This document shows, piece after piece, positions 1 through 46,424 of a stretch of 46,424 bases of DNA; positions within the stretch are counted from its first letter, which is position 1, and each line of letters begins with the position of its first letter. A program made the translations under genes and the position numbers. This DNA is from Flavobacteriales bacterium (GTDB lineage: Bacteria; Bacteroidota; Bacteroidia; Flavobacteriales_C; GCA-002722245): the NCBI GenBank assembly GCA_002722245.1, contig PBLA01000005.1, forward strand, positions 38,833-85,256. The letters are read 5' to 3'. The notes beneath the pieces were generated by a model. The model saw nothing but the letters and a program-made list of their open reading frames with translations. It was not told where the DNA came from and searched no databases.

Positions 1-1
1 C

Positions 2-691
2 TTGGAAACGGTACAAAAAAGAGTTGAAAAGTCTAAGAAGATAGCGAAGTCTGGTGATAAGGAAGCTAAAAAGCAAGTGGAGCTTTTTGAAAAAGTAGTA
101 GCCACTCTTGAGCAAGGGAAATCGGTTAGAACAATTGAGTTTTCAGAGGATGAGCAGCTTCTTGTTAATGAATTAAATTTAATTACCTCTAAACCTGTGA
201 TGTATGTGTGCAATGTAGATGAGGATGCTTTAAAAAACGGTAATGAGTACGTCAATCAAATTAAAGCAATTGCGAAAGAAGAAAAAGCTGGAGTGATTAT
301 GGTGAGTGCCCAACTGGAAGCTGATATTGCTGAGCTTGATGATTACGAAGAGCGTCAACTATTTTTGGAAGATGCTGGTTTAAAGGAGCCCGGAGTGAAC
401 AAACTAATCCGAGAGGCATACAGCCTATTAAACTTGTCGACTTATTTCACAGCTGGAGAAAAGGAGGTTAGAGCTTGGACCATTAAAGTTGGAATGACTG
501 CTCCTCAAGCAGCTGGTGTTATTCATTCGGATTTTGAAAAAGGATTTATCAGAGCAGAGGTTATTAAGTACGATGATTATGTAGAATACGGTTCTGAGTC
601 AGCATGTAAAGAAGCGGGTAAATTATCCGTTGAAGGAAAAGACTATGTTGTAGAAAATGGTGATGTTATGCATTTCCGATTTAACGTTTAA
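2..691 (+). CDS. ychF: Ribosome-binding ATPase YchF/OLA1, 5'-truncated
   Basis: Carboxy-terminal 229 residues of the Obg-family ATPase YchF, which binds ribosomes and prefers ATP to GTP. The window edge removes roughly the first 130 residues of a family about 363 long, so the P-loop and switch regions are not visible. What remains includes the charged helical insertion, the strand VMYVCNVDEDAL carrying the family's NVxE-type nucleotide motif, and a full C-terminal TGS domain (about residues 140-229) with YFTAGEKEVRAWT and the ending NGDVMHFRFNV. The TTG at 2-4 is only the first in-frame codon here, not the real start. A perfect T8/A8 tract follows at about 699-714; no convincing terminator is seen. 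Confidence 0.95.
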   Translation: METVQKRVEKSKKIAKSGDKEAKKQVELFEKVVATLEQGKSVRTIEFSEDEQLLVNELNLITSKPVMYVCNVDEDALKNGNEYVNQIKAIAKEEKAGVIMVSAQLEADIAELDDYEERQLFLEDAGLKEPGVNKLIREAYSLLNLSTYFTAGEKEVRAWTIKVGMTAPQAAGVIHSDFEKGFIRAEVIKYDDYVEYGSESACKEAGKLSVEGKDYVVENGDVMHFRFNV

Positions 692-780
692 AATCACTTT
701 TTTTTTAAAAAAAAGAATTCACATTGTTGAATTTAACCTACGCATAGAAACCGAAATGTCTTTTTTGCGTATAGCCGATT

Positions 781-1299
781 ATGATTTTAAAAGCTGCCGA
801 ATTTGCGGCCACTAAACATCGAGGTCAGTTTCGAAAAGGAAATTTAAATACCCCATATATCAATCACCCAATCAAGGTAGCTAATTTACTCGAAAATGTT
901 GGTGTTAAAGATGTAGAGGTTTTAGTTGCGGCCTTACTTCATGATGTTGTTGAGGATACAAACACTACTTATTCTGATATCAGAAATGTTTTTAATCAGC
1001 GAGTGGCTGATTTCGTTCTTGAAGTTACCGATGACAAAGAGAAGTCAAAAAAAGAACGAAAAGCGCTTCAAATACAAAACGCTAAAGGGTTGAGTTACGA
1101 AGCCAAATTAATTCGAATAGCAGATAAAATTTGTAATGTTCAAGATATTTCAGGGAAAGATGCTCCAGATTGGTCTTATGAACGAAAATTTGAATATCTA
1201 GAATGGGCGAAAAAGGTAGTTGATGAAATAAAGGGAACCCATGATGTTTTAGAGGTGCTTTTTTATGATGAGCATAGGTGGGGAAGACTTAAAATTTGA
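781..1299 (+). CDS. Single-domain HD phosphohydrolase, small alarmone hydrolase (MESH1-like)
   Basis: A 172-residue protein consisting only of the HD hydrolase domain found at the N-terminus of RelA/SpoT. Metal-binding positions are visible in order: His29 (INHP), His54-Asp55 (LLHDVVEDT), Glu58-Asp59 and Asp115 (RIADKICNV). There is no synthetase or TGS domain. By family knowledge it would remove the 3' pyrophosphate of (p)ppGpp with Mn2+, though members can act on other nucleotides such as NADPH. It stands alone between ychF and a secreted protein. The hydrolase fold is clear; the substrate is inferred. Confidence 0.8.
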   Translation: MILKAAEFAATKHRGQFRKGNLNTPYINHPIKVANLLENVGVKDVEVLVAALLHDVVEDTNTTYSDIRNVFNQRVADFVLEVTDDKEKSKKERKALQIQNAKGLSYEAKLIRIADKICNVQDISGKDAPDWSYERKFEYLEWAKKVVDEIKGTHDVLEVLFYDEHRWGRLKI

Positions 1300-1336
1300 G
1301 TTATTTTTTTACCTTTAAACACTAAGAGTTAATTGT

Positions 1337-2521
1337 ATGTGTGATTTACTAAAAATTGTTATCCTGTTTCTTTCTTTTGTGAGCACTCATGTGTTTGCTC
1401 AATTAGATTTAGAGCTAGATAGTGATGATAATCATGTGATCACCTATGAGGTAGTAGAGGATACTATTCAAATACAAATAGAAGTGCTTAATGATTTTAT
1501 TTTGGATCTTGATTCAAATGGAAATTTGGAAAGCAATGATAATTTTGTATATATAATGATTGATCGAAATTCTAACGATGCAATTGATTTAGGAAGTTCA
1601 ACAGATTTATTTTTCACCTATGATTCCTCAAAAACTAATGGTATTTGTGCTGGATATATCTCAACCCCCCAAGATTTAAGTCCTTGTTCACCCTCTGGTT
1701 CGAGAGCGATTGTGAAAATAAGGTCTACAGCAACAAGCAGCACTCCTCATGTAGTGTATGACTTTTTTATTCCTACGAATGAACTTGAATTTGGAGGGAA
1801 AGAAGCGCTTTGTGGTCAAGTGTCTATTAAAATACATAGTGCGGGAAATGCGGTGAGTGCTTCTGCTACGTTCCCCGAACAAATAGATGATGAACTGTAT
1901 TACGTAAACCCTTCAAATACAATTAAATTATTTCCTGAGGCTACTATTTTATTGCCTTCAGGAGAATCGGCTCCAGAAGGTGGTTCGGTGGCTGTTTGTG
2001 TAGGTGATCGTTTAGAACTTAATAGTGATTATCCCGAGGATGAATACGAGTGGTTTGATGAAAATGCGCCTTCTTTTTCTTTCAGTCAAAATACCTATGC
2101 TTTGGTAAAGAATATCAAAACAACGTATTATTTTGTTGAATTGAAAGACACCAATAACCCATTTTGTTATTACACAGATACGGTATTTGTTAATCTACAA
2201 GACGAAAGTATTTGTAATGGAGCTTATAAATTCCCCAATGTTGTAACACCGAATGCGGATGGTATAAATGATATTTTTGAACTTATTCTTGGAGCTGAGG
2301 ATTTAGATGATTGGGATTGGACTGGTGCTCGACTTAAAATATATAACCGATGGGGGTTGTCCGTATATCAATCAAGTAAAGACTTACCAGGAAGACCTTA
2401 TTGGGATTGTAGAGAAGAAACTGGAAGCTATGTTCCCTCTGGTACTTATTTTTACACGTTTAACTTACCCAATAGTAGCACCGTAATAAATGGCTTTTTC
2501 ACTGTGTTCAGTGATCGGTAA
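1337..2521 (+). CDS. T9SS-secreted protein with type B (gliding-associated) C-terminal domain
   Basis: A 394-residue secreted protein. Residues 1-22 form a Sec signal peptide ending VFAQ. The middle (about 25-290) is rich in Asp, Asn and aromatic residues and I cannot assign it to a family; a segment around 210-290 with paired Cys resembles the Ig-like modules common in such cargo. Residues about 298-394 form a gliding-motility-associated (CHU_C, type B) sorting domain: FPNVVTPNADGINDIFEL, then IYNRWGLSVYQS, then GTYFYTFNL. By family knowledge this domain sends the protein through the type IX machinery to the cell surface. It converges with the potassium channel gene with only 6 bp between stops. 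Confidence 0.85.
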   Translation: MCDLLKIVILFLSFVSTHVFAQLDLELDSDDNHVITYEVVEDTIQIQIEVLNDFILDLDSNGNLESNDNFVYIMIDRNSNDAIDLGSSTDLFFTYDSSKTNGICAGYISTPQDLSPCSPSGSRAIVKIRSTATSSTPHVVYDFFIPTNELEFGGKEALCGQVSIKIHSAGNAVSASATFPEQIDDELYYVNPSNTIKLFPEATILLPSGESAPEGGSVAVCVGDRLELNSDYPEDEYEWFDENAPSFSFSQNTYALVKNIKTTYYFVELKDTNNPFCYYTDTVFVNLQDESICNGAYKFPNVVTPNADGINDIFELILGAEDLDDWDWTGARLKIYNRWGLSVYQSSKDLPGRPYWDCREETGSYVPSGTYFYTFNLPNSSTVINGFFTVFSDR

Positions 2522-2527
2522 AAGTAT

Positions 2528-3439
2528 TTACGATTCCTGTGTTTGGATGTAATTATCCATTTGTTGTAAATCGATTGATAATTTTCCTTCCTCCTCAAAA
2601 ATGGAACTTTCAAATTTTGCGTTCCAAATAAATTCGTTGTATTTATAGGACATTCTTGAATAAACAACTTGGGAAAAAGAATCATCAAATGCTTTTACCA
2701 GAATGACGATCTCGGCATTGAGTTCTTTTAAGTTTTTGGGAGTTTGTTGAAATAGGAAGCTTTTATCATTTATAGGATGCACTACTGTCCAGGAAAGCGC
2801 AAAAAAATTAATTTTTTTTAATTCTAGTGGTAAGTCATGATAAACTCTCTTCCCATTTTTGGACCCAATAAGAATGACTTTAACCTCTGCTTCAATAAGT
2901 TTTGAACTTCTTTGATTCGCCATCTTAAACATGAGTGCTTTTCCTTCTTTAAATGGTGCGACAAGAATGTTTTTACTATATTTTATTTTCATAATAGGTT
3001 TTGAGAATCGTCCATATAATAAACCTGTTACAAGAGCAAACCCTAATAAACCAATAAAGCTTTCTGCTGATGAAATAATTTTAGCCCAATTAGATTCCGG
3101 ACTCATTGCTCCATAGCCTACAGTTGTTATTGTTTGTACAGAAAAAAAGAAACTGTCCCAAAATTGTTGTATTTCGCTACTTTTATTATACAAATTGCTG
3201 AGTGCAGTTTTTTCGAGACAAGCATAAATCAGCGCAAAAAGAATGTTAATTGAAAAGAATGAAGCAGTAATAAGAGTAATGAATTTTGTCCAATTCATGG
3301 ATATTAAAGAATGATATAAGTCATATGGCCTAAAAAAAGGTAATCCTTTTCGAATGACATTAATTCCACCATTTTTATTAATAAATCGATTACTCTGAGC
3401 GGAACCTTGCTCACCAAAACCTAAATCTTTCTTTTCCAT
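2528..3439 (-). CDS. Inward-rectifier (Kir/KirBac-type) potassium channel
   Basis: A 303-residue channel with the prokaryotic Kir plan. An amphipathic N-terminal slide-helix segment (GGINVIRKGL, DLYHSLISMNW) is followed by TM1 at about 51-74, a pore helix, the K+ selectivity filter TVGYG at 106-110, TM2 at about 122-146, and a C-terminal cytoplasmic immunoglobulin-like domain (about 148-290) with MFKMANQRS and FALSWTVVHPI. It would form a tetramer in the inner membrane. It ends within 6 bp of the upstream convergent gene's stop and has no apparent operon partner. A weak -7-like TATATTTA lies 5 bp before the ATG. Confidence 0.92.
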   Translation of the reverse strand: MEKKDLGFGEQGSAQSNRFINKNGGINVIRKGLPFFRPYDLYHSLISMNWTKFITLITASFFSINILFALIYACLEKTALSNLYNKSSEIQQFWDSFFFSVQTITTVGYGAMSPESNWAKIISSAESFIGLLGFALVTGLLYGRFSKPIMKIKYSKNILVAPFKEGKALMFKMANQRSSKLIEAEVKVILIGSKNGKRVYHDLPLELKKINFFALSWTVVHPINDKSFLFQQTPKNLKELNAEIVILVKAFDDSFSQVVYSRMSYKYNEFIWNAKFESSIFEEEGKLSIDLQQMDNYIQTQES

Positions 3440-3616
3440 AAGTTTAAATATAACAAAGCGAATGCGTAAATTTTATTTTAATTAAATAGGAGTTAAAGCA
3501 CATAAAAAGCATAAAACTTGACAAAGGTCTTTCTTTAATTGTCATTATTTTTTGGAGATCTTGCATTTAAATTGTTGAAAAGCTGTTAATAAGTGGCTTT
3601 CCTTGTTTTAATCACC

Positions 3617-3624
3617 TATCTTTG
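3617..3624 (+). promoter_or_regulatory. rnpB promoter, -7 element TATCTTTG
   Basis: An exact match to the Bacteroidota sigma-A -7 consensus TAnnTTTG. The first base of RNase P helix P1 lies at 3628, four bases after the final G, so this site gives an internal estimate of the distance from element to transcription start. No TTG-type -33 element is visible at the expected distance. Confidence 0.75.
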
Positions 3625-3627
3625 AGC

Positions 3628-3970
3628 GCGCTAAAATCCGTCTTGTCGCTCCAATTGTATTGGGGAGGAAAGTCCGGGCATCGCAGAGCACCATACCTTT
3701 TGAAAGGAAGGGCGGTTGTAAAACCGACAGCTAGTGTTACAGAAAATAACCGCCTGAATAAGTTTAACTTTTGAGGGTAAGGGTGAAAAGGTGAGGTAAG
3801 AGCTCACCAGTGTAAGAAGTAATTTTTGCAGCTGAATAAACCTTATGGGATGAAAGCTTAAATAGGCTGGAGTGTTTTTAAAACGAAGAGTTGCTCGCTC
3901 AATTCCAGTGGGTAAAGCGTTTAGATAAATGACAAGGCTCGACAGAACCTGGCTTATAGGATGTTAGCGT
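3628..3970 (+). ncRNA. rnpB: RNase P RNA (M1 RNA), bacterial class A
   Basis: Catalytic RNA of RNase P, which trims tRNA 5' leaders. Conserved blocks are present in order: GAGGAAAGTCCGGGC (about 3663-3677), the ACAGAAA block (about 3740), GGTAAGAGCTCACCAG (about 3795-3811), and the 3' CGACAGAACCTGGCTTATAG (about 3940). The termini pair as helix P1: 3628-3639 GCGCTAAAATCC with 3959-3970 GGATGTTAGCGT, with one mismatch and one wobble. That pairing sets the ends proposed here. A T-run follows at 3970-3976. The helicase ATG lies only 24 bp downstream. Confidence 0.95.
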
Positions 3971-3994
3971 TTTTTATAAACTTAAATTTTTTGA

Positions 3995-5686
3995 ATGACA
4001 TTTTCAGAATTAGGATTGAATGAGGAGTTATTGATGGGATTAGAAGCTCTTGGATTTGAAACTCCAACTCCTATTCAACAAGAAGCAATTCCTGTATTGC
4101 TAGAAGGCGAGCGCGACTTAGTTGCCTTGGCCCAAACAGGAACTGGGAAAACTGCTGGTTTTGGATTACCCATGTTGCAAAATACCGAGCCGGGGTACAT
4201 GAAGCCACAGTCAATTGTACTGTCTCCTACACGAGAATTAGGGAATCAAATTGCTGACGACTTAAGAAACTTCTCCAAGAGTATGAAGGGGATTAAAATT
4301 GTTTCTGTGTACGGAGGTGCAAATATTAGCACGCAAATTAAAGAACTAAAAAAGGGATGTAATATTATAGTAGCTACTCCAGGTCGACTTGTTGACCTCA
4401 TTAAAAGAGGAGTTGCAAAACTTGAGGAGATTGATCGAGTGGTTTTAGATGAGGCGGATGAGATGTTGAATATGGGTTTTAAGGATGATTTAGATTTTAT
4501 TTTAGATCAAACTCCTCCAACCAAAACAACATGGTTGTTCTCAGCAACAATGGCCAAAGAGGTGGAGAGAATTGCTCGAAACTATATGGCAGACCCTTTT
4601 AAAATTACCGTTGGAAGGCAAAACGAAGGAGGTAAAAATATTGACCACAAATTTTATCTAGTACAGAATCGCCATAGGTTTGCAGCACTAAAACGAATAG
4701 TGGACGTTAATCCAGATATTTTTGGTTTGATCTTTTGTAGAACAAAGAGAGATACTCAAGAGATTTCGGATCGATTAATAGCGGAGGGATATAATGTTGA
4801 TGCATTGCATGGAGATTTATCACAGCATCAGCGTGATCGAGTAATGGATAAGTTTCGTGAGCGAAAAATACAATTACTATGTGCAACCGATGTTGCTGCT
4901 CGAGGAATTGATGTGAACGACATTACTCATGTGATCAACTATGAGCTTCCTGAGGATATTGAATCTTATACACATCGATCAGGTAGAACTGCTCGTGCTG
5001 GTAAAAAAGGTGAATCTTTAGCGATTATAACAGACAGAGATAAATATAAGATTAAACGAATAGAAAAAATTATTCAGAAAAAATTTACTCAGGCAAAGGT
5101 TCCAAGTGGAGATGTTGTTTGCGAGTCTCAACTCTTTAAATTAATTGCTGAAGTAAAGTCTGCTCAAATTATTGAACAAGAGTTTGAAAAATATAGAGAA
5201 AGAGTGTTTGATGAATTACAAGAATTTTCTCGTGAAGAATTGATTGAACATTTTATTTCTAAAGATTTTAATCGGTTTATCGAATATTACAAAGATTCTG
5301 ATGATATTAACGCATCAGGAAGAGATCGTGGTAATGATCGAAGAGACCGCGGTAGGGATCGCGATCGAAGGCGAGGAGATCGCGATCGTGGAAGAGATCG
5401 AAGCAGTAGTAGAGATCGTGGTGGTAGAAGAGGTGCAGAGGCTGGTTTTAAAACGATATTTGTTAATGTAGGTAGTTCCGATGGATTAAATAAAGGAGGA
5501 TTGATTGACTTTGTTTGCACGAATTCAGATGTAAAAGGTAGAGTGATTGGTCAAATCAGAATGAATGAAAAGTTTAGTTTTATTGAGGTAGAGGAGCGAT
5601 CGTCTGATAAAATTCTTAAAGCTTTACAGGGATCAAATCATGATGGTAGATCTCTTCGAGCTGAATTTGCTAAACCAAGAAAATAA
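3995..5686 (+). CDS. deaD: DEAD-box ATP-dependent RNA helicase (DeaD/CsdA type) with DbpA-like RNA-binding domain
   Basis: A 563-residue helicase with all core motifs: Q motif GFETPTPIQQ (about 20-29), motif I AQTGTGKT (46-53), PTREL (78-82), DEAD (152-155), SAT (183-185), and motif VI HRSGRTARAGK near 328. After the two RecA domains (to about 380) comes a helical linker, then an Arg/Asp/Gly tract (about 442-480), then a DbpA-type RRM-like domain (about 485-563, FKTIFVNVGSSDGLNKG). By family knowledge it unwinds structured RNA in ribosome assembly, mRNA decay or cold adaptation. It directly follows rnpB and has its own terminator. No clear promoter lies in the 24-bp gap, so it may depend on read-through. 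Confidence 0.93.
   Translation: MTFSELGLNEELLMGLEALGFETPTPIQQEAIPVLLEGERDLVALAQTGTGKTAGFGLPMLQNTEPGYMKPQSIVLSPTRELGNQIADDLRNFSKSMKGIKIVSVYGGANISTQIKELKKGCNIIVATPGRLVDLIKRGVAKLEEIDRVVLDEADEMLNMGFKDDLDFILDQTPPTKTTWLFSATMAKEVERIARNYMADPFKITVGRQNEGGKNIDHKFYLVQNRHRFAALKRIVDVNPDIFGLIFCRTKRDTQEISDRLIAEGYNVDALHGDLSQHQRDRVMDKFRERKIQLLCATDVAARGIDVNDITHVINYELPEDIESYTHRSGRTARAGKKGESLAIITDRDKYKIKRIEKIIQKKFTQAKVPSGDVVCESQLFKLIAEVKSAQIIEQEFEKYRERVFDELQEFSREELIEHFISKDFNRFIEYYKDSDDINASGRDRGNDRRDRGRDRDRRRGDRDRGRDRSSSRDRGGRRGAEAGFKTIFVNVGSSDGLNKGGLIDFVCTNSDVKGRVIGQIRMNEKFSFIEVEERSSDKILKALQGSNHDGRSLRAEFAKPRK
5318..5436 (+). repeat. Low-complexity GATCG-rich tract encoding an Arg/Asp repeat
   Basis: Degenerate tandem units of agaGATCGtgg / GATCGcGATCG encode runs of RD, DR and RG dipeptides inside the helicase. 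The tract is far richer in GC and in GATC than the surrounding gene. Such disordered RNA-binding tails are common in DEAD-box proteins; here it separates the helicase core from the DbpA-like domain. Confidence 0.75.
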
Positions 5687-5708
5687 ATTGAGGCACAATT
5701 TATAATTC

Positions 5709-5745
5709 AAGCCCCTGGCGGATGTCTTCTGTTAGGGGCTTTTTA
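5709..5745 (+). terminator. Intrinsic terminator of the DEAD-box helicase gene
   Basis: Stem AAGCCCCT (5709-5716) pairs perfectly with AGGGGCTT (5734-5741), followed by TTTATTT. It lies 22 bp after the helicase stop. Confidence 0.85.
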
Positions 5746-5825
5746 TTTGAAATGTTAGGTAAAAGGTTATTTCATAACAAGTTGAATGAACACCTTGAAA
5801 TTGAGGGCTAATTTAGATTGGCCAG

Positions 5826-6704
5826 TTATTGGAATAAGTCAGTACTAAGATATCGGTCACCGCGGTCACAAGTAATACAAACAATTATACCACTTTCTAA
5901 GTTATTGGCAACCTGTATTGCTGCAGTTAATGCACCTCCAGAACTCATACCAGCCATAATGCCTTCTTCTGTTGCCATTCTTCTTGCCATGTTTGTCGCT
6001 TCCTCTTGGGATACATCCAGTATTCGATCAACTCTTGAAGCGTCATATATAGCAGGAACCATTTCAGGAGACCATCTTCTTATCCCAGGTATTTTAGAGC
6101 CATCAGTTGGTTGGGTGCCAACAATTTCAATATTGGGATTTTGTTCTTTCAAATATTTTGAAACGCCCATAATGGTACCCGTTGTTCCCATTGCAGACAC
6201 AAAATGTGTGATTTTCTCTTTTGTATCTTTCCAAATTTCAGGCCCCGTTGTTTTATAATGCATTCCATAATTATCTGGATTTGAAAATTGGTTTAACATA
6301 AAATATTCACCAGATGCCGCCATTTCCTCTGCAACCTTTCTAGAGTGTTCGATTGTTTTTTCAGCAGGTGTTAAAATGACTTTTGCTCCATAGGCTTCCA
6401 TTGCTTTTACTCGCTCTATGGTTGCACTATCAGGCATTAATAAATGCATTTCAACACCTAATAGTTTTGAAATCATAGCTAAAGCAATTCCAGTATTTCC
6501 GGATGTCGCTTCAACTAATTTATCTCCTTTTCGAATATCACCTCGCTTTAATGCTTCACTAATCATTCCGAATGCAGCTCGGTCTTTTACCGATCCACCA
6601 GGGTTTTGACCTTCAAGTTTACAATACACTTTTACATTAGGATTCGTGTTGATTCTACGTATTTCAACAATTGGTGTATTTCCTATTAAATTTTCTACAA
6701 ACAT
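5826..6704 (-). CDS. cysM: Cysteine synthase (O-acetylserine sulfhydrylase, CysM type)
   Basis: A 292-residue PLP enzyme of fold type II that makes cysteine from O-acetylserine and sulfide or thiosulfate. The PLP lysine is Lys40 in NPGGSVKDRAA. The substrate loop EATSGNTGIALA and the phosphate-binding loop AMGTTGTIMG are intact. The ending CITCDRGDRYLSTDLF is typical of the CysM branch rather than CysK. Its ATG starts one base after the stop of cysE, so the two are co-transcribed and supply both steps from serine to cysteine. Confidence 0.93.
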   Translation of the reverse strand: MFVENLIGNTPIVEIRRINTNPNVKVYCKLEGQNPGGSVKDRAAFGMISEALKRGDIRKGDKLVEATSGNTGIALAMISKLLGVEMHLLMPDSATIERVKAMEAYGAKVILTPAEKTIEHSRKVAEEMAASGEYFMLNQFSNPDNYGMHYKTTGPEIWKDTKEKITHFVSAMGTTGTIMGVSKYLKEQNPNIEIVGTQPTDGSKIPGIRRWSPEMVPAIYDASRVDRILDVSQEEATNMARRMATEEGIMAGMSSGGALTAAIQVANNLESGIIVCITCDRGDRYLSTDLFQ

Positions 6705-6705
6705 G

Positions 6706-7500
6706 CTAATAACTGTGATTCTCCGCTTTGTAATATAATTTTGAATTTGGAGGGACGCTTTTTGTTATCCAAACATTCCCCCCAATCATACTGTTTTTCC
6801 CAACAGTTGTTTTTCCTCCAAGGATTGTGGCACCAGCATAAATGACAACACTATCTTCTATGGTTGGGTGTCGCTTCTTTTTAGCATCTTGTTTAGCTAC
6901 ACTTAAAGCCCCTAATGTAACACCTTGGTAAAGTTTAACATTATTTCCAATAATAGATGTTTCTCCTATTACCACTCCTGTGCCATGATCAATACAAAAA
7001 TATTCTCCAATTTTTGCTCCAGGGTGTATATCAATACCTGTTCGAGATTTTGATAATTCGCTAATCATTCTTGGAATAAGAGAGATGTTTAACTTATGAA
7101 GTTCATGAGCAATTCGATGTGAGGCAATGGCAAAAAAACCAGGATAAGATCGAGTTACCTCGGCGTAACTTTTGGCCGCTGGATCTCCCTGAAATATACT
7201 TTCTACATCTTTGTCTAATAAGTTTTTTATTGTAGGTAGTTTATCGAAAAAAGCAGTAATAATATCTTTTTTTTGAACTCCTTCTTCTAATGTGTCGCAA
7301 ACTAGAATAGTTGATAAATCAGTTTCTAGTTTAGCTAGAAATACTTCAACATCTTTTGGCGATTGGAATTCGATTTCACATGTACCAGGAAAAAGAATTG
7401 CTAAAAGTTTCTCGAACCATTCTCCAACTTTCTGTGGTGATGGGCATTTAGGAGTTGCTAAATGTTCATTAAATAATTGTTGTGCAAAAGCGTTATCCAT
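6706..7500 (-). CDS. cysE: Serine O-acetyltransferase
   Basis: A 264-residue left-handed beta-helix acetyltransferase of the EpsC/CysE group. It acetylates serine with acetyl-CoA, the committed step of cysteine synthesis. The helical N-terminal half leads into hexapeptide repeats from GIDIHPGAKIGEYFCIDHGT, with catalytic Asp-His in IDHGTGVVIGE, then LYQGVTLGA and GGKTTVGKNSMIGGNVW. It is the first gene of the cysE-cysM pair. No terminator is visible between the two genes, consistent with one transcript. Confidence 0.93.
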   Translation of the reverse strand: MDNAFAQQLFNEHLATPKCPSPQKVGEWFEKLLAILFPGTCEIEFQSPKDVEVFLAKLETDLSTILVCDTLEEGVQKKDIITAFFDKLPTIKNLLDKDVESIFQGDPAAKSYAEVTRSYPGFFAIASHRIAHELHKLNISLIPRMISELSKSRTGIDIHPGAKIGEYFCIDHGTGVVIGETSIIGNNVKLYQGVTLGALSVAKQDAKKKRHPTIEDSVVIYAGATILGGKTTVGKNSMIGGNVWITKSVPPNSKLYYKAENHSY

Positions 7501-7563
7501 GGTGCTAAATTAACGATTCATACTTTGCAAAAGAATTTTATCTGAAAAGCATTTGTTGTTTTC

Positions 7564-7600
7564 GAAAAAAAATCCCTTCACTATGTTAGAGAGGGATTTT
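7564..7600 (-). terminator. Intrinsic terminator of glyA
   Basis: On the minus strand AAAATCCCT pairs with AGGGATTTT across a 14-nt loop and is followed by more T residues. It lies 33 bp beyond the glyA stop and upstream of cysE, so it separates the two units. Confidence 0.85.
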
Positions 7601-7632
7601 AATTCTATTTATATCTGTTTACTACTAGGGAT

Positions 7633-8907
7633 TCAATGAGCAAATAAGGGTTTGCCAGACATCATTGTTTTTACTTTTTCTCCAATTGAAGCTAGTTTAG
7701 AATCGTTCCCTGCTGCCATTAAAGCTTCGTCCACTAAATTAACAATTTCTACGATTCCGTTCTCGTCAATACCTCTTGTAGTAATCGCGTTTGTTCCAAA
7801 TCTTATTCCTGAAGTCACAAAGGGTGACTTATCGTCAAAAGGAACCATATTTTTATTTGTAGTAATATGAGCTTGTCCTAAAACCGCTTCCGCAACTTTT
7901 CCGGTTAAGTCTTTTGATCTTAAATCGATTAGCATAGAGTGATTATCTGTTCCTCCTGAGATAATTTGGTATCCTCTCTTAACCATTTCGTCAGCCATTA
8001 CTGAAGCATTACGTTTAACTTGCTTAGCATATTTTAAGTAATCATCAGACAGAGCCTCCCCAAAAGCTACTGCTTTCGCGGCGATAACGTGCTCTAATGG
8101 TCCTCCTTGAGTACCAGGGAAAACAGCTCCGTCTAGAACTTGGCTCATCATTTTAGTAGCACCCTTAAGTGTTTTAAAACCGAAAGGATTTTCAAAATCT
8201 TCTCCCATCATAATTACACCACCTCTAGGCCCTCTAAGGGTTTTGTGCGTTGTAGTAGTTACGATGTGACAATCTTTCATTGGATCGTTTAATAACCCTT
8301 TTGCGATTAATCCTGATGGATGAGAAATATCCGCTAGTAACATTGCTCCTACTTGATCACAAGCCTTTCTCATTGTACTGTAATCCCAATCTCTTGAGTA
8401 CGCAGAGGCTCCAGCAATAACTAATTTTGGTTTTAAATCTATAATTTGATTGGCGACCTTATTGAAGTCTATTTTACCCGTTTCTTTTTCAACCCCATAA
8501 AAATTCGCATCAAACCATTTTCCAGATACATTTACAGGTGATCCGTGCGATAAATGGCCACCATGTGATAAGTCGAATCCTAGAATTTTATCTCCAGGTT
8601 TGAGAAAAGCTGAAAAGACAGCCATATTGGCTTGTGCTCCAGAGTGCGGCTGAACATTAGACCAATTAGCCCCAAATAGTTCGTTCAGTCTGCTAATTGC
8701 TAGCGACTCAATTTCATCAACAACTTCGCATCCTCCATAGTACCTTTTGCCAGGAAGACCTTCAGCGTATTTGTTTGTTAAAATACTACCCATTGCCTCC
8801 ATAACTTGTTCTGAAACAAAGTTTTCTGAAGCGATTAATTCAATACCATCAAGTTGTCTTTTGTTTTCTTGCTTGATGTAATCAAAAATTTGAGAATCTC
8901 TCTGCAT
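7633..8907 (-). CDS. glyA: Serine hydroxymethyltransferase
   Basis: A 424-residue PLP enzyme that interconverts serine and glycine and feeds one-carbon units to tetrahydrofolate. Seen: the N-terminal [10 protein letters not shown] signature, YYGGCEVVD, the PLP-binding [11 protein letters not shown], and the Schiff-base lysine Lys222 in [15 protein letters not shown]. Length is normal for the family. It is flanked by its own promoter and terminator. It lies next to cysE-cysM, which also uses serine, but on a separate transcript. Confidence 0.96.
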
Positions 8908-8941
8908 GATACTAGTAATAAATGTGATTTAAAATGTGAGG

Positions 8942-8972
8942 CAAAAATACGACTATTTAACCAACCGCTCAA
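8942..8972 (-). promoter_or_regulatory. glyA promoter (TTG-N20-TATTTTTG)
   Basis: On the minus strand a TTG (8972-8970) is followed after 20 bp by TATTTTTG (8949-8942). Both elements and their spacing match the Bacteroidota -33/-7 promoter. Predicted start is near 8938, leaving a leader of about 30 nt. Confidence 0.7.
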
Positions 8973-9024
8973 CGTTATCTAGGATCAAATTTTTGAACAG
9001 TTAATTAAAGATTATTTATAGATG

Positions 9025-10518
9025 CTAAAGAGAAATAAAACGTAGTCCCAAATTAAATGTAGCTCCAGCCCCTTGACTATTTCCCGCGAAAAAGTTTGTA
9101 TATGATGCTTCGATTTGTAATTGAGGAAATAATTGATATTTCCCTCCAAAACCTGTTTGCGCAAAATAGGAAGGGAAAGCTGTGAGTATTGGTACAAATT
9201 GAAACTGAGCATATAGTGTGCTTTTATAGTTTGGAAAATAGCTAAAAAATAGACTGGTAGGTGTTGAGAATTGGGTTTCTTTTATTTTGAGACCTGATCC
9301 AATTTCTGGAATTCGAAAAAGTAAATCAATTTCAGAAAATAACTGATAAGAATCTCCAATGGGTCTGTCAAAAAATAATTGTGTCCAAGAAGTGTATCGC
9401 TGCCAATCTAGCCATGGTGTTCCTTCTAGGTTTTTTGCAACAGGGATCCAGAAGGCTGATTGAATAGAGAGTTTAGGTATTTTTTTAAAAGGGCTCCATT
9501 TAATTTTAGGTCCTAAGGAAGTAAGTGTTGTTCGGTTACTGCTATTCTGTTCCAACTTAAAAATCTGCCATGCGTATTCATCGGGAGAAGAATGTCTCGT
9601 TGATCGAAGATTAAAGTCTGCACCTACATTAAAACGACTAGAGTTTGATATTCCATAGTTAAATGTCATGATCATTGTATTCCAACTGCCTCTCGTAGAT
9701 AAGGATGTTTTATCACCTTTTTCATCAAACCAAGCATCCTGAGTATACAAATTATTAAAAAGCTGAATTTCTTTTTGACCTTTTCTTAATAGGACAGAGG
9801 GGGTGTAGGTAGTTACATTGGAGCTTGAATTTGATTGCTTAATTAGGTCATTTAGGCTCCAGTCGTAAGAATAATAGCTGATAGAAACAATTTTGTTGTG
9901 TATTCGATATTGATTAATAAAGTTAATAATAGACGATTGATTACTACCAAAATCAGCACTATACCATTTAAATATTTCTGAAATTTTTGCAGATCCATCT
10001 TTATCATATTGAATAAAACTGGTTTTATTCAATGCAGTGGATGTCACTTCTTCCAATTGATTCTCAATTGTTTCCTCATTGTATGCATAAGACTGAATTG
10101 GAGGGCAGCCTTTTGCGCCGCAAACTAGCGCAAAATGTACCCTCGGATCATTAAATCTTTTTCGGATTAAATCATTTTCAAGCTGGTTTAAAGTAATTTG
10201 TTGATTCCCTACAGGGACTTTAATCATGTCAAAAAATCCAGAAACATCCATTGGTGACAAAATAGGGTAGTGATTAACGATTTGTTGAATCACTAATAAA
10301 TTGTAAAGGTTAATGAGCGTTGACTTTGAGGGGCTTTCACTCATGTCATTGTTTAACGAGTCAATAAGCAGTCGAAGGTCTTCCGATTTATTGTTTTTAA
10401 TGAGGGAATAGTTGACACTACCTTCAGAAACTACTTCGTTCAAAAAAGAATTGAGATGAATGCCAAAACTCGTTTTAAAAATAAAAAGTGGAAGAATAAA
10501 ACAGAGGAGAACTTTCAC
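9025..10518 (-). CDS. DUF547 domain protein with C-terminal putative outer-membrane beta-barrel
   Basis: A 497-residue exported protein. A signal peptide covers about 1-19. Residues 20-225 match DUF547: LINLYNLLVIQQIV, then VHFALVCGAKGCPP with conserved Cys133 and Cys138, then IFKWYSADFG. DUF547 has a papain-like relation by family descriptions, but its activity is unknown. Residues about 237-497 are a different region: alternating polar/hydrophobic strands rich in Trp, Tyr and Phe, with a last strand GATFNLGLRF, which looks like a transmembrane beta-barrel. Family members I know of are mostly DUF547 alone, so the fusion is unusual. No operon partner. Confidence 0.7.
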   Translation of the reverse strand: MKVLLCFILPLFIFKTSFGIHLNSFLNEVVSEGSVNYSLIKNNKSEDLRLLIDSLNNDMSESPSKSTLINLYNLLVIQQIVNHYPILSPMDVSGFFDMIKVPVGNQQITLNQLENDLIRKRFNDPRVHFALVCGAKGCPPIQSYAYNEETIENQLEEVTSTALNKTSFIQYDKDGSAKISEIFKWYSADFGSNQSSIINFINQYRIHNKIVSISYYSYDWSLNDLIKQSNSSSNVTTYTPSVLLRKGQKEIQLFNNLYTQDAWFDEKGDKTSLSTRGSWNTMIMTFNYGISNSSRFNVGADFNLRSTRHSSPDEYAWQIFKLEQNSSNRTTLTSLGPKIKWSPFKKIPKLSIQSAFWIPVAKNLEGTPWLDWQRYTSWTQLFFDRPIGDSYQLFSEIDLLFRIPEIGSGLKIKETQFSTPTSLFFSYFPNYKSTLYAQFQFVPILTAFPSYFAQTGFGGKYQLFPQLQIEASYTNFFAGNSQGAGATFNLGLRFISL

Positions 10519-10650
10519 GAACTAAAGAATTTTTCAACCGTAGTTGTATGTTTACCCTGTAAAGATGCATAAAAAAGTGGGTGAGATTTGTCCATGTATG
10601 GACACATTAGTTAAATTCAATTGTTCATCTTTACGAAATAAAATGTTTTC

Positions 10651-11985
10651 ATGACGCATGTAGCAATTATAGGAAATGGAATTTCAGGGGTAACTGCCGC
10701 TAGACATATTAGAAAAAACTCTGATTTTGATATTACAATTATATCTGCTGAAACAGACTACTTCTTCAGTAGGACAGCATTAATGTATGTATACATGGGG
10801 CATATGAAATTTGAACATACTCAACCTTATGAACCGTGGTTTTGGAAGAAAAATCGAATTGATTTAAAGAAAGGGTATGTTCATTCCATTGATTTTGACG
10901 AGAAAAAATTAAATTTCAAAAACGGTGATATTTTACGGTATGATGTTTTAATTCTTGCAACAGGATCCAAACCCAATAAATTCGGATGGAAAGGAGAGAA
11001 TTTGGACGGTGTAGGCGGTTTGTTTAGTAAGCAGGACCTAGATCGTATGGAACAGTTTACTAAAGGTATTCATCGTGGTGTTATTGTGGGAGGAGGTTTA
11101 ATTGGCGTTGAAATGGCGGAAATGTTATTAAGTAGAGGTATTCCAGTTACTTTTTTGGTTAGAGAGGATAGGTTTTGGGGGAATGTTCTTCCTAAGCAAG
11201 AGGCGAATTTGATTATGCGCCATATGAAGGAACACCATGTCGATTTACGTCTAAACACTGAACTTGCTGAAATTATTGACGATGGAAATGGCAGAGCGAA
11301 GGCAATAAAAACAATGGGTGGAGAGGAAATTTCCTGTGGTTGGGTTGGATTAACAGCAGGTGTTTCTCCAAATATCTCCTTTCTTAAAAATACGAAGTTG
11401 GAAACTGGAAAGGGGGTTTTGGTAGAGCGAAATTTAAGAACGAACATTCCAGATGTTTATGCCATCGGAGATTGTGCAGAATTTAGGGTTCCTTTAAAAG
11501 GGAGAAGGTCAATCGAACAGGTTTGGTATACAGGTAGAATGATGGGGGAGACTGTCGCTCAAACAATTACCGGAAATAAATGCGATTATACACCAGGACA
11601 TTGGTTTAATTCTGCAAAATTCTTTGATATTGAATACCAAACCTATGGTTTGGTTCCTCCTAATTTGAGTTCAACGGAGTGCGAATTTTATTGGGAGCGT
11701 GCAAAAGATAATTTATGTATGCACTTTATTTATGATCGTTCAACAAGAACGTTTCTGGGTGTAAATACATTTGGAATACGATTAAGACACCATGTTCTGG
11801 ATGGATGGTTGAAAGAGTCTGTATCTATTGATTTTGTATTAGAGCATCTTAAGGATGCGAACTTTGATCCAGAGTTTTACAGGCAATACGAGGAAGAAAT
11901 TGTTGAGAAGTTTAATAATGAGAATGGTACAAGTATTCAAATTAGAAAGAAAAGCTGGAAACGAATTTTAAAGTTTGTGAATTAA
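10651..11985 (+). CDS. NAD(P)/FAD-dependent oxidoreductase
   Basis: A 444-residue two-dinucleotide-binding flavoprotein of the rubredoxin-/ferredoxin-reductase-like class. The FAD site is GNGISG in VAIIGNGISGVTAARHI at the N-terminus; ATGSKPN follows; the NAD(P) site is GGGLIG in VIVGGGLIGVEMAEML near residue 150; the second FAD motif is VYAIGDCAEF near 275. The C-terminal 130 residues are specific to this group. The stop codon abuts the ATG of a membrane polyferredoxin, so the two likely form one electron-transfer unit. Donor and acceptor cannot be told from sequence. Confidence 0.88.
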   Translation: MTHVAIIGNGISGVTAARHIRKNSDFDITIISAETDYFFSRTALMYVYMGHMKFEHTQPYEPWFWKKNRIDLKKGYVHSIDFDEKKLNFKNGDILRYDVLILATGSKPNKFGWKGENLDGVGGLFSKQDLDRMEQFTKGIHRGVIVGGGLIGVEMAEMLLSRGIPVTFLVREDRFWGNVLPKQEANLIMRHMKEHHVDLRLNTELAEIIDDGNGRAKAIKTMGGEEISCGWVGLTAGVSPNISFLKNTKLETGKGVLVERNLRTNIPDVYAIGDCAEFRVPLKGRRSIEQVWYTGRMMGETVAQTITGNKCDYTPGHWFNSAKFFDIEYQTYGLVPPNLSSTECEFYWERAKDNLCMHFIYDRSTRTFLGVNTFGIRLRHHVLDGWLKESVSIDFVLEHLKDANFDPEFYRQYEEEIVEKFNNENGTSIQIRKKSWKRILKFVN

Positions 11986-13614
11986 ATGAAATCGATTAAA
12001 ATCTTAGGATTAATTTTATTGTTGGGAGCATTTGGATTATTCAACGTCTTGTTTTTTTTGGGAGAATTTAAAGTTTCTGATAAGGGGTTGTCCCAATTTA
12101 TTGAATCAAAGCGTATAAAAAGTGAGGTATTTATTAAAGACGCTCAAACATTAATTAATCAATCCTTTGACTCCCCAAAGGACTTGAGTGCTAAAATATT
12201 ATCTTTTGCGGAACGTTCACATCAGTATCATCGAGCAAAAATCAATGACTTGGAGGCCAAAGGTGTTGATCAATCTATAATTAACACAGAATGGGGAAAA
12301 GTTATCTGGCTAAAAGCAATTAAGAAACACGGTGATTTCAGTTATCCTCTTGTGAAGGCTTCTGGATATGGTTTCATTGTAGATCACAAAGTCCTTTTGT
12401 TTTTTCTCACTTTTGGAATTGGTATTATTGGAGGATTGATGTTTGTCCTTACTTCATTTGCTTTGGATGGCCCTGCAGGAATTAAAAATAATGGTATTTT
12501 TCAGAATCAAGCTACCAACAAAGGTTGGATAGCTTGGAGCGTATTTGGGTATTTAATTTGGTTTTATCTCCTCTTATATTTTTTCCCTGATTACCTTGTT
12601 AATATGATATATATTGTTGATCCGATAAGTGAAATACTAAATGGAGGGTCTGCAAGTCAGTGGTTTTTGTACGGTTTTATGTACTGTGTTTTTATGATTG
12701 TGATGGGTATAAGGATGTTTATAAAGTATCGTCACAATAAATATCAGATCGTTCGAACAATTTCGGTGTTGTTTTTTCAAATTGGATTTGCATTTTTAAT
12801 TCCAGAATTATTGGTGAAGTTTAATTTGCCATGGTATGATTTTAAAAACTCATGGCCATTAAATTATACGTTCTTTTTTGATTGGAACATTAACCAACTA
12901 TTAAATAGTGGAAATATAGGGTTATTTATGCTTGTTTGGGGTGTTTTTTTAGCAGCTGTTATCGTTCCTGTTATGGTTTATTTTTATGGGAAAAGATGGT
13001 ATTGCTCATGGGTTTGTGGTTGTGGAGGATTGGCAGAAACCTTAGGTGATCCCTATCGTCAGCACTCAGATAAATCAATGAAAGCATGGAAGCTTGAGCG
13101 TTATTTGATTCACGGAGTTTTAGTATTTGCTGTTTTAATGACGGGTGCGACTTTGTATAGTTACTTTTCTGAGAGTAAGGAGTTTTTTGGTATTGAAACT
13201 GAGAACATCAGATTTTGGTATGGATTTGCCATTGGATCTATTTTTTCTGGAGTTATTGGAACCGGTTTTTACCCAATTTTTGGTAACCGCGTTTGGTGTA
13301 GATTTGGATGTCCACTTGCTGCATATATGGGAATCGTACAGAGATTTAAATCAAGATTTCGAATTACGACCAATGGGGGACAATGCATTTCATGTGGAAA
13401 TTGTTCTACGTATTGTGAACAAGGAATAGACGTAAGAGCCTACGCTCAAAAAGGGCAAAATATAGTTCGGTCAAGTTGCGTTGGCTGTGGTATATGTGCT
13501 GCTGTTTGTCCGAGAGGAGTGTTAAAATTAGAAAATGGCCCTGAGGAGAAGAGAATATTAGAAGATAATCCTATTTTAATTGGTAATGATGGTGTAAAAT
13601 TGAGAGAGGATTAA
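11986..13614 (+). CDS. Membrane-bound polyferredoxin (NapH/NosR/CcoG-like 4Fe-4S protein)
   Basis: A 542-residue integral membrane protein. A first helix (about 3-25) and a charged soluble segment (about 26-125) precede about seven more hydrophobic segments. Two polyferredoxin membrane motifs are present: CSWVCGCGG (near 339) and CRFGCPL (near 440). The C-terminal domain holds two 4Fe-4S sites, CISCGNCSTYC and CVGCGICAAVCPRG. By family knowledge such proteins pass electrons across the inner membrane. It begins directly after the stop of the FAD oxidoreductase. It lacks the FMN-binding domain of full NosR; the partner pathway is not evident. Confidence 0.85.
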   Translation: MKSIKILGLILLLGAFGLFNVLFFLGEFKVSDKGLSQFIESKRIKSEVFIKDAQTLINQSFDSPKDLSAKILSFAERSHQYHRAKINDLEAKGVDQSIINTEWGKVIWLKAIKKHGDFSYPLVKASGYGFIVDHKVLLFFLTFGIGIIGGLMFVLTSFALDGPAGIKNNGIFQNQATNKGWIAWSVFGYLIWFYLLLYFFPDYLVNMIYIVDPISEILNGGSASQWFLYGFMYCVFMIVMGIRMFIKYRHNKYQIVRTISVLFFQIGFAFLIPELLVKFNLPWYDFKNSWPLNYTFFFDWNINQLLNSGNIGLFMLVWGVFLAAVIVPVMVYFYGKRWYCSWVCGCGGLAETLGDPYRQHSDKSMKAWKLERYLIHGVLVFAVLMTGATLYSYFSESKEFFGIETENIRFWYGFAIGSIFSGVIGTGFYPIFGNRVWCRFGCPLAAYMGIVQRFKSRFRITTNGGQCISCGNCSTYCEQGIDVRAYAQKGQNIVRSSCVGCGICAAVCPRGVLKLENGPEEKRILEDNPILIGNDGVKLRED

Positions 13615-13667
13615 AATGATTTTAAAATATCTTGACGTATTAACTATCAACGATTATTAAAAACACT

Positions 13668-13694
13668 AAAGCCCCGATTTCTCGAGGCTTTTAA
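13668..13694 (+). terminator. Intrinsic terminator after the oxidoreductase/polyferredoxin operon
   Basis: AAAGCC (13668-13673) pairs with GGCTTT (13686-13691), and the inner CGA/TCG extends the stem past one C-A mismatch. Only a short T stretch follows, so efficiency is uncertain. Confidence 0.65.
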
Positions 13695-13772
13695 ATCAAT
13701 TTGTTTATATCAGTTTGTAAGAAGATCATTCTAACCATTCAAAAATATTTATTTCATTTCATTTAGTATAGT

Positions 13773-13780
13773 TAGATTTG
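13773..13780 (+). promoter_or_regulatory. Possible panE promoter, -7 element TAGATTTG
   Basis: Matches TAnnTTTG and lies 54 bp before the GTG start of panE. No TTG is seen at the -33 position, so support is limited. Confidence 0.4.
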
Positions 13781-13834
13781 CTAAAATGGGTTAATTAAAG
13801 GTTAAAATGTGTGAAAGTTTAGCTGAAGTGAATA

Positions 13835-14662
13835 GTGTTAAAAAAGTTTGATTATCAATTGATTAGGCGTTTATCTATAGTAGGATCTGGTGCGTTAGCT
13901 ACGTTTTATGCCCTGAAATGGAGAGCGTATTGTGAGGTTTCGGTACTTGGAACTTGGCAGGAATCTATTCTTTCCTTTAATACAGAATTAAAGATTCCTG
14001 CTTACACAAATTGGCACGAAGCAAAAGAACCTGACATTGTAGTATGGTTAACAAAAGCATACAAGAATGAAGTGTTACTTGATAAATATAATTGTCTCAA
14101 TTGGTCTTGCCCGATTTTAATTCTTCAAAATGGAATTGGACAGCGAGAATTATTTAAATCTAAACTAAATAAGAATCAAGCATTACTAAGAGGAGTAACT
14201 TCCCAAGGGGCAAAATTAATTTCTCCTGGATTGGTTGAAAATACAGGTGATGGAGATGTTTTTGTAGAGTCACATATTATTTTTAATAATTTTCCTGTTA
14301 TTCAAGTTCAAAATATAGAAGATGTTGTTTTGAAAAAACTTGCTATCAATGCAGTGTTAAATCCAGTAACTGCTCTTTTTGAAGTGAAAAACGGTAACGC
14401 AATCAAAGGAGAGCCATTTAATCAAGTTAAAAAAATAGTTTCTATTTGTTTTCCTTTTTTTGAAAAAAGGGGAATTTACAGCACCGAGAAAGAGTATTTG
14501 AATGATGTGATAAAAACTGCACAAAGTACAGCAGAGAATATGAACAGTATGTTATCCGATAAACAATCGGGAAGAAGGACTGAAATTCATCAAATAATGG
14601 GAGAAATCAGTAAAGAGGTAAAATCGGATGTGATTGATCGGATGATAATTGAATTATCCTAA
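13835..14662 (+). CDS. panE: Ketopantoate reductase family protein (2-dehydropantoate 2-reductase)
   Basis: A 275-residue enzyme of the PanE/ApbA family, which reduces 2-dehydropantoate to pantoate with NADPH for coenzyme A synthesis. Seen: Rossmann loop IVGSGALATFYA, the LQNGIGQRE and GVTSQGA segments, the catalytic-lysine helix KLAINAVLNPVTALFEVKNG, and the C-terminal SMLSDKQSGRRTEIHQIMG. The start is GTG at 13835; an ATG at 13807 is out of frame and soon stops. It is shorter than typical members (about 300). Its own bidirectional terminator follows. Confidence 0.85.
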   Translation: MLKKFDYQLIRRLSIVGSGALATFYALKWRAYCEVSVLGTWQESILSFNTELKIPAYTNWHEAKEPDIVVWLTKAYKNEVLLDKYNCLNWSCPILILQNGIGQRELFKSKLNKNQALLRGVTSQGAKLISPGLVENTGDGDVFVESHIIFNNFPVIQVQNIEDVVLKKLAINAVLNPVTALFEVKNGNAIKGEPFNQVKKIVSICFPFFEKRGIYSTEKEYLNDVIKTAQSTAENMNSMLSDKQSGRRTEIHQIMGEISKEVKSDVIDRMIIELS

Positions 14663-14686
14663 TCCCTTATTTTAAGTGATATAAAT

Positions 14687-14718
14687 AAAAAAAGCAGCTC
14701 ATTTTGAGCTGCTTTTTT
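14687..14718. terminator. Bidirectional terminator between panE and dnaA
   Basis: A perfect stem AAAAAAGCAGCTC / GAGCTGCTTTTTT with a 5-nt loop. It has T-runs in both directions and sits between the convergent stops of panE (+) and dnaA (-). Confidence 0.92.
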
Positions 14719-14727
14719 GTTCTCCTT

Positions 14728-14751
14728 GAAAATTAACTTAAGTTAATTTTC
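14728..14751. repeat. 24-bp perfect palindrome across the dnaA stop codon
   Basis: The half-site GAAAATTAACTT (14728-14739) is followed at once by its exact reverse complement (14740-14751). The dnaA stop (14733-14735) lies inside. It is separate from the terminator hairpin, which ends about 10 bp away. As RNA it would form a stem with almost no loop, so a protein site on DNA is as plausible. Function unknown. Confidence 0.8.
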
Positions 14752-16163
14752 TTTTCTATATCACTAATGTAAATTCTAAAACGTTTATCCGTATCAATAA
14801 GATTATTTACGGTTCTGCAGGCATGAAGAACGGTGGCATGATCTTTTCCTCCACAATGAGCTCCAATAGTAGCTAATGAAGATTTTGTTAATTGCTTTGA
14901 GAAATACATCGCGATTTGTCTTGCTTGAACAACCTCTCTCTTTCGTGTTTTACTCTTCATTAATTCTAATGGAAGGTTAAAATAGTCACAAACTACTTTT
15001 TGTATGTAATCAATTGAAACTTCTCTAGCAGTATTTTTAACAAATTTGTCAATCATTTGTTTTGCTAAATCCAATGTGATTGATTTTTTGTTAAGACTAG
15101 ATTGAGCAATTAATGAGATAAGTGCACCTTCAAGTTCACGAATATTTGTGGTAATTGAGTAAGCCAGGTATTCTACTACATCTTTTGGTAAATCAATACC
15201 ATCTTGATACATTTTTTTATTCAGTACAGCAATTCTTGTTTCTAAATCGGGTGCTTGTAAATCAGCAGATAGTCCCCATTTAAATCTTGATAGAAGCCTT
15301 TGCTCCATACCTTGAAGTTCAACAGGTGGTTTGTCTGATGTTAACACTAATTGAGAACCGTTTTGGTGTAGGTGATTAAAAATATGAAAGAAAACATCTT
15401 GTGTTTTTTCTTTACCAGCAAAAAACTGAACATCATCAATGATTAAAACATCAATCATTTGATAAAAATGGATGAAATCATTTTGTGTGTTGTTTTTTAC
15501 AGAATCAATAAACTGATGTGTAAATTTTTCTGAGGAAACATAAAGAACCGTTTTGTTTGGATGGTTCTTTTTAATTTCAATACCAATTGCATTTGCCAAG
15601 TGTGTTTTACCAAGACCAACTCCTCCGTAAATTAATAACGGATTAAAGGCGGTACCTCCTGGTTTGTTTGCAACAGCATATCCCGCAGAGCGAGCTAAAC
15701 GGTTGCAGTCTCCCTCTACAAAGTTTTCAATGGCGTAGTTCGGGTTAAGCTGAGAATCCACATTTACCTTTTTCAACCCAGGGATGATGAAAGGGTTTCT
15801 AATAGGCGTTTGCTGATTTAAGTCGATAGGCATCGCTACAGCAGAGTTCTTAATCGATTTCTTATCGGTAGTAGGAAGCTTTACCGTGAATGGTTTTTGG
15901 TTACTGTGATGATTGTCAACTACAACACTGTATTCCAATTTACCTTGAGGACCGAGCTCTTTTTGAATTGTCTTTTTTAATAATTCAACATAGTGCTCCT
16001 CCACCCATTCATAAAAGAATTGACTAGGGACTTGTAATGTAAGGATCTTACTTTTTAGCTTAACCGGTTTAATGGGTTCGAACCACGTTTGAAAACTTCT
16101 GGGGCTTACGTTGTCTTTAATTACCGACAAACAGTCGTTCCATAGTTTTTGTGCTTTTTCCAT
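14733..16163 (-). CDS. dnaA: Chromosomal replication initiator protein DnaA
   Basis: A 476-residue DnaA. Domain I (KLWNDCLSVIKDNVSPRSFQTW) is at the N-terminus. The AAA+ domain has Walker A GGVGLGKTHLANAIG and Walker B VLIIDDVQFFAG. Domain IV carries the DNA-binding signature GGKDHATVLHACR near the C-terminus. The frame is open for 41 more codons upstream to 16286, but that extension has no DnaA homology. The start at 16163 gives the usual MEKAQKLWN beginning. A divergent thioesterase lies 456 bp away. No cluster of DnaA boxes (TTATnCACA) is visible beside the gene. Confidence 0.96.
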   Translation of the reverse strand: MEKAQKLWNDCLSVIKDNVSPRSFQTWFEPIKPVKLKSKILTLQVPSQFFYEWVEEHYVELLKKTIQKELGPQGKLEYSVVVDNHHSNQKPFTVKLPTTDKKSIKNSAVAMPIDLNQQTPIRNPFIIPGLKKVNVDSQLNPNYAIENFVEGDCNRLARSAGYAVANKPGGTAFNPLLIYGGVGLGKTHLANAIGIEIKKNHPNKTVLYVSSEKFTHQFIDSVKNNTQNDFIHFYQMIDVLIIDDVQFFAGKEKTQDVFFHIFNHLHQNGSQLVLTSDKPPVELQGMEQRLLSRFKWGLSADLQAPDLETRIAVLNKKMYQDGIDLPKDVVEYLAYSITTNIRELEGALISLIAQSSLNKKSITLDLAKQMIDKFVKNTAREVSIDYIQKVVCDYFNLPLELMKSKTRKREVVQARQIAMYFSKQLTKSSLATIGAHCGGKDHATVLHACRTVNNLIDTDKRFRIYISDIEKKINLS

Positions 16164-16618
16164 TCGATTAATTCTAATTAAAATAATATCAATAATATGT
16201 TGAGTTTGTTTCCAAACTTCAACGTTAGTTTCTTGAAAAATTTGTAAGGGAAATATTAATTTCCTCCCCTGATTTTGCTTCAACAAAGATTGGACGAAAA
16301 AAGTTTATAAAAAAACGTTTTTTGTATTGTTTTTTATTTTTTTTTGGACTAAAAAAGAACCCAAATTTGGGTGTCTTTTTGGAATTGTTTTTTAATTAAC
16401 ATTTTACGTGTCACCCTTGTAATATAAAGTTAAAATAATTAATTTTTATGAATTGATTATCAGTAAGTTAAAAAAATATAAAAAGGTTAGTAACAACTTA
16501 TTATTAAAAGATCAACAAGGTGCGTTAATAAAGTTGCAGTTCTTAACATGTTTATTAAAATACGTCAAGGTGATTTTAAGAAGAAAATTGACCTTATTTT
16601 TACGTTAAAATTTAGACA
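16164..16618. other. Long AT-rich divergent intergenic region between dnaA and the thioesterase gene
   Basis: About 455 bp with no convincing gene. It contains the untranslated-looking continuation of the dnaA frame (16164-16286), several A/T runs, and a hairpin at about 16351-16380. I scanned for DnaA boxes and found no cluster, so I do not call oriC. It probably holds the promoters of both flanking genes, but no full -33/-7 pair is obvious. Confidence 0.6.
16351..16380. promoter_or_regulatory. Palindromic hairpin in the dnaA leader region
   Basis: A 14-bp perfect palindrome ACCCAAATTTGGGT (16359-16372) lies between an A-run (16351-16356) and a T-run (16376-16380). In RNA this would be a GC-capped stem with an A/T flank, resembling an intrinsic terminator in both directions. 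It lies about 190 bp upstream of the dnaA start, where termination would act as attenuation, or it may be a repressor site. Confidence 0.5.
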
Positions 16619-17029
16619 ATGTATAAGCAAAAAACCAAATTAAGAGTTCGGTATTCTGAAACAGATAAAATGGGTGTTGTTTACCACGGGAATTACATTC
16701 AATATTTCGAGGTAGGAAGAGTGGAATATATGAGAGCTCTTGGAGTGATTTATGCGAATTTGGAAAAAGAAGGTATAGGGATGCCTGTGGTTAACATTAA
16801 TATTAATTATCGAAAACCTGCTGCTTATGATGAGGAGTTAACTATTGAAACCTGGATTGAACGTCTTCCAACCTCAAAAATCACTTTTTATAATCAAGCT
16901 TTAGGTGAAAATGGACAAGTAGTTTGTGATGCAAAAGTAACACTAGTATTTATTAATGATAATTTTCGACCCATTAAATGTCCAGAATCGGTACTCGACA
17001 CCTTAAGGTCGCATGGTATAACACATTAA
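16619..17029 (+). CDS. Acyl-CoA thioesterase, YbgC/FadM (hot-dog) family
   Basis: A 136-residue single hot-dog domain. The family signature is RYSETDKMGVVYHGNYIQYF, with the catalytic Asp in ETDKMG and the YFEVGR helix after it. By family knowledge it hydrolyses acyl-CoA thioesters; the chain preference is not visible. It is divergent from dnaA. Its stop (17027-17029) overlaps the stop of the convergent arginine decarboxylase by 4 bp. Confidence 0.9.
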   Translation: MYKQKTKLRVRYSETDKMGVVYHGNYIQYFEVGRVEYMRALGVIYANLEKEGIGMPVVNININYRKPAAYDEELTIETWIERLPTSKITFYNQALGENGQVVCDAKVTLVFINDNFRPIKCPESVLDTLRSHGITH

Positions 17030-18420
17030 TAGCCTAAGATTCGTAACATTTCATCTGCAGTTTGTTCTTCACTGAAGATTTCAGATTTTAGAACGCCCAT
17101 ATCGTCGTATTTAAGGATTACGTGTTTTGGCGAAGGAATTAAGCAGTGTTTAATTCCTCCATATCCAGACAGTGCATCTTGATAGGCACCCGTATTAAAC
17201 ACTCCAATGTGTAGAGGCTCTTCAGAGGAAAATTCAGGCATAAACATTTTGTTATTATGTATTTCTGCATTGTAAAAATCCATACTGTCACAAGTTAATC
17301 CGCCAAGAAATGCATGTTTATAATTTTTGTACCAATGATTAATGGGTAAAATAATAAAGCGTTGATCAATGCCCCATGTGTCTGGTAAGGTATTCATGAA
17401 AGAATTATTAATCATATACCATGACTCGCGGTCATTTTGTTTTTTTTCATTTAGTACAGAGTAAATATTTGCACTTGCTTCAGCAACCGTATAGGTGCCA
17501 AATTCGGTGAAAATATGGGGTTCGTCAATTCCGTATTCCAAACAAGTTGCTTTGACTTCTTTCAATACCGATTGAATAAAACTTTTATAATCATATTTAA
17601 AGTCTAGTTGTGATTTAAACGGTAATCCCCCACCGATATTAAGTGTATTCAATGATGGACACACTTTTTTTAATTCTGCATATATCTTTAAGCATTTTGC
17701 TAGTTCATTCCAGTAATAAACGTGATCTTTTATACCCGTATTAATGAAAAAATGCAACATGGTGAGTTTTGCTCGCGGATGATGCGCAATTTTTTCATTG
17801 TAATATTTTAATATTTTTTTTGAACTGATTCCGAGTCTACTCGTGTAAAATTTAAAATTTGGAATTTCTTCTGTAGCAATACGAATTCCGATCTTAAAGT
17901 TTTGATGAACCGTTTGATCATAATTGTCAAATTCCTCTAAATTATCAAGAACAGGAATGAGATTATGAAACCCATCATTTAAGAGTTTTACAATGTTGGA
18001 CGTATATTCTGGCCTTTTAAACCCATTACAAACTATAAATTGATTTATTGATAATTTTTTTTGTTTGAAGAGCTGTTCAATAATCGGTAAATCAAAGGCA
18101 GAGGAGGTTTCTAGGTGAACATCATTTTTGAGGACTTCGTTTAACACGTAGGAGAAATGTGAACTTTTAGTACAATAGCAGTAAGTATAGTTTCCTCTAT
18201 ATTCGAGGTTTTTCATCACCTCTGAAAACATGTTTTTTGCCTTTTGAATTTGCTGGCTAATAATCGGTAGTAGGGTAATTTTTAATGGTGACCCATACTT
18301 GTTAATAATTGCATTCAAATCAATTTTATGAAATGATAAGTTACCGTTATCATCAATATTAAACTCTGGAGATTGTGCCAGGTTTTCTTTTTGAAGATCG
18401 AAATAAGAAAATGTAGACAT
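17026..18420 (-). CDS. speA: Arginine decarboxylase (PLP fold type III, Bacteroidota short form)
   Basis: A 464-residue member of the alanine-racemase-fold decarboxylases, shorter than the roughly 650-residue E. coli SpeA. The PLP lysine is Lys85 in YCYCTKSSHFSYV. The LNIGGGLPF glycine loop, the FGTYTVAEASA segment and the C-terminal GVFNTGAYQDALSGYGG (catalytic region) are intact. By family knowledge it makes agmatine from arginine, the first step to putrescine and spermidine. A TAATTTTG element lies 4 bp before the ATG, predicting a 1-nt leader. Confidence 0.88.
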   Translation of the reverse strand: MSTFSYFDLQKENLAQSPEFNIDDNGNLSFHKIDLNAIINKYGSPLKITLLPIISQQIQKAKNMFSEVMKNLEYRGNYTYCYCTKSSHFSYVLNEVLKNDVHLETSSAFDLPIIEQLFKQKKLSINQFIVCNGFKRPEYTSNIVKLLNDGFHNLIPVLDNLEEFDNYDQTVHQNFKIGIRIATEEIPNFKFYTSRLGISSKKILKYYNEKIAHHPRAKLTMLHFFINTGIKDHVYYWNELAKCLKIYAELKKVCPSLNTLNIGGGLPFKSQLDFKYDYKSFIQSVLKEVKATCLEYGIDEPHIFTEFGTYTVAEASANIYSVLNEKKQNDRESWYMINNSFMNTLPDTWGIDQRFIILPINHWYKNYKHAFLGGLTCDSMDFYNAEIHNNKMFMPEFSSEEPLHIGVFNTGAYQDALSGYGGIKHCLIPSPKHVILKYDDMGVLKSEIFSEEQTADEMLRILGY

Positions 18421-18424
18421 AAAA

Positions 18425-18432
18425 CAAAATTA
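18425..18432 (-). promoter_or_regulatory. speA -7 element (TAATTTTG) abutting the start codon
   Basis: On the minus strand TAATTTTG ends at 18425 and the ATG begins at 18420. Using the rnpB spacing, transcription would start at 18421. No TTG is seen at -33. Confidence 0.45.
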
Positions 18433-18490
18433 GTTATTATAAGTAATTGCCAGACTTTGAATAAAGCGGAATTTTTAGGAAATTGAAGCG

Positions 18491-20776
18491 GTGAGAAAAA
18501 TATGGATTTTCCTACTCGTATTTATAACACTTCAGTTGAAAGCTCAATTGGATAGTTTAGCACATTTACAATATGATGTTAGATTAAACGATATTTGGGG
18601 TTACCAAGATGATTTAGGTAATGAATATGCGCTAGTAGGTCTTGTTGATGGGATAAGTATTGTTGATGTCACGCAACCGGATTCAATTCGAGAAGTTTTC
18701 AGAAGTAAGGGCCCAAATTCTTTATGGAGAGATATAAAAGTATATAATGGATTTGCTTATGTGACTAATGAGTCGGATAGTGGTTTAAGAATATATCGTA
18801 TTGATGGATTACCAGATGTTTCTACTGTAGAGTTTAAAAATTTCATGGGTGAAGGTGATCAAATTTTTAATACAGCCCATAATCTATATATCGACTCAAG
18901 TGGATATGCCTATGTTGTGGGGACAGATAGAAGTGACGAAATGATTGTGTTTGATTTAAATGCAAATCCTTGGTCTCCAAATGAAGTGGGCTTTTTTGGA
19001 GCAAATTACATTCATGATATTTATGTCCGCAAAGACACAGCATTTGCATCAGCAATTGTTGAGGGGGAGATTCAAATTCTTGATGTTACTGAAAAAGCGA
19101 ATATTCAACTTTTATCATTCCACAATACAGAATATCGCCAAACGCATAATTCATGGCTCTCAAATGATGGTAATTATTTGTTTACCACTGATGAAATTAA
19201 TGGCGCGCCTGTTGAAGTTTTTGACGTCAGCGATAAATTCGACCCTGAACGAGTGGAGACATACAAGGTAAGACAGTTTGGAGATGAAATTGCTCATAAT
19301 GTATTGGTTAATGATTCTCTGCTATTTATAGCCTATTATAAAACAGGTTTGGTATTAGTGGATTGCACATATCCCTACAACTTGGTTGAATTAGCGGTTT
19401 TTGACACCGATAAAAGTAGTAAAGGTCCTGGTTTTTCAGGGGCTTGGGGTGTTTATCCCTTTTTGAAAAGTGGTCATATTTTAGTTTCTGATATTAACAA
19501 CGGATTATATGTATTGAAATTTAACCCAACGAATATTGGATATTTAGAAGGTAATGTAATGGATGCTATGACTGGTTTTCCATTAAACAATGTGAAGTAT
19601 CAAATAATCGGATCTTCAGAGTGGGATTACACACCTTTTACAGGATCCTATAGCTTAGGGCAAAAAGGAGGGGGGGAGATAGAAGTTGTTTTTAGCGCAT
19701 ATGGATATCAAACGGATACAATTCGTGTTAATTTAATTGAAGATTCAGTACATTTTGAATCTCTTTATCTTCAAAAGAAAAATACTGGAGAAATGAATTT
19801 TAGTATAACAGGCGATGATGGTAAACAACTTGATCGTGTTTCTTTAACCTTAAGTCAAAGTGAATTCTCCCAAGAGTTCAGTACAGATGAACGAGGTGAA
19901 TTGTTGTTGGATGATTTACCAATAGGTCAGTATGAGGTAAATGTTGGAAAATGGGGGTATCGTAATGGATGTCTTACAATTTCGGTTAATGAAGGCGAGA
20001 ATCGTCACGAATTACAATTAGTTTCTGATTATTTTGATGATTTTTCAGCCAATCAAGGTTGGATAAGTTCTTCTGTTACGGGTGATGCAATTTGGGAAAG
20101 AGTCACTCCGGTTGCCTCATTTGATAATAATCAAGGATTACAATATGATCCTTCTGAGGACGGAACACTTGAGGGGTGCAATGGTAAAGCTTTTTGTACA
20201 GGTATTGATGGATATAAATCTGCTGAAAGCTCTACAGTAAATTATACAAATTATATTATTTCTCCAGAAGTATCTGTTCCATCTATTTATACAGATGCTT
20301 ATCTGTCGTTTAAGTATTGGTCTGCATTCCAGGAAAACAGTGAAGATACCTTGAAATTTGGTGTGATTTCTGAAAACGATACCGTGTTTGTTGAATTTGT
20401 TTCTGAAACAGATCCTCAACGCGAATGGATTTCTAGAGGATTTAATTTGTCAGATGCAGCTATTTCAAGTGGTACTTTTCGATTTATTGTCGAAATTTCA
20501 GATGATTTAAATCCTTGGCATTTGGTTGATGCTGCAATAGATGATTTTGAAGTTCAATTTATTTCGGGTAAAGAAGATGTGAACACCTGTTTTGTAGGAC
20601 AAAATGGTATTTGGAAAAGTAAGTGTGGAGTTAAAAATTACAGGATATTAAATAATCTTGGACAAATTGTTCAAGCAGGAGTCAGTAGTAAATTTGATTT
20701 TAGCAATTTAAATAGTGGTGTTTATATGTTGCAAATAGAGGGGTATGCTCCTCAAAAAGTAGTAGTAGATGAATAA
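18491..20776 (+). CDS. Choice-of-anchor B family protein with T9SS type A sorting domain
   Basis: A 761-residue secreted protein. The start is GTG; residues 1-19 are a signal peptide ending LKAQ. Residues about 20-350 form an LVIVD-repeat propeller (GISIVDVTQPDSI, GEIQILDVTEKANI, APVEVFDVSDKFDP) of the choice-of-anchor B type. Two carboxypeptidase-regulatory-like beta sandwiches follow (about 352-425 and 435-515), then a jelly-roll-like region with WERVTPVASFDNNQG and AAIDDFEVQF (about 515-690). The end (about 695-761) is a type A sorting domain: YRILNNLGQIVQ, FDFSNLNSGVYMLQI. The last 8 bp overlap the next gene. Surface role unknown. Confidence 0.88.
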   Translation: MRKIWIFLLVFITLQLKAQLDSLAHLQYDVRLNDIWGYQDDLGNEYALVGLVDGISIVDVTQPDSIREVFRSKGPNSLWRDIKVYNGFAYVTNESDSGLRIYRIDGLPDVSTVEFKNFMGEGDQIFNTAHNLYIDSSGYAYVVGTDRSDEMIVFDLNANPWSPNEVGFFGANYIHDIYVRKDTAFASAIVEGEIQILDVTEKANIQLLSFHNTEYRQTHNSWLSNDGNYLFTTDEINGAPVEVFDVSDKFDPERVETYKVRQFGDEIAHNVLVNDSLLFIAYYKTGLVLVDCTYPYNLVELAVFDTDKSSKGPGFSGAWGVYPFLKSGHILVSDINNGLYVLKFNPTNIGYLEGNVMDAMTGFPLNNVKYQIIGSSEWDYTPFTGSYSLGQKGGGEIEVVFSAYGYQTDTIRVNLIEDSVHFESLYLQKKNTGEMNFSITGDDGKQLDRVSLTLSQSEFSQEFSTDERGELLLDDLPIGQYEVNVGKWGYRNGCLTISVNEGENRHELQLVSDYFDDFSANQGWISSSVTGDAIWERVTPVASFDNNQGLQYDPSEDGTLEGCNGKAFCTGIDGYKSAESSTVNYTNYIISPEVSVPSIYTDAYLSFKYWSAFQENSEDTLKFGVISENDTVFVEFVSETDPQREWISRGFNLSDAAISSGTFRFIVEISDDLNPWHLVDAAIDDFEVQFISGKEDVNTCFVGQNGIWKSKCGVKNYRILNNLGQIVQAGVSSKFDFSNLNSGVYMLQIEGYAPQKVVVDE

Positions 20777-21608
20777 AACAGGAGATGTTCCGTTTCAGTC
20801 TTGTCACGGCAGAAAATCGGTATATGATATAAGGAGCTTAGGGGATGATATTGAAAAGCCATTACTTATTTTTTGTCATGGTTTCAAAGGGTTTAAGGAT
20901 TGGGGACACTTTAATCTTATAGCTGATTCATTTGCGAGAAAAGGATTAATTGTATTAAAGTTTAATTTCACCTTTAACGGTGGAACAGTGAATGACCCTA
21001 TTGACTTTCCAGATTTGGAAGCATTTGGAGCCAATAATTATATGAAGGAAGTTGAAGATCTAAATTTTATGATTCGACTTTGTGCTCAGGGTAAAATTCC
21101 GTTGGAAAATTGGAACGGAGATGTTTACTTACTCGGTCACAGCAGAGGCGGAGGAATAGTAACGCTTGTAGGCGCTCAAAATCCATTGGTTAAAAAAGTG
21201 GTGAGTTGGGCGGGAATCAGTGATTGTATTTCGAGACTTCCTAAAAACCAAGAATTAGAGGAGTGGCGAATTTCAGGTGTACGATATATTATAAATGGGA
21301 GAACCAGTCAACGAATGCCAATGTATTATCAATTTGTTGAATCTCTAATGCGAAATAAGGAAAAATTATCAATCATGACTGCATCCCAAAATATGGAAAA
21401 ACCTCATCTTCTTGTACACGGGGATTCTGATCTTGCTGTTTCTCACACAGAGGCATTGTCCATAAAAAAATGGAATCCTCACGCAGAACTAACCTTGATT
21501 GAGAATGCAAATCATGTATTTGGTGGAAAACATCCTTGGGAGCAACAGTTTTTGCCGGATTCTACCCTACAAGCTGTTCAAAAAACATCTCATTTTCTTA
21601 TGGACTAG
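20769..21608 (+). CDS. Alpha/beta hydrolase
   Basis: A 279-residue cytoplasmic hydrolase. Seen: oxyanion-hole motif LIFCHGFKGFKDWG, nucleophile elbow GHSRGG (Ser in YLLGHSRGGGIV), acid in LVHGDSDLAVS and catalytic His in ENANHVFGG. The domain matches dienelactone-hydrolase/prolyl-oligopeptidase-like esterases; the substrate is unknown. It overlaps the stop of the secreted protein upstream by 8 bp and is translationally coupled with it, although no functional link is obvious. Confidence 0.85.
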   Translation: MNKTGDVPFQSCHGRKSVYDIRSLGDDIEKPLLIFCHGFKGFKDWGHFNLIADSFARKGLIVLKFNFTFNGGTVNDPIDFPDLEAFGANNYMKEVEDLNFMIRLCAQGKIPLENWNGDVYLLGHSRGGGIVTLVGAQNPLVKKVVSWAGISDCISRLPKNQELEEWRISGVRYIINGRTSQRMPMYYQFVESLMRNKEKLSIMTASQNMEKPHLLVHGDSDLAVSHTEALSIKKWNPHAELTLIENANHVFGGKHPWEQQFLPDSTLQAVQKTSHFLMD

Positions 21609-21644
21609 GGTAAATGTAATAATTCGACGGGCTGGACGTTACGG

Positions 21645-21675
21645 TTGTAACTTTCAAAGAATCGAATTATTTTTG
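21645..21675 (+). promoter_or_regulatory. bamD promoter (TTG-N20-TATTTTTG) placing the start at the ATG
   Basis: TTG at 21645-21647 and TATTTTTG at 21668-21675, 20 bp apart, match both Bacteroidota promoter elements. With the rnpB spacing the transcript begins at 21679, one base before the ATG at 21680. Confidence 0.7.
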
Positions 21676-21679
21676 CAGA

Positions 21680-23365
21680 ATGCGAAATTTATTAGTGTTA
21701 ATAGTTATTTTGTTTTTGATGGGGTGTAAGTCTACCTATGAGGATACACTTACAGGTCGAGATGTTGATCAAAAGGAAACTCTTGCATTCAAGCTTTATG
21801 AGGAAAAAGATTACTTCAAAGCAGGAGAATTATTCAAATCATTAATACAAGACAAAAAAAGCGGGGAAGACATAGAGAAAATGTTCTTTTTTTATGCAAT
21901 GTGCGATTATCATTTAGAGGATTATGGTTTGGCTGCTTACGAATTCGAAAGACTGATTCAAAAATTTCCTAGAGGAAAATACAATGAGGAATCTCAATAT
22001 TTCATTGCGATGTCCAATTACAAAAAATCACCTCCTTATTTCTTGGATCAAGATTATACCTACAGGGCCATTGAGTCTTTTCAATTGTTTTTAGATAAAT
22101 ATCCTAAAAGCACAAAAAGAGAGGACGTAAACAACAAAGTGGATGAGCTTACAAATAAATTAGAGTTCAAAATGTATCGTCAGGCAAAGCTTTTTTATCA
22201 CATGGAAGAGTACAAATCTGCAAATGTCGCTCTTGAAAAAGTGGTTTCAGAATTTCCAGATTCTAAGCATGCTGAAGAGGTATATTACCTAATTGCCGAG
22301 TCAAATTTTAAACTTGCACAAAAAAGTATTGAATCCAAACAAATCGAGCGTTTTAATAAGGCAGTTAATGCCTCGGGAAGCTTTAATAAAAAGTTTAAAG
22401 AAAGTATCTATCAGGGAAGACTCGATAATATTATCACAGAAAGTAAACGTGAAATTAAACGATTAAAAGTAGAACTGCCCGATTTTTATCATAAAAGTGG
22501 TGATTTTGAGAAGTCGATAAGTCTTTATGAAACCTTGTTGAGAAGGGCAAAAACGTTAGAAACACAACAAGAGTTTGCACTTAAATTATTTAGTGTTCAT
22601 CATTCAAAATGTCAGAAAGCATCCACACAAACGAAATTAAAATCCTATGAGGACCTAATGAAATACTTCAATGAATTAAGTGAGCCAAATAGAACCTATA
22701 TTGAGACAAAAAATCGCAGAGAGGTTGAATCTGCCAAATTAGGATATGAGCTCTATAAAACGGATGCTGCTTACAAATTGTATAAAGAGGGTAAATATTA
22801 TTCATCGATGTTAGCGTACAGAAAATTATTAGCAGATAGTTCTGTACAAAACAAACCAAAGGATTGGTATTTCTACATTAAGTCAAATTTTCAATATGCC
22901 ATTACCCAAGAAGCATTATTGAAAAAGGATCAATTAGATTCTATGGTGTTCACAATTAAAGCAGCAAAAAATGAAATTGATGGTTTTACATCCGGCTATC
23001 AGTCTAAAATTGATCGAATGAAAGTTATCGTGGATGAAAATTTAGCCCTTTATCCTGTTTTATTAGTAGAAGAACCTTATCGCAATGGAAAGTACAAAAT
23101 AGGTTTAGGTAGGGCCCAAAATTTACTTAAGACAGAATTAAGTAAGAAAGATGAAGAAGAAATTGTATATTTGCTGATTGCAACTGCTGTTAAACATGCC
23201 AACAAAGGAAAGCGATTTGAGCGATTTAGTCGTTTTTCGAATGCTGAAAAGTTAATGGAAAAGTATTTTTACAGAGTTGAAAGTAAGGAAGTTAAGTTAA
23301 AGATTTCCAAGCTTAAACATAAAATTGATAAAGGATTATTTAAGTATAAGACAAAAGAGGAGTAA
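21680..23365 (+). CDS. bamD: BamD-like outer-membrane assembly lipoprotein, double length
   Basis: A 561-residue lipoprotein with lipobox LMGC (Cys16). Residues about 30-265 match BamD, the TPR lipoprotein of the BAM complex: FKLYEEKDYFKAGELF, YEFERLIQKFP, QAKLFYHMEEYKSANVAL, VVSEFPDSKHAEEVYYLI. Bacteroidota BamD usually ends near residue 270. Here about 290 more residues follow that look like a diverged copy: 363-408 resembles 35-80 and 464-530 resembles 172-238. The last base of the stop is the first base of the rpoZ ATG. The neighbours rpoZ-coaBC-DUF4835 are the usual Bacteroidota context of bamD, which supports the identity. Confidence 0.82.
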   Translation: MRNLLVLIVILFLMGCKSTYEDTLTGRDVDQKETLAFKLYEEKDYFKAGELFKSLIQDKKSGEDIEKMFFFYAMCDYHLEDYGLAAYEFERLIQKFPRGKYNEESQYFIAMSNYKKSPPYFLDQDYTYRAIESFQLFLDKYPKSTKREDVNNKVDELTNKLEFKMYRQAKLFYHMEEYKSANVALEKVVSEFPDSKHAEEVYYLIAESNFKLAQKSIESKQIERFNKAVNASGSFNKKFKESIYQGRLDNIITESKREIKRLKVELPDFYHKSGDFEKSISLYETLLRRAKTLETQQEFALKLFSVHHSKCQKASTQTKLKSYEDLMKYFNELSEPNRTYIETKNRREVESAKLGYELYKTDAAYKLYKEGKYYSSMLAYRKLLADSSVQNKPKDWYFYIKSNFQYAITQEALLKKDQLDSMVFTIKAAKNEIDGFTSGYQSKIDRMKVIVDENLALYPVLLVEEPYRNGKYKIGLGRAQNLLKTELSKKDEEEIVYLLIATAVKHANKGKRFERFSRFSNAEKLMEKYFYRVESKEVKLKISKLKHKIDKGLFKYKTKEE

Positions 23366-23697
23366 TGGATTACAAAAAAACAACTGCACCAGGTTCAACT
23401 ATTACAAGAGACGTAACTGAATTTTCACAAGGTGAAAATATTTATGAGGTTTTAAATGTTTTAGCGAAAAGAGCGGATCAAATTGGAACTGAGCTCAAGC
23501 AAGAGTTGAATGCAAAACTGGAGGAGTTTGCATCAACTACAGATAATTTAGAAGAAATATTTGAGAATAGAGAGCAGATTGAAATTTCAAAATTCTATGA
23601 AAAACTTCCTAAACCAGGTTTGATTGCTCAGGAAGAATGGAAAAACGATCAGATCTATTTCAGAAATCCAAGCAACGAGTCGGAGGAAGAGGCCTAA
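23365..23697 (+). CDS. rpoZ: RNA polymerase omega subunit (Bacteroidota form)
   Basis: A 110-residue RpoZ-like protein, beginning MDYKKTTAPGSTITRDV with the ENIYEVLNVLAKRADQIG helix that matches the omega fold around beta-prime's C-terminus. It has a long acidic C-terminal extension. By family knowledge omega aids assembly of core RNA polymerase. It overlaps the bamD stop by one base (TAATG) and is followed after 10 bp by coaBC. Confidence 0.88.
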   Translation: MDYKKTTAPGSTITRDVTEFSQGENIYEVLNVLAKRADQIGTELKQELNAKLEEFASTTDNLEEIFENREQIEISKFYEKLPKPGLIAQEEWKNDQIYFRNPSNESEEEA

Positions 23698-23707
23698 TCT
23701 TTCTATC

Positions 23708-24910
23708 ATGCTTGAAGGGAAAAAAATAATACTGGGTATTTCAGGAAGTATTGCTGCTTATAAGTCAGCATATTTAGTGAGAGCTCTTAAAAAAATGAAA
23801 GCGGAGGTTAAAGTTGTGATGACTGACTCCGCTTCTGAGTTTATAGGCCCACTTACGCTTTCAACGCTATCCGAAAATCCTGTTTATTCACAGTTTTCCG
23901 ATAAGAAAACGGGAGCATGGACGAACCATGTTGAACTAGGTCTTTGGGCAGATTTAATGGTTGTTGCTCCAGCAAGCGCAAGTACATTATCAAAAATGGC
24001 CAATGGGCATTGTGATAATTTATTAATCGCGACCTACTTAAGTGCTAAATGTCCTGTTTGGTTTGCTCCTGCGATGGATCTTGACATGTATAAACATCCA
24101 ACTACAAAGGAAAATATTCAAAAGTTGGAAAGTTTTGGTAATATATGTATTGAACCAACAAATGGTGAATTAGCAAGTGGTTTGATAGGAAAGGGAAGAA
24201 TGGAAGAGCCAGAGGTAATCGCACAACTCATTGAGAAGTATTTTAACAACCAACATGAATTCAGCGGAAAAAAAATAATTGTAACAGCTGGTCCAACTTT
24301 TGAAGCTATTGATCCTGTTCGTTTTATAGGAAATCATTCAAGTGGTAAAATGGGTGTGGCAATTGCGGATGAATTTGCTGAAAGGGGTGCAGAAGTTACC
24401 TTAATATGCGGTCCCTCAAGTATTCAATCAAATAATAATAAAGTGAAACGCATTGATGTCACTTCTGCAGAAGAAATGTATCAGGCCGTGTTTGCTTCAC
24501 AGGACACTCTTGATGTAGCTGTTATGGCTGCAGCTGTTGCGGATTACACACCTGTTTCAATATCTTCAGAGAAGGTTAAAAAGAAAGAAGGAGATTTAAA
24601 AGTTGATTTAAAAAGAACTAAAGATATTTTAAAATCCTTAGGTGGGGTAAAAAAAGAAGGACAGGTGTTGGTTGGTTTTGCAATGGAAACTCAAAACGAA
24701 CTTGAGAATGCGTCTAAGAAAGTAAAAAGTAAGAACGCTGATTTTATTGTGTTAAATTCCCTTAGAGAAGAGGGGGCAGGCTTCAAAGGAGATACGAATA
24801 AGGTTACTTTTGTGTATCCAAACAATAAAACAACCCATTTTGAGTTGAAATCTAAGTTAGATGTGGCCAAGGATATCGCTGACTCTGTTAAGGATTTATT
24901 ATATGTTTAA
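23708..24910 (+). CDS. coaBC: Phosphopantothenoylcysteine decarboxylase / phosphopantothenate-cysteine ligase
   Basis: A 400-residue bifunctional enzyme of coenzyme A synthesis. The N-terminal CoaC flavoprotein (KKIILGISGSIAAYKSAYL, then MVVAPASASTLSKMANG, then WFAPAMDLDMY) decarboxylates; the CoaB half (VTAGPTFEAIDPVRFIGNHS, then MAAAVADY, then KRTKDIL) ligates cysteine. The frame is open upstream to 23624 inside rpoZ, but homology begins at the ATG at 23708. It overlaps the next gene by 8 bp. Confidence 0.96.
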   Translation: MLEGKKIILGISGSIAAYKSAYLVRALKKMKAEVKVVMTDSASEFIGPLTLSTLSENPVYSQFSDKKTGAWTNHVELGLWADLMVVAPASASTLSKMANGHCDNLLIATYLSAKCPVWFAPAMDLDMYKHPTTKENIQKLESFGNICIEPTNGELASGLIGKGRMEEPEVIAQLIEKYFNNQHEFSGKKIIVTAGPTFEAIDPVRFIGNHSSGKMGVAIADEFAERGAEVTLICGPSSIQSNNNKVKRIDVTSAEEMYQAVFASQDTLDVAVMAAAVADYTPVSISSEKVKKKEGDLKVDLKRTKDILKSLGGVKKEGQVLVGFAMETQNELENASKKVKSKNADFIVLNSLREEGAGFKGDTNKVTFVYPNNKTTHFELKSKLDVAKDIADSVKDLLYV

Positions 24911-25799
24911 GTGTTTTTCTTTTCTGTTTTTTATTTTACTGTCATTTTCGCTTAAATCCCAAGAATTACTCGCTAATGTCGTGATTAATCACCAACAAGT
25001 TCAAAGTTCAGATGATTACATTTACGATAATATGCGGAAATCATTTGTTGAGTTCTTAAACAATCGAAAATGGACGGGAGATAAATTTAAGCCTGAAGAA
25101 CGCATAGAATGTTCATTTTTTGTAACGATTAATGATCGAAAGGGAAATTCTTTTTCCGGATCTATTCAGGTGCAAAGTGGACGCCCAGTTTATGGAACGA
25201 ATTATAAGTCTACGATGTTTATAGTGAATGATAATGATTTTGATTTTAACTATGTGGATCAGCAACCTTTAGATTTTAATAATAATGAATTCACCTCTAA
25301 TCTAACATCCATTTTAGCCTATTATGCCTATACGATTATTGGGTTTGATTACGATTCTTTTGGAAAAGAGGATGGTACGAAATTTTTCACTAAAGCATTT
25401 GAAATCGCAACATTATCAGCAAATGGTGGAGGTATTGGTTGGAAATCAACCGATGGTAGTCAAAACCGGTATTGGTTAATTGAAAACATTAATAATGGAG
25501 CCTTTAAGAATTTTAGAGATTGTTTGTATAAATACCACCGTGAAGGATTCGATGTAATGAGGAGCAATAAAAAACAAGGAGAGTATTCTATTTATAAATC
25601 CTTATTAAGCTTGGAAGCCGTGCATAAACGTCAACCCTCTTCTTATTTGTTACAAGTCTTTTTCAATGCAAAATCAGACGAGGTTGTAAATATTTTTAAA
25701 AATGCTTCTTCACAACAAAAAGAAAAACTTGTTCCTGTTCTAATTAAAATTGACCCTGGAAATACAAAAAAGTATAATAAGATTCTAAAGAATAATTAA
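24903..25799 (+). CDS. porD: DUF4835 family protein (PorD-type, T9SS-associated)
   Basis: A 298-residue periplasmic protein. The signal peptide (about 1-19) ends SLKSQ. The N-terminal body (LLANVVINHQQVQSSDDYIY) and the segment FTSNLTSILAYYAYTIIGFDYDSFG are typical of DUF4835, which current annotation links to the T9SS as PorD; I know this from family naming only. The start at 24903 is chosen because the signal peptide begins there; the upstream codons overlap coaBC out of frame. It closes the coupled bamD-rpoZ-coaBC run. Confidence 0.85.
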   Translation: MFKCFSFLFFILLSFSLKSQELLANVVINHQQVQSSDDYIYDNMRKSFVEFLNNRKWTGDKFKPEERIECSFFVTINDRKGNSFSGSIQVQSGRPVYGTNYKSTMFIVNDNDFDFNYVDQQPLDFNNNEFTSNLTSILAYYAYTIIGFDYDSFGKEDGTKFFTKAFEIATLSANGGGIGWKSTDGSQNRYWLIENINNGAFKNFRDCLYKYHREGFDVMRSNKKQGEYSIYKSLLSLEAVHKRQPSSYLLQVFFNAKSDEVVNIFKNASSQQKEKLVPVLIKIDPGNTKKYNKILKNN

Positions 25800-25859
25800 A
25801 AGTTCCTTTTTTTGTGACTTCCTATATTCTCAGGGTTATTAAGTTATTAATCTTATAGG

Positions 25860-27809
25860 ATGATCAGACTTTTCTTACTTTTTCTAGGTTTTTTTATAAC
25901 AAGTGTTGTTGTTTCTCAAAAATTAGAATGGGAGGGAATTCCTGCATATAAATTGGCTAGACCCAATTGGGATGAGTATAAATGGGAAAGGAGGCAGTTT
26001 GACTCTTCTTTAGTAAATGTTTTAACAAAAAGTAAAAGACTTCCTGCTATTAAAGGGTTTGATTTTATGAACCCATATAAATGCATTCACCAGTCCATTG
26101 GGAATTTTTCTTATTTACCTTCAGCACGATATTACATGCCAGATTTAAATGCTTATACTTTTGAAAATACCAAGGAAGTTATTTGTTTTGGCTATTCTTC
26201 TGAATATACTTCCAAATTTTTCAAACCTTTTTATTTTAAGAATCAAGAAGTTTCGGTTGGAGAATATAGAGAGTTTTTACATTACGTAAAAGATTCGATT
26301 ATTAGGTCGCATGCAGGAGAGGAAGATCCAGATCGTTATTTGATAGATGAAGGAGAATATATGTCGAGATTGAATTGGAAAAAGAAACTTCCTGATTATA
26401 GAAATGATATAAACTGGACTTGGTTACTTGATTTACTTTATGATAAAGTCGCTAGCTATAAAAAAGACGATGATTCTATTTATATTTTTCAAAAAGATCG
26501 GTTAGTATATGAGGGATGGTTTGTAAATAAGAAATGTCCAGACAATTTATATGATTTGTCGGAGTGTTTAGAGAGGAGAGAGACTAATGTATTTCCTGAT
26601 ACTTTGACCTGGATTAGGCATTTTCCTTATTCATGGAACGAACCCATAGCTAAGGTTTATAATTGGCATCCTTTTTACGAAAACTATCCGATTGTAGGCT
26701 TGAATTACGAACAGGTTCAAGCATTTTTAAATTGGAAAGAAAAACAATTAAACAAGAAATATAAAAAAAGAAATTTCACATTTAAATTATCGCTTCCTAA
26801 CCCTATTGAATATGAATATGCAGTAAGCACTTCATTTGTTAAGAAAAGGTTTGATTCAAGAATAAAAGAAAATGAATCGATATTTTTAAATGCAGGAGAT
26901 AAAGTAAAATTTTACTCTTTGATACTTAAGGATTCCGTTTGCTCCAATAGGAGAGAAAAGATTAACAAAGAGAGAAATATTAACCCGTACTCTATTAGTG
27001 CAGGTAATTTTGTTTTTGATGGTTTGATGCACACTGGTCCTGTTGATTTTGTATCAGAAGATTATCCTAAACTTCATATTCTTACTAATGGAATTAAGCA
27101 TTTAGGGAGTAATGTTTCTGAATGGATGGATTACTCTTTTGAGGAATATAAAAGATATTTTGATTGTCAAAATACAACTTCTTCTAATGAAGGAAAGAAA
27201 TGGAATGATGATTACAGAATGGTTATGGGTGGAAATTGGTATGATGAGAAAACAACTCTGAATTATGGAGCTCCTTTAAATTCAATTTACTCTAAAACAT
27301 TTGCTCATAAGGATTCTGCTTTTTGTACAGTTGGATTTAGATATGTAATTCGAATTATTCAAAAACCAGAATCAGAAAGTAAGTATATGGATGGTATTAA
27401 TAATCCTGTTCCAAATGTAAATTGTTTTGATTCTCTTTCACCTGCAATGGTTAAGAAATTACCAAATGTTTTCACAAAATTAAGGTCATTAGGTTATAAG
27501 GTGATCTTGGATTCTCTAATAAAAAAGAATATCCGACAAATTATTTTTGTGCCACAAGGATTGGAGGTGAAAACTATTAATCAGAATGTATATTATAGAG
27601 ATTCGATAAGTAGAATATATATAAGAATTGTTCCAGAGAATTTAAGGACGAGACGCCAAGAAGAATTTAAGCGGTATTTAAAGCCATTTGTGAGCGGAGA
27701 TGATAGCTTTTATTCGATTACTAGTAAAAGTGACAAGTTAATAGGCCTTTATACGTATAAATTATTTGATCAAGGGATTATTATTTTGTCTCAAAGGGTG
27801 TTTAATTAA
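25860..27809 (+). CDS. GldK-like SUMF1-domain exported protein with C-terminal extension
   Basis: A 649-residue exported protein with signal peptide 1-19 (VVVSQ) and no lipobox, unlike classical GldK/GldJ lipoproteins. Residues about 118-500 are a sulfatase-modifying-factor-like domain with GldK-style features: NQEVSVGEYREFLHYVKDSI, DTLTWIRHFPYSWNEPI, NWHPFYENYPIVGLN, LGSNVSEWMDYS, MVMGGNWYDEKT, CTVGFRYVIRI. Residues 515-649 are an extra basic domain I cannot assign. In T9SS bacteria GldK forms the periplasmic ring with GldN. This gene is alone, without gldLMN, so it is probably a paralogue. The position after DUF4835 is often held by recN in relatives. Confidence 0.7.
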   Translation: MIRLFLLFLGFFITSVVVSQKLEWEGIPAYKLARPNWDEYKWERRQFDSSLVNVLTKSKRLPAIKGFDFMNPYKCIHQSIGNFSYLPSARYYMPDLNAYTFENTKEVICFGYSSEYTSKFFKPFYFKNQEVSVGEYREFLHYVKDSIIRSHAGEEDPDRYLIDEGEYMSRLNWKKKLPDYRNDINWTWLLDLLYDKVASYKKDDDSIYIFQKDRLVYEGWFVNKKCPDNLYDLSECLERRETNVFPDTLTWIRHFPYSWNEPIAKVYNWHPFYENYPIVGLNYEQVQAFLNWKEKQLNKKYKKRNFTFKLSLPNPIEYEYAVSTSFVKKRFDSRIKENESIFLNAGDKVKFYSLILKDSVCSNRREKINKERNINPYSISAGNFVFDGLMHTGPVDFVSEDYPKLHILTNGIKHLGSNVSEWMDYSFEEYKRYFDCQNTTSSNEGKKWNDDYRMVMGGNWYDEKTTLNYGAPLNSIYSKTFAHKDSAFCTVGFRYVIRIIQKPESESKYMDGINNPVPNVNCFDSLSPAMVKKLPNVFTKLRSLGYKVILDSLIKKNIRQIIFVPQGLEVKTINQNVYYRDSISRIYIRIVPENLRTRRQEEFKRYLKPFVSGDDSFYSITSKSDKLIGLYTYKLFDQGIIILSQRVFN

Positions 27810-27814
27810 AAACA

Positions 27815-27850
27815 AGAAAAAAGCCTCAATGAATTGAGGCTTCAATTTTA
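27815..27850. terminator. Bidirectional terminator between the GldK-like and Glu-rich genes
   Basis: Perfect stem AAGCCTCAA / TTGAGGCTT (27821-27842) with a 4-nt loop. A run of A on the left gives a strong T-run for the minus-strand transcript; the plus-strand side ends in a T-rich stretch. It lies between convergent stops. Confidence 0.88.
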
Positions 27851-27868
27851 TTTCTTGATATAAAGATT

Positions 27869-28255
27869 TTATTTTTCTTCTTCCTCCTCCTCAGCAACTT
27901 CTTCTTCCTCAGCTATAACAGCTTCCTCTTCCTCTTCTTCCTTAGCAACATCTTCCTCTTCTTCATTGCCTTGATATTCATTTGAATATTCTTCAGAGGT
28001 ATCCTGATTATTCACTTCTTCATCAATTTCTATAGGACTCGGAGCCACTGGTGTTTTTGAAGCTTCTTCTAGCGCTTCAATTAATCCAGGAACAACTTTA
28101 TATGCTTTTTTATATCTATCGCACAATAATTTTAACACAACAGCTTCTTGGCCTTTAAATTCTTGCACCATTTTTCCCACTTTCTTCACTTGTCTGGGGT
28201 GATATAGGCTAAAAAAATCTGTAAGTAACTTTTCAAAATTGTTTACCACTGACAT
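27869..28255 (-). CDS. Small protein with Glu-rich acidic tail, unknown function
   Basis: I do not recognise this 128-residue protein. The N-terminal 70 residues look folded and basic (FEKLLTDFFSLYHPRQVKKV, then VVLKLLCDRYKKAYKVVPGL). From about residue 85 the chain is disordered, and the last 45 residues are mostly Glu. The frame is open to 28309, but the ATG at 28255 is favoured because the added 18 residues are AT-driven and hydrophobic. No signal peptide. It is divergent from the ECF sigma gene, sharing a 134-bp intergenic region, so common regulation is possible. Confidence 0.6.
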   Translation of the reverse strand: MSVVNNFEKLLTDFFSLYHPRQVKKVGKMVQEFKGQEAVVLKLLCDRYKKAYKVVPGLIEALEEASKTPVAPSPIEIDEEVNNQDTSEEYSNEYQGNEEEEDVAKEEEEEEAVIAEEEEVAEEEEEEK

Positions 28256-28389
28256 AATCCAAACTATTACTTTAATTATTTCTTGAAAATTAAGCAATTT
28301 TACGCACACCTTGTAACTTTTAAAGAAATTAATTGTTTTAAAACCAAAACTTAGAGAAATTTAGGTTTGAACTCGGGATTAAGTAGGTA

Positions 28390-28875
28390 TTGACAAAAGA
28401 GGATTACAATAGTGCAGTAAAGGATTTAAGTCATCGTTTGTACGGCTTTGTTTTCAAGTTAACAAAGGATGAAGAAGATGCTAATGATTTAGTCCAAGAT
28501 GCCTTTATGAAATTGTGGGCAAACCGAAAGAAAGTTGAGTTAAAGAAAGCGAAATCTTGGTTGTTTACTACGGCTTATAATGCCTTTATAAATTTTATAA
28601 AAAAAAGTAATAGACAAACAAGAATGGATGAAGGAATGGATATTTCCGTAAATGCTAAAAATCGTTTTGAACTGAAAGAGATCATCGATATGGCTATGGA
28701 AAAGCTTCCAGAACTTCAAAAGTCTATTTTACTGTTGCGTGACCTGGAGGGCTACAATTACAAAGAAATAGGAGAAATGTTGAACCTCAATGAATCCCAA
28801 GTAAAGGTGTATTTATTTAGAGCTAGAAAAAAAATTAAAGATCAAATTAAAGACCTAAGCATATTAAAAATATGA
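28390..28875 (+). CDS. ECF-type RNA polymerase sigma factor
   Basis: A 161-residue extracytoplasmic-function sigma factor with only regions 2 and 4. Region 2 is LYGFVFKLTKDEEDANDLVQ with DAFMKLW; region 4 is the C-terminal helix-turn-helix PELQKSILLLRDLEGYNYKE, then LNLNESQVKVYLFRARKKI. The start is TTG: an in-frame stop lies at 28384-28386, and no internal ATG retains region 2. Its TGA overlaps the ATG of the anti-sigma gene (ATGA, 28872-28875), so the two are translated together. Its regulon is unknown; the T9SS-type genes downstream are candidates. Confidence 0.92.
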   Translation: MTKEDYNSAVKDLSHRLYGFVFKLTKDEEDANDLVQDAFMKLWANRKKVELKKAKSWLFTTAYNAFINFIKKSNRQTRMDEGMDISVNAKNRFELKEIIDMAMEKLPELQKSILLLRDLEGYNYKEIGEMLNLNESQVKVYLFRARKKIKDQIKDLSILKI

Positions 28876-30587
28876 TTGGAAAAGAAAATATAGAACAAAA
28901 GATTTTTGAATATTTCGAAGGAGATCTTTCAATAGCTGAATCGAAAGAGCTGGAAGTGTTCATTAAAAATAATCCAGAATATCAGGTGGATTTTGATGCT
29001 TGGCAGCAAAGCACACTGCCGAACGAGAATTTGCAGTATAAATATAGTGACGATTTACTGGTAAATGAAAAGACATCGCCCAAAGGTTGGGTGAAATGGG
29101 TTTCAGGTGGTGCATTCTTACTTGTTGTAGCTTTTGCTTCTGCAGGTTTACTCATGAAGTTCGACAGTGTAGACAATCGCTTAGCTTCGGCTCATGAAAG
29201 CTCTATAGTAGAATCTGATAACAGGCACCTTACATCGCGTAAAACAGGAAAGACTTTACATGATAATAGTGAAGTGGTATTCCAAAATAGTAATCAGGAT
29301 ATTCGTGTTGTTGAATCTAATAATTCAAAGGAACTAGATCAATTGACAGAAGATCGTTTTCTTAACAAAAATTATGGTAAACCATATGTAGATTCGAAAG
29401 ATGTGGAGAAGTCTTCATTTGTTAGTGATATTCAAACACCTTCTTCTGCGATCGGTTCAGACTTTCGACGAGAGGATACAAACGAGAAGGCATTTAATGC
29501 AAAAGAAAGAAGGGATAGTAATCTTCTTATTCCTAGTTTTAAAGGAACAAAAGATCAAATAAATCCTCAAAAGATATCAAGTGTTTCTAAAGTTAATGCA
29601 CGAAGAGAGGAAACGTTTTTTTACTCGATAGACATTCCTTTAAAAAAAGCCAAGTTTTCTTATGAAAATCCAAATGAACCTTCTTTTTACCTTACCAATA
29701 GGAAAGATCCTTACTTAAATTATGCACTTGCACATACGTTGGAAGAACAAGGGAGTTTTGCAGGTAATGGAGGTGAAGGGATAAGGGCAGAGCATCTCTA
29801 CAGATCAGAGTGGCCCTCAGTAACAACTGATAATTTCACTTCGCAAATACTTTCATTGGACGGAAGAGTTGGCAATCATGGTATTGGATTAATTGTAAAT
29901 GCAGATAGAATTGGTCATGGGAAATTAAATTCTACTTCATTATCTCTTATTTATTCGCCAAAATTATTGATTCAAGGTATAAGTATTGAACCTTCTTTTA
30001 AGGTTACTGGAAATCAAAAAAGCATAGCGTGGAATCAAATTGATCAAAATGATGTGAAAGATCCAAGAAATGGCGTTTTATATGCGTCGATACCATTTAC
30101 TCCTGAAGAGGTTTTAAAGTCAACAATTACCAATGCAGATTTTGGTGCGGGTATTTTGGTTAATGCGAAGAAATTTTTTGTTGGTGCACAAGTAGATCAT
30201 ATAGTTTCGCCCTCGTATTCTAAAGAATACTTTGATCGTGACATTACTATTCCTGCAAAAATTTCGGCTATGTTAGGAACAGATATTTTAAGTAATAAGG
30301 ATGGTCAATTTATGTTTAGCCCATCATTAAACTTTGTGCAGTTTGGTAATTACATGGCCTTATGGTCAAATGCACAAATTTCTTATCAAGGATTTTTCTT
30401 TGCGGGAGGTCTTGCTACAAATGAAGAATTTATGGCGAGCCTTGGTTATGGTAATGGTAAAGTTCGTTTGGTTTACGGTCTTGGATTTACAAAACCAAGT
30501 GAGTTTTCAGGATTAGTTGTGAATAACAAATATTACGAATCGCATCAGTTTAGTTTAAGGGTTCATCTTCAGCCTAAAAAAAGGTAA
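28872..30587 (+). CDS. Anti-sigma factor fused to a PorP/SprF-like outer-membrane barrel
   Basis: A 571-residue protein with four parts. Residues 1-70 are an acidic cytoplasmic anti-sigma-like domain (KIFEYFEGDLSIAESKELE) with no zinc motif. One membrane helix follows (about 76-96, WVSGGAFLLVVAFASAGLL). Residues about 97-280 are a polar, low-complexity linker. Residues about 280-571 resemble PorP/SprF (YLNYALAHT, LYRSEWPSV, GIGLIVNADRIGHG), collinear with the PorP encoded next door. There is no N-terminal signal peptide; the helix would act as signal anchor. It would thus span both membranes, like the dual-membrane-spanning anti-sigma factors (Dma) reported in Bacteroides as I recall. It overlaps the sigma gene by 4 bp. 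Confidence 0.82.
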   Translation: MIGKENIEQKIFEYFEGDLSIAESKELEVFIKNNPEYQVDFDAWQQSTLPNENLQYKYSDDLLVNEKTSPKGWVKWVSGGAFLLVVAFASAGLLMKFDSVDNRLASAHESSIVESDNRHLTSRKTGKTLHDNSEVVFQNSNQDIRVVESNNSKELDQLTEDRFLNKNYGKPYVDSKDVEKSSFVSDIQTPSSAIGSDFRREDTNEKAFNAKERRDSNLLIPSFKGTKDQINPQKISSVSKVNARREETFFYSIDIPLKKAKFSYENPNEPSFYLTNRKDPYLNYALAHTLEEQGSFAGNGGEGIRAEHLYRSEWPSVTTDNFTSQILSLDGRVGNHGIGLIVNADRIGHGKLNSTSLSLIYSPKLLIQGISIEPSFKVTGNQKSIAWNQIDQNDVKDPRNGVLYASIPFTPEEVLKSTITNADFGAGILVNAKKFFVGAQVDHIVSPSYSKEYFDRDITIPAKISAMLGTDILSNKDGQFMFSPSLNFVQFGNYMALWSNAQISYQGFFFAGGLATNEEFMASLGYGNGKVRLVYGLGFTKPSEFSGLVVNNKYYESHQFSLRVHLQPKKR

Positions 30588-30604
30588 TTGACATTTTTTA
30601 TTTT

Positions 30605-30624
30605 CGCGATAACGTTTAATCGCG
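30605..30624. promoter_or_regulatory. Hairpin between the anti-sigma and porP genes
   Basis: CGCGAT (30605-30610) pairs perfectly with ATCGCG (30619-30624) across an 8-nt loop. It has no T-run, so it is not a simple terminator. It lies 40 bp before the porP ATG and could be an operator, processing site or leader structure. Confidence 0.45.
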
Positions 30625-30663
30625 GAGCAGGCACAACGCTGTTTAATCTTAATTTATTTAATT

Positions 30664-31626
30664 ATGAAAAGCAAGTTGTATGTCTTTTTGGTATTTATCG
30701 GTATTTATTTTGTTTCAAACGCACAGGATAATCACTATTCTCAGTTTTATGCAAACAAATTGTATTTAAACCCTGCTTTTGCAGGCACAGATGTTTGTCC
30801 AAGAGTAATTTTAGCGTTTAGAGATCAATGGCCAGGATTAGCAGGAGAGTACGTAAGTTATTCTGCTTCCTATGACCAATCTCTAAATAATATGGGGGTA
30901 GGACTCATTTTTAATGCAGATGATGCAGGAAAGGGGGTTTTAAAAACCAATAATATTGGAGTTATAATGAGTCCTAAAGTTCAATTAGATCAAAACTGGA
31001 CACTATCTTTTGCCATTGAAGCAGGTGTGATTCAAAAAAGGCTGGATCATTCTTCCTTGGTTTTTCCTGATCAAATTGATCCAATATTGGGGCAAGTTTC
31101 AAACATTCAGGAAATTAATGAAAACAAAAGTATTTTAAGATCTGATTTGCAATCAGGGATAATGCTTTATGCTAAACATATGCACATGGGGTATTCTGTA
31201 CATCACGTATTAATGCCGAATATATCTCTAATTGATCAGGTAGATTCTCTAAATCGAAGACATACTGCACATGTGGGGTGGAATATACCTTTGTATTCAC
31301 TACCGCATGAACGTAGATTAGGAATAGGCCCAAAATTATCTCCACAAATCATTTTTCAGCAGCAAGGTCCCGCATCTGAGCTGAATATTGGTTTATACTA
31401 CACCAAAAATAGATTAACAACAGGGATTTGGTATAGAAATACTGATGCTTTGGTCTTGCTTGTAGGAGTGCAGACCAAAAAATTTAATTTTGGATTTAGC
31501 TATGATGCAACAATTAGTAAATTATCAACAAATTCAATGGGGGCGTTTGAATTGAGTACAGCGTACAGATTTAATTGCCGTCCTAAAAAGAAAACACCTC
31601 AAAAAATGATTTGTCCTTCATTTTAG
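30664..31626 (+). CDS. PorP/SprF family type IX secretion outer-membrane protein
   Basis: A 320-residue outer-membrane beta-barrel with signal peptide 1-20 (FVSNAQ). Family hallmarks follow at once: DNHYSQFYANKLYLNPAFAG, FRDQWPGL, YSASYDQSLNNMGVGLIFN, DDAGKGVLKTNNIG. By family knowledge SprF-type proteins sit beside genes for type B cargo and help that cargo leave or attach to the surface, as SprF does for SprB. The next gene encodes exactly such a cargo. It follows the anti-sigma/barrel gene by 76 bp and probably belongs to the same unit. Confidence 0.93.
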   Translation: MKSKLYVFLVFIGIYFVSNAQDNHYSQFYANKLYLNPAFAGTDVCPRVILAFRDQWPGLAGEYVSYSASYDQSLNNMGVGLIFNADDAGKGVLKTNNIGVIMSPKVQLDQNWTLSFAIEAGVIQKRLDHSSLVFPDQIDPILGQVSNIQEINENKSILRSDLQSGIMLYAKHMHMGYSVHHVLMPNISLIDQVDSLNRRHTAHVGWNIPLYSLPHERRLGIGPKLSPQIIFQQQGPASELNIGLYYTKNRLTTGIWYRNTDALVLLVGVQTKKFNFGFSYDATISKLSTNSMGAFELSTAYRFNCRPKKKTPQKMICPSF

Positions 31627-31684
31627 CAACTTTTTTATAAAAAGGTGTCTTAAGTGTACTAATGGCTTAATTTTTGTTAGTAAA

Positions 31685-31716
31685 TTGATCATTGTAAATT
31701 CTATTGGTTACCTTTA
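31685..31716 (+). promoter_or_regulatory. Candidate promoter of the 1085-residue cargo gene (TTG-N21-TACCTTTA)
   Basis: TTG at 31685-31687 and TACCTTTA at 31709-31716 are 21 bp apart, close to the Bacteroidota pattern but with A for the last G. It predicts a leader of about 6 nt. The cargo could thus be transcribed apart from porP. Confidence 0.45.
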
Positions 31717-31725
31717 AATACCGCT

Positions 31726-34700
31726 ATGACAAAGGTCTTGATTTTCTTAATGCTGTCTTTTTCTTTACTTGCACAGCAAGAATACAATCAGTGGAGGTTT
31801 GGTTATGGTGCAGGAATCGATTTCAATAGCGGAAGCCCCATCCCCGTATCAGGGAGTTCTATTTTCTCGCAAGAATCCGCGGCGAGCGTAGCGGATTGCT
31901 TTGGAAATCTTTTATTCTATACTGATGGTGAAACAATATGGTCGAATAATGACGGTGTTATGGAGGGGGGTACAGGTTTAAATGGATTGCCAGGAAGATA
32001 TCCATCCACTCAAGGTTCCTTGATTGTAAAAAGACCTCAGAGTTCCTCTATCTATTATGTGTTTACAGCTTCAGATATATATGGATTAAATTATTCGGTG
32101 GTTAACATGGCTGCCAATAATGGTTTAGGACGTGTCATTCAAAAAAATGTCAAAGTTTCGAGTGGATTAACCCATAAATTAGCTGTTACCTATCACGAAA
32201 ACGAAATCGATATTTGGGTACTCACTCATTATGAAAACTCAAGTAAATATGAAGCATTTTTAGTCACTCAAACAGGTGTTTCTTCCACGTCTGTTGTGAG
32301 TGAAACAGGCCCCAGCCATACTAGTGCTCATGGGGAGATGAAAGTAAACAGACAAGGCACAAAAGTTGCAGCAGTTGTGCAAGATCAGGATTTGGTTACT
32401 TTGGCAGATTTTGATAATGCCACAGGGGAAATATCAAATGCCATTGGTATATTAGATGTTGTTGGTAAACCTCATGGTTGTGAATTTTCTGCCACAGGTA
32501 ACAAAATGTATGTAACGGGTTGGGGAGCTTTTAAAGGTGGTGTTTATCAATTTACAGTGGGTTCCTCTAATTCAAATACTTTAACAATTGGACGTACAAA
32601 TATATCCGGTTCTTTTAAACCTCTTGGATCTCTTCAATTAGCCCCTGATAATAAAATTTATGTTGCACACGATCCAGATTTGGATTTACCGGGGAATCGA
32701 TTTTTGGGGATTATCCACAATCCTGAAAACGATGGGGATTTGGCTTCTTTTCAAAGGGAGGGATTAAATCTTGGTACTGGTTTTAGCTCATGGCAATTGC
32801 CAAATGTAACGTTAACCAGTAATGAAATTTATGAGGACAAAAGTATTTTGTCTTCAAATTATTGTGTAAATGAGGAAACTGCTTTTTCACTGTCCAATAC
32901 CTCTGGAGTTGTCGATGTTTTATGGGATTTTGATGACCCTTCCTCTGGCGTTGATAATTATTCTAATAATCAAGAGGCGTTTCATCAATACAGCACGCCT
33001 GGCACCTATACTGTTAAAGTCACTGTAACAACTACCTGTGAGGTAAAAGATTATTTTGAAACAATTGTAATTAATGATGGTCCAGAATCAAATCTAGGGC
33101 TTCAAAATATTTGTGCTAATACAGATTATTTAATTGGTGGAGAAACTGAATTCGGAGTGACTTATTCTTGGATGCCCGACGTTGGATTAAACAATAACAC
33201 CTTAGCAAATCCTAGGTTTAACTCCTCAGGTTTAACGCAAGATACGTTTAATATTATTTATACCGCTACGACATTAGGTGGTTGTGTTACTGTTGATACG
33301 CTTTCTCTTTATGTTTTGCCCCAAGAAGGTGCTGTTGAAGATCAAACGTTGTGTCCAGGGTTTGGTGTTACCTTGGGTGTAGACTCTGGTGTTGTAAATG
33401 CACTATGGGATGGTGTTAATATTTCGGACAATCAAAGTTTATCGCCATTTGTTTCACCTACAGTAACTTCAGTTTATACAGCGAGCTTAACCGATACAAA
33501 TGGTTGTTTGAGTTTCGATACTGTCTTAGTGTTTGTATCTCCAATTGTTCCTCTTGATGCAGGAGAATCATCTTCAATTTGTTACGGAGATTCAATTGTG
33601 ATAGGGAATAATATTTCTCCAGACAGTACACTTTTTCAGTGGAGTCCTGAATTGAATGTAGAGTTTGCTTCAGAGGGTGAAACAAATGCATTCCCAGAGG
33701 TTTCTTCATGGTTTTATTTAACCGCTACGAATGATACTTGTTCATCAACAGATTCAGTGTTTATTCCTGTTCATGACCTCCCAGAGGTTAGGCTAAATCC
33801 GAAAGATTCGGTTTTGTGTCAAAAAGAGGAAATTGAAATTAAGGCAGGCGGAGCGTTAATTTATTCATGGGAGTCAACAGCAGAAGTGACGGAAAATACT
33901 GGATTCATATCAGCAATTGCTGATTCGTCTTTTATTGTGATTGTTGAAGGAATAGATTCGAATAATTGCGTGAGTGTGGATACCTCTTCAATTGGTGTTC
34001 TACCCCTTCCGCAGCCCGTTCTTACCAATGATACTGCTGTGTGTGAGGATCAGCCAATTACTTTGCGTATCAGCGGGGGAGTTTCATATCGTTGGTTGAA
34101 TGGAAGTATTGCAGGACTAACAGATAGTGTAATAACTTTTGTTTCTTTAGATGAAAATCAAACGTTCTTTGTTGAAGTTACTGGTGAAAATGGTTGTAAC
34201 ACCTTAGATACAGTTGTTGTGATGGTTGATTCTTTACCTAAAATAATTATGATGAGCGATACCTTGATTTGTGAAGGAGGGAAAGCCTTTTTGTGGGCTA
34301 GTGGTGCAGAGGATTATAGTTGGTCACCTTCGAATTATTTAAATGAAACTACTGGTGATTATCTTGTGGCAGTTCCCGAGGATTCGATTACCTATAAGGT
34401 TGTAGGAACTGATGGGAATGGATGTATAGATTCTGCTGAGGCGTCAATTCAGCTAAACATAAATCCAACTGTAGGGTTTACATACGATTATACATCTACA
34501 TGTGCTGGGTTTGAAGTGCAATTTTCTGATAGTAGTTTAAATGCCGAAAGTTACAACTGGCAATTTGGTGATGGGAACACTTCTACAGAGCAGAGTCCAT
34601 TTTATGTGTATAAATTTGGAAGTAATTTGATTACAAGCTTAATTGTAGGAAATAATGACCTTTGCTTTGATACACTATCGGTTCCATTTTACTGGCAAAA

Positions 34701-34983
34701 AATTTCAGAATTCATTGACGTATTTGCTCCAAATATTATAACACCGAATAACGATGCTTTAAATGATTGTTTTGAAATACGTGTTCCTGCTGAGTTTGAA
34801 AATTGCACCCATTATTCTATTTTTAATCGATGGGGAATGAAGGTTTTTGACTCAGATCTTTTTGATGGTCAGTTTTGTGGTGTAAGTGGATATAATAATC
34901 AAGCAGTTTCAGAGGGTACCTATTATTATGTAATGGAAGTCGGCGACTACATTTTGAATGGGTTTATTCAAGTTATTCGATAG
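31726..34983 (+). CDS. Large T9SS cargo with PKD/Ig-like modules and type B sorting domain
   Basis: A 1085-residue surface protein. Signal peptide 1-16 (LLAQ). Residues about 18-365 resemble the propeller-like N-terminal region common in PorP-linked cargo (WRFGYGAGIDFNSG, LFYTDGETIW, GSLQLAPDNKIYVA). A PKD domain (VLWDFDDPSSGV, TPGTYTVKVTV) is near 385-455. Several Cys-containing Ig-like modules follow (DTAVCEDQPITLRISGG, DTLICEGGKAFLWASGA). A second PKD domain has YNWQFGDGNTSTEQSP. Residues about 998-1085 are the type B sorting domain (FAPNIITPNNDALNDCFEI, FNRWGMKVFDS, GTYYYVMEV). It follows porP by 99 bp and is its likely partner. Confidence 0.9.
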   Translation: MTKVLIFLMLSFSLLAQQEYNQWRFGYGAGIDFNSGSPIPVSGSSIFSQESAASVADCFGNLLFYTDGETIWSNNDGVMEGGTGLNGLPGRYPSTQGSLIVKRPQSSSIYYVFTASDIYGLNYSVVNMAANNGLGRVIQKNVKVSSGLTHKLAVTYHENEIDIWVLTHYENSSKYEAFLVTQTGVSSTSVVSETGPSHTSAHGEMKVNRQGTKVAAVVQDQDLVTLADFDNATGEISNAIGILDVVGKPHGCEFSATGNKMYVTGWGAFKGGVYQFTVGSSNSNTLTIGRTNISGSFKPLGSLQLAPDNKIYVAHDPDLDLPGNRFLGIIHNPENDGDLASFQREGLNLGTGFSSWQLPNVTLTSNEIYEDKSILSSNYCVNEETAFSLSNTSGVVDVLWDFDDPSSGVDNYSNNQEAFHQYSTPGTYTVKVTVTTTCEVKDYFETIVINDGPESNLGLQNICANTDYLIGGETEFGVTYSWMPDVGLNNNTLANPRFNSSGLTQDTFNIIYTATTLGGCVTVDTLSLYVLPQEGAVEDQTLCPGFGVTLGVDSGVVNALWDGVNISDNQSLSPFVSPTVTSVYTASLTDTNGCLSFDTVLVFVSPIVPLDAGESSSICYGDSIVIGNNISPDSTLFQWSPELNVEFASEGETNAFPEVSSWFYLTATNDTCSSTDSVFIPVHDLPEVRLNPKDSVLCQKEEIEIKAGGALIYSWESTAEVTENTGFISAIADSSFIVIVEGIDSNNCVSVDTSSIGVLPLPQPVLTNDTAVCEDQPITLRISGGVSYRWLNGSIAGLTDSVITFVSLDENQTFFVEVTGENGCNTLDTVVVMVDSLPKIIMMSDTLICEGGKAFLWASGAEDYSWSPSNYLNETTGDYLVAVPEDSITYKVVGTDGNGCIDSAEASIQLNINPTVGFTYDYTSTCAGFEVQFSDSSLNAESYNWQFGDGNTSTEQSPFYVYKFGSNLITSLIVGNNDLCFDTLSVPFYWQKISEFIDVFAPNIITPNNDALNDCFEIRVPAEFENCTHYSIFNRWGMKVFDSDLFDGQFCGVSGYNNQAVSEGTYYYVMEVGDYILNGFIQVIR

Positions 34984-35032
34984 TTCGAAACTTTAAGGTG
35001 GATTGATAAAACTTTTTGATGTATGTTAAGCA

Positions 35033-35725
35033 TTAAATATCCTTCAAGTCTCTCAGGTTTTTTTCCATCGCATCTATCGAGATTTCTTTATATTTTTTTG
35101 GAACAAAAAACTCAGAATCAGCAATTTCTGTTTGTTTAACTTCAACAGCTGTGAAATGCATGATGACATTAAATCGTTCGATTCTATATTCCATTAAAAC
35201 ACCAGGAATATTTTTAAAAGGGGTACACCAGTTTGGGTCTTTGATTTCAATTTCTTTTGTATACCACAAATCATAGGTGTATGGGGTTTCAGGGCTTTCA
35301 ACACTAACTTCAGCCTTATGACATAAATAGCCCGCTATCGACTTGGTGTCAGGGAGCAATTTAATTTCATGTGCCGGTATATCGGCAATTAAGTCATCAA
35401 CTTGCTGAATTCCTCGATGGGAAACGTTTCTATTTCGCATGAATTTAAGCATCTCATGCAAGTGTTTGTCTTCGGTATTGGTGATGTATCCAATCTTAAT
35501 CATGCCCAAACCAAAAGTTAATTCAGTATTGATGTTATTGTTTTTAAACTGCATTTCCATTTCCGACGGCATGAGTTTTTCCATCCATCTGTCTTCAATT
35601 GGACGCGGGTATGAAATATCGTATGTAATAATACCTTCGTCAATACTGCCAGCACTTTCTTTACAGGAGTTTCCGAGTATTAGAGGTAAACTAAGAATTA
35701 TTATTACACGCGTTAAATATTTCAC
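35033..35725 (-). CDS. Exported GLPGLI-like protein, possible lipoprotein
   Basis: A 230-residue protein starting at GTG. The N-terminus is a signal peptide (RVIIILSLPLILGNSC) ending in Cys at a weak lipobox. The body, with GIITYDISYP, then SIAGYLCHKAEV, YDLWYTKEIEI, GVLMEYRI and SEFFVPKKYKEIS, resembles GLPGLI/DUF4412 periplasmic proteins of Bacteroidota, whose role is unknown. It stands alone, convergent with the cargo gene. No terminator is visible in the 49-bp gap. Confidence 0.65.
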   Translation of the reverse strand: MKYLTRVIIILSLPLILGNSCKESAGSIDEGIITYDISYPRPIEDRWMEKLMPSEMEMQFKNNNINTELTFGLGMIKIGYITNTEDKHLHEMLKFMRNRNVSHRGIQQVDDLIADIPAHEIKLLPDTKSIAGYLCHKAEVSVESPETPYTYDLWYTKEIEIKDPNWCTPFKNIPGVLMEYRIERFNVIMHFTAVEVKQTEIADSEFFVPKKYKEISIDAMEKNLRDLKDI

Positions 35726-35938
35726 TCTACAGTTAAAAATAAGGGTGTTTTTTGTTTCTTAAGTCCTTTATAAAGACCTCTTTTGAGGATAAATACAGCA
35801 CTTTAAGAGAACAATCGCTTAAATTAAGGGAACTTTTTCAATAATCATAATTGAAAACAGCTAAGTTTTTAACGTTACCATAAAATCTGACATTTCTTTA
35901 AATGTGATTAACAAAACACGTCGCATTTTTAATTTGAT

Positions 35939-35946
35939 TATTTTTG
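35939..35946 (+). promoter_or_regulatory. ygiQ -7 element (TATTTTTG) abutting the start codon
   Basis: TATTTTTG ends 4 bp before the ATG at 35951. With the rnpB spacing the transcript would start at 35950. No -33 TTG is seen. Confidence 0.45.
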
Positions 35947-35950
35947 TTAA

Positions 35951-37858
35951 ATGCAACCGGTTCAAGAATTAAGACCCATTACTGATTGGTTACCAACTAC
36001 CCTTAAAGAGGTTCGGAAAAGAGGGTGGGAAGAGTTAGATGTTATTCTGTTTTCGGGTGACGCATATGTTGATCACCCATCTTTTGGTTGTGCAGTTATT
36101 GGAAGAATCATCGAATCTGAAGGATTAAAAGTGGCTATTGTTCCGCAACCCAATTGGAAAGATTCAAGAGATTTCACAAAATTAGGTAGACCTCGTTTGT
36201 TTTTTGGAGTTACAGGAGGGTGTATGGATCCTATGGTGAATCATTACACTGCTTCAAAAAGAAGACGATCAACTGATGCTTACACGCCTGGAGGACAATC
36301 CGGTTTCAGGCCAGACTATGCGACATCTGTGTATACACAAAAGCTAAAGGAATTATACCCTGATGTACCTGTTTTAATAGGAGGGATTGAGGCATCGTTA
36401 AGAAGGGTAACACATTATGATTATTGGAAAGATGAACTGATGCCATCTATTCTTAAAACCTCTGGAGCGGATATGCTTGTTTATGGTATGGGAGAACAAC
36501 CACTCAGAGAGGTACTAACTCTCCTTTCCAAGGGAGTGCCTTTTAATCGATTAGATACGATTAAGCAAACAGCGATATTAAAACAGGGAAAAATCCCTAA
36601 GGTGAAATCATGGGAGGATGTTGAAATTGGTTCGCATGACTCGTGCTTGGATGATAAATTAATTTATGCCAGAAACTTTAAAACAATTGAACAAGAATCC
36701 AATAAAACCTATGCAAGAAGAATATTGCAAAAAATTGGGGCTGATACCCTGGTTATTAATCCTCCATTTCCAACCATGAGTGAAGATCAAATGGATGCTT
36801 CATTTGATATGCCTTACACCAGGATGCCTCATCCTAAGTATAAAAAAAGAGGAGTGATTCCCGCTTATGAAATGATTCGTCATTCTGTGAATATGCATCG
36901 AGGTTGTTTTGGTGGATGTAGTTTTTGTACTATTTCTGCTCATCAAGGGAAGTTTATTGCAAGCCGATCAGAGGAGTCGATTTTAAAAGAGGTAGATCAG
37001 GTTACAAAGATGCCTGATTTTAAAGGATATATTTCTGATTTAGGAGGTCCGTCAGCAAATATGTATAAATTGAAGGGTATTGACCAATCCATTTGTGATC
37101 AATGCGTAAGCCCTTCTTGTATTCACCCCGTAATATGTTCCAATTTGGACACCAATCATCAAGCAATGATTGACTTATTAAAGAAGGTGGATGAACACCC
37201 TGAAATTAAAAAAGCGTTCATAGGAAGTGGTATTAGGTATGATTTACTGACGAAGTCCTACAATAAAAATGGAGATGAATCTATGGATGAATACCTAGAG
37301 CAAGTTGTTACACGACATATCTCCGGAAGACTTAAGGTAGCGCCTGAGCATACCGCAGACGAAACGCTGAAAATCATGCGAAAACCTTCTTTTAGGCATT
37401 TCAAAGAATTTAAAAAGAAATATGACGAGATTAATCGTAAACATGATTTAAATCAGCCATTAATACCTTACTTCATTAGTTCTCATCCAGGAACAGGTCA
37501 AGAAGATATGGCTGAACTCGCAGCAGAAACAAAAGATTTAGGGTTTAAGTTAGAGCAAGTGCAAGATTTCACGCCTACACCAATGACTGTTGCAACAGTT
37601 ATTTATTATTCTGGCTACCATCCATATACCTTACAAAAAATGGAAACAGCTATTCATGCTGATGAGAAAAAAGACCAAAATATTTTCTTTTTCTGGCATA
37701 AACGTGAAAATCATTTTAAGATTAGCAAACAGCTCAAAGAAATAAATCGACCTGATTTAGAGAAAAGATTGCTTGGAGTAAAAAATGAACAAAACACTCA
37801 GCAAAAAGAGATTCCTGAGTGGCTGAAAAATAGACGAAAGAAAAAGAAAAGACGGTGA
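35951..37858 (+). CDS. ygiQ: YgiQ family radical SAM protein
   Basis: A 635-residue radical SAM protein of the UPF0313/YgiQ family. The N-terminal region opens RPITDWLPTTLKEVRKRGWE and contains VLIGGIEASLRR. The 4Fe-4S/SAM motif is CFGGCSFC (Cys about 318, 322, 325), followed by the radical SAM barrel with EHTADETLKIMRKPS and FISSHPGTG. The C-terminus has the family's QDFTPTPMT and a basic tail. The reaction is unknown in the family. It begins after a 225-bp gap from the divergent exported protein gene. Confidence 0.94.
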   Translation: MQPVQELRPITDWLPTTLKEVRKRGWEELDVILFSGDAYVDHPSFGCAVIGRIIESEGLKVAIVPQPNWKDSRDFTKLGRPRLFFGVTGGCMDPMVNHYTASKRRRSTDAYTPGGQSGFRPDYATSVYTQKLKELYPDVPVLIGGIEASLRRVTHYDYWKDELMPSILKTSGADMLVYGMGEQPLREVLTLLSKGVPFNRLDTIKQTAILKQGKIPKVKSWEDVEIGSHDSCLDDKLIYARNFKTIEQESNKTYARRILQKIGADTLVINPPFPTMSEDQMDASFDMPYTRMPHPKYKKRGVIPAYEMIRHSVNMHRGCFGGCSFCTISAHQGKFIASRSEESILKEVDQVTKMPDFKGYISDLGGPSANMYKLKGIDQSICDQCVSPSCIHPVICSNLDTNHQAMIDLLKKVDEHPEIKKAFIGSGIRYDLLTKSYNKNGDESMDEYLEQVVTRHISGRLKVAPEHTADETLKIMRKPSFRHFKEFKKKYDEINRKHDLNQPLIPYFISSHPGTGQEDMAELAAETKDLGFKLEQVQDFTPTPMTVATVIYYSGYHPYTLQKMETAIHADEKKDQNIFFFWHKRENHFKISKQLKEINRPDLEKRLLGVKNEQNTQQKEIPEWLKNRRKKKKRR

Positions 37859-37938
37859 TTATTTACGGATAATAAACGATTATTCTCCATTAATAATTTA
37901 GAATAATTTTAATCAGGTTGAAAAAGTAACTTGGTTTT

Positions 37939-38742
37939 ATGGATATTCTTTCGCATACATTCTCTGGCCTGGCAATTGGCGCAACAGCCCTTCATTTTTC
38001 AAAAAAAAAAGTAAGTTATAAAATGTTCTTGCTTTTCTCATGTGGTTTTGCTGCTTTCTTTCCTGACTTAGATGTGATTACTCAATGGAGCGGATTTGAT
38101 ACTACATTTGGAAATTGGTTTGATTTAAAGGAAAAGGGAAGCTTGATTTATCACCAAAAAAGATGGTTTTCTCATCATGCATTATTCCATTCTTTGCCAA
38201 TGGCCATCCTTTTTACAGGGATTTTATCCCTCTATTTTAGATTAAGGAGAAGAGTGTCCTGGAGAAGTGTATGGCGTGAAAATAAACTTTTCTTTGCAGC
38301 TGTATTTAGTGCTTATCTTGTCCATCTTTTTGAAGATATGCCAACGCCAACTTTTGTTTGGGGAGGTGTGGCTTTTTTATTTCCATCTGAACAATATTGG
38401 GGAGGTAAAGGGTATATTTGGTGGTGGAATAATTATGATTTGTTTTTAATAATCATTTCAATTTTTGTTTTGAATATTTCTCTTACAGGATTAACCCTAT
38501 TCCGAATTAGAAACGTGGTTACTCAATCAATCGCATCTATAATTCTTATTATTGGTGTAGGGTTATTTAATTATCAAATGCTACATCGTGGATATTCGTT
38601 TAATTATTCTGGAATGTCAGAACACCATCAAGTTTGGCAAATGAATGAAGCTAAATCGTTAGAGCTCCAAAAAGAAATTCTTGGTGATGAGCTTTATGAA
38701 ATTATGATTAAAATCGATCATTCAATCCCTTTTTGGTTTTAG
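37939..38742 (+). CDS. Membrane-bound metal-dependent hydrolase, YdjM/DUF457-like
   Basis: A 267-residue inner-membrane protein with about four hydrophobic segments. The N-terminal MDILSHTFSGLAIG, then FFPDLDVIT, then RWFSHHALFHSLPMA and HLFEDMPTP supply His/Asp residues in the pattern of YdjM-type membrane hydrolases. The substrate is unknown; this family has been linked to membrane and DNA-damage regulons in enterobacteria. It converges on the small membrane protein gene with 3 bp between. Confidence 0.8.
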   Translation: MDILSHTFSGLAIGATALHFSKKKVSYKMFLLFSCGFAAFFPDLDVITQWSGFDTTFGNWFDLKEKGSLIYHQKRWFSHHALFHSLPMAILFTGILSLYFRLRRRVSWRSVWRENKLFFAAVFSAYLVHLFEDMPTPTFVWGGVAFLFPSEQYWGGKGYIWWWNNYDLFLIIISIFVLNISLTGLTLFRIRNVVTQSIASIILIIGVGLFNYQMLHRGYSFNYSGMSEHHQVWQMNEAKSLELQKEILGDELYEIMIKIDHSIPFWF

Positions 38743-38745
38743 AAA

Positions 38746-38952
38746 TTATATTTCCTCCAATACAGAATTATCTTCTTTTGAACGTTTTCTTTTGTAATAA
38801 TTAATCACCCGGCTAATTATTCCAGTTACTGAAAACATTAATCCTAGAATAACGATTAAGGAACCTTTAGGCCATTTGGCCATTTTTAGAATCATTCCAA
38901 TTATAAAAAGAATTAGCCCTATAACTATAATTAATAAGCGAGTTTTTTTCAT
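38746..38952 (-). CDS. Small two-helix membrane protein, GldL-like N-terminal motif
   Basis: A 68-residue protein with two transmembrane helices (about 6-23 and 32-49) and a basic, then acidic, tail. The stretch GMILKMAKWPKGSLIVILGL fits the KxxxWPxG pattern seen between the two helices of GldL, the T9SS motor protein, but the rest of GldL is absent. Its ATG follows the trpS stop directly, so it is translated from the trpS transcript. Function unknown. Confidence 0.65.
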   Translation of the reverse strand: MKKTRLLIIVIGLILFIIGMILKMAKWPKGSLIVILGLMFSVTGIISRVINYYKRKRSKEDNSVLEEI

Positions 38953-39921
38953 TTAGTATCCAAGAACTTTTCGTACGCGATTTAATGTTTCCTCAGCAAT
39001 AATCCTTGCTTTTTTTGATCCAACTGCTAACTTTTGATCCAACAAATGTTTGTTATCCATATAATGATGATACATTTTTCGCTCATGCTGGAATCGATTG
39101 CAGATAAGTTCAAAAAGTTCTTGTTTTGCATGACCATAACCGTAGTTCCCTTCTTTGTACTTTTTTGCTAAATGTTCAGATTGCTCAGGGGTTGCTAAAA
39201 GTTCATAGAGTTTAAAAACTGTACATGTTTCTGGATGTTTTGGCTCCTCAAGACCTAACTCATCCGTTTTGATTTTCATGATATTTTTTCTTAGCGCTTT
39301 ATCATCAAGAAAAATATTGATTGTATTTCCATAGGACTTGCTCATCTTTTGGCCATCAATCCCTGGAACATACATTGTTTTTTCATTTAAGCTTATTTCT
39401 GGCTCAATAAGTAAAGGTCCATAGTGATTATTAAACCTATTTGCTAAATCACGAGTGAATTCTAAATGCTGTTTTTGATCCTTACCTACAGGCACAATTT
39501 CTGCATCATACAATAGAATGTCTGCAGCCATGAGCACAGGATAGTTGAACAACCCGGCATTAACTTCTGATGTTCGATCAGCTTTGTCTTTAAATGAATG
39601 TGCGAGTTGAAGTCTGCTATATGGCATAAAACAATTTAAATACCAAAAAAGTTCGGAAACTTCAGCAACATCACTCTGACGATAAAAAATATTAGATTCT
39701 ATATCAATTCCAAATGCAAGCCAGGTGGCTGCTACTGAATAAGTATTTTCTCTAATTAATGCACCATCTTTTAGTGCCGTTAGTGAATGCATATCGGCTA
39801 TAAAGGCAAAAACTTCATTTTCCGTCGACTTACTCAATTCCACCATAGGGATGATAGCTCCCAATATATTTCCTAAATGTGGAACTCCTGTACTTTGAAT
39901 ACCTGTTAAAACTCTAGACAT
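38953..39921 (-). CDS. trpS: Tryptophanyl-tRNA synthetase
   Basis: A 322-residue class I synthetase that charges tRNA-Trp. Seen: the N-terminal TGIQSTGVPHLGNILGA (HIGH-type motif as HLGN), the substrate region DMHSLTAL, AADILLYDAEIVPVGKDQKQ, and the KMSKSYGNTI loop. Length is normal. A TAATTTTA element at 39943-39936 (minus) may be its promoter, with a leader of about 11 nt. The small membrane protein follows without a gap. Confidence 0.96.
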   Translation of the reverse strand: MSRVLTGIQSTGVPHLGNILGAIIPMVELSKSTENEVFAFIADMHSLTALKDGALIRENTYSVAATWLAFGIDIESNIFYRQSDVAEVSELFWYLNCFMPYSRLQLAHSFKDKADRTSEVNAGLFNYPVLMAADILLYDAEIVPVGKDQKQHLEFTRDLANRFNNHYGPLLIEPEISLNEKTMYVPGIDGQKMSKSYGNTINIFLDDKALRKNIMKIKTDELGLEEPKHPETCTVFKLYELLATPEQSEHLAKKYKEGNYGYGHAKQELFELICNRFQHERKMYHHYMDNKHLLDQKLAVGSKKARIIAEETLNRVRKVLGY

Positions 39922-40116
39922 ACGATTATTTTGTGTAAAATTAGTGTATTCTTTCTGATTGGCCTTAAAAACTTAAAAATGCAACTAATCCTTTAAATGA
40001 GTTATTTAGTCGATTATTTATGCTGTTTATAATGGTTGGTAAACCTTTAATGAGATTCTGCTCGTTGTTAAGATATAAAGATTATTAAGGTAGTTTTTTC
40101 ATAGTCAAAGGTAGTT

Positions 40117-40149
40117 AAAAAGCTCTGGTTCTAGCAGGGCTTTTTTTTT
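40117..40149 (+). terminator. Terminator-like hairpin upstream of plsC
   Basis: AAAAAGCTCTG (40117-40127) pairs with CAGGGCTTTTT (40135-40145) through one wobble pair, followed by four more T. No gene ends before it on the plus strand, since trpS points the other way. It may end a short RNA or be a transcription attenuator in the plsC leader. Confidence 0.6.
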
Positions 40150-40166
40150 GTGCTTACATTAGTGGG

Positions 40167-40934
40167 ATGAAATGGGTTTTGTTTTTCCCGAGAATCATTT
40201 GGAAATTATGGCTTTTGTGTTTTATGATCATATCGACAATAGTCTATTTCCCTGTCGTTTATTTTATGATAGTTGTTTTAAAGAATTATTCGCTTACATT
40301 TAAAACGATTTATAAAATATGGTCATGGAGTATCTGTATTGCAGTTGGTATTGTTCCAAGAATTAAGAATAAAAACTTTCTACCTAAGGATTCTAACTTT
40401 GTTATAATATCTAATCATTCATCACAATTAGATATCGTTGTTCCTTACACTAGATTGAATAGTTATTTTGCTTTCCTTGCTAAAGAAGAACTGAAAAATG
40501 CGCCTTTATTTCGAACTAATTTTAGAGGAATGAATATTACCGTGAATCGGAAAGATATGATAAGTGGTGCTGGAGCTTTGAAGGAATGTGCACAGAAACT
40601 GGATGAAGGTGCAAACCTTTTGATTTTTCCTGAAGGTACAAGAAGTAGGACTGCGCCCATAATGAAGCCGTTTAAAGCAGGACCTTTTAAATTAGCCGTT
40701 GAGAATCAGGTTCCAATTGTTCCGCTTGTCTTTTTAGATAATTACAAACGTTTGCAAGGAGGAAATATGTGGTTTGGTAAGTGCGGACCAGGACAATCAA
40801 GAATGGTTGTGTTAAAACCAATTCCCACCAAAGGTCTTGAAAAAAAGGATATTTCACAGCTCATGCATGATGCGCATCAATCTATGGAGTCATTCTTACG
40901 TTCAAACATCAAAGACTACCCTAAAAAAGGTTGA
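40167..40934 (+). CDS. plsC: 1-acyl-sn-glycerol-3-phosphate acyltransferase
   Basis: A 255-residue membrane acyltransferase that makes phosphatidic acid from lysophosphatidic acid. One or two hydrophobic helices at the N-terminus (about 10-45) precede the catalytic NHSSQLD (HX4D) near residue 90, the substrate motif RGMNITVNRKD, and FPEGTRSR near 157, then VPIVPLVF. It lies just after an orphan terminator-like hairpin and before sucD, which has its own promoter-like element. Confidence 0.9.
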   Translation: MKWVLFFPRIIWKLWLLCFMIISTIVYFPVVYFMIVVLKNYSLTFKTIYKIWSWSICIAVGIVPRIKNKNFLPKDSNFVIISNHSSQLDIVVPYTRLNSYFAFLAKEELKNAPLFRTNFRGMNITVNRKDMISGAGALKECAQKLDEGANLLIFPEGTRSRTAPIMKPFKAGPFKLAVENQVPIVPLVFLDNYKRLQGGNMWFGKCGPGQSRMVVLKPIPTKGLEKKDISQLMHDAHQSMESFLRSNIKDYPKKG

Positions 40935-40964
40935 TTTTTTTTTCTTTACCTTAAAGAGAATCAA

Positions 40965-40972
40965 TATTTTTG
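40965..40972 (+). promoter_or_regulatory. sucD promoter -7 element (TATTTTTG)
   Basis: Matches TAnnTTTG and predicts a start near 40976, giving a leader of about 17 nt before the ATG at 40993. No well-spaced TTG lies at -33. Confidence 0.55.
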
Positions 40973-40992
40973 CTCGAACAAATTTAATTTAA

Positions 40993-41871
40993 ATGGCTGT
41001 TTTAGTAGATAATAATTCAAAAGTAATCGTTCAAGGTTTTACAGGAAGCGAAGGTACGTTCCACGCAAGTCAAATGATAGAGTATGGAACTAATGTGGTA
41101 GGAGGGGTTACACCAGGTAAAGGTGGTCAAACTCATTTAGAAAGACCCGTTTTTAATTCCGTTGCAGAAGCTGTACAAAAGGCAGAAGCAAACGTATCAA
41201 TCATTTTTGTACCGCCAGCTTTCGCGGCAGATGCAATTATGGAGGCAGCAGAAGCTGGGATAAAAGTAATTGTGGCAATTACTGAAGGTATTCCTGTAGC
41301 GGATATGACAAAAGTAAAAAAGTATATTGCAGATAAAGATTGCACATTAATAGGTCCTAATTGTCCTGGTGTTATTACAGCCGGTCAAGCTAAAGTAGGA
41401 ATTATGCCAGGATTTATCTTTAAAGAAGGTAAAGTTGGTATTGTATCCAAATCTGGTACATTAACATACGAGGCTGCTGATCAAATTTCCAAAGCTGGCT
41501 TAGGAATTACCACAGCAATTGGAATTGGTGGAGATCCTATTATTGGTACAACTACTAAAGACGCTGTTCAACTTCTCATGGCTGATCCTGAAACTGAAGG
41601 AATTGTTGTAATTGGAGAAATTGGAGGTAATTTAGAGGCTGAAGCTGCAGCGTGGATAAAAGAAAATGGCACAAAACCTGTTGTTGGCTTTATTGCTGGT
41701 GAAACTGCTCCTAAAGGAAGGACTATGGGGCATGCTGGAGCAATTGTTGGAGGAGAAGATGATACCGCTGAGGCTAAAAAGAGAATTATGAGAGAATGTG
41801 GAATCAAAGTTGTTGATTCTCCTGCTCATATTGGACAGGCTATGGCGGAATTGTTATCCGTGAATGCGTAA
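40993..41871 (+). CDS. sucD: Succinate-CoA ligase (ADP-forming) alpha subunit
   Basis: A 292-residue alpha subunit of succinyl-CoA synthetase, the TCA-cycle enzyme with substrate-level phosphorylation. Seen: the CoA-binding [20 protein letters not shown], then [32 protein letters not shown], and the phospho-histidine loop [10 protein letters not shown]. The beta subunit gene sucC is not next to it, so the two subunits are unlinked here, as in many Bacteroidota. A strong terminator follows. Confidence 0.97.
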
Positions 41872-41888
41872 AAAGCAAGGGATTTATA

Positions 41889-41926
41889 AATACTAAAAAA
41901 GCCGCTTTTGCGGCTTTTTTAGTATT
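41889..41926. terminator. Strong bidirectional-type terminator after sucD
   Basis: AATACTAAAAAAGCCGC (41889-41905) pairs perfectly with its complement (41910-41926) around TTTT. The GC-rich core with flanking A and T runs is a classic intrinsic terminator. Confidence 0.95.
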
Positions 41927-41948
41927 ATGACCTTATAAAGTCACACTT

Positions 41949-42419
41949 ATGGTACGTTATAGGTTTTTAACTGATGAAGAATTAAAGGCTTTAGATGAAG
42001 AATTTAAGCATTTTTTAATAGCTAATGGTCTTCACGCAGAAGAGTGGGAAGAACTAAATAAAAATGACCCCGATAAAGCGATTGAAATTGTGGGCTTATT
42101 TAGTGATTTAGTGTTAGATAAAGTTTATGATAAAACAGAATTTATTCTTTATCAAAATGCAAAAAGCTTGAAGGTCTTCAAATTTTTTAAAGAAAAGGCT
42201 ATTTTGATTGGTGTTGATTATCAGGGTAGAGATGACTTTCCATTGGAAGGAGTCATGGAATTTATTTCTAAAAATGCAGAAAAGATGTTGATCTATTCCT
42301 CTAGTAAATCATTTGATGAAGTTGAAAGAAATAAGGAAATTCATCATTTAATAAAATATGGTGCTTTTGCAACTGATGATAAAATATTTAACTTTCTTGC
42401 TGAAATTAAAAAAGTTTAA
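41949..42419 (+). CDS. DUF6495 family protein
   Basis: A 156-residue cytoplasmic protein, start YRFLTDEELKALDEEFKHFL with the WEELNKNDP segment, which I match to DUF6495, a Bacteroidota-specific family of unknown function. It is predicted to be mixed alpha/beta with conserved LFSDLVLDKVYDK. No signal peptide. It lies between the sucD terminator and a T9SS cargo gene. Only the family name is supported. Confidence 0.7.
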   Translation: MVRYRFLTDEELKALDEEFKHFLIANGLHAEEWEELNKNDPDKAIEIVGLFSDLVLDKVYDKTEFILYQNAKSLKVFKFFKEKAILIGVDYQGRDDFPLEGVMEFISKNAEKMLIYSSSKSFDEVERNKEIHHLIKYGAFATDDKIFNFLAEIKKV

Positions 42420-42491
42420 GGAAAACTACTCAGTTAAGTAGTCTTTTTAAAAAAAGTAACAAATCACAGTTAGTCAGTGTTTTAGTAATAC

Positions 42492-44861
42492 GTGAAGAGG
42501 TTAAGTGCTATATTGTTTTTGCTATCAGTTGTGTGTAAGGCCCAGTTGACCACAAGTACTGCGCTTTCTACAGAACAATTGATTACAAGTGTTTTAGTTG
42601 GTAAAGGAGTTGTGGTAAGCAATATTGTTTACATTGGACATGAAGATGCAATTGGATCTTTTGACGGATCAAACAGTAACATTGGAATAGATAATGGTAT
42701 AATTATTTCTACAGGGACTGTAAAAGATAAAATTTCCTTGGGTGGTAGGAAAGATGGTCCTATTGGCCCTAATAATAACAATAGTCAGGGAAGTGATTGG
42801 AAGCGGGTGGGTGATTCTGATTTAACGAACCTTATCGCAGATCAAACAAATGATGCAGCGATTATTGAATTTGATTTTATTCCCCAAGGTGATTTAATTG
42901 AATTTGAATATGTTTTTGCTTCCGAAGAATATTTAGAGCAAGCCAACAACCCTGCTGGTTTTTTTGATGTATTTGCTTTTTTCATTAGTGGTCCAGGGAT
43001 TGTTGGGCAAGAAAACTTAGCTGTGGTTCCGGGTACAAATGAGGTGATTTCTATTGAAACGATTAATGATCAAAAAAATAGTCATTTGTACATTGATAAT
43101 GGGACTGGTCAGGATGAATTAGAGTCTACTTTCACCGATGAAACCGTAACTAATTTTGATGGGTTTACGATTCCGTTAACTGCCACTAAAGAAGTGGTGC
43201 CATGTCAAACTTATCATTTAAAAATTGCAATAGCAGATGTGAGGGATGGATTATTTGATAGTGGAGTTTTTTTAAAAGGAGGAAGTTTAAACAGTAGTCC
43301 GTTGTATGAGCCAAATCAGTCCTCTACTGTTGATGTTGGTACTTTAAACCTTTTGCCTGAGGGGTGTTCAGATGGAGTTTTAGAACTAACAAGAACGGAA
43401 GATCTTGATCAAGTTTTATCGTTAAACTATAGAGTTTTAGGAACGGCAGAAAATGGTGTTGATTATACTGTCTTACCAAGTGTTGTTTCATTCGGAATAA
43501 ATGAAACTTCAAAAACAATTCGAATTGAATCAATTGTTGATGGCTTTCCAGAACAAGAGGAGCAAGTAATTCTTCGATTTCCTAATCCTAATATTTGTGA
43601 TCTTGATAGTGTTGATTATGAGTTTACTATTACAGATATCTTACCTGTCACCTCTAATCCCCAAGATGTTTTTACAGAATGTCCAGGAGAGGAAGTGCAA
43701 CTTCAAGCTAATTTTCAGGGAGGATTTGCTCCTTTTACTTATGAATGGGATAATGGAGATAATACTGTAATTACAAATCTTAGTCCACTAACATCGGAGA
43801 CTATTGAGTTTAAAGTAACTGATGTATGTGGAGAAGAAACCACGAATGAGATAAATGTTATTGTACCATTGTTCAGTCCACTAGCGCTATCCATGTCCCA
43901 AGATACCTCAGTTGTTTGCGCTGGCTTAATGGTTCCTGTTAGTGGAAATGCATCAGGAGGTGCAGGCGGATACAATTATTTATGGGAAACAGGAGAAAAA
44001 ACATCGTCAATTCTGCCTCAAATTGTTGAAAGTAAACACTATGTTTTACAGGTTACTGATAAATGTGGCGTCCAAATAACTGATTCTGTTGAGGTTCAGT
44101 TGAACTATACTGATATTGAAGTTCAAATTGCCAGTGACACGATTGTTTGTCCTGGAGATGTTACGGAATTCAATGCACTTGTAACAGGAGGTATTCCTCC
44201 ATACAGTTATGAATGGGAAAATGGGACATTAAATTCATCTGCTATTTTTAGTTCAGATGAGTCTACAATCATATCGATTAGCGTAATGGATTCTTGTAAC
44301 ATTATTGCAGCTACAGATAGCGTTGAATTGAAAATTCAAGTTCCTAAAGCAAGCTTCATCCCCGGTTCAAATCGTTTAGAATCAGGAAGTTTAATTCGAT
44401 TTGTAAATAATTCTCAAGGAGCTGTTGAAAGTTATCATTGGGATTTGGGTAATGGGGAATTATCTACCGAAACAAATGCTTCAACAATTTATACAACGGA
44501 TTCCACCTATGTTGTTAAATTACTTGTAACCGATAGCTTAGGCTGTGTAGATTCTATTTCTCAGGAAATTGTAGTTGTTCCTCCTTTATACTTATGGGTG
44601 CCGAATGCATTTACTCCTAATGTAGATGGAAATAATAATATTTTCCATGCAAAGGGGGTTGGAATTTCTTCTTATGAAATGTATGTGTTCTCTCGATGGG
44701 GAGAAAAGATTTTTTATACAAATGATTTTTCTACAGGTTGGAATGGAGAGTATATGTCAGGTAGAAAAGCACCAGAGGGCGTTTATGTTTACAGAATAAA
44801 TGTTGTTGGTGAAAATGGGAAAGAAATTAAAAAAATTGGAAGTGTTACCTTACTAAGATAA
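42492..44861 (+). CDS. T9SS cargo: choice-of-anchor L domain, SprB-like repeats, type B sorting domain
   Basis: A 789-residue surface protein starting at GTG with signal peptide 1-18 (VVCKAQ). Residues about 45-262 are a choice-of-anchor L domain (NIGIDNGIIISTGTV, IEFEYVFASEEYLE, FDVFAFFISGPG). A Calx-beta-like segment spans about 270-380. Three SprB-like repeats follow, each with Cys and a YEWxxG motif (YEWDNGDNT, YLWETGEKT, YEWENGTLN), then a PKD-like domain (YHWDLGNGELST). The last 90 residues are the type B sorting domain (VPNAFTPNVDGNNNIFHA, FSRWGEKIFYT, GVYVYRINVVG). No PorP is adjacent, unlike the 1085-residue cargo. Confidence 0.9.
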   Translation: MKRLSAILFLLSVVCKAQLTTSTALSTEQLITSVLVGKGVVVSNIVYIGHEDAIGSFDGSNSNIGIDNGIIISTGTVKDKISLGGRKDGPIGPNNNNSQGSDWKRVGDSDLTNLIADQTNDAAIIEFDFIPQGDLIEFEYVFASEEYLEQANNPAGFFDVFAFFISGPGIVGQENLAVVPGTNEVISIETINDQKNSHLYIDNGTGQDELESTFTDETVTNFDGFTIPLTATKEVVPCQTYHLKIAIADVRDGLFDSGVFLKGGSLNSSPLYEPNQSSTVDVGTLNLLPEGCSDGVLELTRTEDLDQVLSLNYRVLGTAENGVDYTVLPSVVSFGINETSKTIRIESIVDGFPEQEEQVILRFPNPNICDLDSVDYEFTITDILPVTSNPQDVFTECPGEEVQLQANFQGGFAPFTYEWDNGDNTVITNLSPLTSETIEFKVTDVCGEETTNEINVIVPLFSPLALSMSQDTSVVCAGLMVPVSGNASGGAGGYNYLWETGEKTSSILPQIVESKHYVLQVTDKCGVQITDSVEVQLNYTDIEVQIASDTIVCPGDVTEFNALVTGGIPPYSYEWENGTLNSSAIFSSDESTIISISVMDSCNIIAATDSVELKIQVPKASFIPGSNRLESGSLIRFVNNSQGAVESYHWDLGNGELSTETNASTIYTTDSTYVVKLLVTDSLGCVDSISQEIVVVPPLYLWVPNAFTPNVDGNNNIFHAKGVGISSYEMYVFSRWGEKIFYTNDFSTGWNGEYMSGRKAPEGVYVYRINVVGENGKEIKKIGSVTLLR

Positions 44862-44904
44862 ATCAACTTTATTTCCTACTTAATCAAATTTATGTTGTGA
44901 TAGA

Positions 44905-45327
44905 TTACTCGATTATTTCATTTTTATCAAAATGAAAAGCTGTTTCTATGGCAGCATTATCATCTGAGTCAGATCCATGTGCTGCATTCATGGTAACATT
45001 TGTTGCAAAAGCTTTCCTAATCGTACCCTCATCTGCTGTTTCAGGATTTGTGGTTCCTAATAATTTTCTGTAATCTTCAACAGCATTTTCTTTTTTCAAT
45101 ACAGCAGCAATGATTGGTCCACTTGTCATAAAAGAAATGAGTCCATCAAAAAACGGACGATCCTTGTGGACAGCATAAAATTCCTCAGCATCTTTAGTAG
45201 ACATTTGTTTCATTTTTAGGGCAATTATTTCAAAACCTGCCTCTTGAATCATTTTTAGTATTGCTCCAGCGGCACCTTTTCTCATTGCCTCTGGTTTAAT
45301 CATTGTGAATGTAATGTTTCCTGCCAT
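44905..45327 (-). CDS. ndk: Nucleoside diphosphate kinase
   Basis: A 140-residue kinase that transfers phosphate from ATP to NDPs through a phospho-histidine. The catalytic His117 lies in [28 protein letters not shown] and [19 protein letters not shown] are the nucleotide-site segments. Length is normal. A TATCTTTA element lies 4 bp before its ATG, predicting a 1-nt leader. Confidence 0.96.
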
Positions 45328-45331
45328 GGTT

Positions 45332-45339
45332 TAAAGATA
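45332..45339 (-). promoter_or_regulatory. ndk -7-like element (TATCTTTA) abutting the start codon
   Basis: On the minus strand TATCTTTA ends at 45332; the ATG begins at 45327. It has A in place of the consensus final G, and no clear -33 element is present. Confidence 0.4.
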
Positions 45340-45477
45340 TAGTAGTTACTATTTTTTTAATTGTTTTGCGAAGATGTAAAGGATATTTAAAAATCCCTAT
45401 AAATCACTTAAAAAGTTTCCTTTTAATAATGTTGAAAACTGGAATTGAAAACAATAATATGAATAAATCCTTGTGAC

Positions 45478-45485
45478 TATCTTTG
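45478..45485 (+). promoter_or_regulatory. guaA -7 element (TATCTTTG) abutting the start codon
   Basis: Identical to the rnpB -7 element. It ends 3 bp before the ATG at 45489, so the rnpB spacing puts the transcript start on the A of ATG. No TTG lies at the -33 distance. Confidence 0.5.
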
Positions 45486-45488
45486 CGT

Positions 45489-46424
45489 ATGCAAAAAAAG
45501 ATTTTAATTCTTGATTTCGGATCTCAATATACCCAATTGATAGCAAGAAGAGTTAGAGAGCTCGATACCTATTGTGAAATCCATCCATACAATAATCCAC
45601 CTGAAATAGATGATTCAATTCTTGGTGTTATTCTTTCGGGAAGTCCCTACTCAACGCTTGATGACAATGCACCTGTATTTGATCTTACAGCTATTAAAGG
45701 AAAGTTGCCGCTTTTAGGAGTTTGTTATGGTGCTCAATATTTGGCAAAATCCAATGGTGGGAATGTAGAGGCATCTGCAATACGCGAGTATGGAAGAGCG
45801 AATCTGTCTTACATTAATGATGGTCATCATTTAATGAAAGGCGTTCCATCTGGTTCTCAAGTTTGGATGAGTCATGGTGATACCATTGCAGAATTACCTA
45901 CAGGGTTTACAATTATAGCTTCTACAAAAGATGTTGCGTGTGCGGCATATCATATTGATGATGAAAAAACCTATGGGATTCAATTTCATCCTGAAGTTTA
46001 CCACTCCACGGACGGCAAAATTATTTTGAAGAATTTTGTAGTTGATGTTTGTGGTTCTCGTCAAGATTGGACACCTGATTCCTTTGTAGATTCTACAGTA
46101 ACTCAATTGAAGCAACAATTGAAAGAAGATAAGGTTGTTTTGGGGTTGTCAGGTGGTGTAGATAGCTCAGTTGCTGCAGTGCTTTTAGATAAAGCAATTG
46201 GTAAAAATCTTCACTGCATATTTGTGGATAATGGGTTGCTTAGAAAAGGAGAGTTTGAGCAAGTTTTAGAGCAGTATAAAGTTTTAGGCTTGAATGTAAA
46301 GGGAGTTGATGCGAAAGATCGATTTTTAAATGAGCTAGATGGAGTTTCTGATCCAGAAACAAAAAGAAAAATTATTGGAAAAAAATTTATTGATATTTTC
46401 GAAAGAGAGAGCAAAAAAATAGGT
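45489..46424 (+). CDS. guaA: GMP synthase (glutamine-hydrolysing), 3'-truncated
   Basis: First 312 codons of GMP synthase, cut by the window end. The glutamine amidotransferase domain ([20 protein letters not shown]) has the catalytic Cys79 in GVCYGAQYL, and the His-Glu of FHPEV near residue 173. The ATP-pyrophosphatase domain begins with the P-loop [14 protein letters not shown] near 217 and continues with [13 protein letters not shown]. The family is about 510 residues, so roughly 200 residues lie beyond the window. It makes GMP from XMP. Confidence 0.95.

Follow-up and report, generated by a model that had tools for sequence, protein, structure and literature searches.

A predicted anti-sigma factor carrying a PorP-type barrel as a candidate trans-envelope switch for type IX secretion genes in Flavobacteriales

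Within a 46,424-nucleotide stretch of Flavobacteriales DNA (the whole of which is termed the window), four same-strand ORFs at positions 28390-34983 encode an ECF sigma factor, a fusion protein joining a predicted anti-sigma head to a PorP-derived barrel, a stand-alone PorP/SprF protein and a type B cargo protein of the type IX secretion system (T9SS). On balance we lean towards reading this locus as a trans-envelope switch that would govern some of the type IX secretion genes: the head of the fusion would hold the sigma factor at the inner membrane, whilst the PorP-derived barrel at its other end would sit in the outer membrane, with a disordered tether joining both ends and the state of the barrel deciding sigma release. 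Once freed, the sigma factor would read TGTAAC-N15/16-TTGTTTTA promoters, the putative targets being its own operon (sigma, fusion and PorP carrier) and a set of type B cargo genes in the family to which the window belongs. At the outer membrane, the fused barrel would probably monitor type B cargo or the export of such cargo: depending on whether cargo sorting domains are bound or absent, barrel and tether would change state, and with them the grip of the head on the sigma factor.

The sigma gene (28390..28875, + strand; 161 aa, TTG start) encodes Sigma70 regions 2 and 4 (Pfam Sigma70_r2/r4), and the best NCBIfam match of its product is the GFO_1088/PG0214 ECF family (NF058625), with 130.1 bits against a curated cut-off of 130; the Crocinitomix algicola sigma factor reaches 134.1 bits and the remaining relatives score under the cut-off. 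It shares 4 bp (28872-28875) with the fusion gene (28872..30587, + strand; 571 aa), which is followed by the stand-alone PorP/SprF gene (30664..31626, + strand; 198 and 225 bits with the Pfam and NCBIfam profiles), whose product exhibits a signal peptide, an NPAFAG motif and a C-x-CPSF tail, and by the cargo gene (31726..34983, + strand; 1085 aa), whose product exhibits PKD, Ig_7 and CHU_C domains (Pfam, NCBIfam). The sorting domain of the cargo corresponds to the CHU_C match at residues 1001-1082 (66 bits), with TIGR04131 giving 30.4 bits and thus remaining below its cut-off of 35. No terminator-like site was found between the PorP and cargo genes of the window. This layout agrees with the first-pass annotation of the DNA, which had placed the four ORFs, the 4-bp overlap and the downstream PorP/SprF and 1085-residue type B cargo genes in the same manner.

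The architecture of the fusion was analysed using Pfam and NCBIfam profiles, conservation and an AlphaFold model built with an alignment of 41 relatives. The head (residues 1-70; 28872..29081, + strand) comprises three helices (4-16, 21-33 and 35-47; pLDDT about 90-95) and is acidic, with 15 D/E against 6 K/R. A single helix at residues 73-107 covers the membrane-helix core (residues 76-96; 29097..29159, + strand), which is also apparent from the hydropathy of the relatives, and is followed by the disordered tether (residues 101-269; 29172..29678, + strand; pLDDT < 50). The C-terminal barrel (residues 272-571; 29685..30584, + strand) displays 14 strands between residues 304 and 566 and is matched by PorP_SprF (PF11751; residues 295-563, 75.3 bits, cut-off 22.3) and TIGR03519 (91.7 bits, cut-off 90.55). 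Foldseek matched the model to FadL-type barrels and to chain F of the T9SS translocon entries 8gl6 and 6h3i, which we take to be PorV; these two gave the highest query TM-scores among the matches listed (0.36 and 0.34), values that are low because of the long disordered part of the fusion. Sequence conservation mirrors this organisation: head and barrel are conserved, whilst the tether is not, and no conserved site was seen in the tether. Pfam detected no FecR domain in the fusion, and the conserved unit includes no receptor gene. Thus, the acidic cytoplasmic head, the single membrane helix at about 76-96 and the PorP/SprF-like barrel described in the first-pass annotation are all recovered, as is its low-complexity linker, albeit with a length nearer 170 than the 185 residues given there. 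The expectation that the protein spans both membranes is likewise supported by the predicted architecture, from which we infer that one chain reaches from the inner to the outer membrane.

Comparison within the order revealed the full-length fusion in 8 of 10 genomes, with the two genomes lacking it being 74% and 77% complete; in seven other genomes of the family it is kept at 30-55% identity with a variable linker. A class-wide search restricted to the top three candidates per genome, in which fusions might be masked by stand-alone PorPs, was complemented by a search with the head alone. From 84,980 species genomes, a scan that started from a short pattern in the head and took no account of neighbouring genes, although not exhaustive, returned 43 loci in records labelled Crocinitomix, Brumimicrobium, Fluviicola, Lishizhenia and other Flavobacteriales. 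The ECF gene lies directly 5' of the fusion in all 43 (overlap mostly 4 or 1 bp) and a stand-alone PorP directly 3' in 34/34 loci long enough to show it, the remaining nine being cut off within the fusion or no more than about 270 bp past it. Full-length conservation in independent assemblies rules out chance or an assembly artefact as the origin of the fusion. Across the class, nearly all members with a sufficiently long locus have this head beside an ECF gene, including those in which the head is barrel-free; gene position and conservation therefore back the proposed ECF/anti-sigma pairing, and the head is best regarded as a putative anti-sigma domain. The four-gene order that had been suggested as the unit did not hold: sigma, fusion and PorP are conserved, but the cargo gene varies. 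Type B cargo adjoins the unit only in the genus of the window (3/3 unit-bearing genomes) and one genome of the sister genus has a different adjacent cargo (L074/L082), which rules out the cargo as a fixed fourth gene. The TTG start of the sigma gene recurs at nearly all 43 loci, with ATG in L090. At one locus (L076, 11412-12376, genome G009), a frameshift or assembly error splits the unit's stand-alone PorP gene into a pair of ORFs.

Upstream of the sigma gene, 78 bp 5' of its start, lies a predicted ECF promoter, TGTAAC-N15-TTGTTTTA (28312..28340, + strand). The motif TGTAAC-N15/16-TTGT is present upstream of the sigma gene in 43/43 loci with upstream DNA (the window included), and would plausibly be read by the neighbouring sigma factor. 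In other Bacteroidia, related sigma genes whose partners are double-headed and lack a barrel mostly exhibit TGTAAC followed by a CGTC or CGTT-like second box, resembling the CGT box of the SM6 promoters from Flavobacterium psychrophilum (PMC9723704). The second box changes in step with the presence of the barrel: mostly CGTC in the barrel-free double-head loci (L141-L151), TTGT in the PorP-barrel branch (L079-L121).

In order to define a regulon, we used exact matches to TGTAACN{15,16}TTGTYYTA in 19 genomes with the reversed motif as control, as a two-mismatch scan of the window's own genome gave no excess over the reversed control (94 vs 121). Exact sites numbered 90 against 17 for the control across the 19 genomes, and 55 against 4 in the window's family (eight genomes). 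Behind the non-operon sites in this family, 23 of 33 complete downstream ORFs end in a CHU_C domain, whilst the expected share is about 1.7% (382 CHU_C matches across the eight genomes, 30-72 per genome, over an assumed ~23,000 genes). By homology group, type B cargo accounts for 8/13 groups (binomial p about 7e-12), a figure to be read with the caveat that sites in related genomes are not independent. Clear sites in the window's own genome precede the sigma operon and a gene at G000:C1:89990 (L228), the product of which resembles the window cargo and has relatives that carry CHU_C, its own 3' end being lost at the contig edge; two weak matches lie inside an ORF (L230) and before a short GH18 fragment (L229). 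Based on the shared promoter and the cargo share of 23/33 against ~1.7%, the sigma factor probably drives a regulon of T9SS cargo genes in addition to its own operon. The link to type B cargo proposed in the first-pass annotation therefore stands by way of this genome-wide promoter and not by way of the adjacent cargo gene, which is unconserved. The more distant Crocinitomix-type genomes showed CHU_C in 0/18 complete proteins downstream of promoter sites; among these proteins are two PorP-like ones and several that resemble lipoproteins or outer-membrane proteins. A family of lipoproteins of about 120 residues was observed behind the motif in five genomes of the sister genus (L235, L247, L259, L260 and L272; motif to gene 311-321 bp), and one member that was scanned gave no Pfam or NCBIfam match.

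The fused barrel and its stand-alone neighbours belong to the same sequence family and share the 14-strand fold of the PorP/SprF shuttle or anchor (PMC9143113, PMC12618676, PMC12635249), yet differ in the features of a carrier. An NPA..G motif near the N-terminus is found in 30/30 complete downstream PorPs and in 3/41 fusions; a twin-cysteine C-x(9-16)-C tail, usually ending CPSF and common also in other stand-alone PorPs of the class, is found in 30/30 and 0/41, respectively. The fused barrel also has no signal peptide of its own directly before it, with head, inner-membrane helix and tether found there instead. As these carrier features were checked and are absent, we do not class the fusion as a PorP shuttle. 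In SprF, the carrier is bonded through C-tail cysteines to the GldK track (PMC12635249), although the motif there is C-x-C rather than the C-x(9-16)-C of the neighbouring PorPs, which makes the parallel suggestive only. The PorP-derived fused barrel thus appears to be tethered to the inner membrane by its N-terminus rather than by a C-tail, and to judge from its motifs it looks like a carrier turned sensor; loss of these motifs could also mean that it has lost cargo binding. Behind one promoter motif, a DUF4139 (MuiA-family) protein (L288, 2575-4320, genome G395) ends in KKFRTVSCPSF, as many PorPs do, and the CPSF-type tail may be a shared docking signal.

A second unit in the window's own genome (L009, 4194-7167, G000:C22; relatives L157-L163), conserved in the family, comprises a different ECF factor and a 584-residue fusion, together with a small lipoprotein that bears a type B CTD. 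The 584-residue protein combines a helical head unlike that of the first unit with a membrane helix, a disordered tether and a PorP-type barrel (PorP_SprF 46-86 bits in the six copies tested); its low-confidence model (mean pLDDT 52), used for the strand count alone, has 14 strands. The small CTD protein adjoins the unit at 6/6 readable loci, one of them just below the CHU_C cut-off. Judging by these profiles, PorP-type barrels are attached to two distinct heads. Type B cargo is the candidate ligand of the first fused barrel because type B CTDs are bound by proteins of the PorP type (PMC9143113, PMC12618676), because type B cargo and carrier make up the predicted regulon, and because a small type B CTD protein accompanies the barrel of the second unit; cells might thus use the fusion to sense their own secretion. 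With some doubt, we advance the more specific proposal that a PorP barrel stripped of its carrier features and placed on an anti-sigma head would bind arriving type B sorting domains and gate the ECF sigma factor that makes cargo and carrier, a relay-free loop reporting secretion status across both membranes, and that the PorP barrel would have been recruited in this way onto two anti-sigma heads. The first-pass annotation had likewise suggested that the barrel could sense cargo or secretion status and pull on the anti-sigma domain with neither a separate receptor nor a protease relay.

The closest known system is the Dma (dual membrane-spanning anti-sigma) family that accompanies ECF21 sigma factors in Bacteroides thetaiotaomicron (PMC13088901), a precedent named in the first-pass annotation that indeed exists in the literature, and the unit is best read as a T9SS-dedicated variant of such anti-sigmas. 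Dma proteins share the order of N-terminal anti-sigma domain, membrane helix, long disordered tether and C-terminal barrel, adjoin an ECF gene and are confined to Bacteroidota (PMC13088901). The fusion shows the same order of parts in one chain (AlphaFold, Pfam), and the ECF gene adjoins it in the window as in the 43 loci; we class the unit as Dma-like on these two grounds and not as a confirmed Dma member. It differs in its PorP/SprF-type 14-stranded barrel, in the stand-alone PorP as constant third gene, in a sigma factor that resembles the GFO_1088 family, and in a predicted regulon of T9SS cargo rather than of vesiculation and polysaccharide-utilisation genes (PMC13088901).

The main rival to the switch is sensing of outer-membrane protein assembly by a biogenesis sensor of the general Dma sort: failed insertion of the barrel would expose the tether to proteolysis and so free the sigma factor, with the PorP type being incidental or reporting only PorP/OMP assembly. 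This would fit the observation that in another family the same ECF factor and head are joined to an OMP_b-brl_2 barrel (L131, L132), as well as the OMP-like, PorP-like and lipoprotein genes, none of them CHU_C cargo, behind Crocinitomix-type promoters and the missing carrier motifs; we nevertheless regard it as rather unlikely, given that the predicted regulon in the window's family is mostly type B cargo and that the PorP barrel is found on two distinct heads, both of which have type B components of the T9SS as neighbours. Together with the second unit and a split first unit in the sister genus (L078, 3738-5804, G007:C24: ECF gene, a head protein of 221 residues and a PorP-like barrel encoded separately behind a signal peptide of its own), the OMP_b-brl_2 version indicates that head and barrel are modular. 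The split version would also suit periplasmic cleavage of the fusion, leaving an ordinary one-helix anti-sigma and an outer-membrane protein that merely share a gene, but this is improbable: every one of the 41 aligned full-length relatives keeps the fusion with a tether of similar length, and the tether exhibits no conserved site. That the head activates the sigma factor or merely recruits it to the membrane, with no inhibition, could be read from the missing match of the head to Pfam or PDB anti-sigma sequences, but is very improbable indeed when the usual ECF/anti-sigma pattern (overlapping genes, one membrane helix, a small helical head and an apparently autoregulated promoter) is seen here and the head lies beside ECF genes across the class.

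For the trans-envelope switch, then, we count the conserved ECF/fusion/PorP order, the 14-strand model with its FadL- and T9SS-type fold matches, the head beside ECF genes, the promoter at 43/43 loci, the cargo enrichment, the loss of carrier motifs and the second, different head with a PorP-type barrel beside a type B CTD lipoprotein. Against it we count that the head, compared by sequence with Pfam and with solved structures in the PDB, matches no known anti-sigma family and no structure, the 0/18 cargo in Crocinitomix-type genomes, the same sigma factor and head with another barrel type, the possibility that carrier-motif loss reflects lost cargo binding and the non-independence of sites in related genomes.

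Other systems share single aspects of this switch. The PorA-PorXY-SigP pathway of P. gingivalis also has an autoregulated ECF sigma factor controlling T9SS genes, and a surface CTD protein that feeds back on SigP across the envelope; it differs by using a two-component relay with no barrel anti-sigma, and PorA is confined to Porphyromonas (PMC7712824). The SM6 promoters are probable ECF promoters 5' of T9SS component genes and also upstream of an ECF/anti-sigma pair, but have a conserved CGT in the -10 box instead of TTGT and precede T9SS components instead of type B cargo (PMC9723704). FecI/FecR/TonB-receptor cell-surface signalling likewise places an ECF sigma factor under the control of outer-membrane state, whereas receptor and anti-sigma are separate proteins there and one chain in this unit. 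Our literature search, limited to open-licence papers, found no published PorP-type barrel on an anti-sigma factor; the shared promoter and the genome-wide prediction of a cargo regulon are new here. The unit would offer a one-protein route for reporting the arrival of T9SS cargo at the surface, and suggests that Dma-type anti-sigmas are a scaffold taking barrels with specific jobs rather than one barrel design. As promoter and regulon are predicted and hosts such as Crocinitomix catalasitica ATCC 23190 are in culture, the question is testable.

Two further genes were observed upstream of the unit in the window. At 25860-27809, a GldK-like protein adjoining PorD scores 145 bits against a cut-off of 350 and resembles a GldK paralogue. 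A gene at 27869-28309 (minus strand), divergent from the sigma gene, encodes a protein with a very glutamate-rich C-terminus and is kept beside sigma in both other unit-bearing genomes of the window's genus.

Follow-up and report, generated by a model that had tools for sequence, protein, structure and literature searches.

The 571-residue protein described here joins a head with a putative anti-sigma function to what profile matches and predicted strands identify as a true PorP/SprF-type barrel of the outer membrane. It forms the middle part of an ancient cassette, which consists of an ECF sigma factor, the fusion with its head, transmembrane (TM) segment, disordered tether and PorP barrel, and a separate PorP protein. 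In the family of the genome studied, the promoter of this cassette is found again upstream of cargo genes of the type IX secretion system (T9SS). We consider it likely that the transcription of cargo genes is linked by such a PorP-type sensor to T9SS cargo or to the state of secretion, whereby the signal and the direction of the coupling are what we infer.

The window, i.e. the whole stretch of 46,424 nt that was analysed, comes from a Flavobacteriales bacterium (GCA_002722245.1, contig PBLA01000005.1, positions 38,833-85,256 of the forward strand). In the following, its genome is referred to as G000 and its family as f1, while f19 denotes a second family with an A-type PorP fusion. The positions of the features are collected in the Table.

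Table. Features of the cassette in the window, and the region of a second fusion on another contig of the same genome.
Feature	Position	Strand	Remarks
Cassette promoter, TGTAAC-N15-TTGTTTTA	28312..28340	+	49 nt 5' of the sigma start codon
ECF sigma factor, 161 aa, TTG start	28390..28875	+	4-bp overlap with the fusion gene
Anti-sigma/PorP fusion, 571 aa (FUSA, fusion A)	28872..30587	+	
Three-helix head, residues 1-47, predicted cytoplasmic	28872..29012	+	AlphaFold2; putative anti-sigma function
Helix with transmembrane segment, residues 74-107	29091..29192	+	AlphaFold2 and hydropathy
Disordered tether, predicted periplasmic, residues 108-264	29193..29663	+	pLDDT <50
PorP/SprF-type outer-membrane beta-barrel, residues 273-570	29688..30581	+	PF11751, TIGR03519, predicted strands
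Separate PorP/SprF protein, 320 aa	30664..31626	+	PF11751; signal peptide read at the N-terminus
T9SS cargo, 1085 aa, CHU_C/type B C-terminal signal	31726..34983	+	CHU_C 3.2e-18, PKD_4, Ig_7
Fusion B region (G000 contig C22)	L019:6194-9167		

Regarding the domains, the sigma factor matched Sigma70_r2 (5.8e-15) and Sigma70_r4_2 (9.7e-19) in Pfam, and its score against NF058625 was borderline (130.1 bits, cut-off 130). In the fused protein, PF11751 covered residues 295-563 (E 7.6e-21, 75.3 bits, cut-off 22.3) and the NCBIfam model TIGR03519 gave 91.7 bits at a cut-off of 90.55, so that a significant PorP similarity was found with both profiles. The neighbouring PorP reached 224.6 bits with TIGR03519 and matched PF11751 at residues 18-301 (E 2.5e-58). 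The first-pass annotation had aligned the two barrels by eye and called them collinear, and this holds up: besides the two profiles, direct BLASTP found 48 of 180 residues identical with the order kept (27%, E 4e-14), a similarity far beyond chance. It had also described the fused copy as a PorP barrel that lacks a signal peptide and is joined to an anti-sigma head, a description borne out by the profile matches and the architecture. The N-terminus is made up of the helical head, followed by a single TM segment at residues 77-95 in the hydropathy profile, and 177 polar residues lie between this segment and the barrel match. With a head and a TM segment in place of a signal peptide, the protein contains a PorP domain and is not a free-standing PorP.

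To the AlphaFold2 calculation, an alignment of 50 sequences was supplied, from which the G002 protein, containing X, was left out. Helices of the head were placed at residues 4-16, 21-33 and 35-47, with pLDDT values of 88-97 in this block, and the strands of the barrel were found between residues 304 and 566, after the long helix and the disordered region. The head is conserved in the alignment of the eight f1 proteins and matched no Pfam family above the cut-off. The tether is little conserved in sequence across the FUSA proteins; its length is 146-183 aa in the eight of f1 and 169-265 aa in 23 proteins of f19. Among the fold matches of the barrel (VIA-align), the best were 8gl6_F (Z 22.8, rmsd 3.0 over 251 residues) and 6h3i_F (Z 22.4, rmsd 2.8 over 247 residues), tied with FadL entries. 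Both are chains of T9SS translocon structures, and we take chain F to be PorV. As a FadL-like barrel is common to many outer-membrane channels, the fold alone is not proof of function. Sequence searches of the PDB with PorP and the fused family as queries gave no match, and neither did a plasmid search with the fused protein.

A search for the head in 295 genomes of the class found it in 123. Within f1, eight of the ten genomes carry FUSA, and the two that lack it are 74 and 77% complete. PorP fusions with the A-type head outside f1 were seen, among the loci opened, in f19 only. There, about half of 100 genomes (49 by our own count) encode the head within an ORF of at least 500 aa, and the PorP barrel is visible in 28 of the 30 loci returned, the remaining two ending at an edge. 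At least one f19 genome, G298, consists of a single contig and thus probably comes from a cultured organism. The 571-aa gene could in principle be an artefact, in which an assembly or sequencing error has merged two genes into one reading frame, and split forms do exist (L132 and L133 in G006 and G008, L031 in G026). However, orthologues that are full-length and free of stops occur in the eight f1 genomes and in the same 28 f19 loci, the other two being truncated at the edge, and the artefact was rejected as next to impossible.

The order of the genes is likewise stable. The sigma gene is followed by the fusion in 8/8 f1 loci and lies upstream of it in 23/23 f19 loci opened; a separate PorP follows in 20 of these 23, and the other three end near a contig or locus edge. 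In f1, an intact PorP comes after the fusion in six of eight genomes. In G007 it is a decayed remnant (L055:1854-2371) and in G009 it is frameshifted (L057:6412-7376), while the fusion is intact in both, so the pair is not obligatory. A large cargo-like gene stands after the cassette in four of the eight f1 genomes, where the CHU_C assignment was Pfam-tested in G000 and G008, listed in G004 and judged by length and end in G002.

As for the origin of the fused barrel, the first-pass annotation had proposed that the adjacent porP was duplicated in tandem and one copy then fused to an anti-sigma gene. The genes are indeed adjacent, and both barrels are PorP-like and collinear. However, the window genome has 11 PorP loci, and the nearest relative of the fused barrel is the one on contig C15 (31% over residues 277-472, E 5.7e-19), with the adjacent PorP scoring weaker in the same comparison (28%, E 7.5e-12). 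In a tree of 58 barrels, the 22 fused barrels of f1 and f19 came out as one clade (support 100/100), which unites the two families. Placing the fused barrels and adjacent PorPs of f1 in one clade was rejected by the AU test (p 4.45e-13, dlnL 56), and with the f19 sequences absent the same clade gave p 0.097. When all fused and all adjacent PorPs of both families were united, p was 0.258. Thus the duplication fails inside f1, and a very old version, before the split of the families, is tenable; as an account of the present pair, we hold a local duplication to be improbable. One fused clade together with the AU results indicates a single old fusion or a single transfer of the fusion from one family to the other, without any local duplication. 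Altogether, the trees support that the fusion is ancient and was not derived from its present neighbour within the window's family.

In detail, 12 tree rows were taken from 22 loci outside the family (L029-L050), among which L035 yielded no PorP ORF. The tree without f19 omitted every fusion B row and six rows with long branches. For the first tree with f19, five f19 genomes and four outside rows were removed by thinning, and fusion B and five long rows were omitted; the 58-barrel tree is this tree minus 27 rows. Rates of change differed by family: in f19, all 136/136 pairs showed faster divergence of the fused barrel than of the PorP next to it (median log-identity ratio 2.61), and in f1 the divergence of the two was equal.

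A second fusion, termed B, lies on contig C22 of the window genome and is composed of a sigma gene, a 584-aa anti-sigma/PorP fusion (PF11751, 5.8e-12) and a 218-aa CHU_C gene. The same three-gene order was seen in 8/8 f1 loci opened, with the small CTD-type gene Pfam-tested for CHU_C in two of them; in G008 the fusion is broken by an N run, for which it was left out of alignment A3. Its head consists of short helical repeats with a W motif, and its sigma genes (L019, L058-L064) share by eye an upstream box, GCAACC...CGTC, which is unlike the fusion A promoter. The fusion B barrel clusters (99/97) with PorPs of other families that have comparable small CTD genes downstream. In the AU test, a common origin of the two fusions was weakly rejected (p 0.0398), and fusion B is probably independent of fusion A. 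Additionally, in family f23 the A-type head is found on a PF13568 barrel (L134:6048-7577 and L135:92-1825). As read from these domain assignments, the barrel on the A-type head is exchangeable between PorP and PF13568.

Upstream of 30 of the 31 sigma genes of f1 and f19, a core TGTAAC-N15/16-TTGTTYTA was detected, with a spacer of 15 in 7 loci and 16 in 23. A PWM scan of the window returned the cassette promoter as the sole strong match (28.4 bits; next 13.1). In 21 genomes that have the cassette, there were 104 pattern sites versus 30 for the backward-pattern control, and in f1 all 12 backward sites were within ORFs. No enrichment was seen in 21 f19 genomes where the search for the head had no match (24 pattern sites versus 30 backward). 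A search of the window genome with two mismatches was too loose, with 125 sites versus 156 in the control, and was discarded. Boxes with AAC at -35 are common among ECF sigma factors, and the box might belong to another sigma factor, with the cassette and the cargo genes both under its control. This we find unlikely, as the box is conserved 5' of the cassette sigma in two families, the enrichment is absent from the f19 genomes without the head, and the fusion B sigma genes show, by eye, a different box.

The eight f1 genomes contain 49 sites, namely 8 at sigma genes and 41 others. Among these 41, 20 are located no more than 300 nt 5' of an ORF ending in a CTD-profile match, 10 lie before ORFs that are cut off by the contig end and are mostly cargo-like (the contig-end ORF in G000 C1 is homologous to listed cargos), and 11 have no CTD ORF after them; three of the 41 fall inside an ORF according to the ORF calling. 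The proportion of CTD-confirmed to all non-sigma sites varied by genome (G000 0/3, G002 1/1, G004 0/3, G005 3/6, G006 7/7, G007 0/5, G008 5/10, G009 4/6). With 30-72 CHU_C matches per f1 genome, about 1.5% of genes at one gene per kb, the binomial tail for 20/41 is ~1e-25, and 3e-14 at four times the base rate; sites of related genomes are non-independent, and these values serve as a guide only. The window's own genus has few perfect sites. Of the three in G000, one lies before an open cargo-like ORF and another before a split gene, the second piece of which carries a T9SS type A tail (TIGR04183). Four sites with one mismatch were found in the window genome; two of these are followed, after 33 and 49 nt, by ORFs for secreted proteins with CHU_C at the end, judged by position. 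The earlier reading had imagined a sensor tuned to the cargo of the neighbouring PorP; the promoter sites suggest a link with many T9SS cargo genes and not with that cargo alone.

In the case of f19, the picture is different. Eight sites were scanned for CTDs, and one CTD gene (187 aa) was found. One f19 site precedes a weak PorP (PF11751, 7.9e-9), two precede ECF sigma factors, and those examined stand mostly before lipoproteins and secreted proteins of unknown kind. As f19 targets differ from those of f1, either the regulon has changed from one family to the other, or the signal covers more than cargo.

Signalling from an outer-membrane barrel through an anti-sigma factor to an ECF sigma factor is familiar from TonB-dependent transducers and FecR. 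There, two proteins and a TonB-dependent barrel are used, whereas the window protein is a single chain that carries a PorP barrel. Closer in design are the Dma anti-sigma factors, which are composed of an anti-sigma domain, a TM helix, a long disordered tether and a C-terminal barrel, lie next to the gene of the ECF21-class sigma factor that they repress and are described as restricted to Bacteroidota (PMC13088901). The parts of the window fusion come in the same order, as far as the predicted model and hydropathy tell, and the adjacent ECF sigma gene is shared as well (8/8 f1 and 23/23 f19 loci). Unlike Dma, the window fusion has a barrel of the T9SS kind, PorP/SprF, a separate PorP next to it, and promoter sites at T9SS cargo genes. 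The terms PorP, type IX and T9SS are absent from the main text of the 2026 Dma paper (PMC13088901). A literature search, with bioRxiv and most subscription papers outside its scope, found no paper on a PorP-anti-sigma fusion.

PorP-like proteins (PorP, SprF) have been described to bind type B CTD proteins (PMC9143113). With this family the fusion shares a barrel above the curated cut-offs of PF11751 and TIGR03519, and the window copy lies near a type B CTD gene; unlike PorP/SprF, it has no signal peptide, carries a predicted inner-membrane anchor and cytoplasmic head, and falls in its own clade. A functional precedent comes from P. gingivalis, where PorA, a CTD protein of the cell surface, has its place upstream of SigP in the PorXY-SigP system; the authors propose a feedback and state that the link from surface PorA to the inner-membrane kinase is missing (PMC7712824). 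A CTD protein and an ECF sigma factor are thus tied to T9SS gene expression in that organism, and the cassette likewise has a T9SS-linked ECF sigma factor. P. gingivalis uses a two-component system, whereas the window fusion is one protein that could bridge surface and inner membrane; moreover, the targets found for the window type are cargo genes rather than T9SS parts as in PorXY-SigP.

A possible sequence of events can be drawn from this. The head would bind the ECF sigma factor and keep it at the inner membrane, and the disordered tether would span the periplasm from head to barrel. Type B CTD cargo, or the T9SS itself, would then engage the barrel, which may alter the pull on the tether or its exposure, such that the sigma factor is freed. 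Freed sigma would transcribe its own operon and, in f1, a set of T9SS cargo genes, and would in this manner set the expression of both the cargo genes and its own sensor; the sign of this feedback is again what we infer. That the barrel senses cargo or secretion at all appears to us close to an even bet. The full version, a single-protein loop from secretion to transcription in which the PorP barrel reports arrival or backlog of type B cargo to the ECF sigma factor, and which evolved at least twice (A and B) with different heads and PorP lineages, is put forward tentatively, at slightly less than even chances. Counting against a secretion sensor are the three sites of G004, none of them at a CTD gene, the mostly non-CTD targets in f19, and the presence of a cargo gene by the cassette in just 4/8 f1 genomes.

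Instead, the barrel may have been co-opted as a surface receptor for a signal other than cargo (glycan, stress or lipid), comparable to the glycan proposal for Dma2. The PF13568 barrel on the A-type head in f23 and the lipoproteins and uncharacterized secreted proteins behind most f19 sites would both fit such a receptor, but f1 sites precede T9SS cargo genes, and fusion B also has a small CTD-type next gene in 8/8 loci. We regard a non-cargo signal as rather unlikely, yet clearly less so than the other alternatives discussed above. The question at stake is how a cell senses from inside whether its T9SS is busy or idle. Because a single protein would span the gap and the promoter of its sigma factor can be read at cargo genes, the idea of a secretion sensor is directly testable. 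Furthermore, the exchangeable barrel of a Dma-like sensor (PorP, PF13568) may allow the class of signal to be predicted from the barrel.

Several further loci were observed in the course of the analysis. Unfused runs of sigma, anti-sigma and PorP genes (L132:5340-7411, L133:5837-7804, L031:22-2391) are possibly pre-fusion or split states. In f19, the promoter box precedes other ECF sigma genes (L343:723-1289, L345:719-1327), which suggests a sigma cascade. A lipoprotein-like family of ~130 aa recurs after the f19 box (L339, L342, L257, L259, L265), with a tandem pair in L259. Across the class, in L029-L050, a PorP ending in ...CPSF adjoins a conserved gene of the lipoprotein-like kind and, in most cases, a large and divergent gene for a secreted protein, an arrangement which presumably resembles the porU/gldJ locus.
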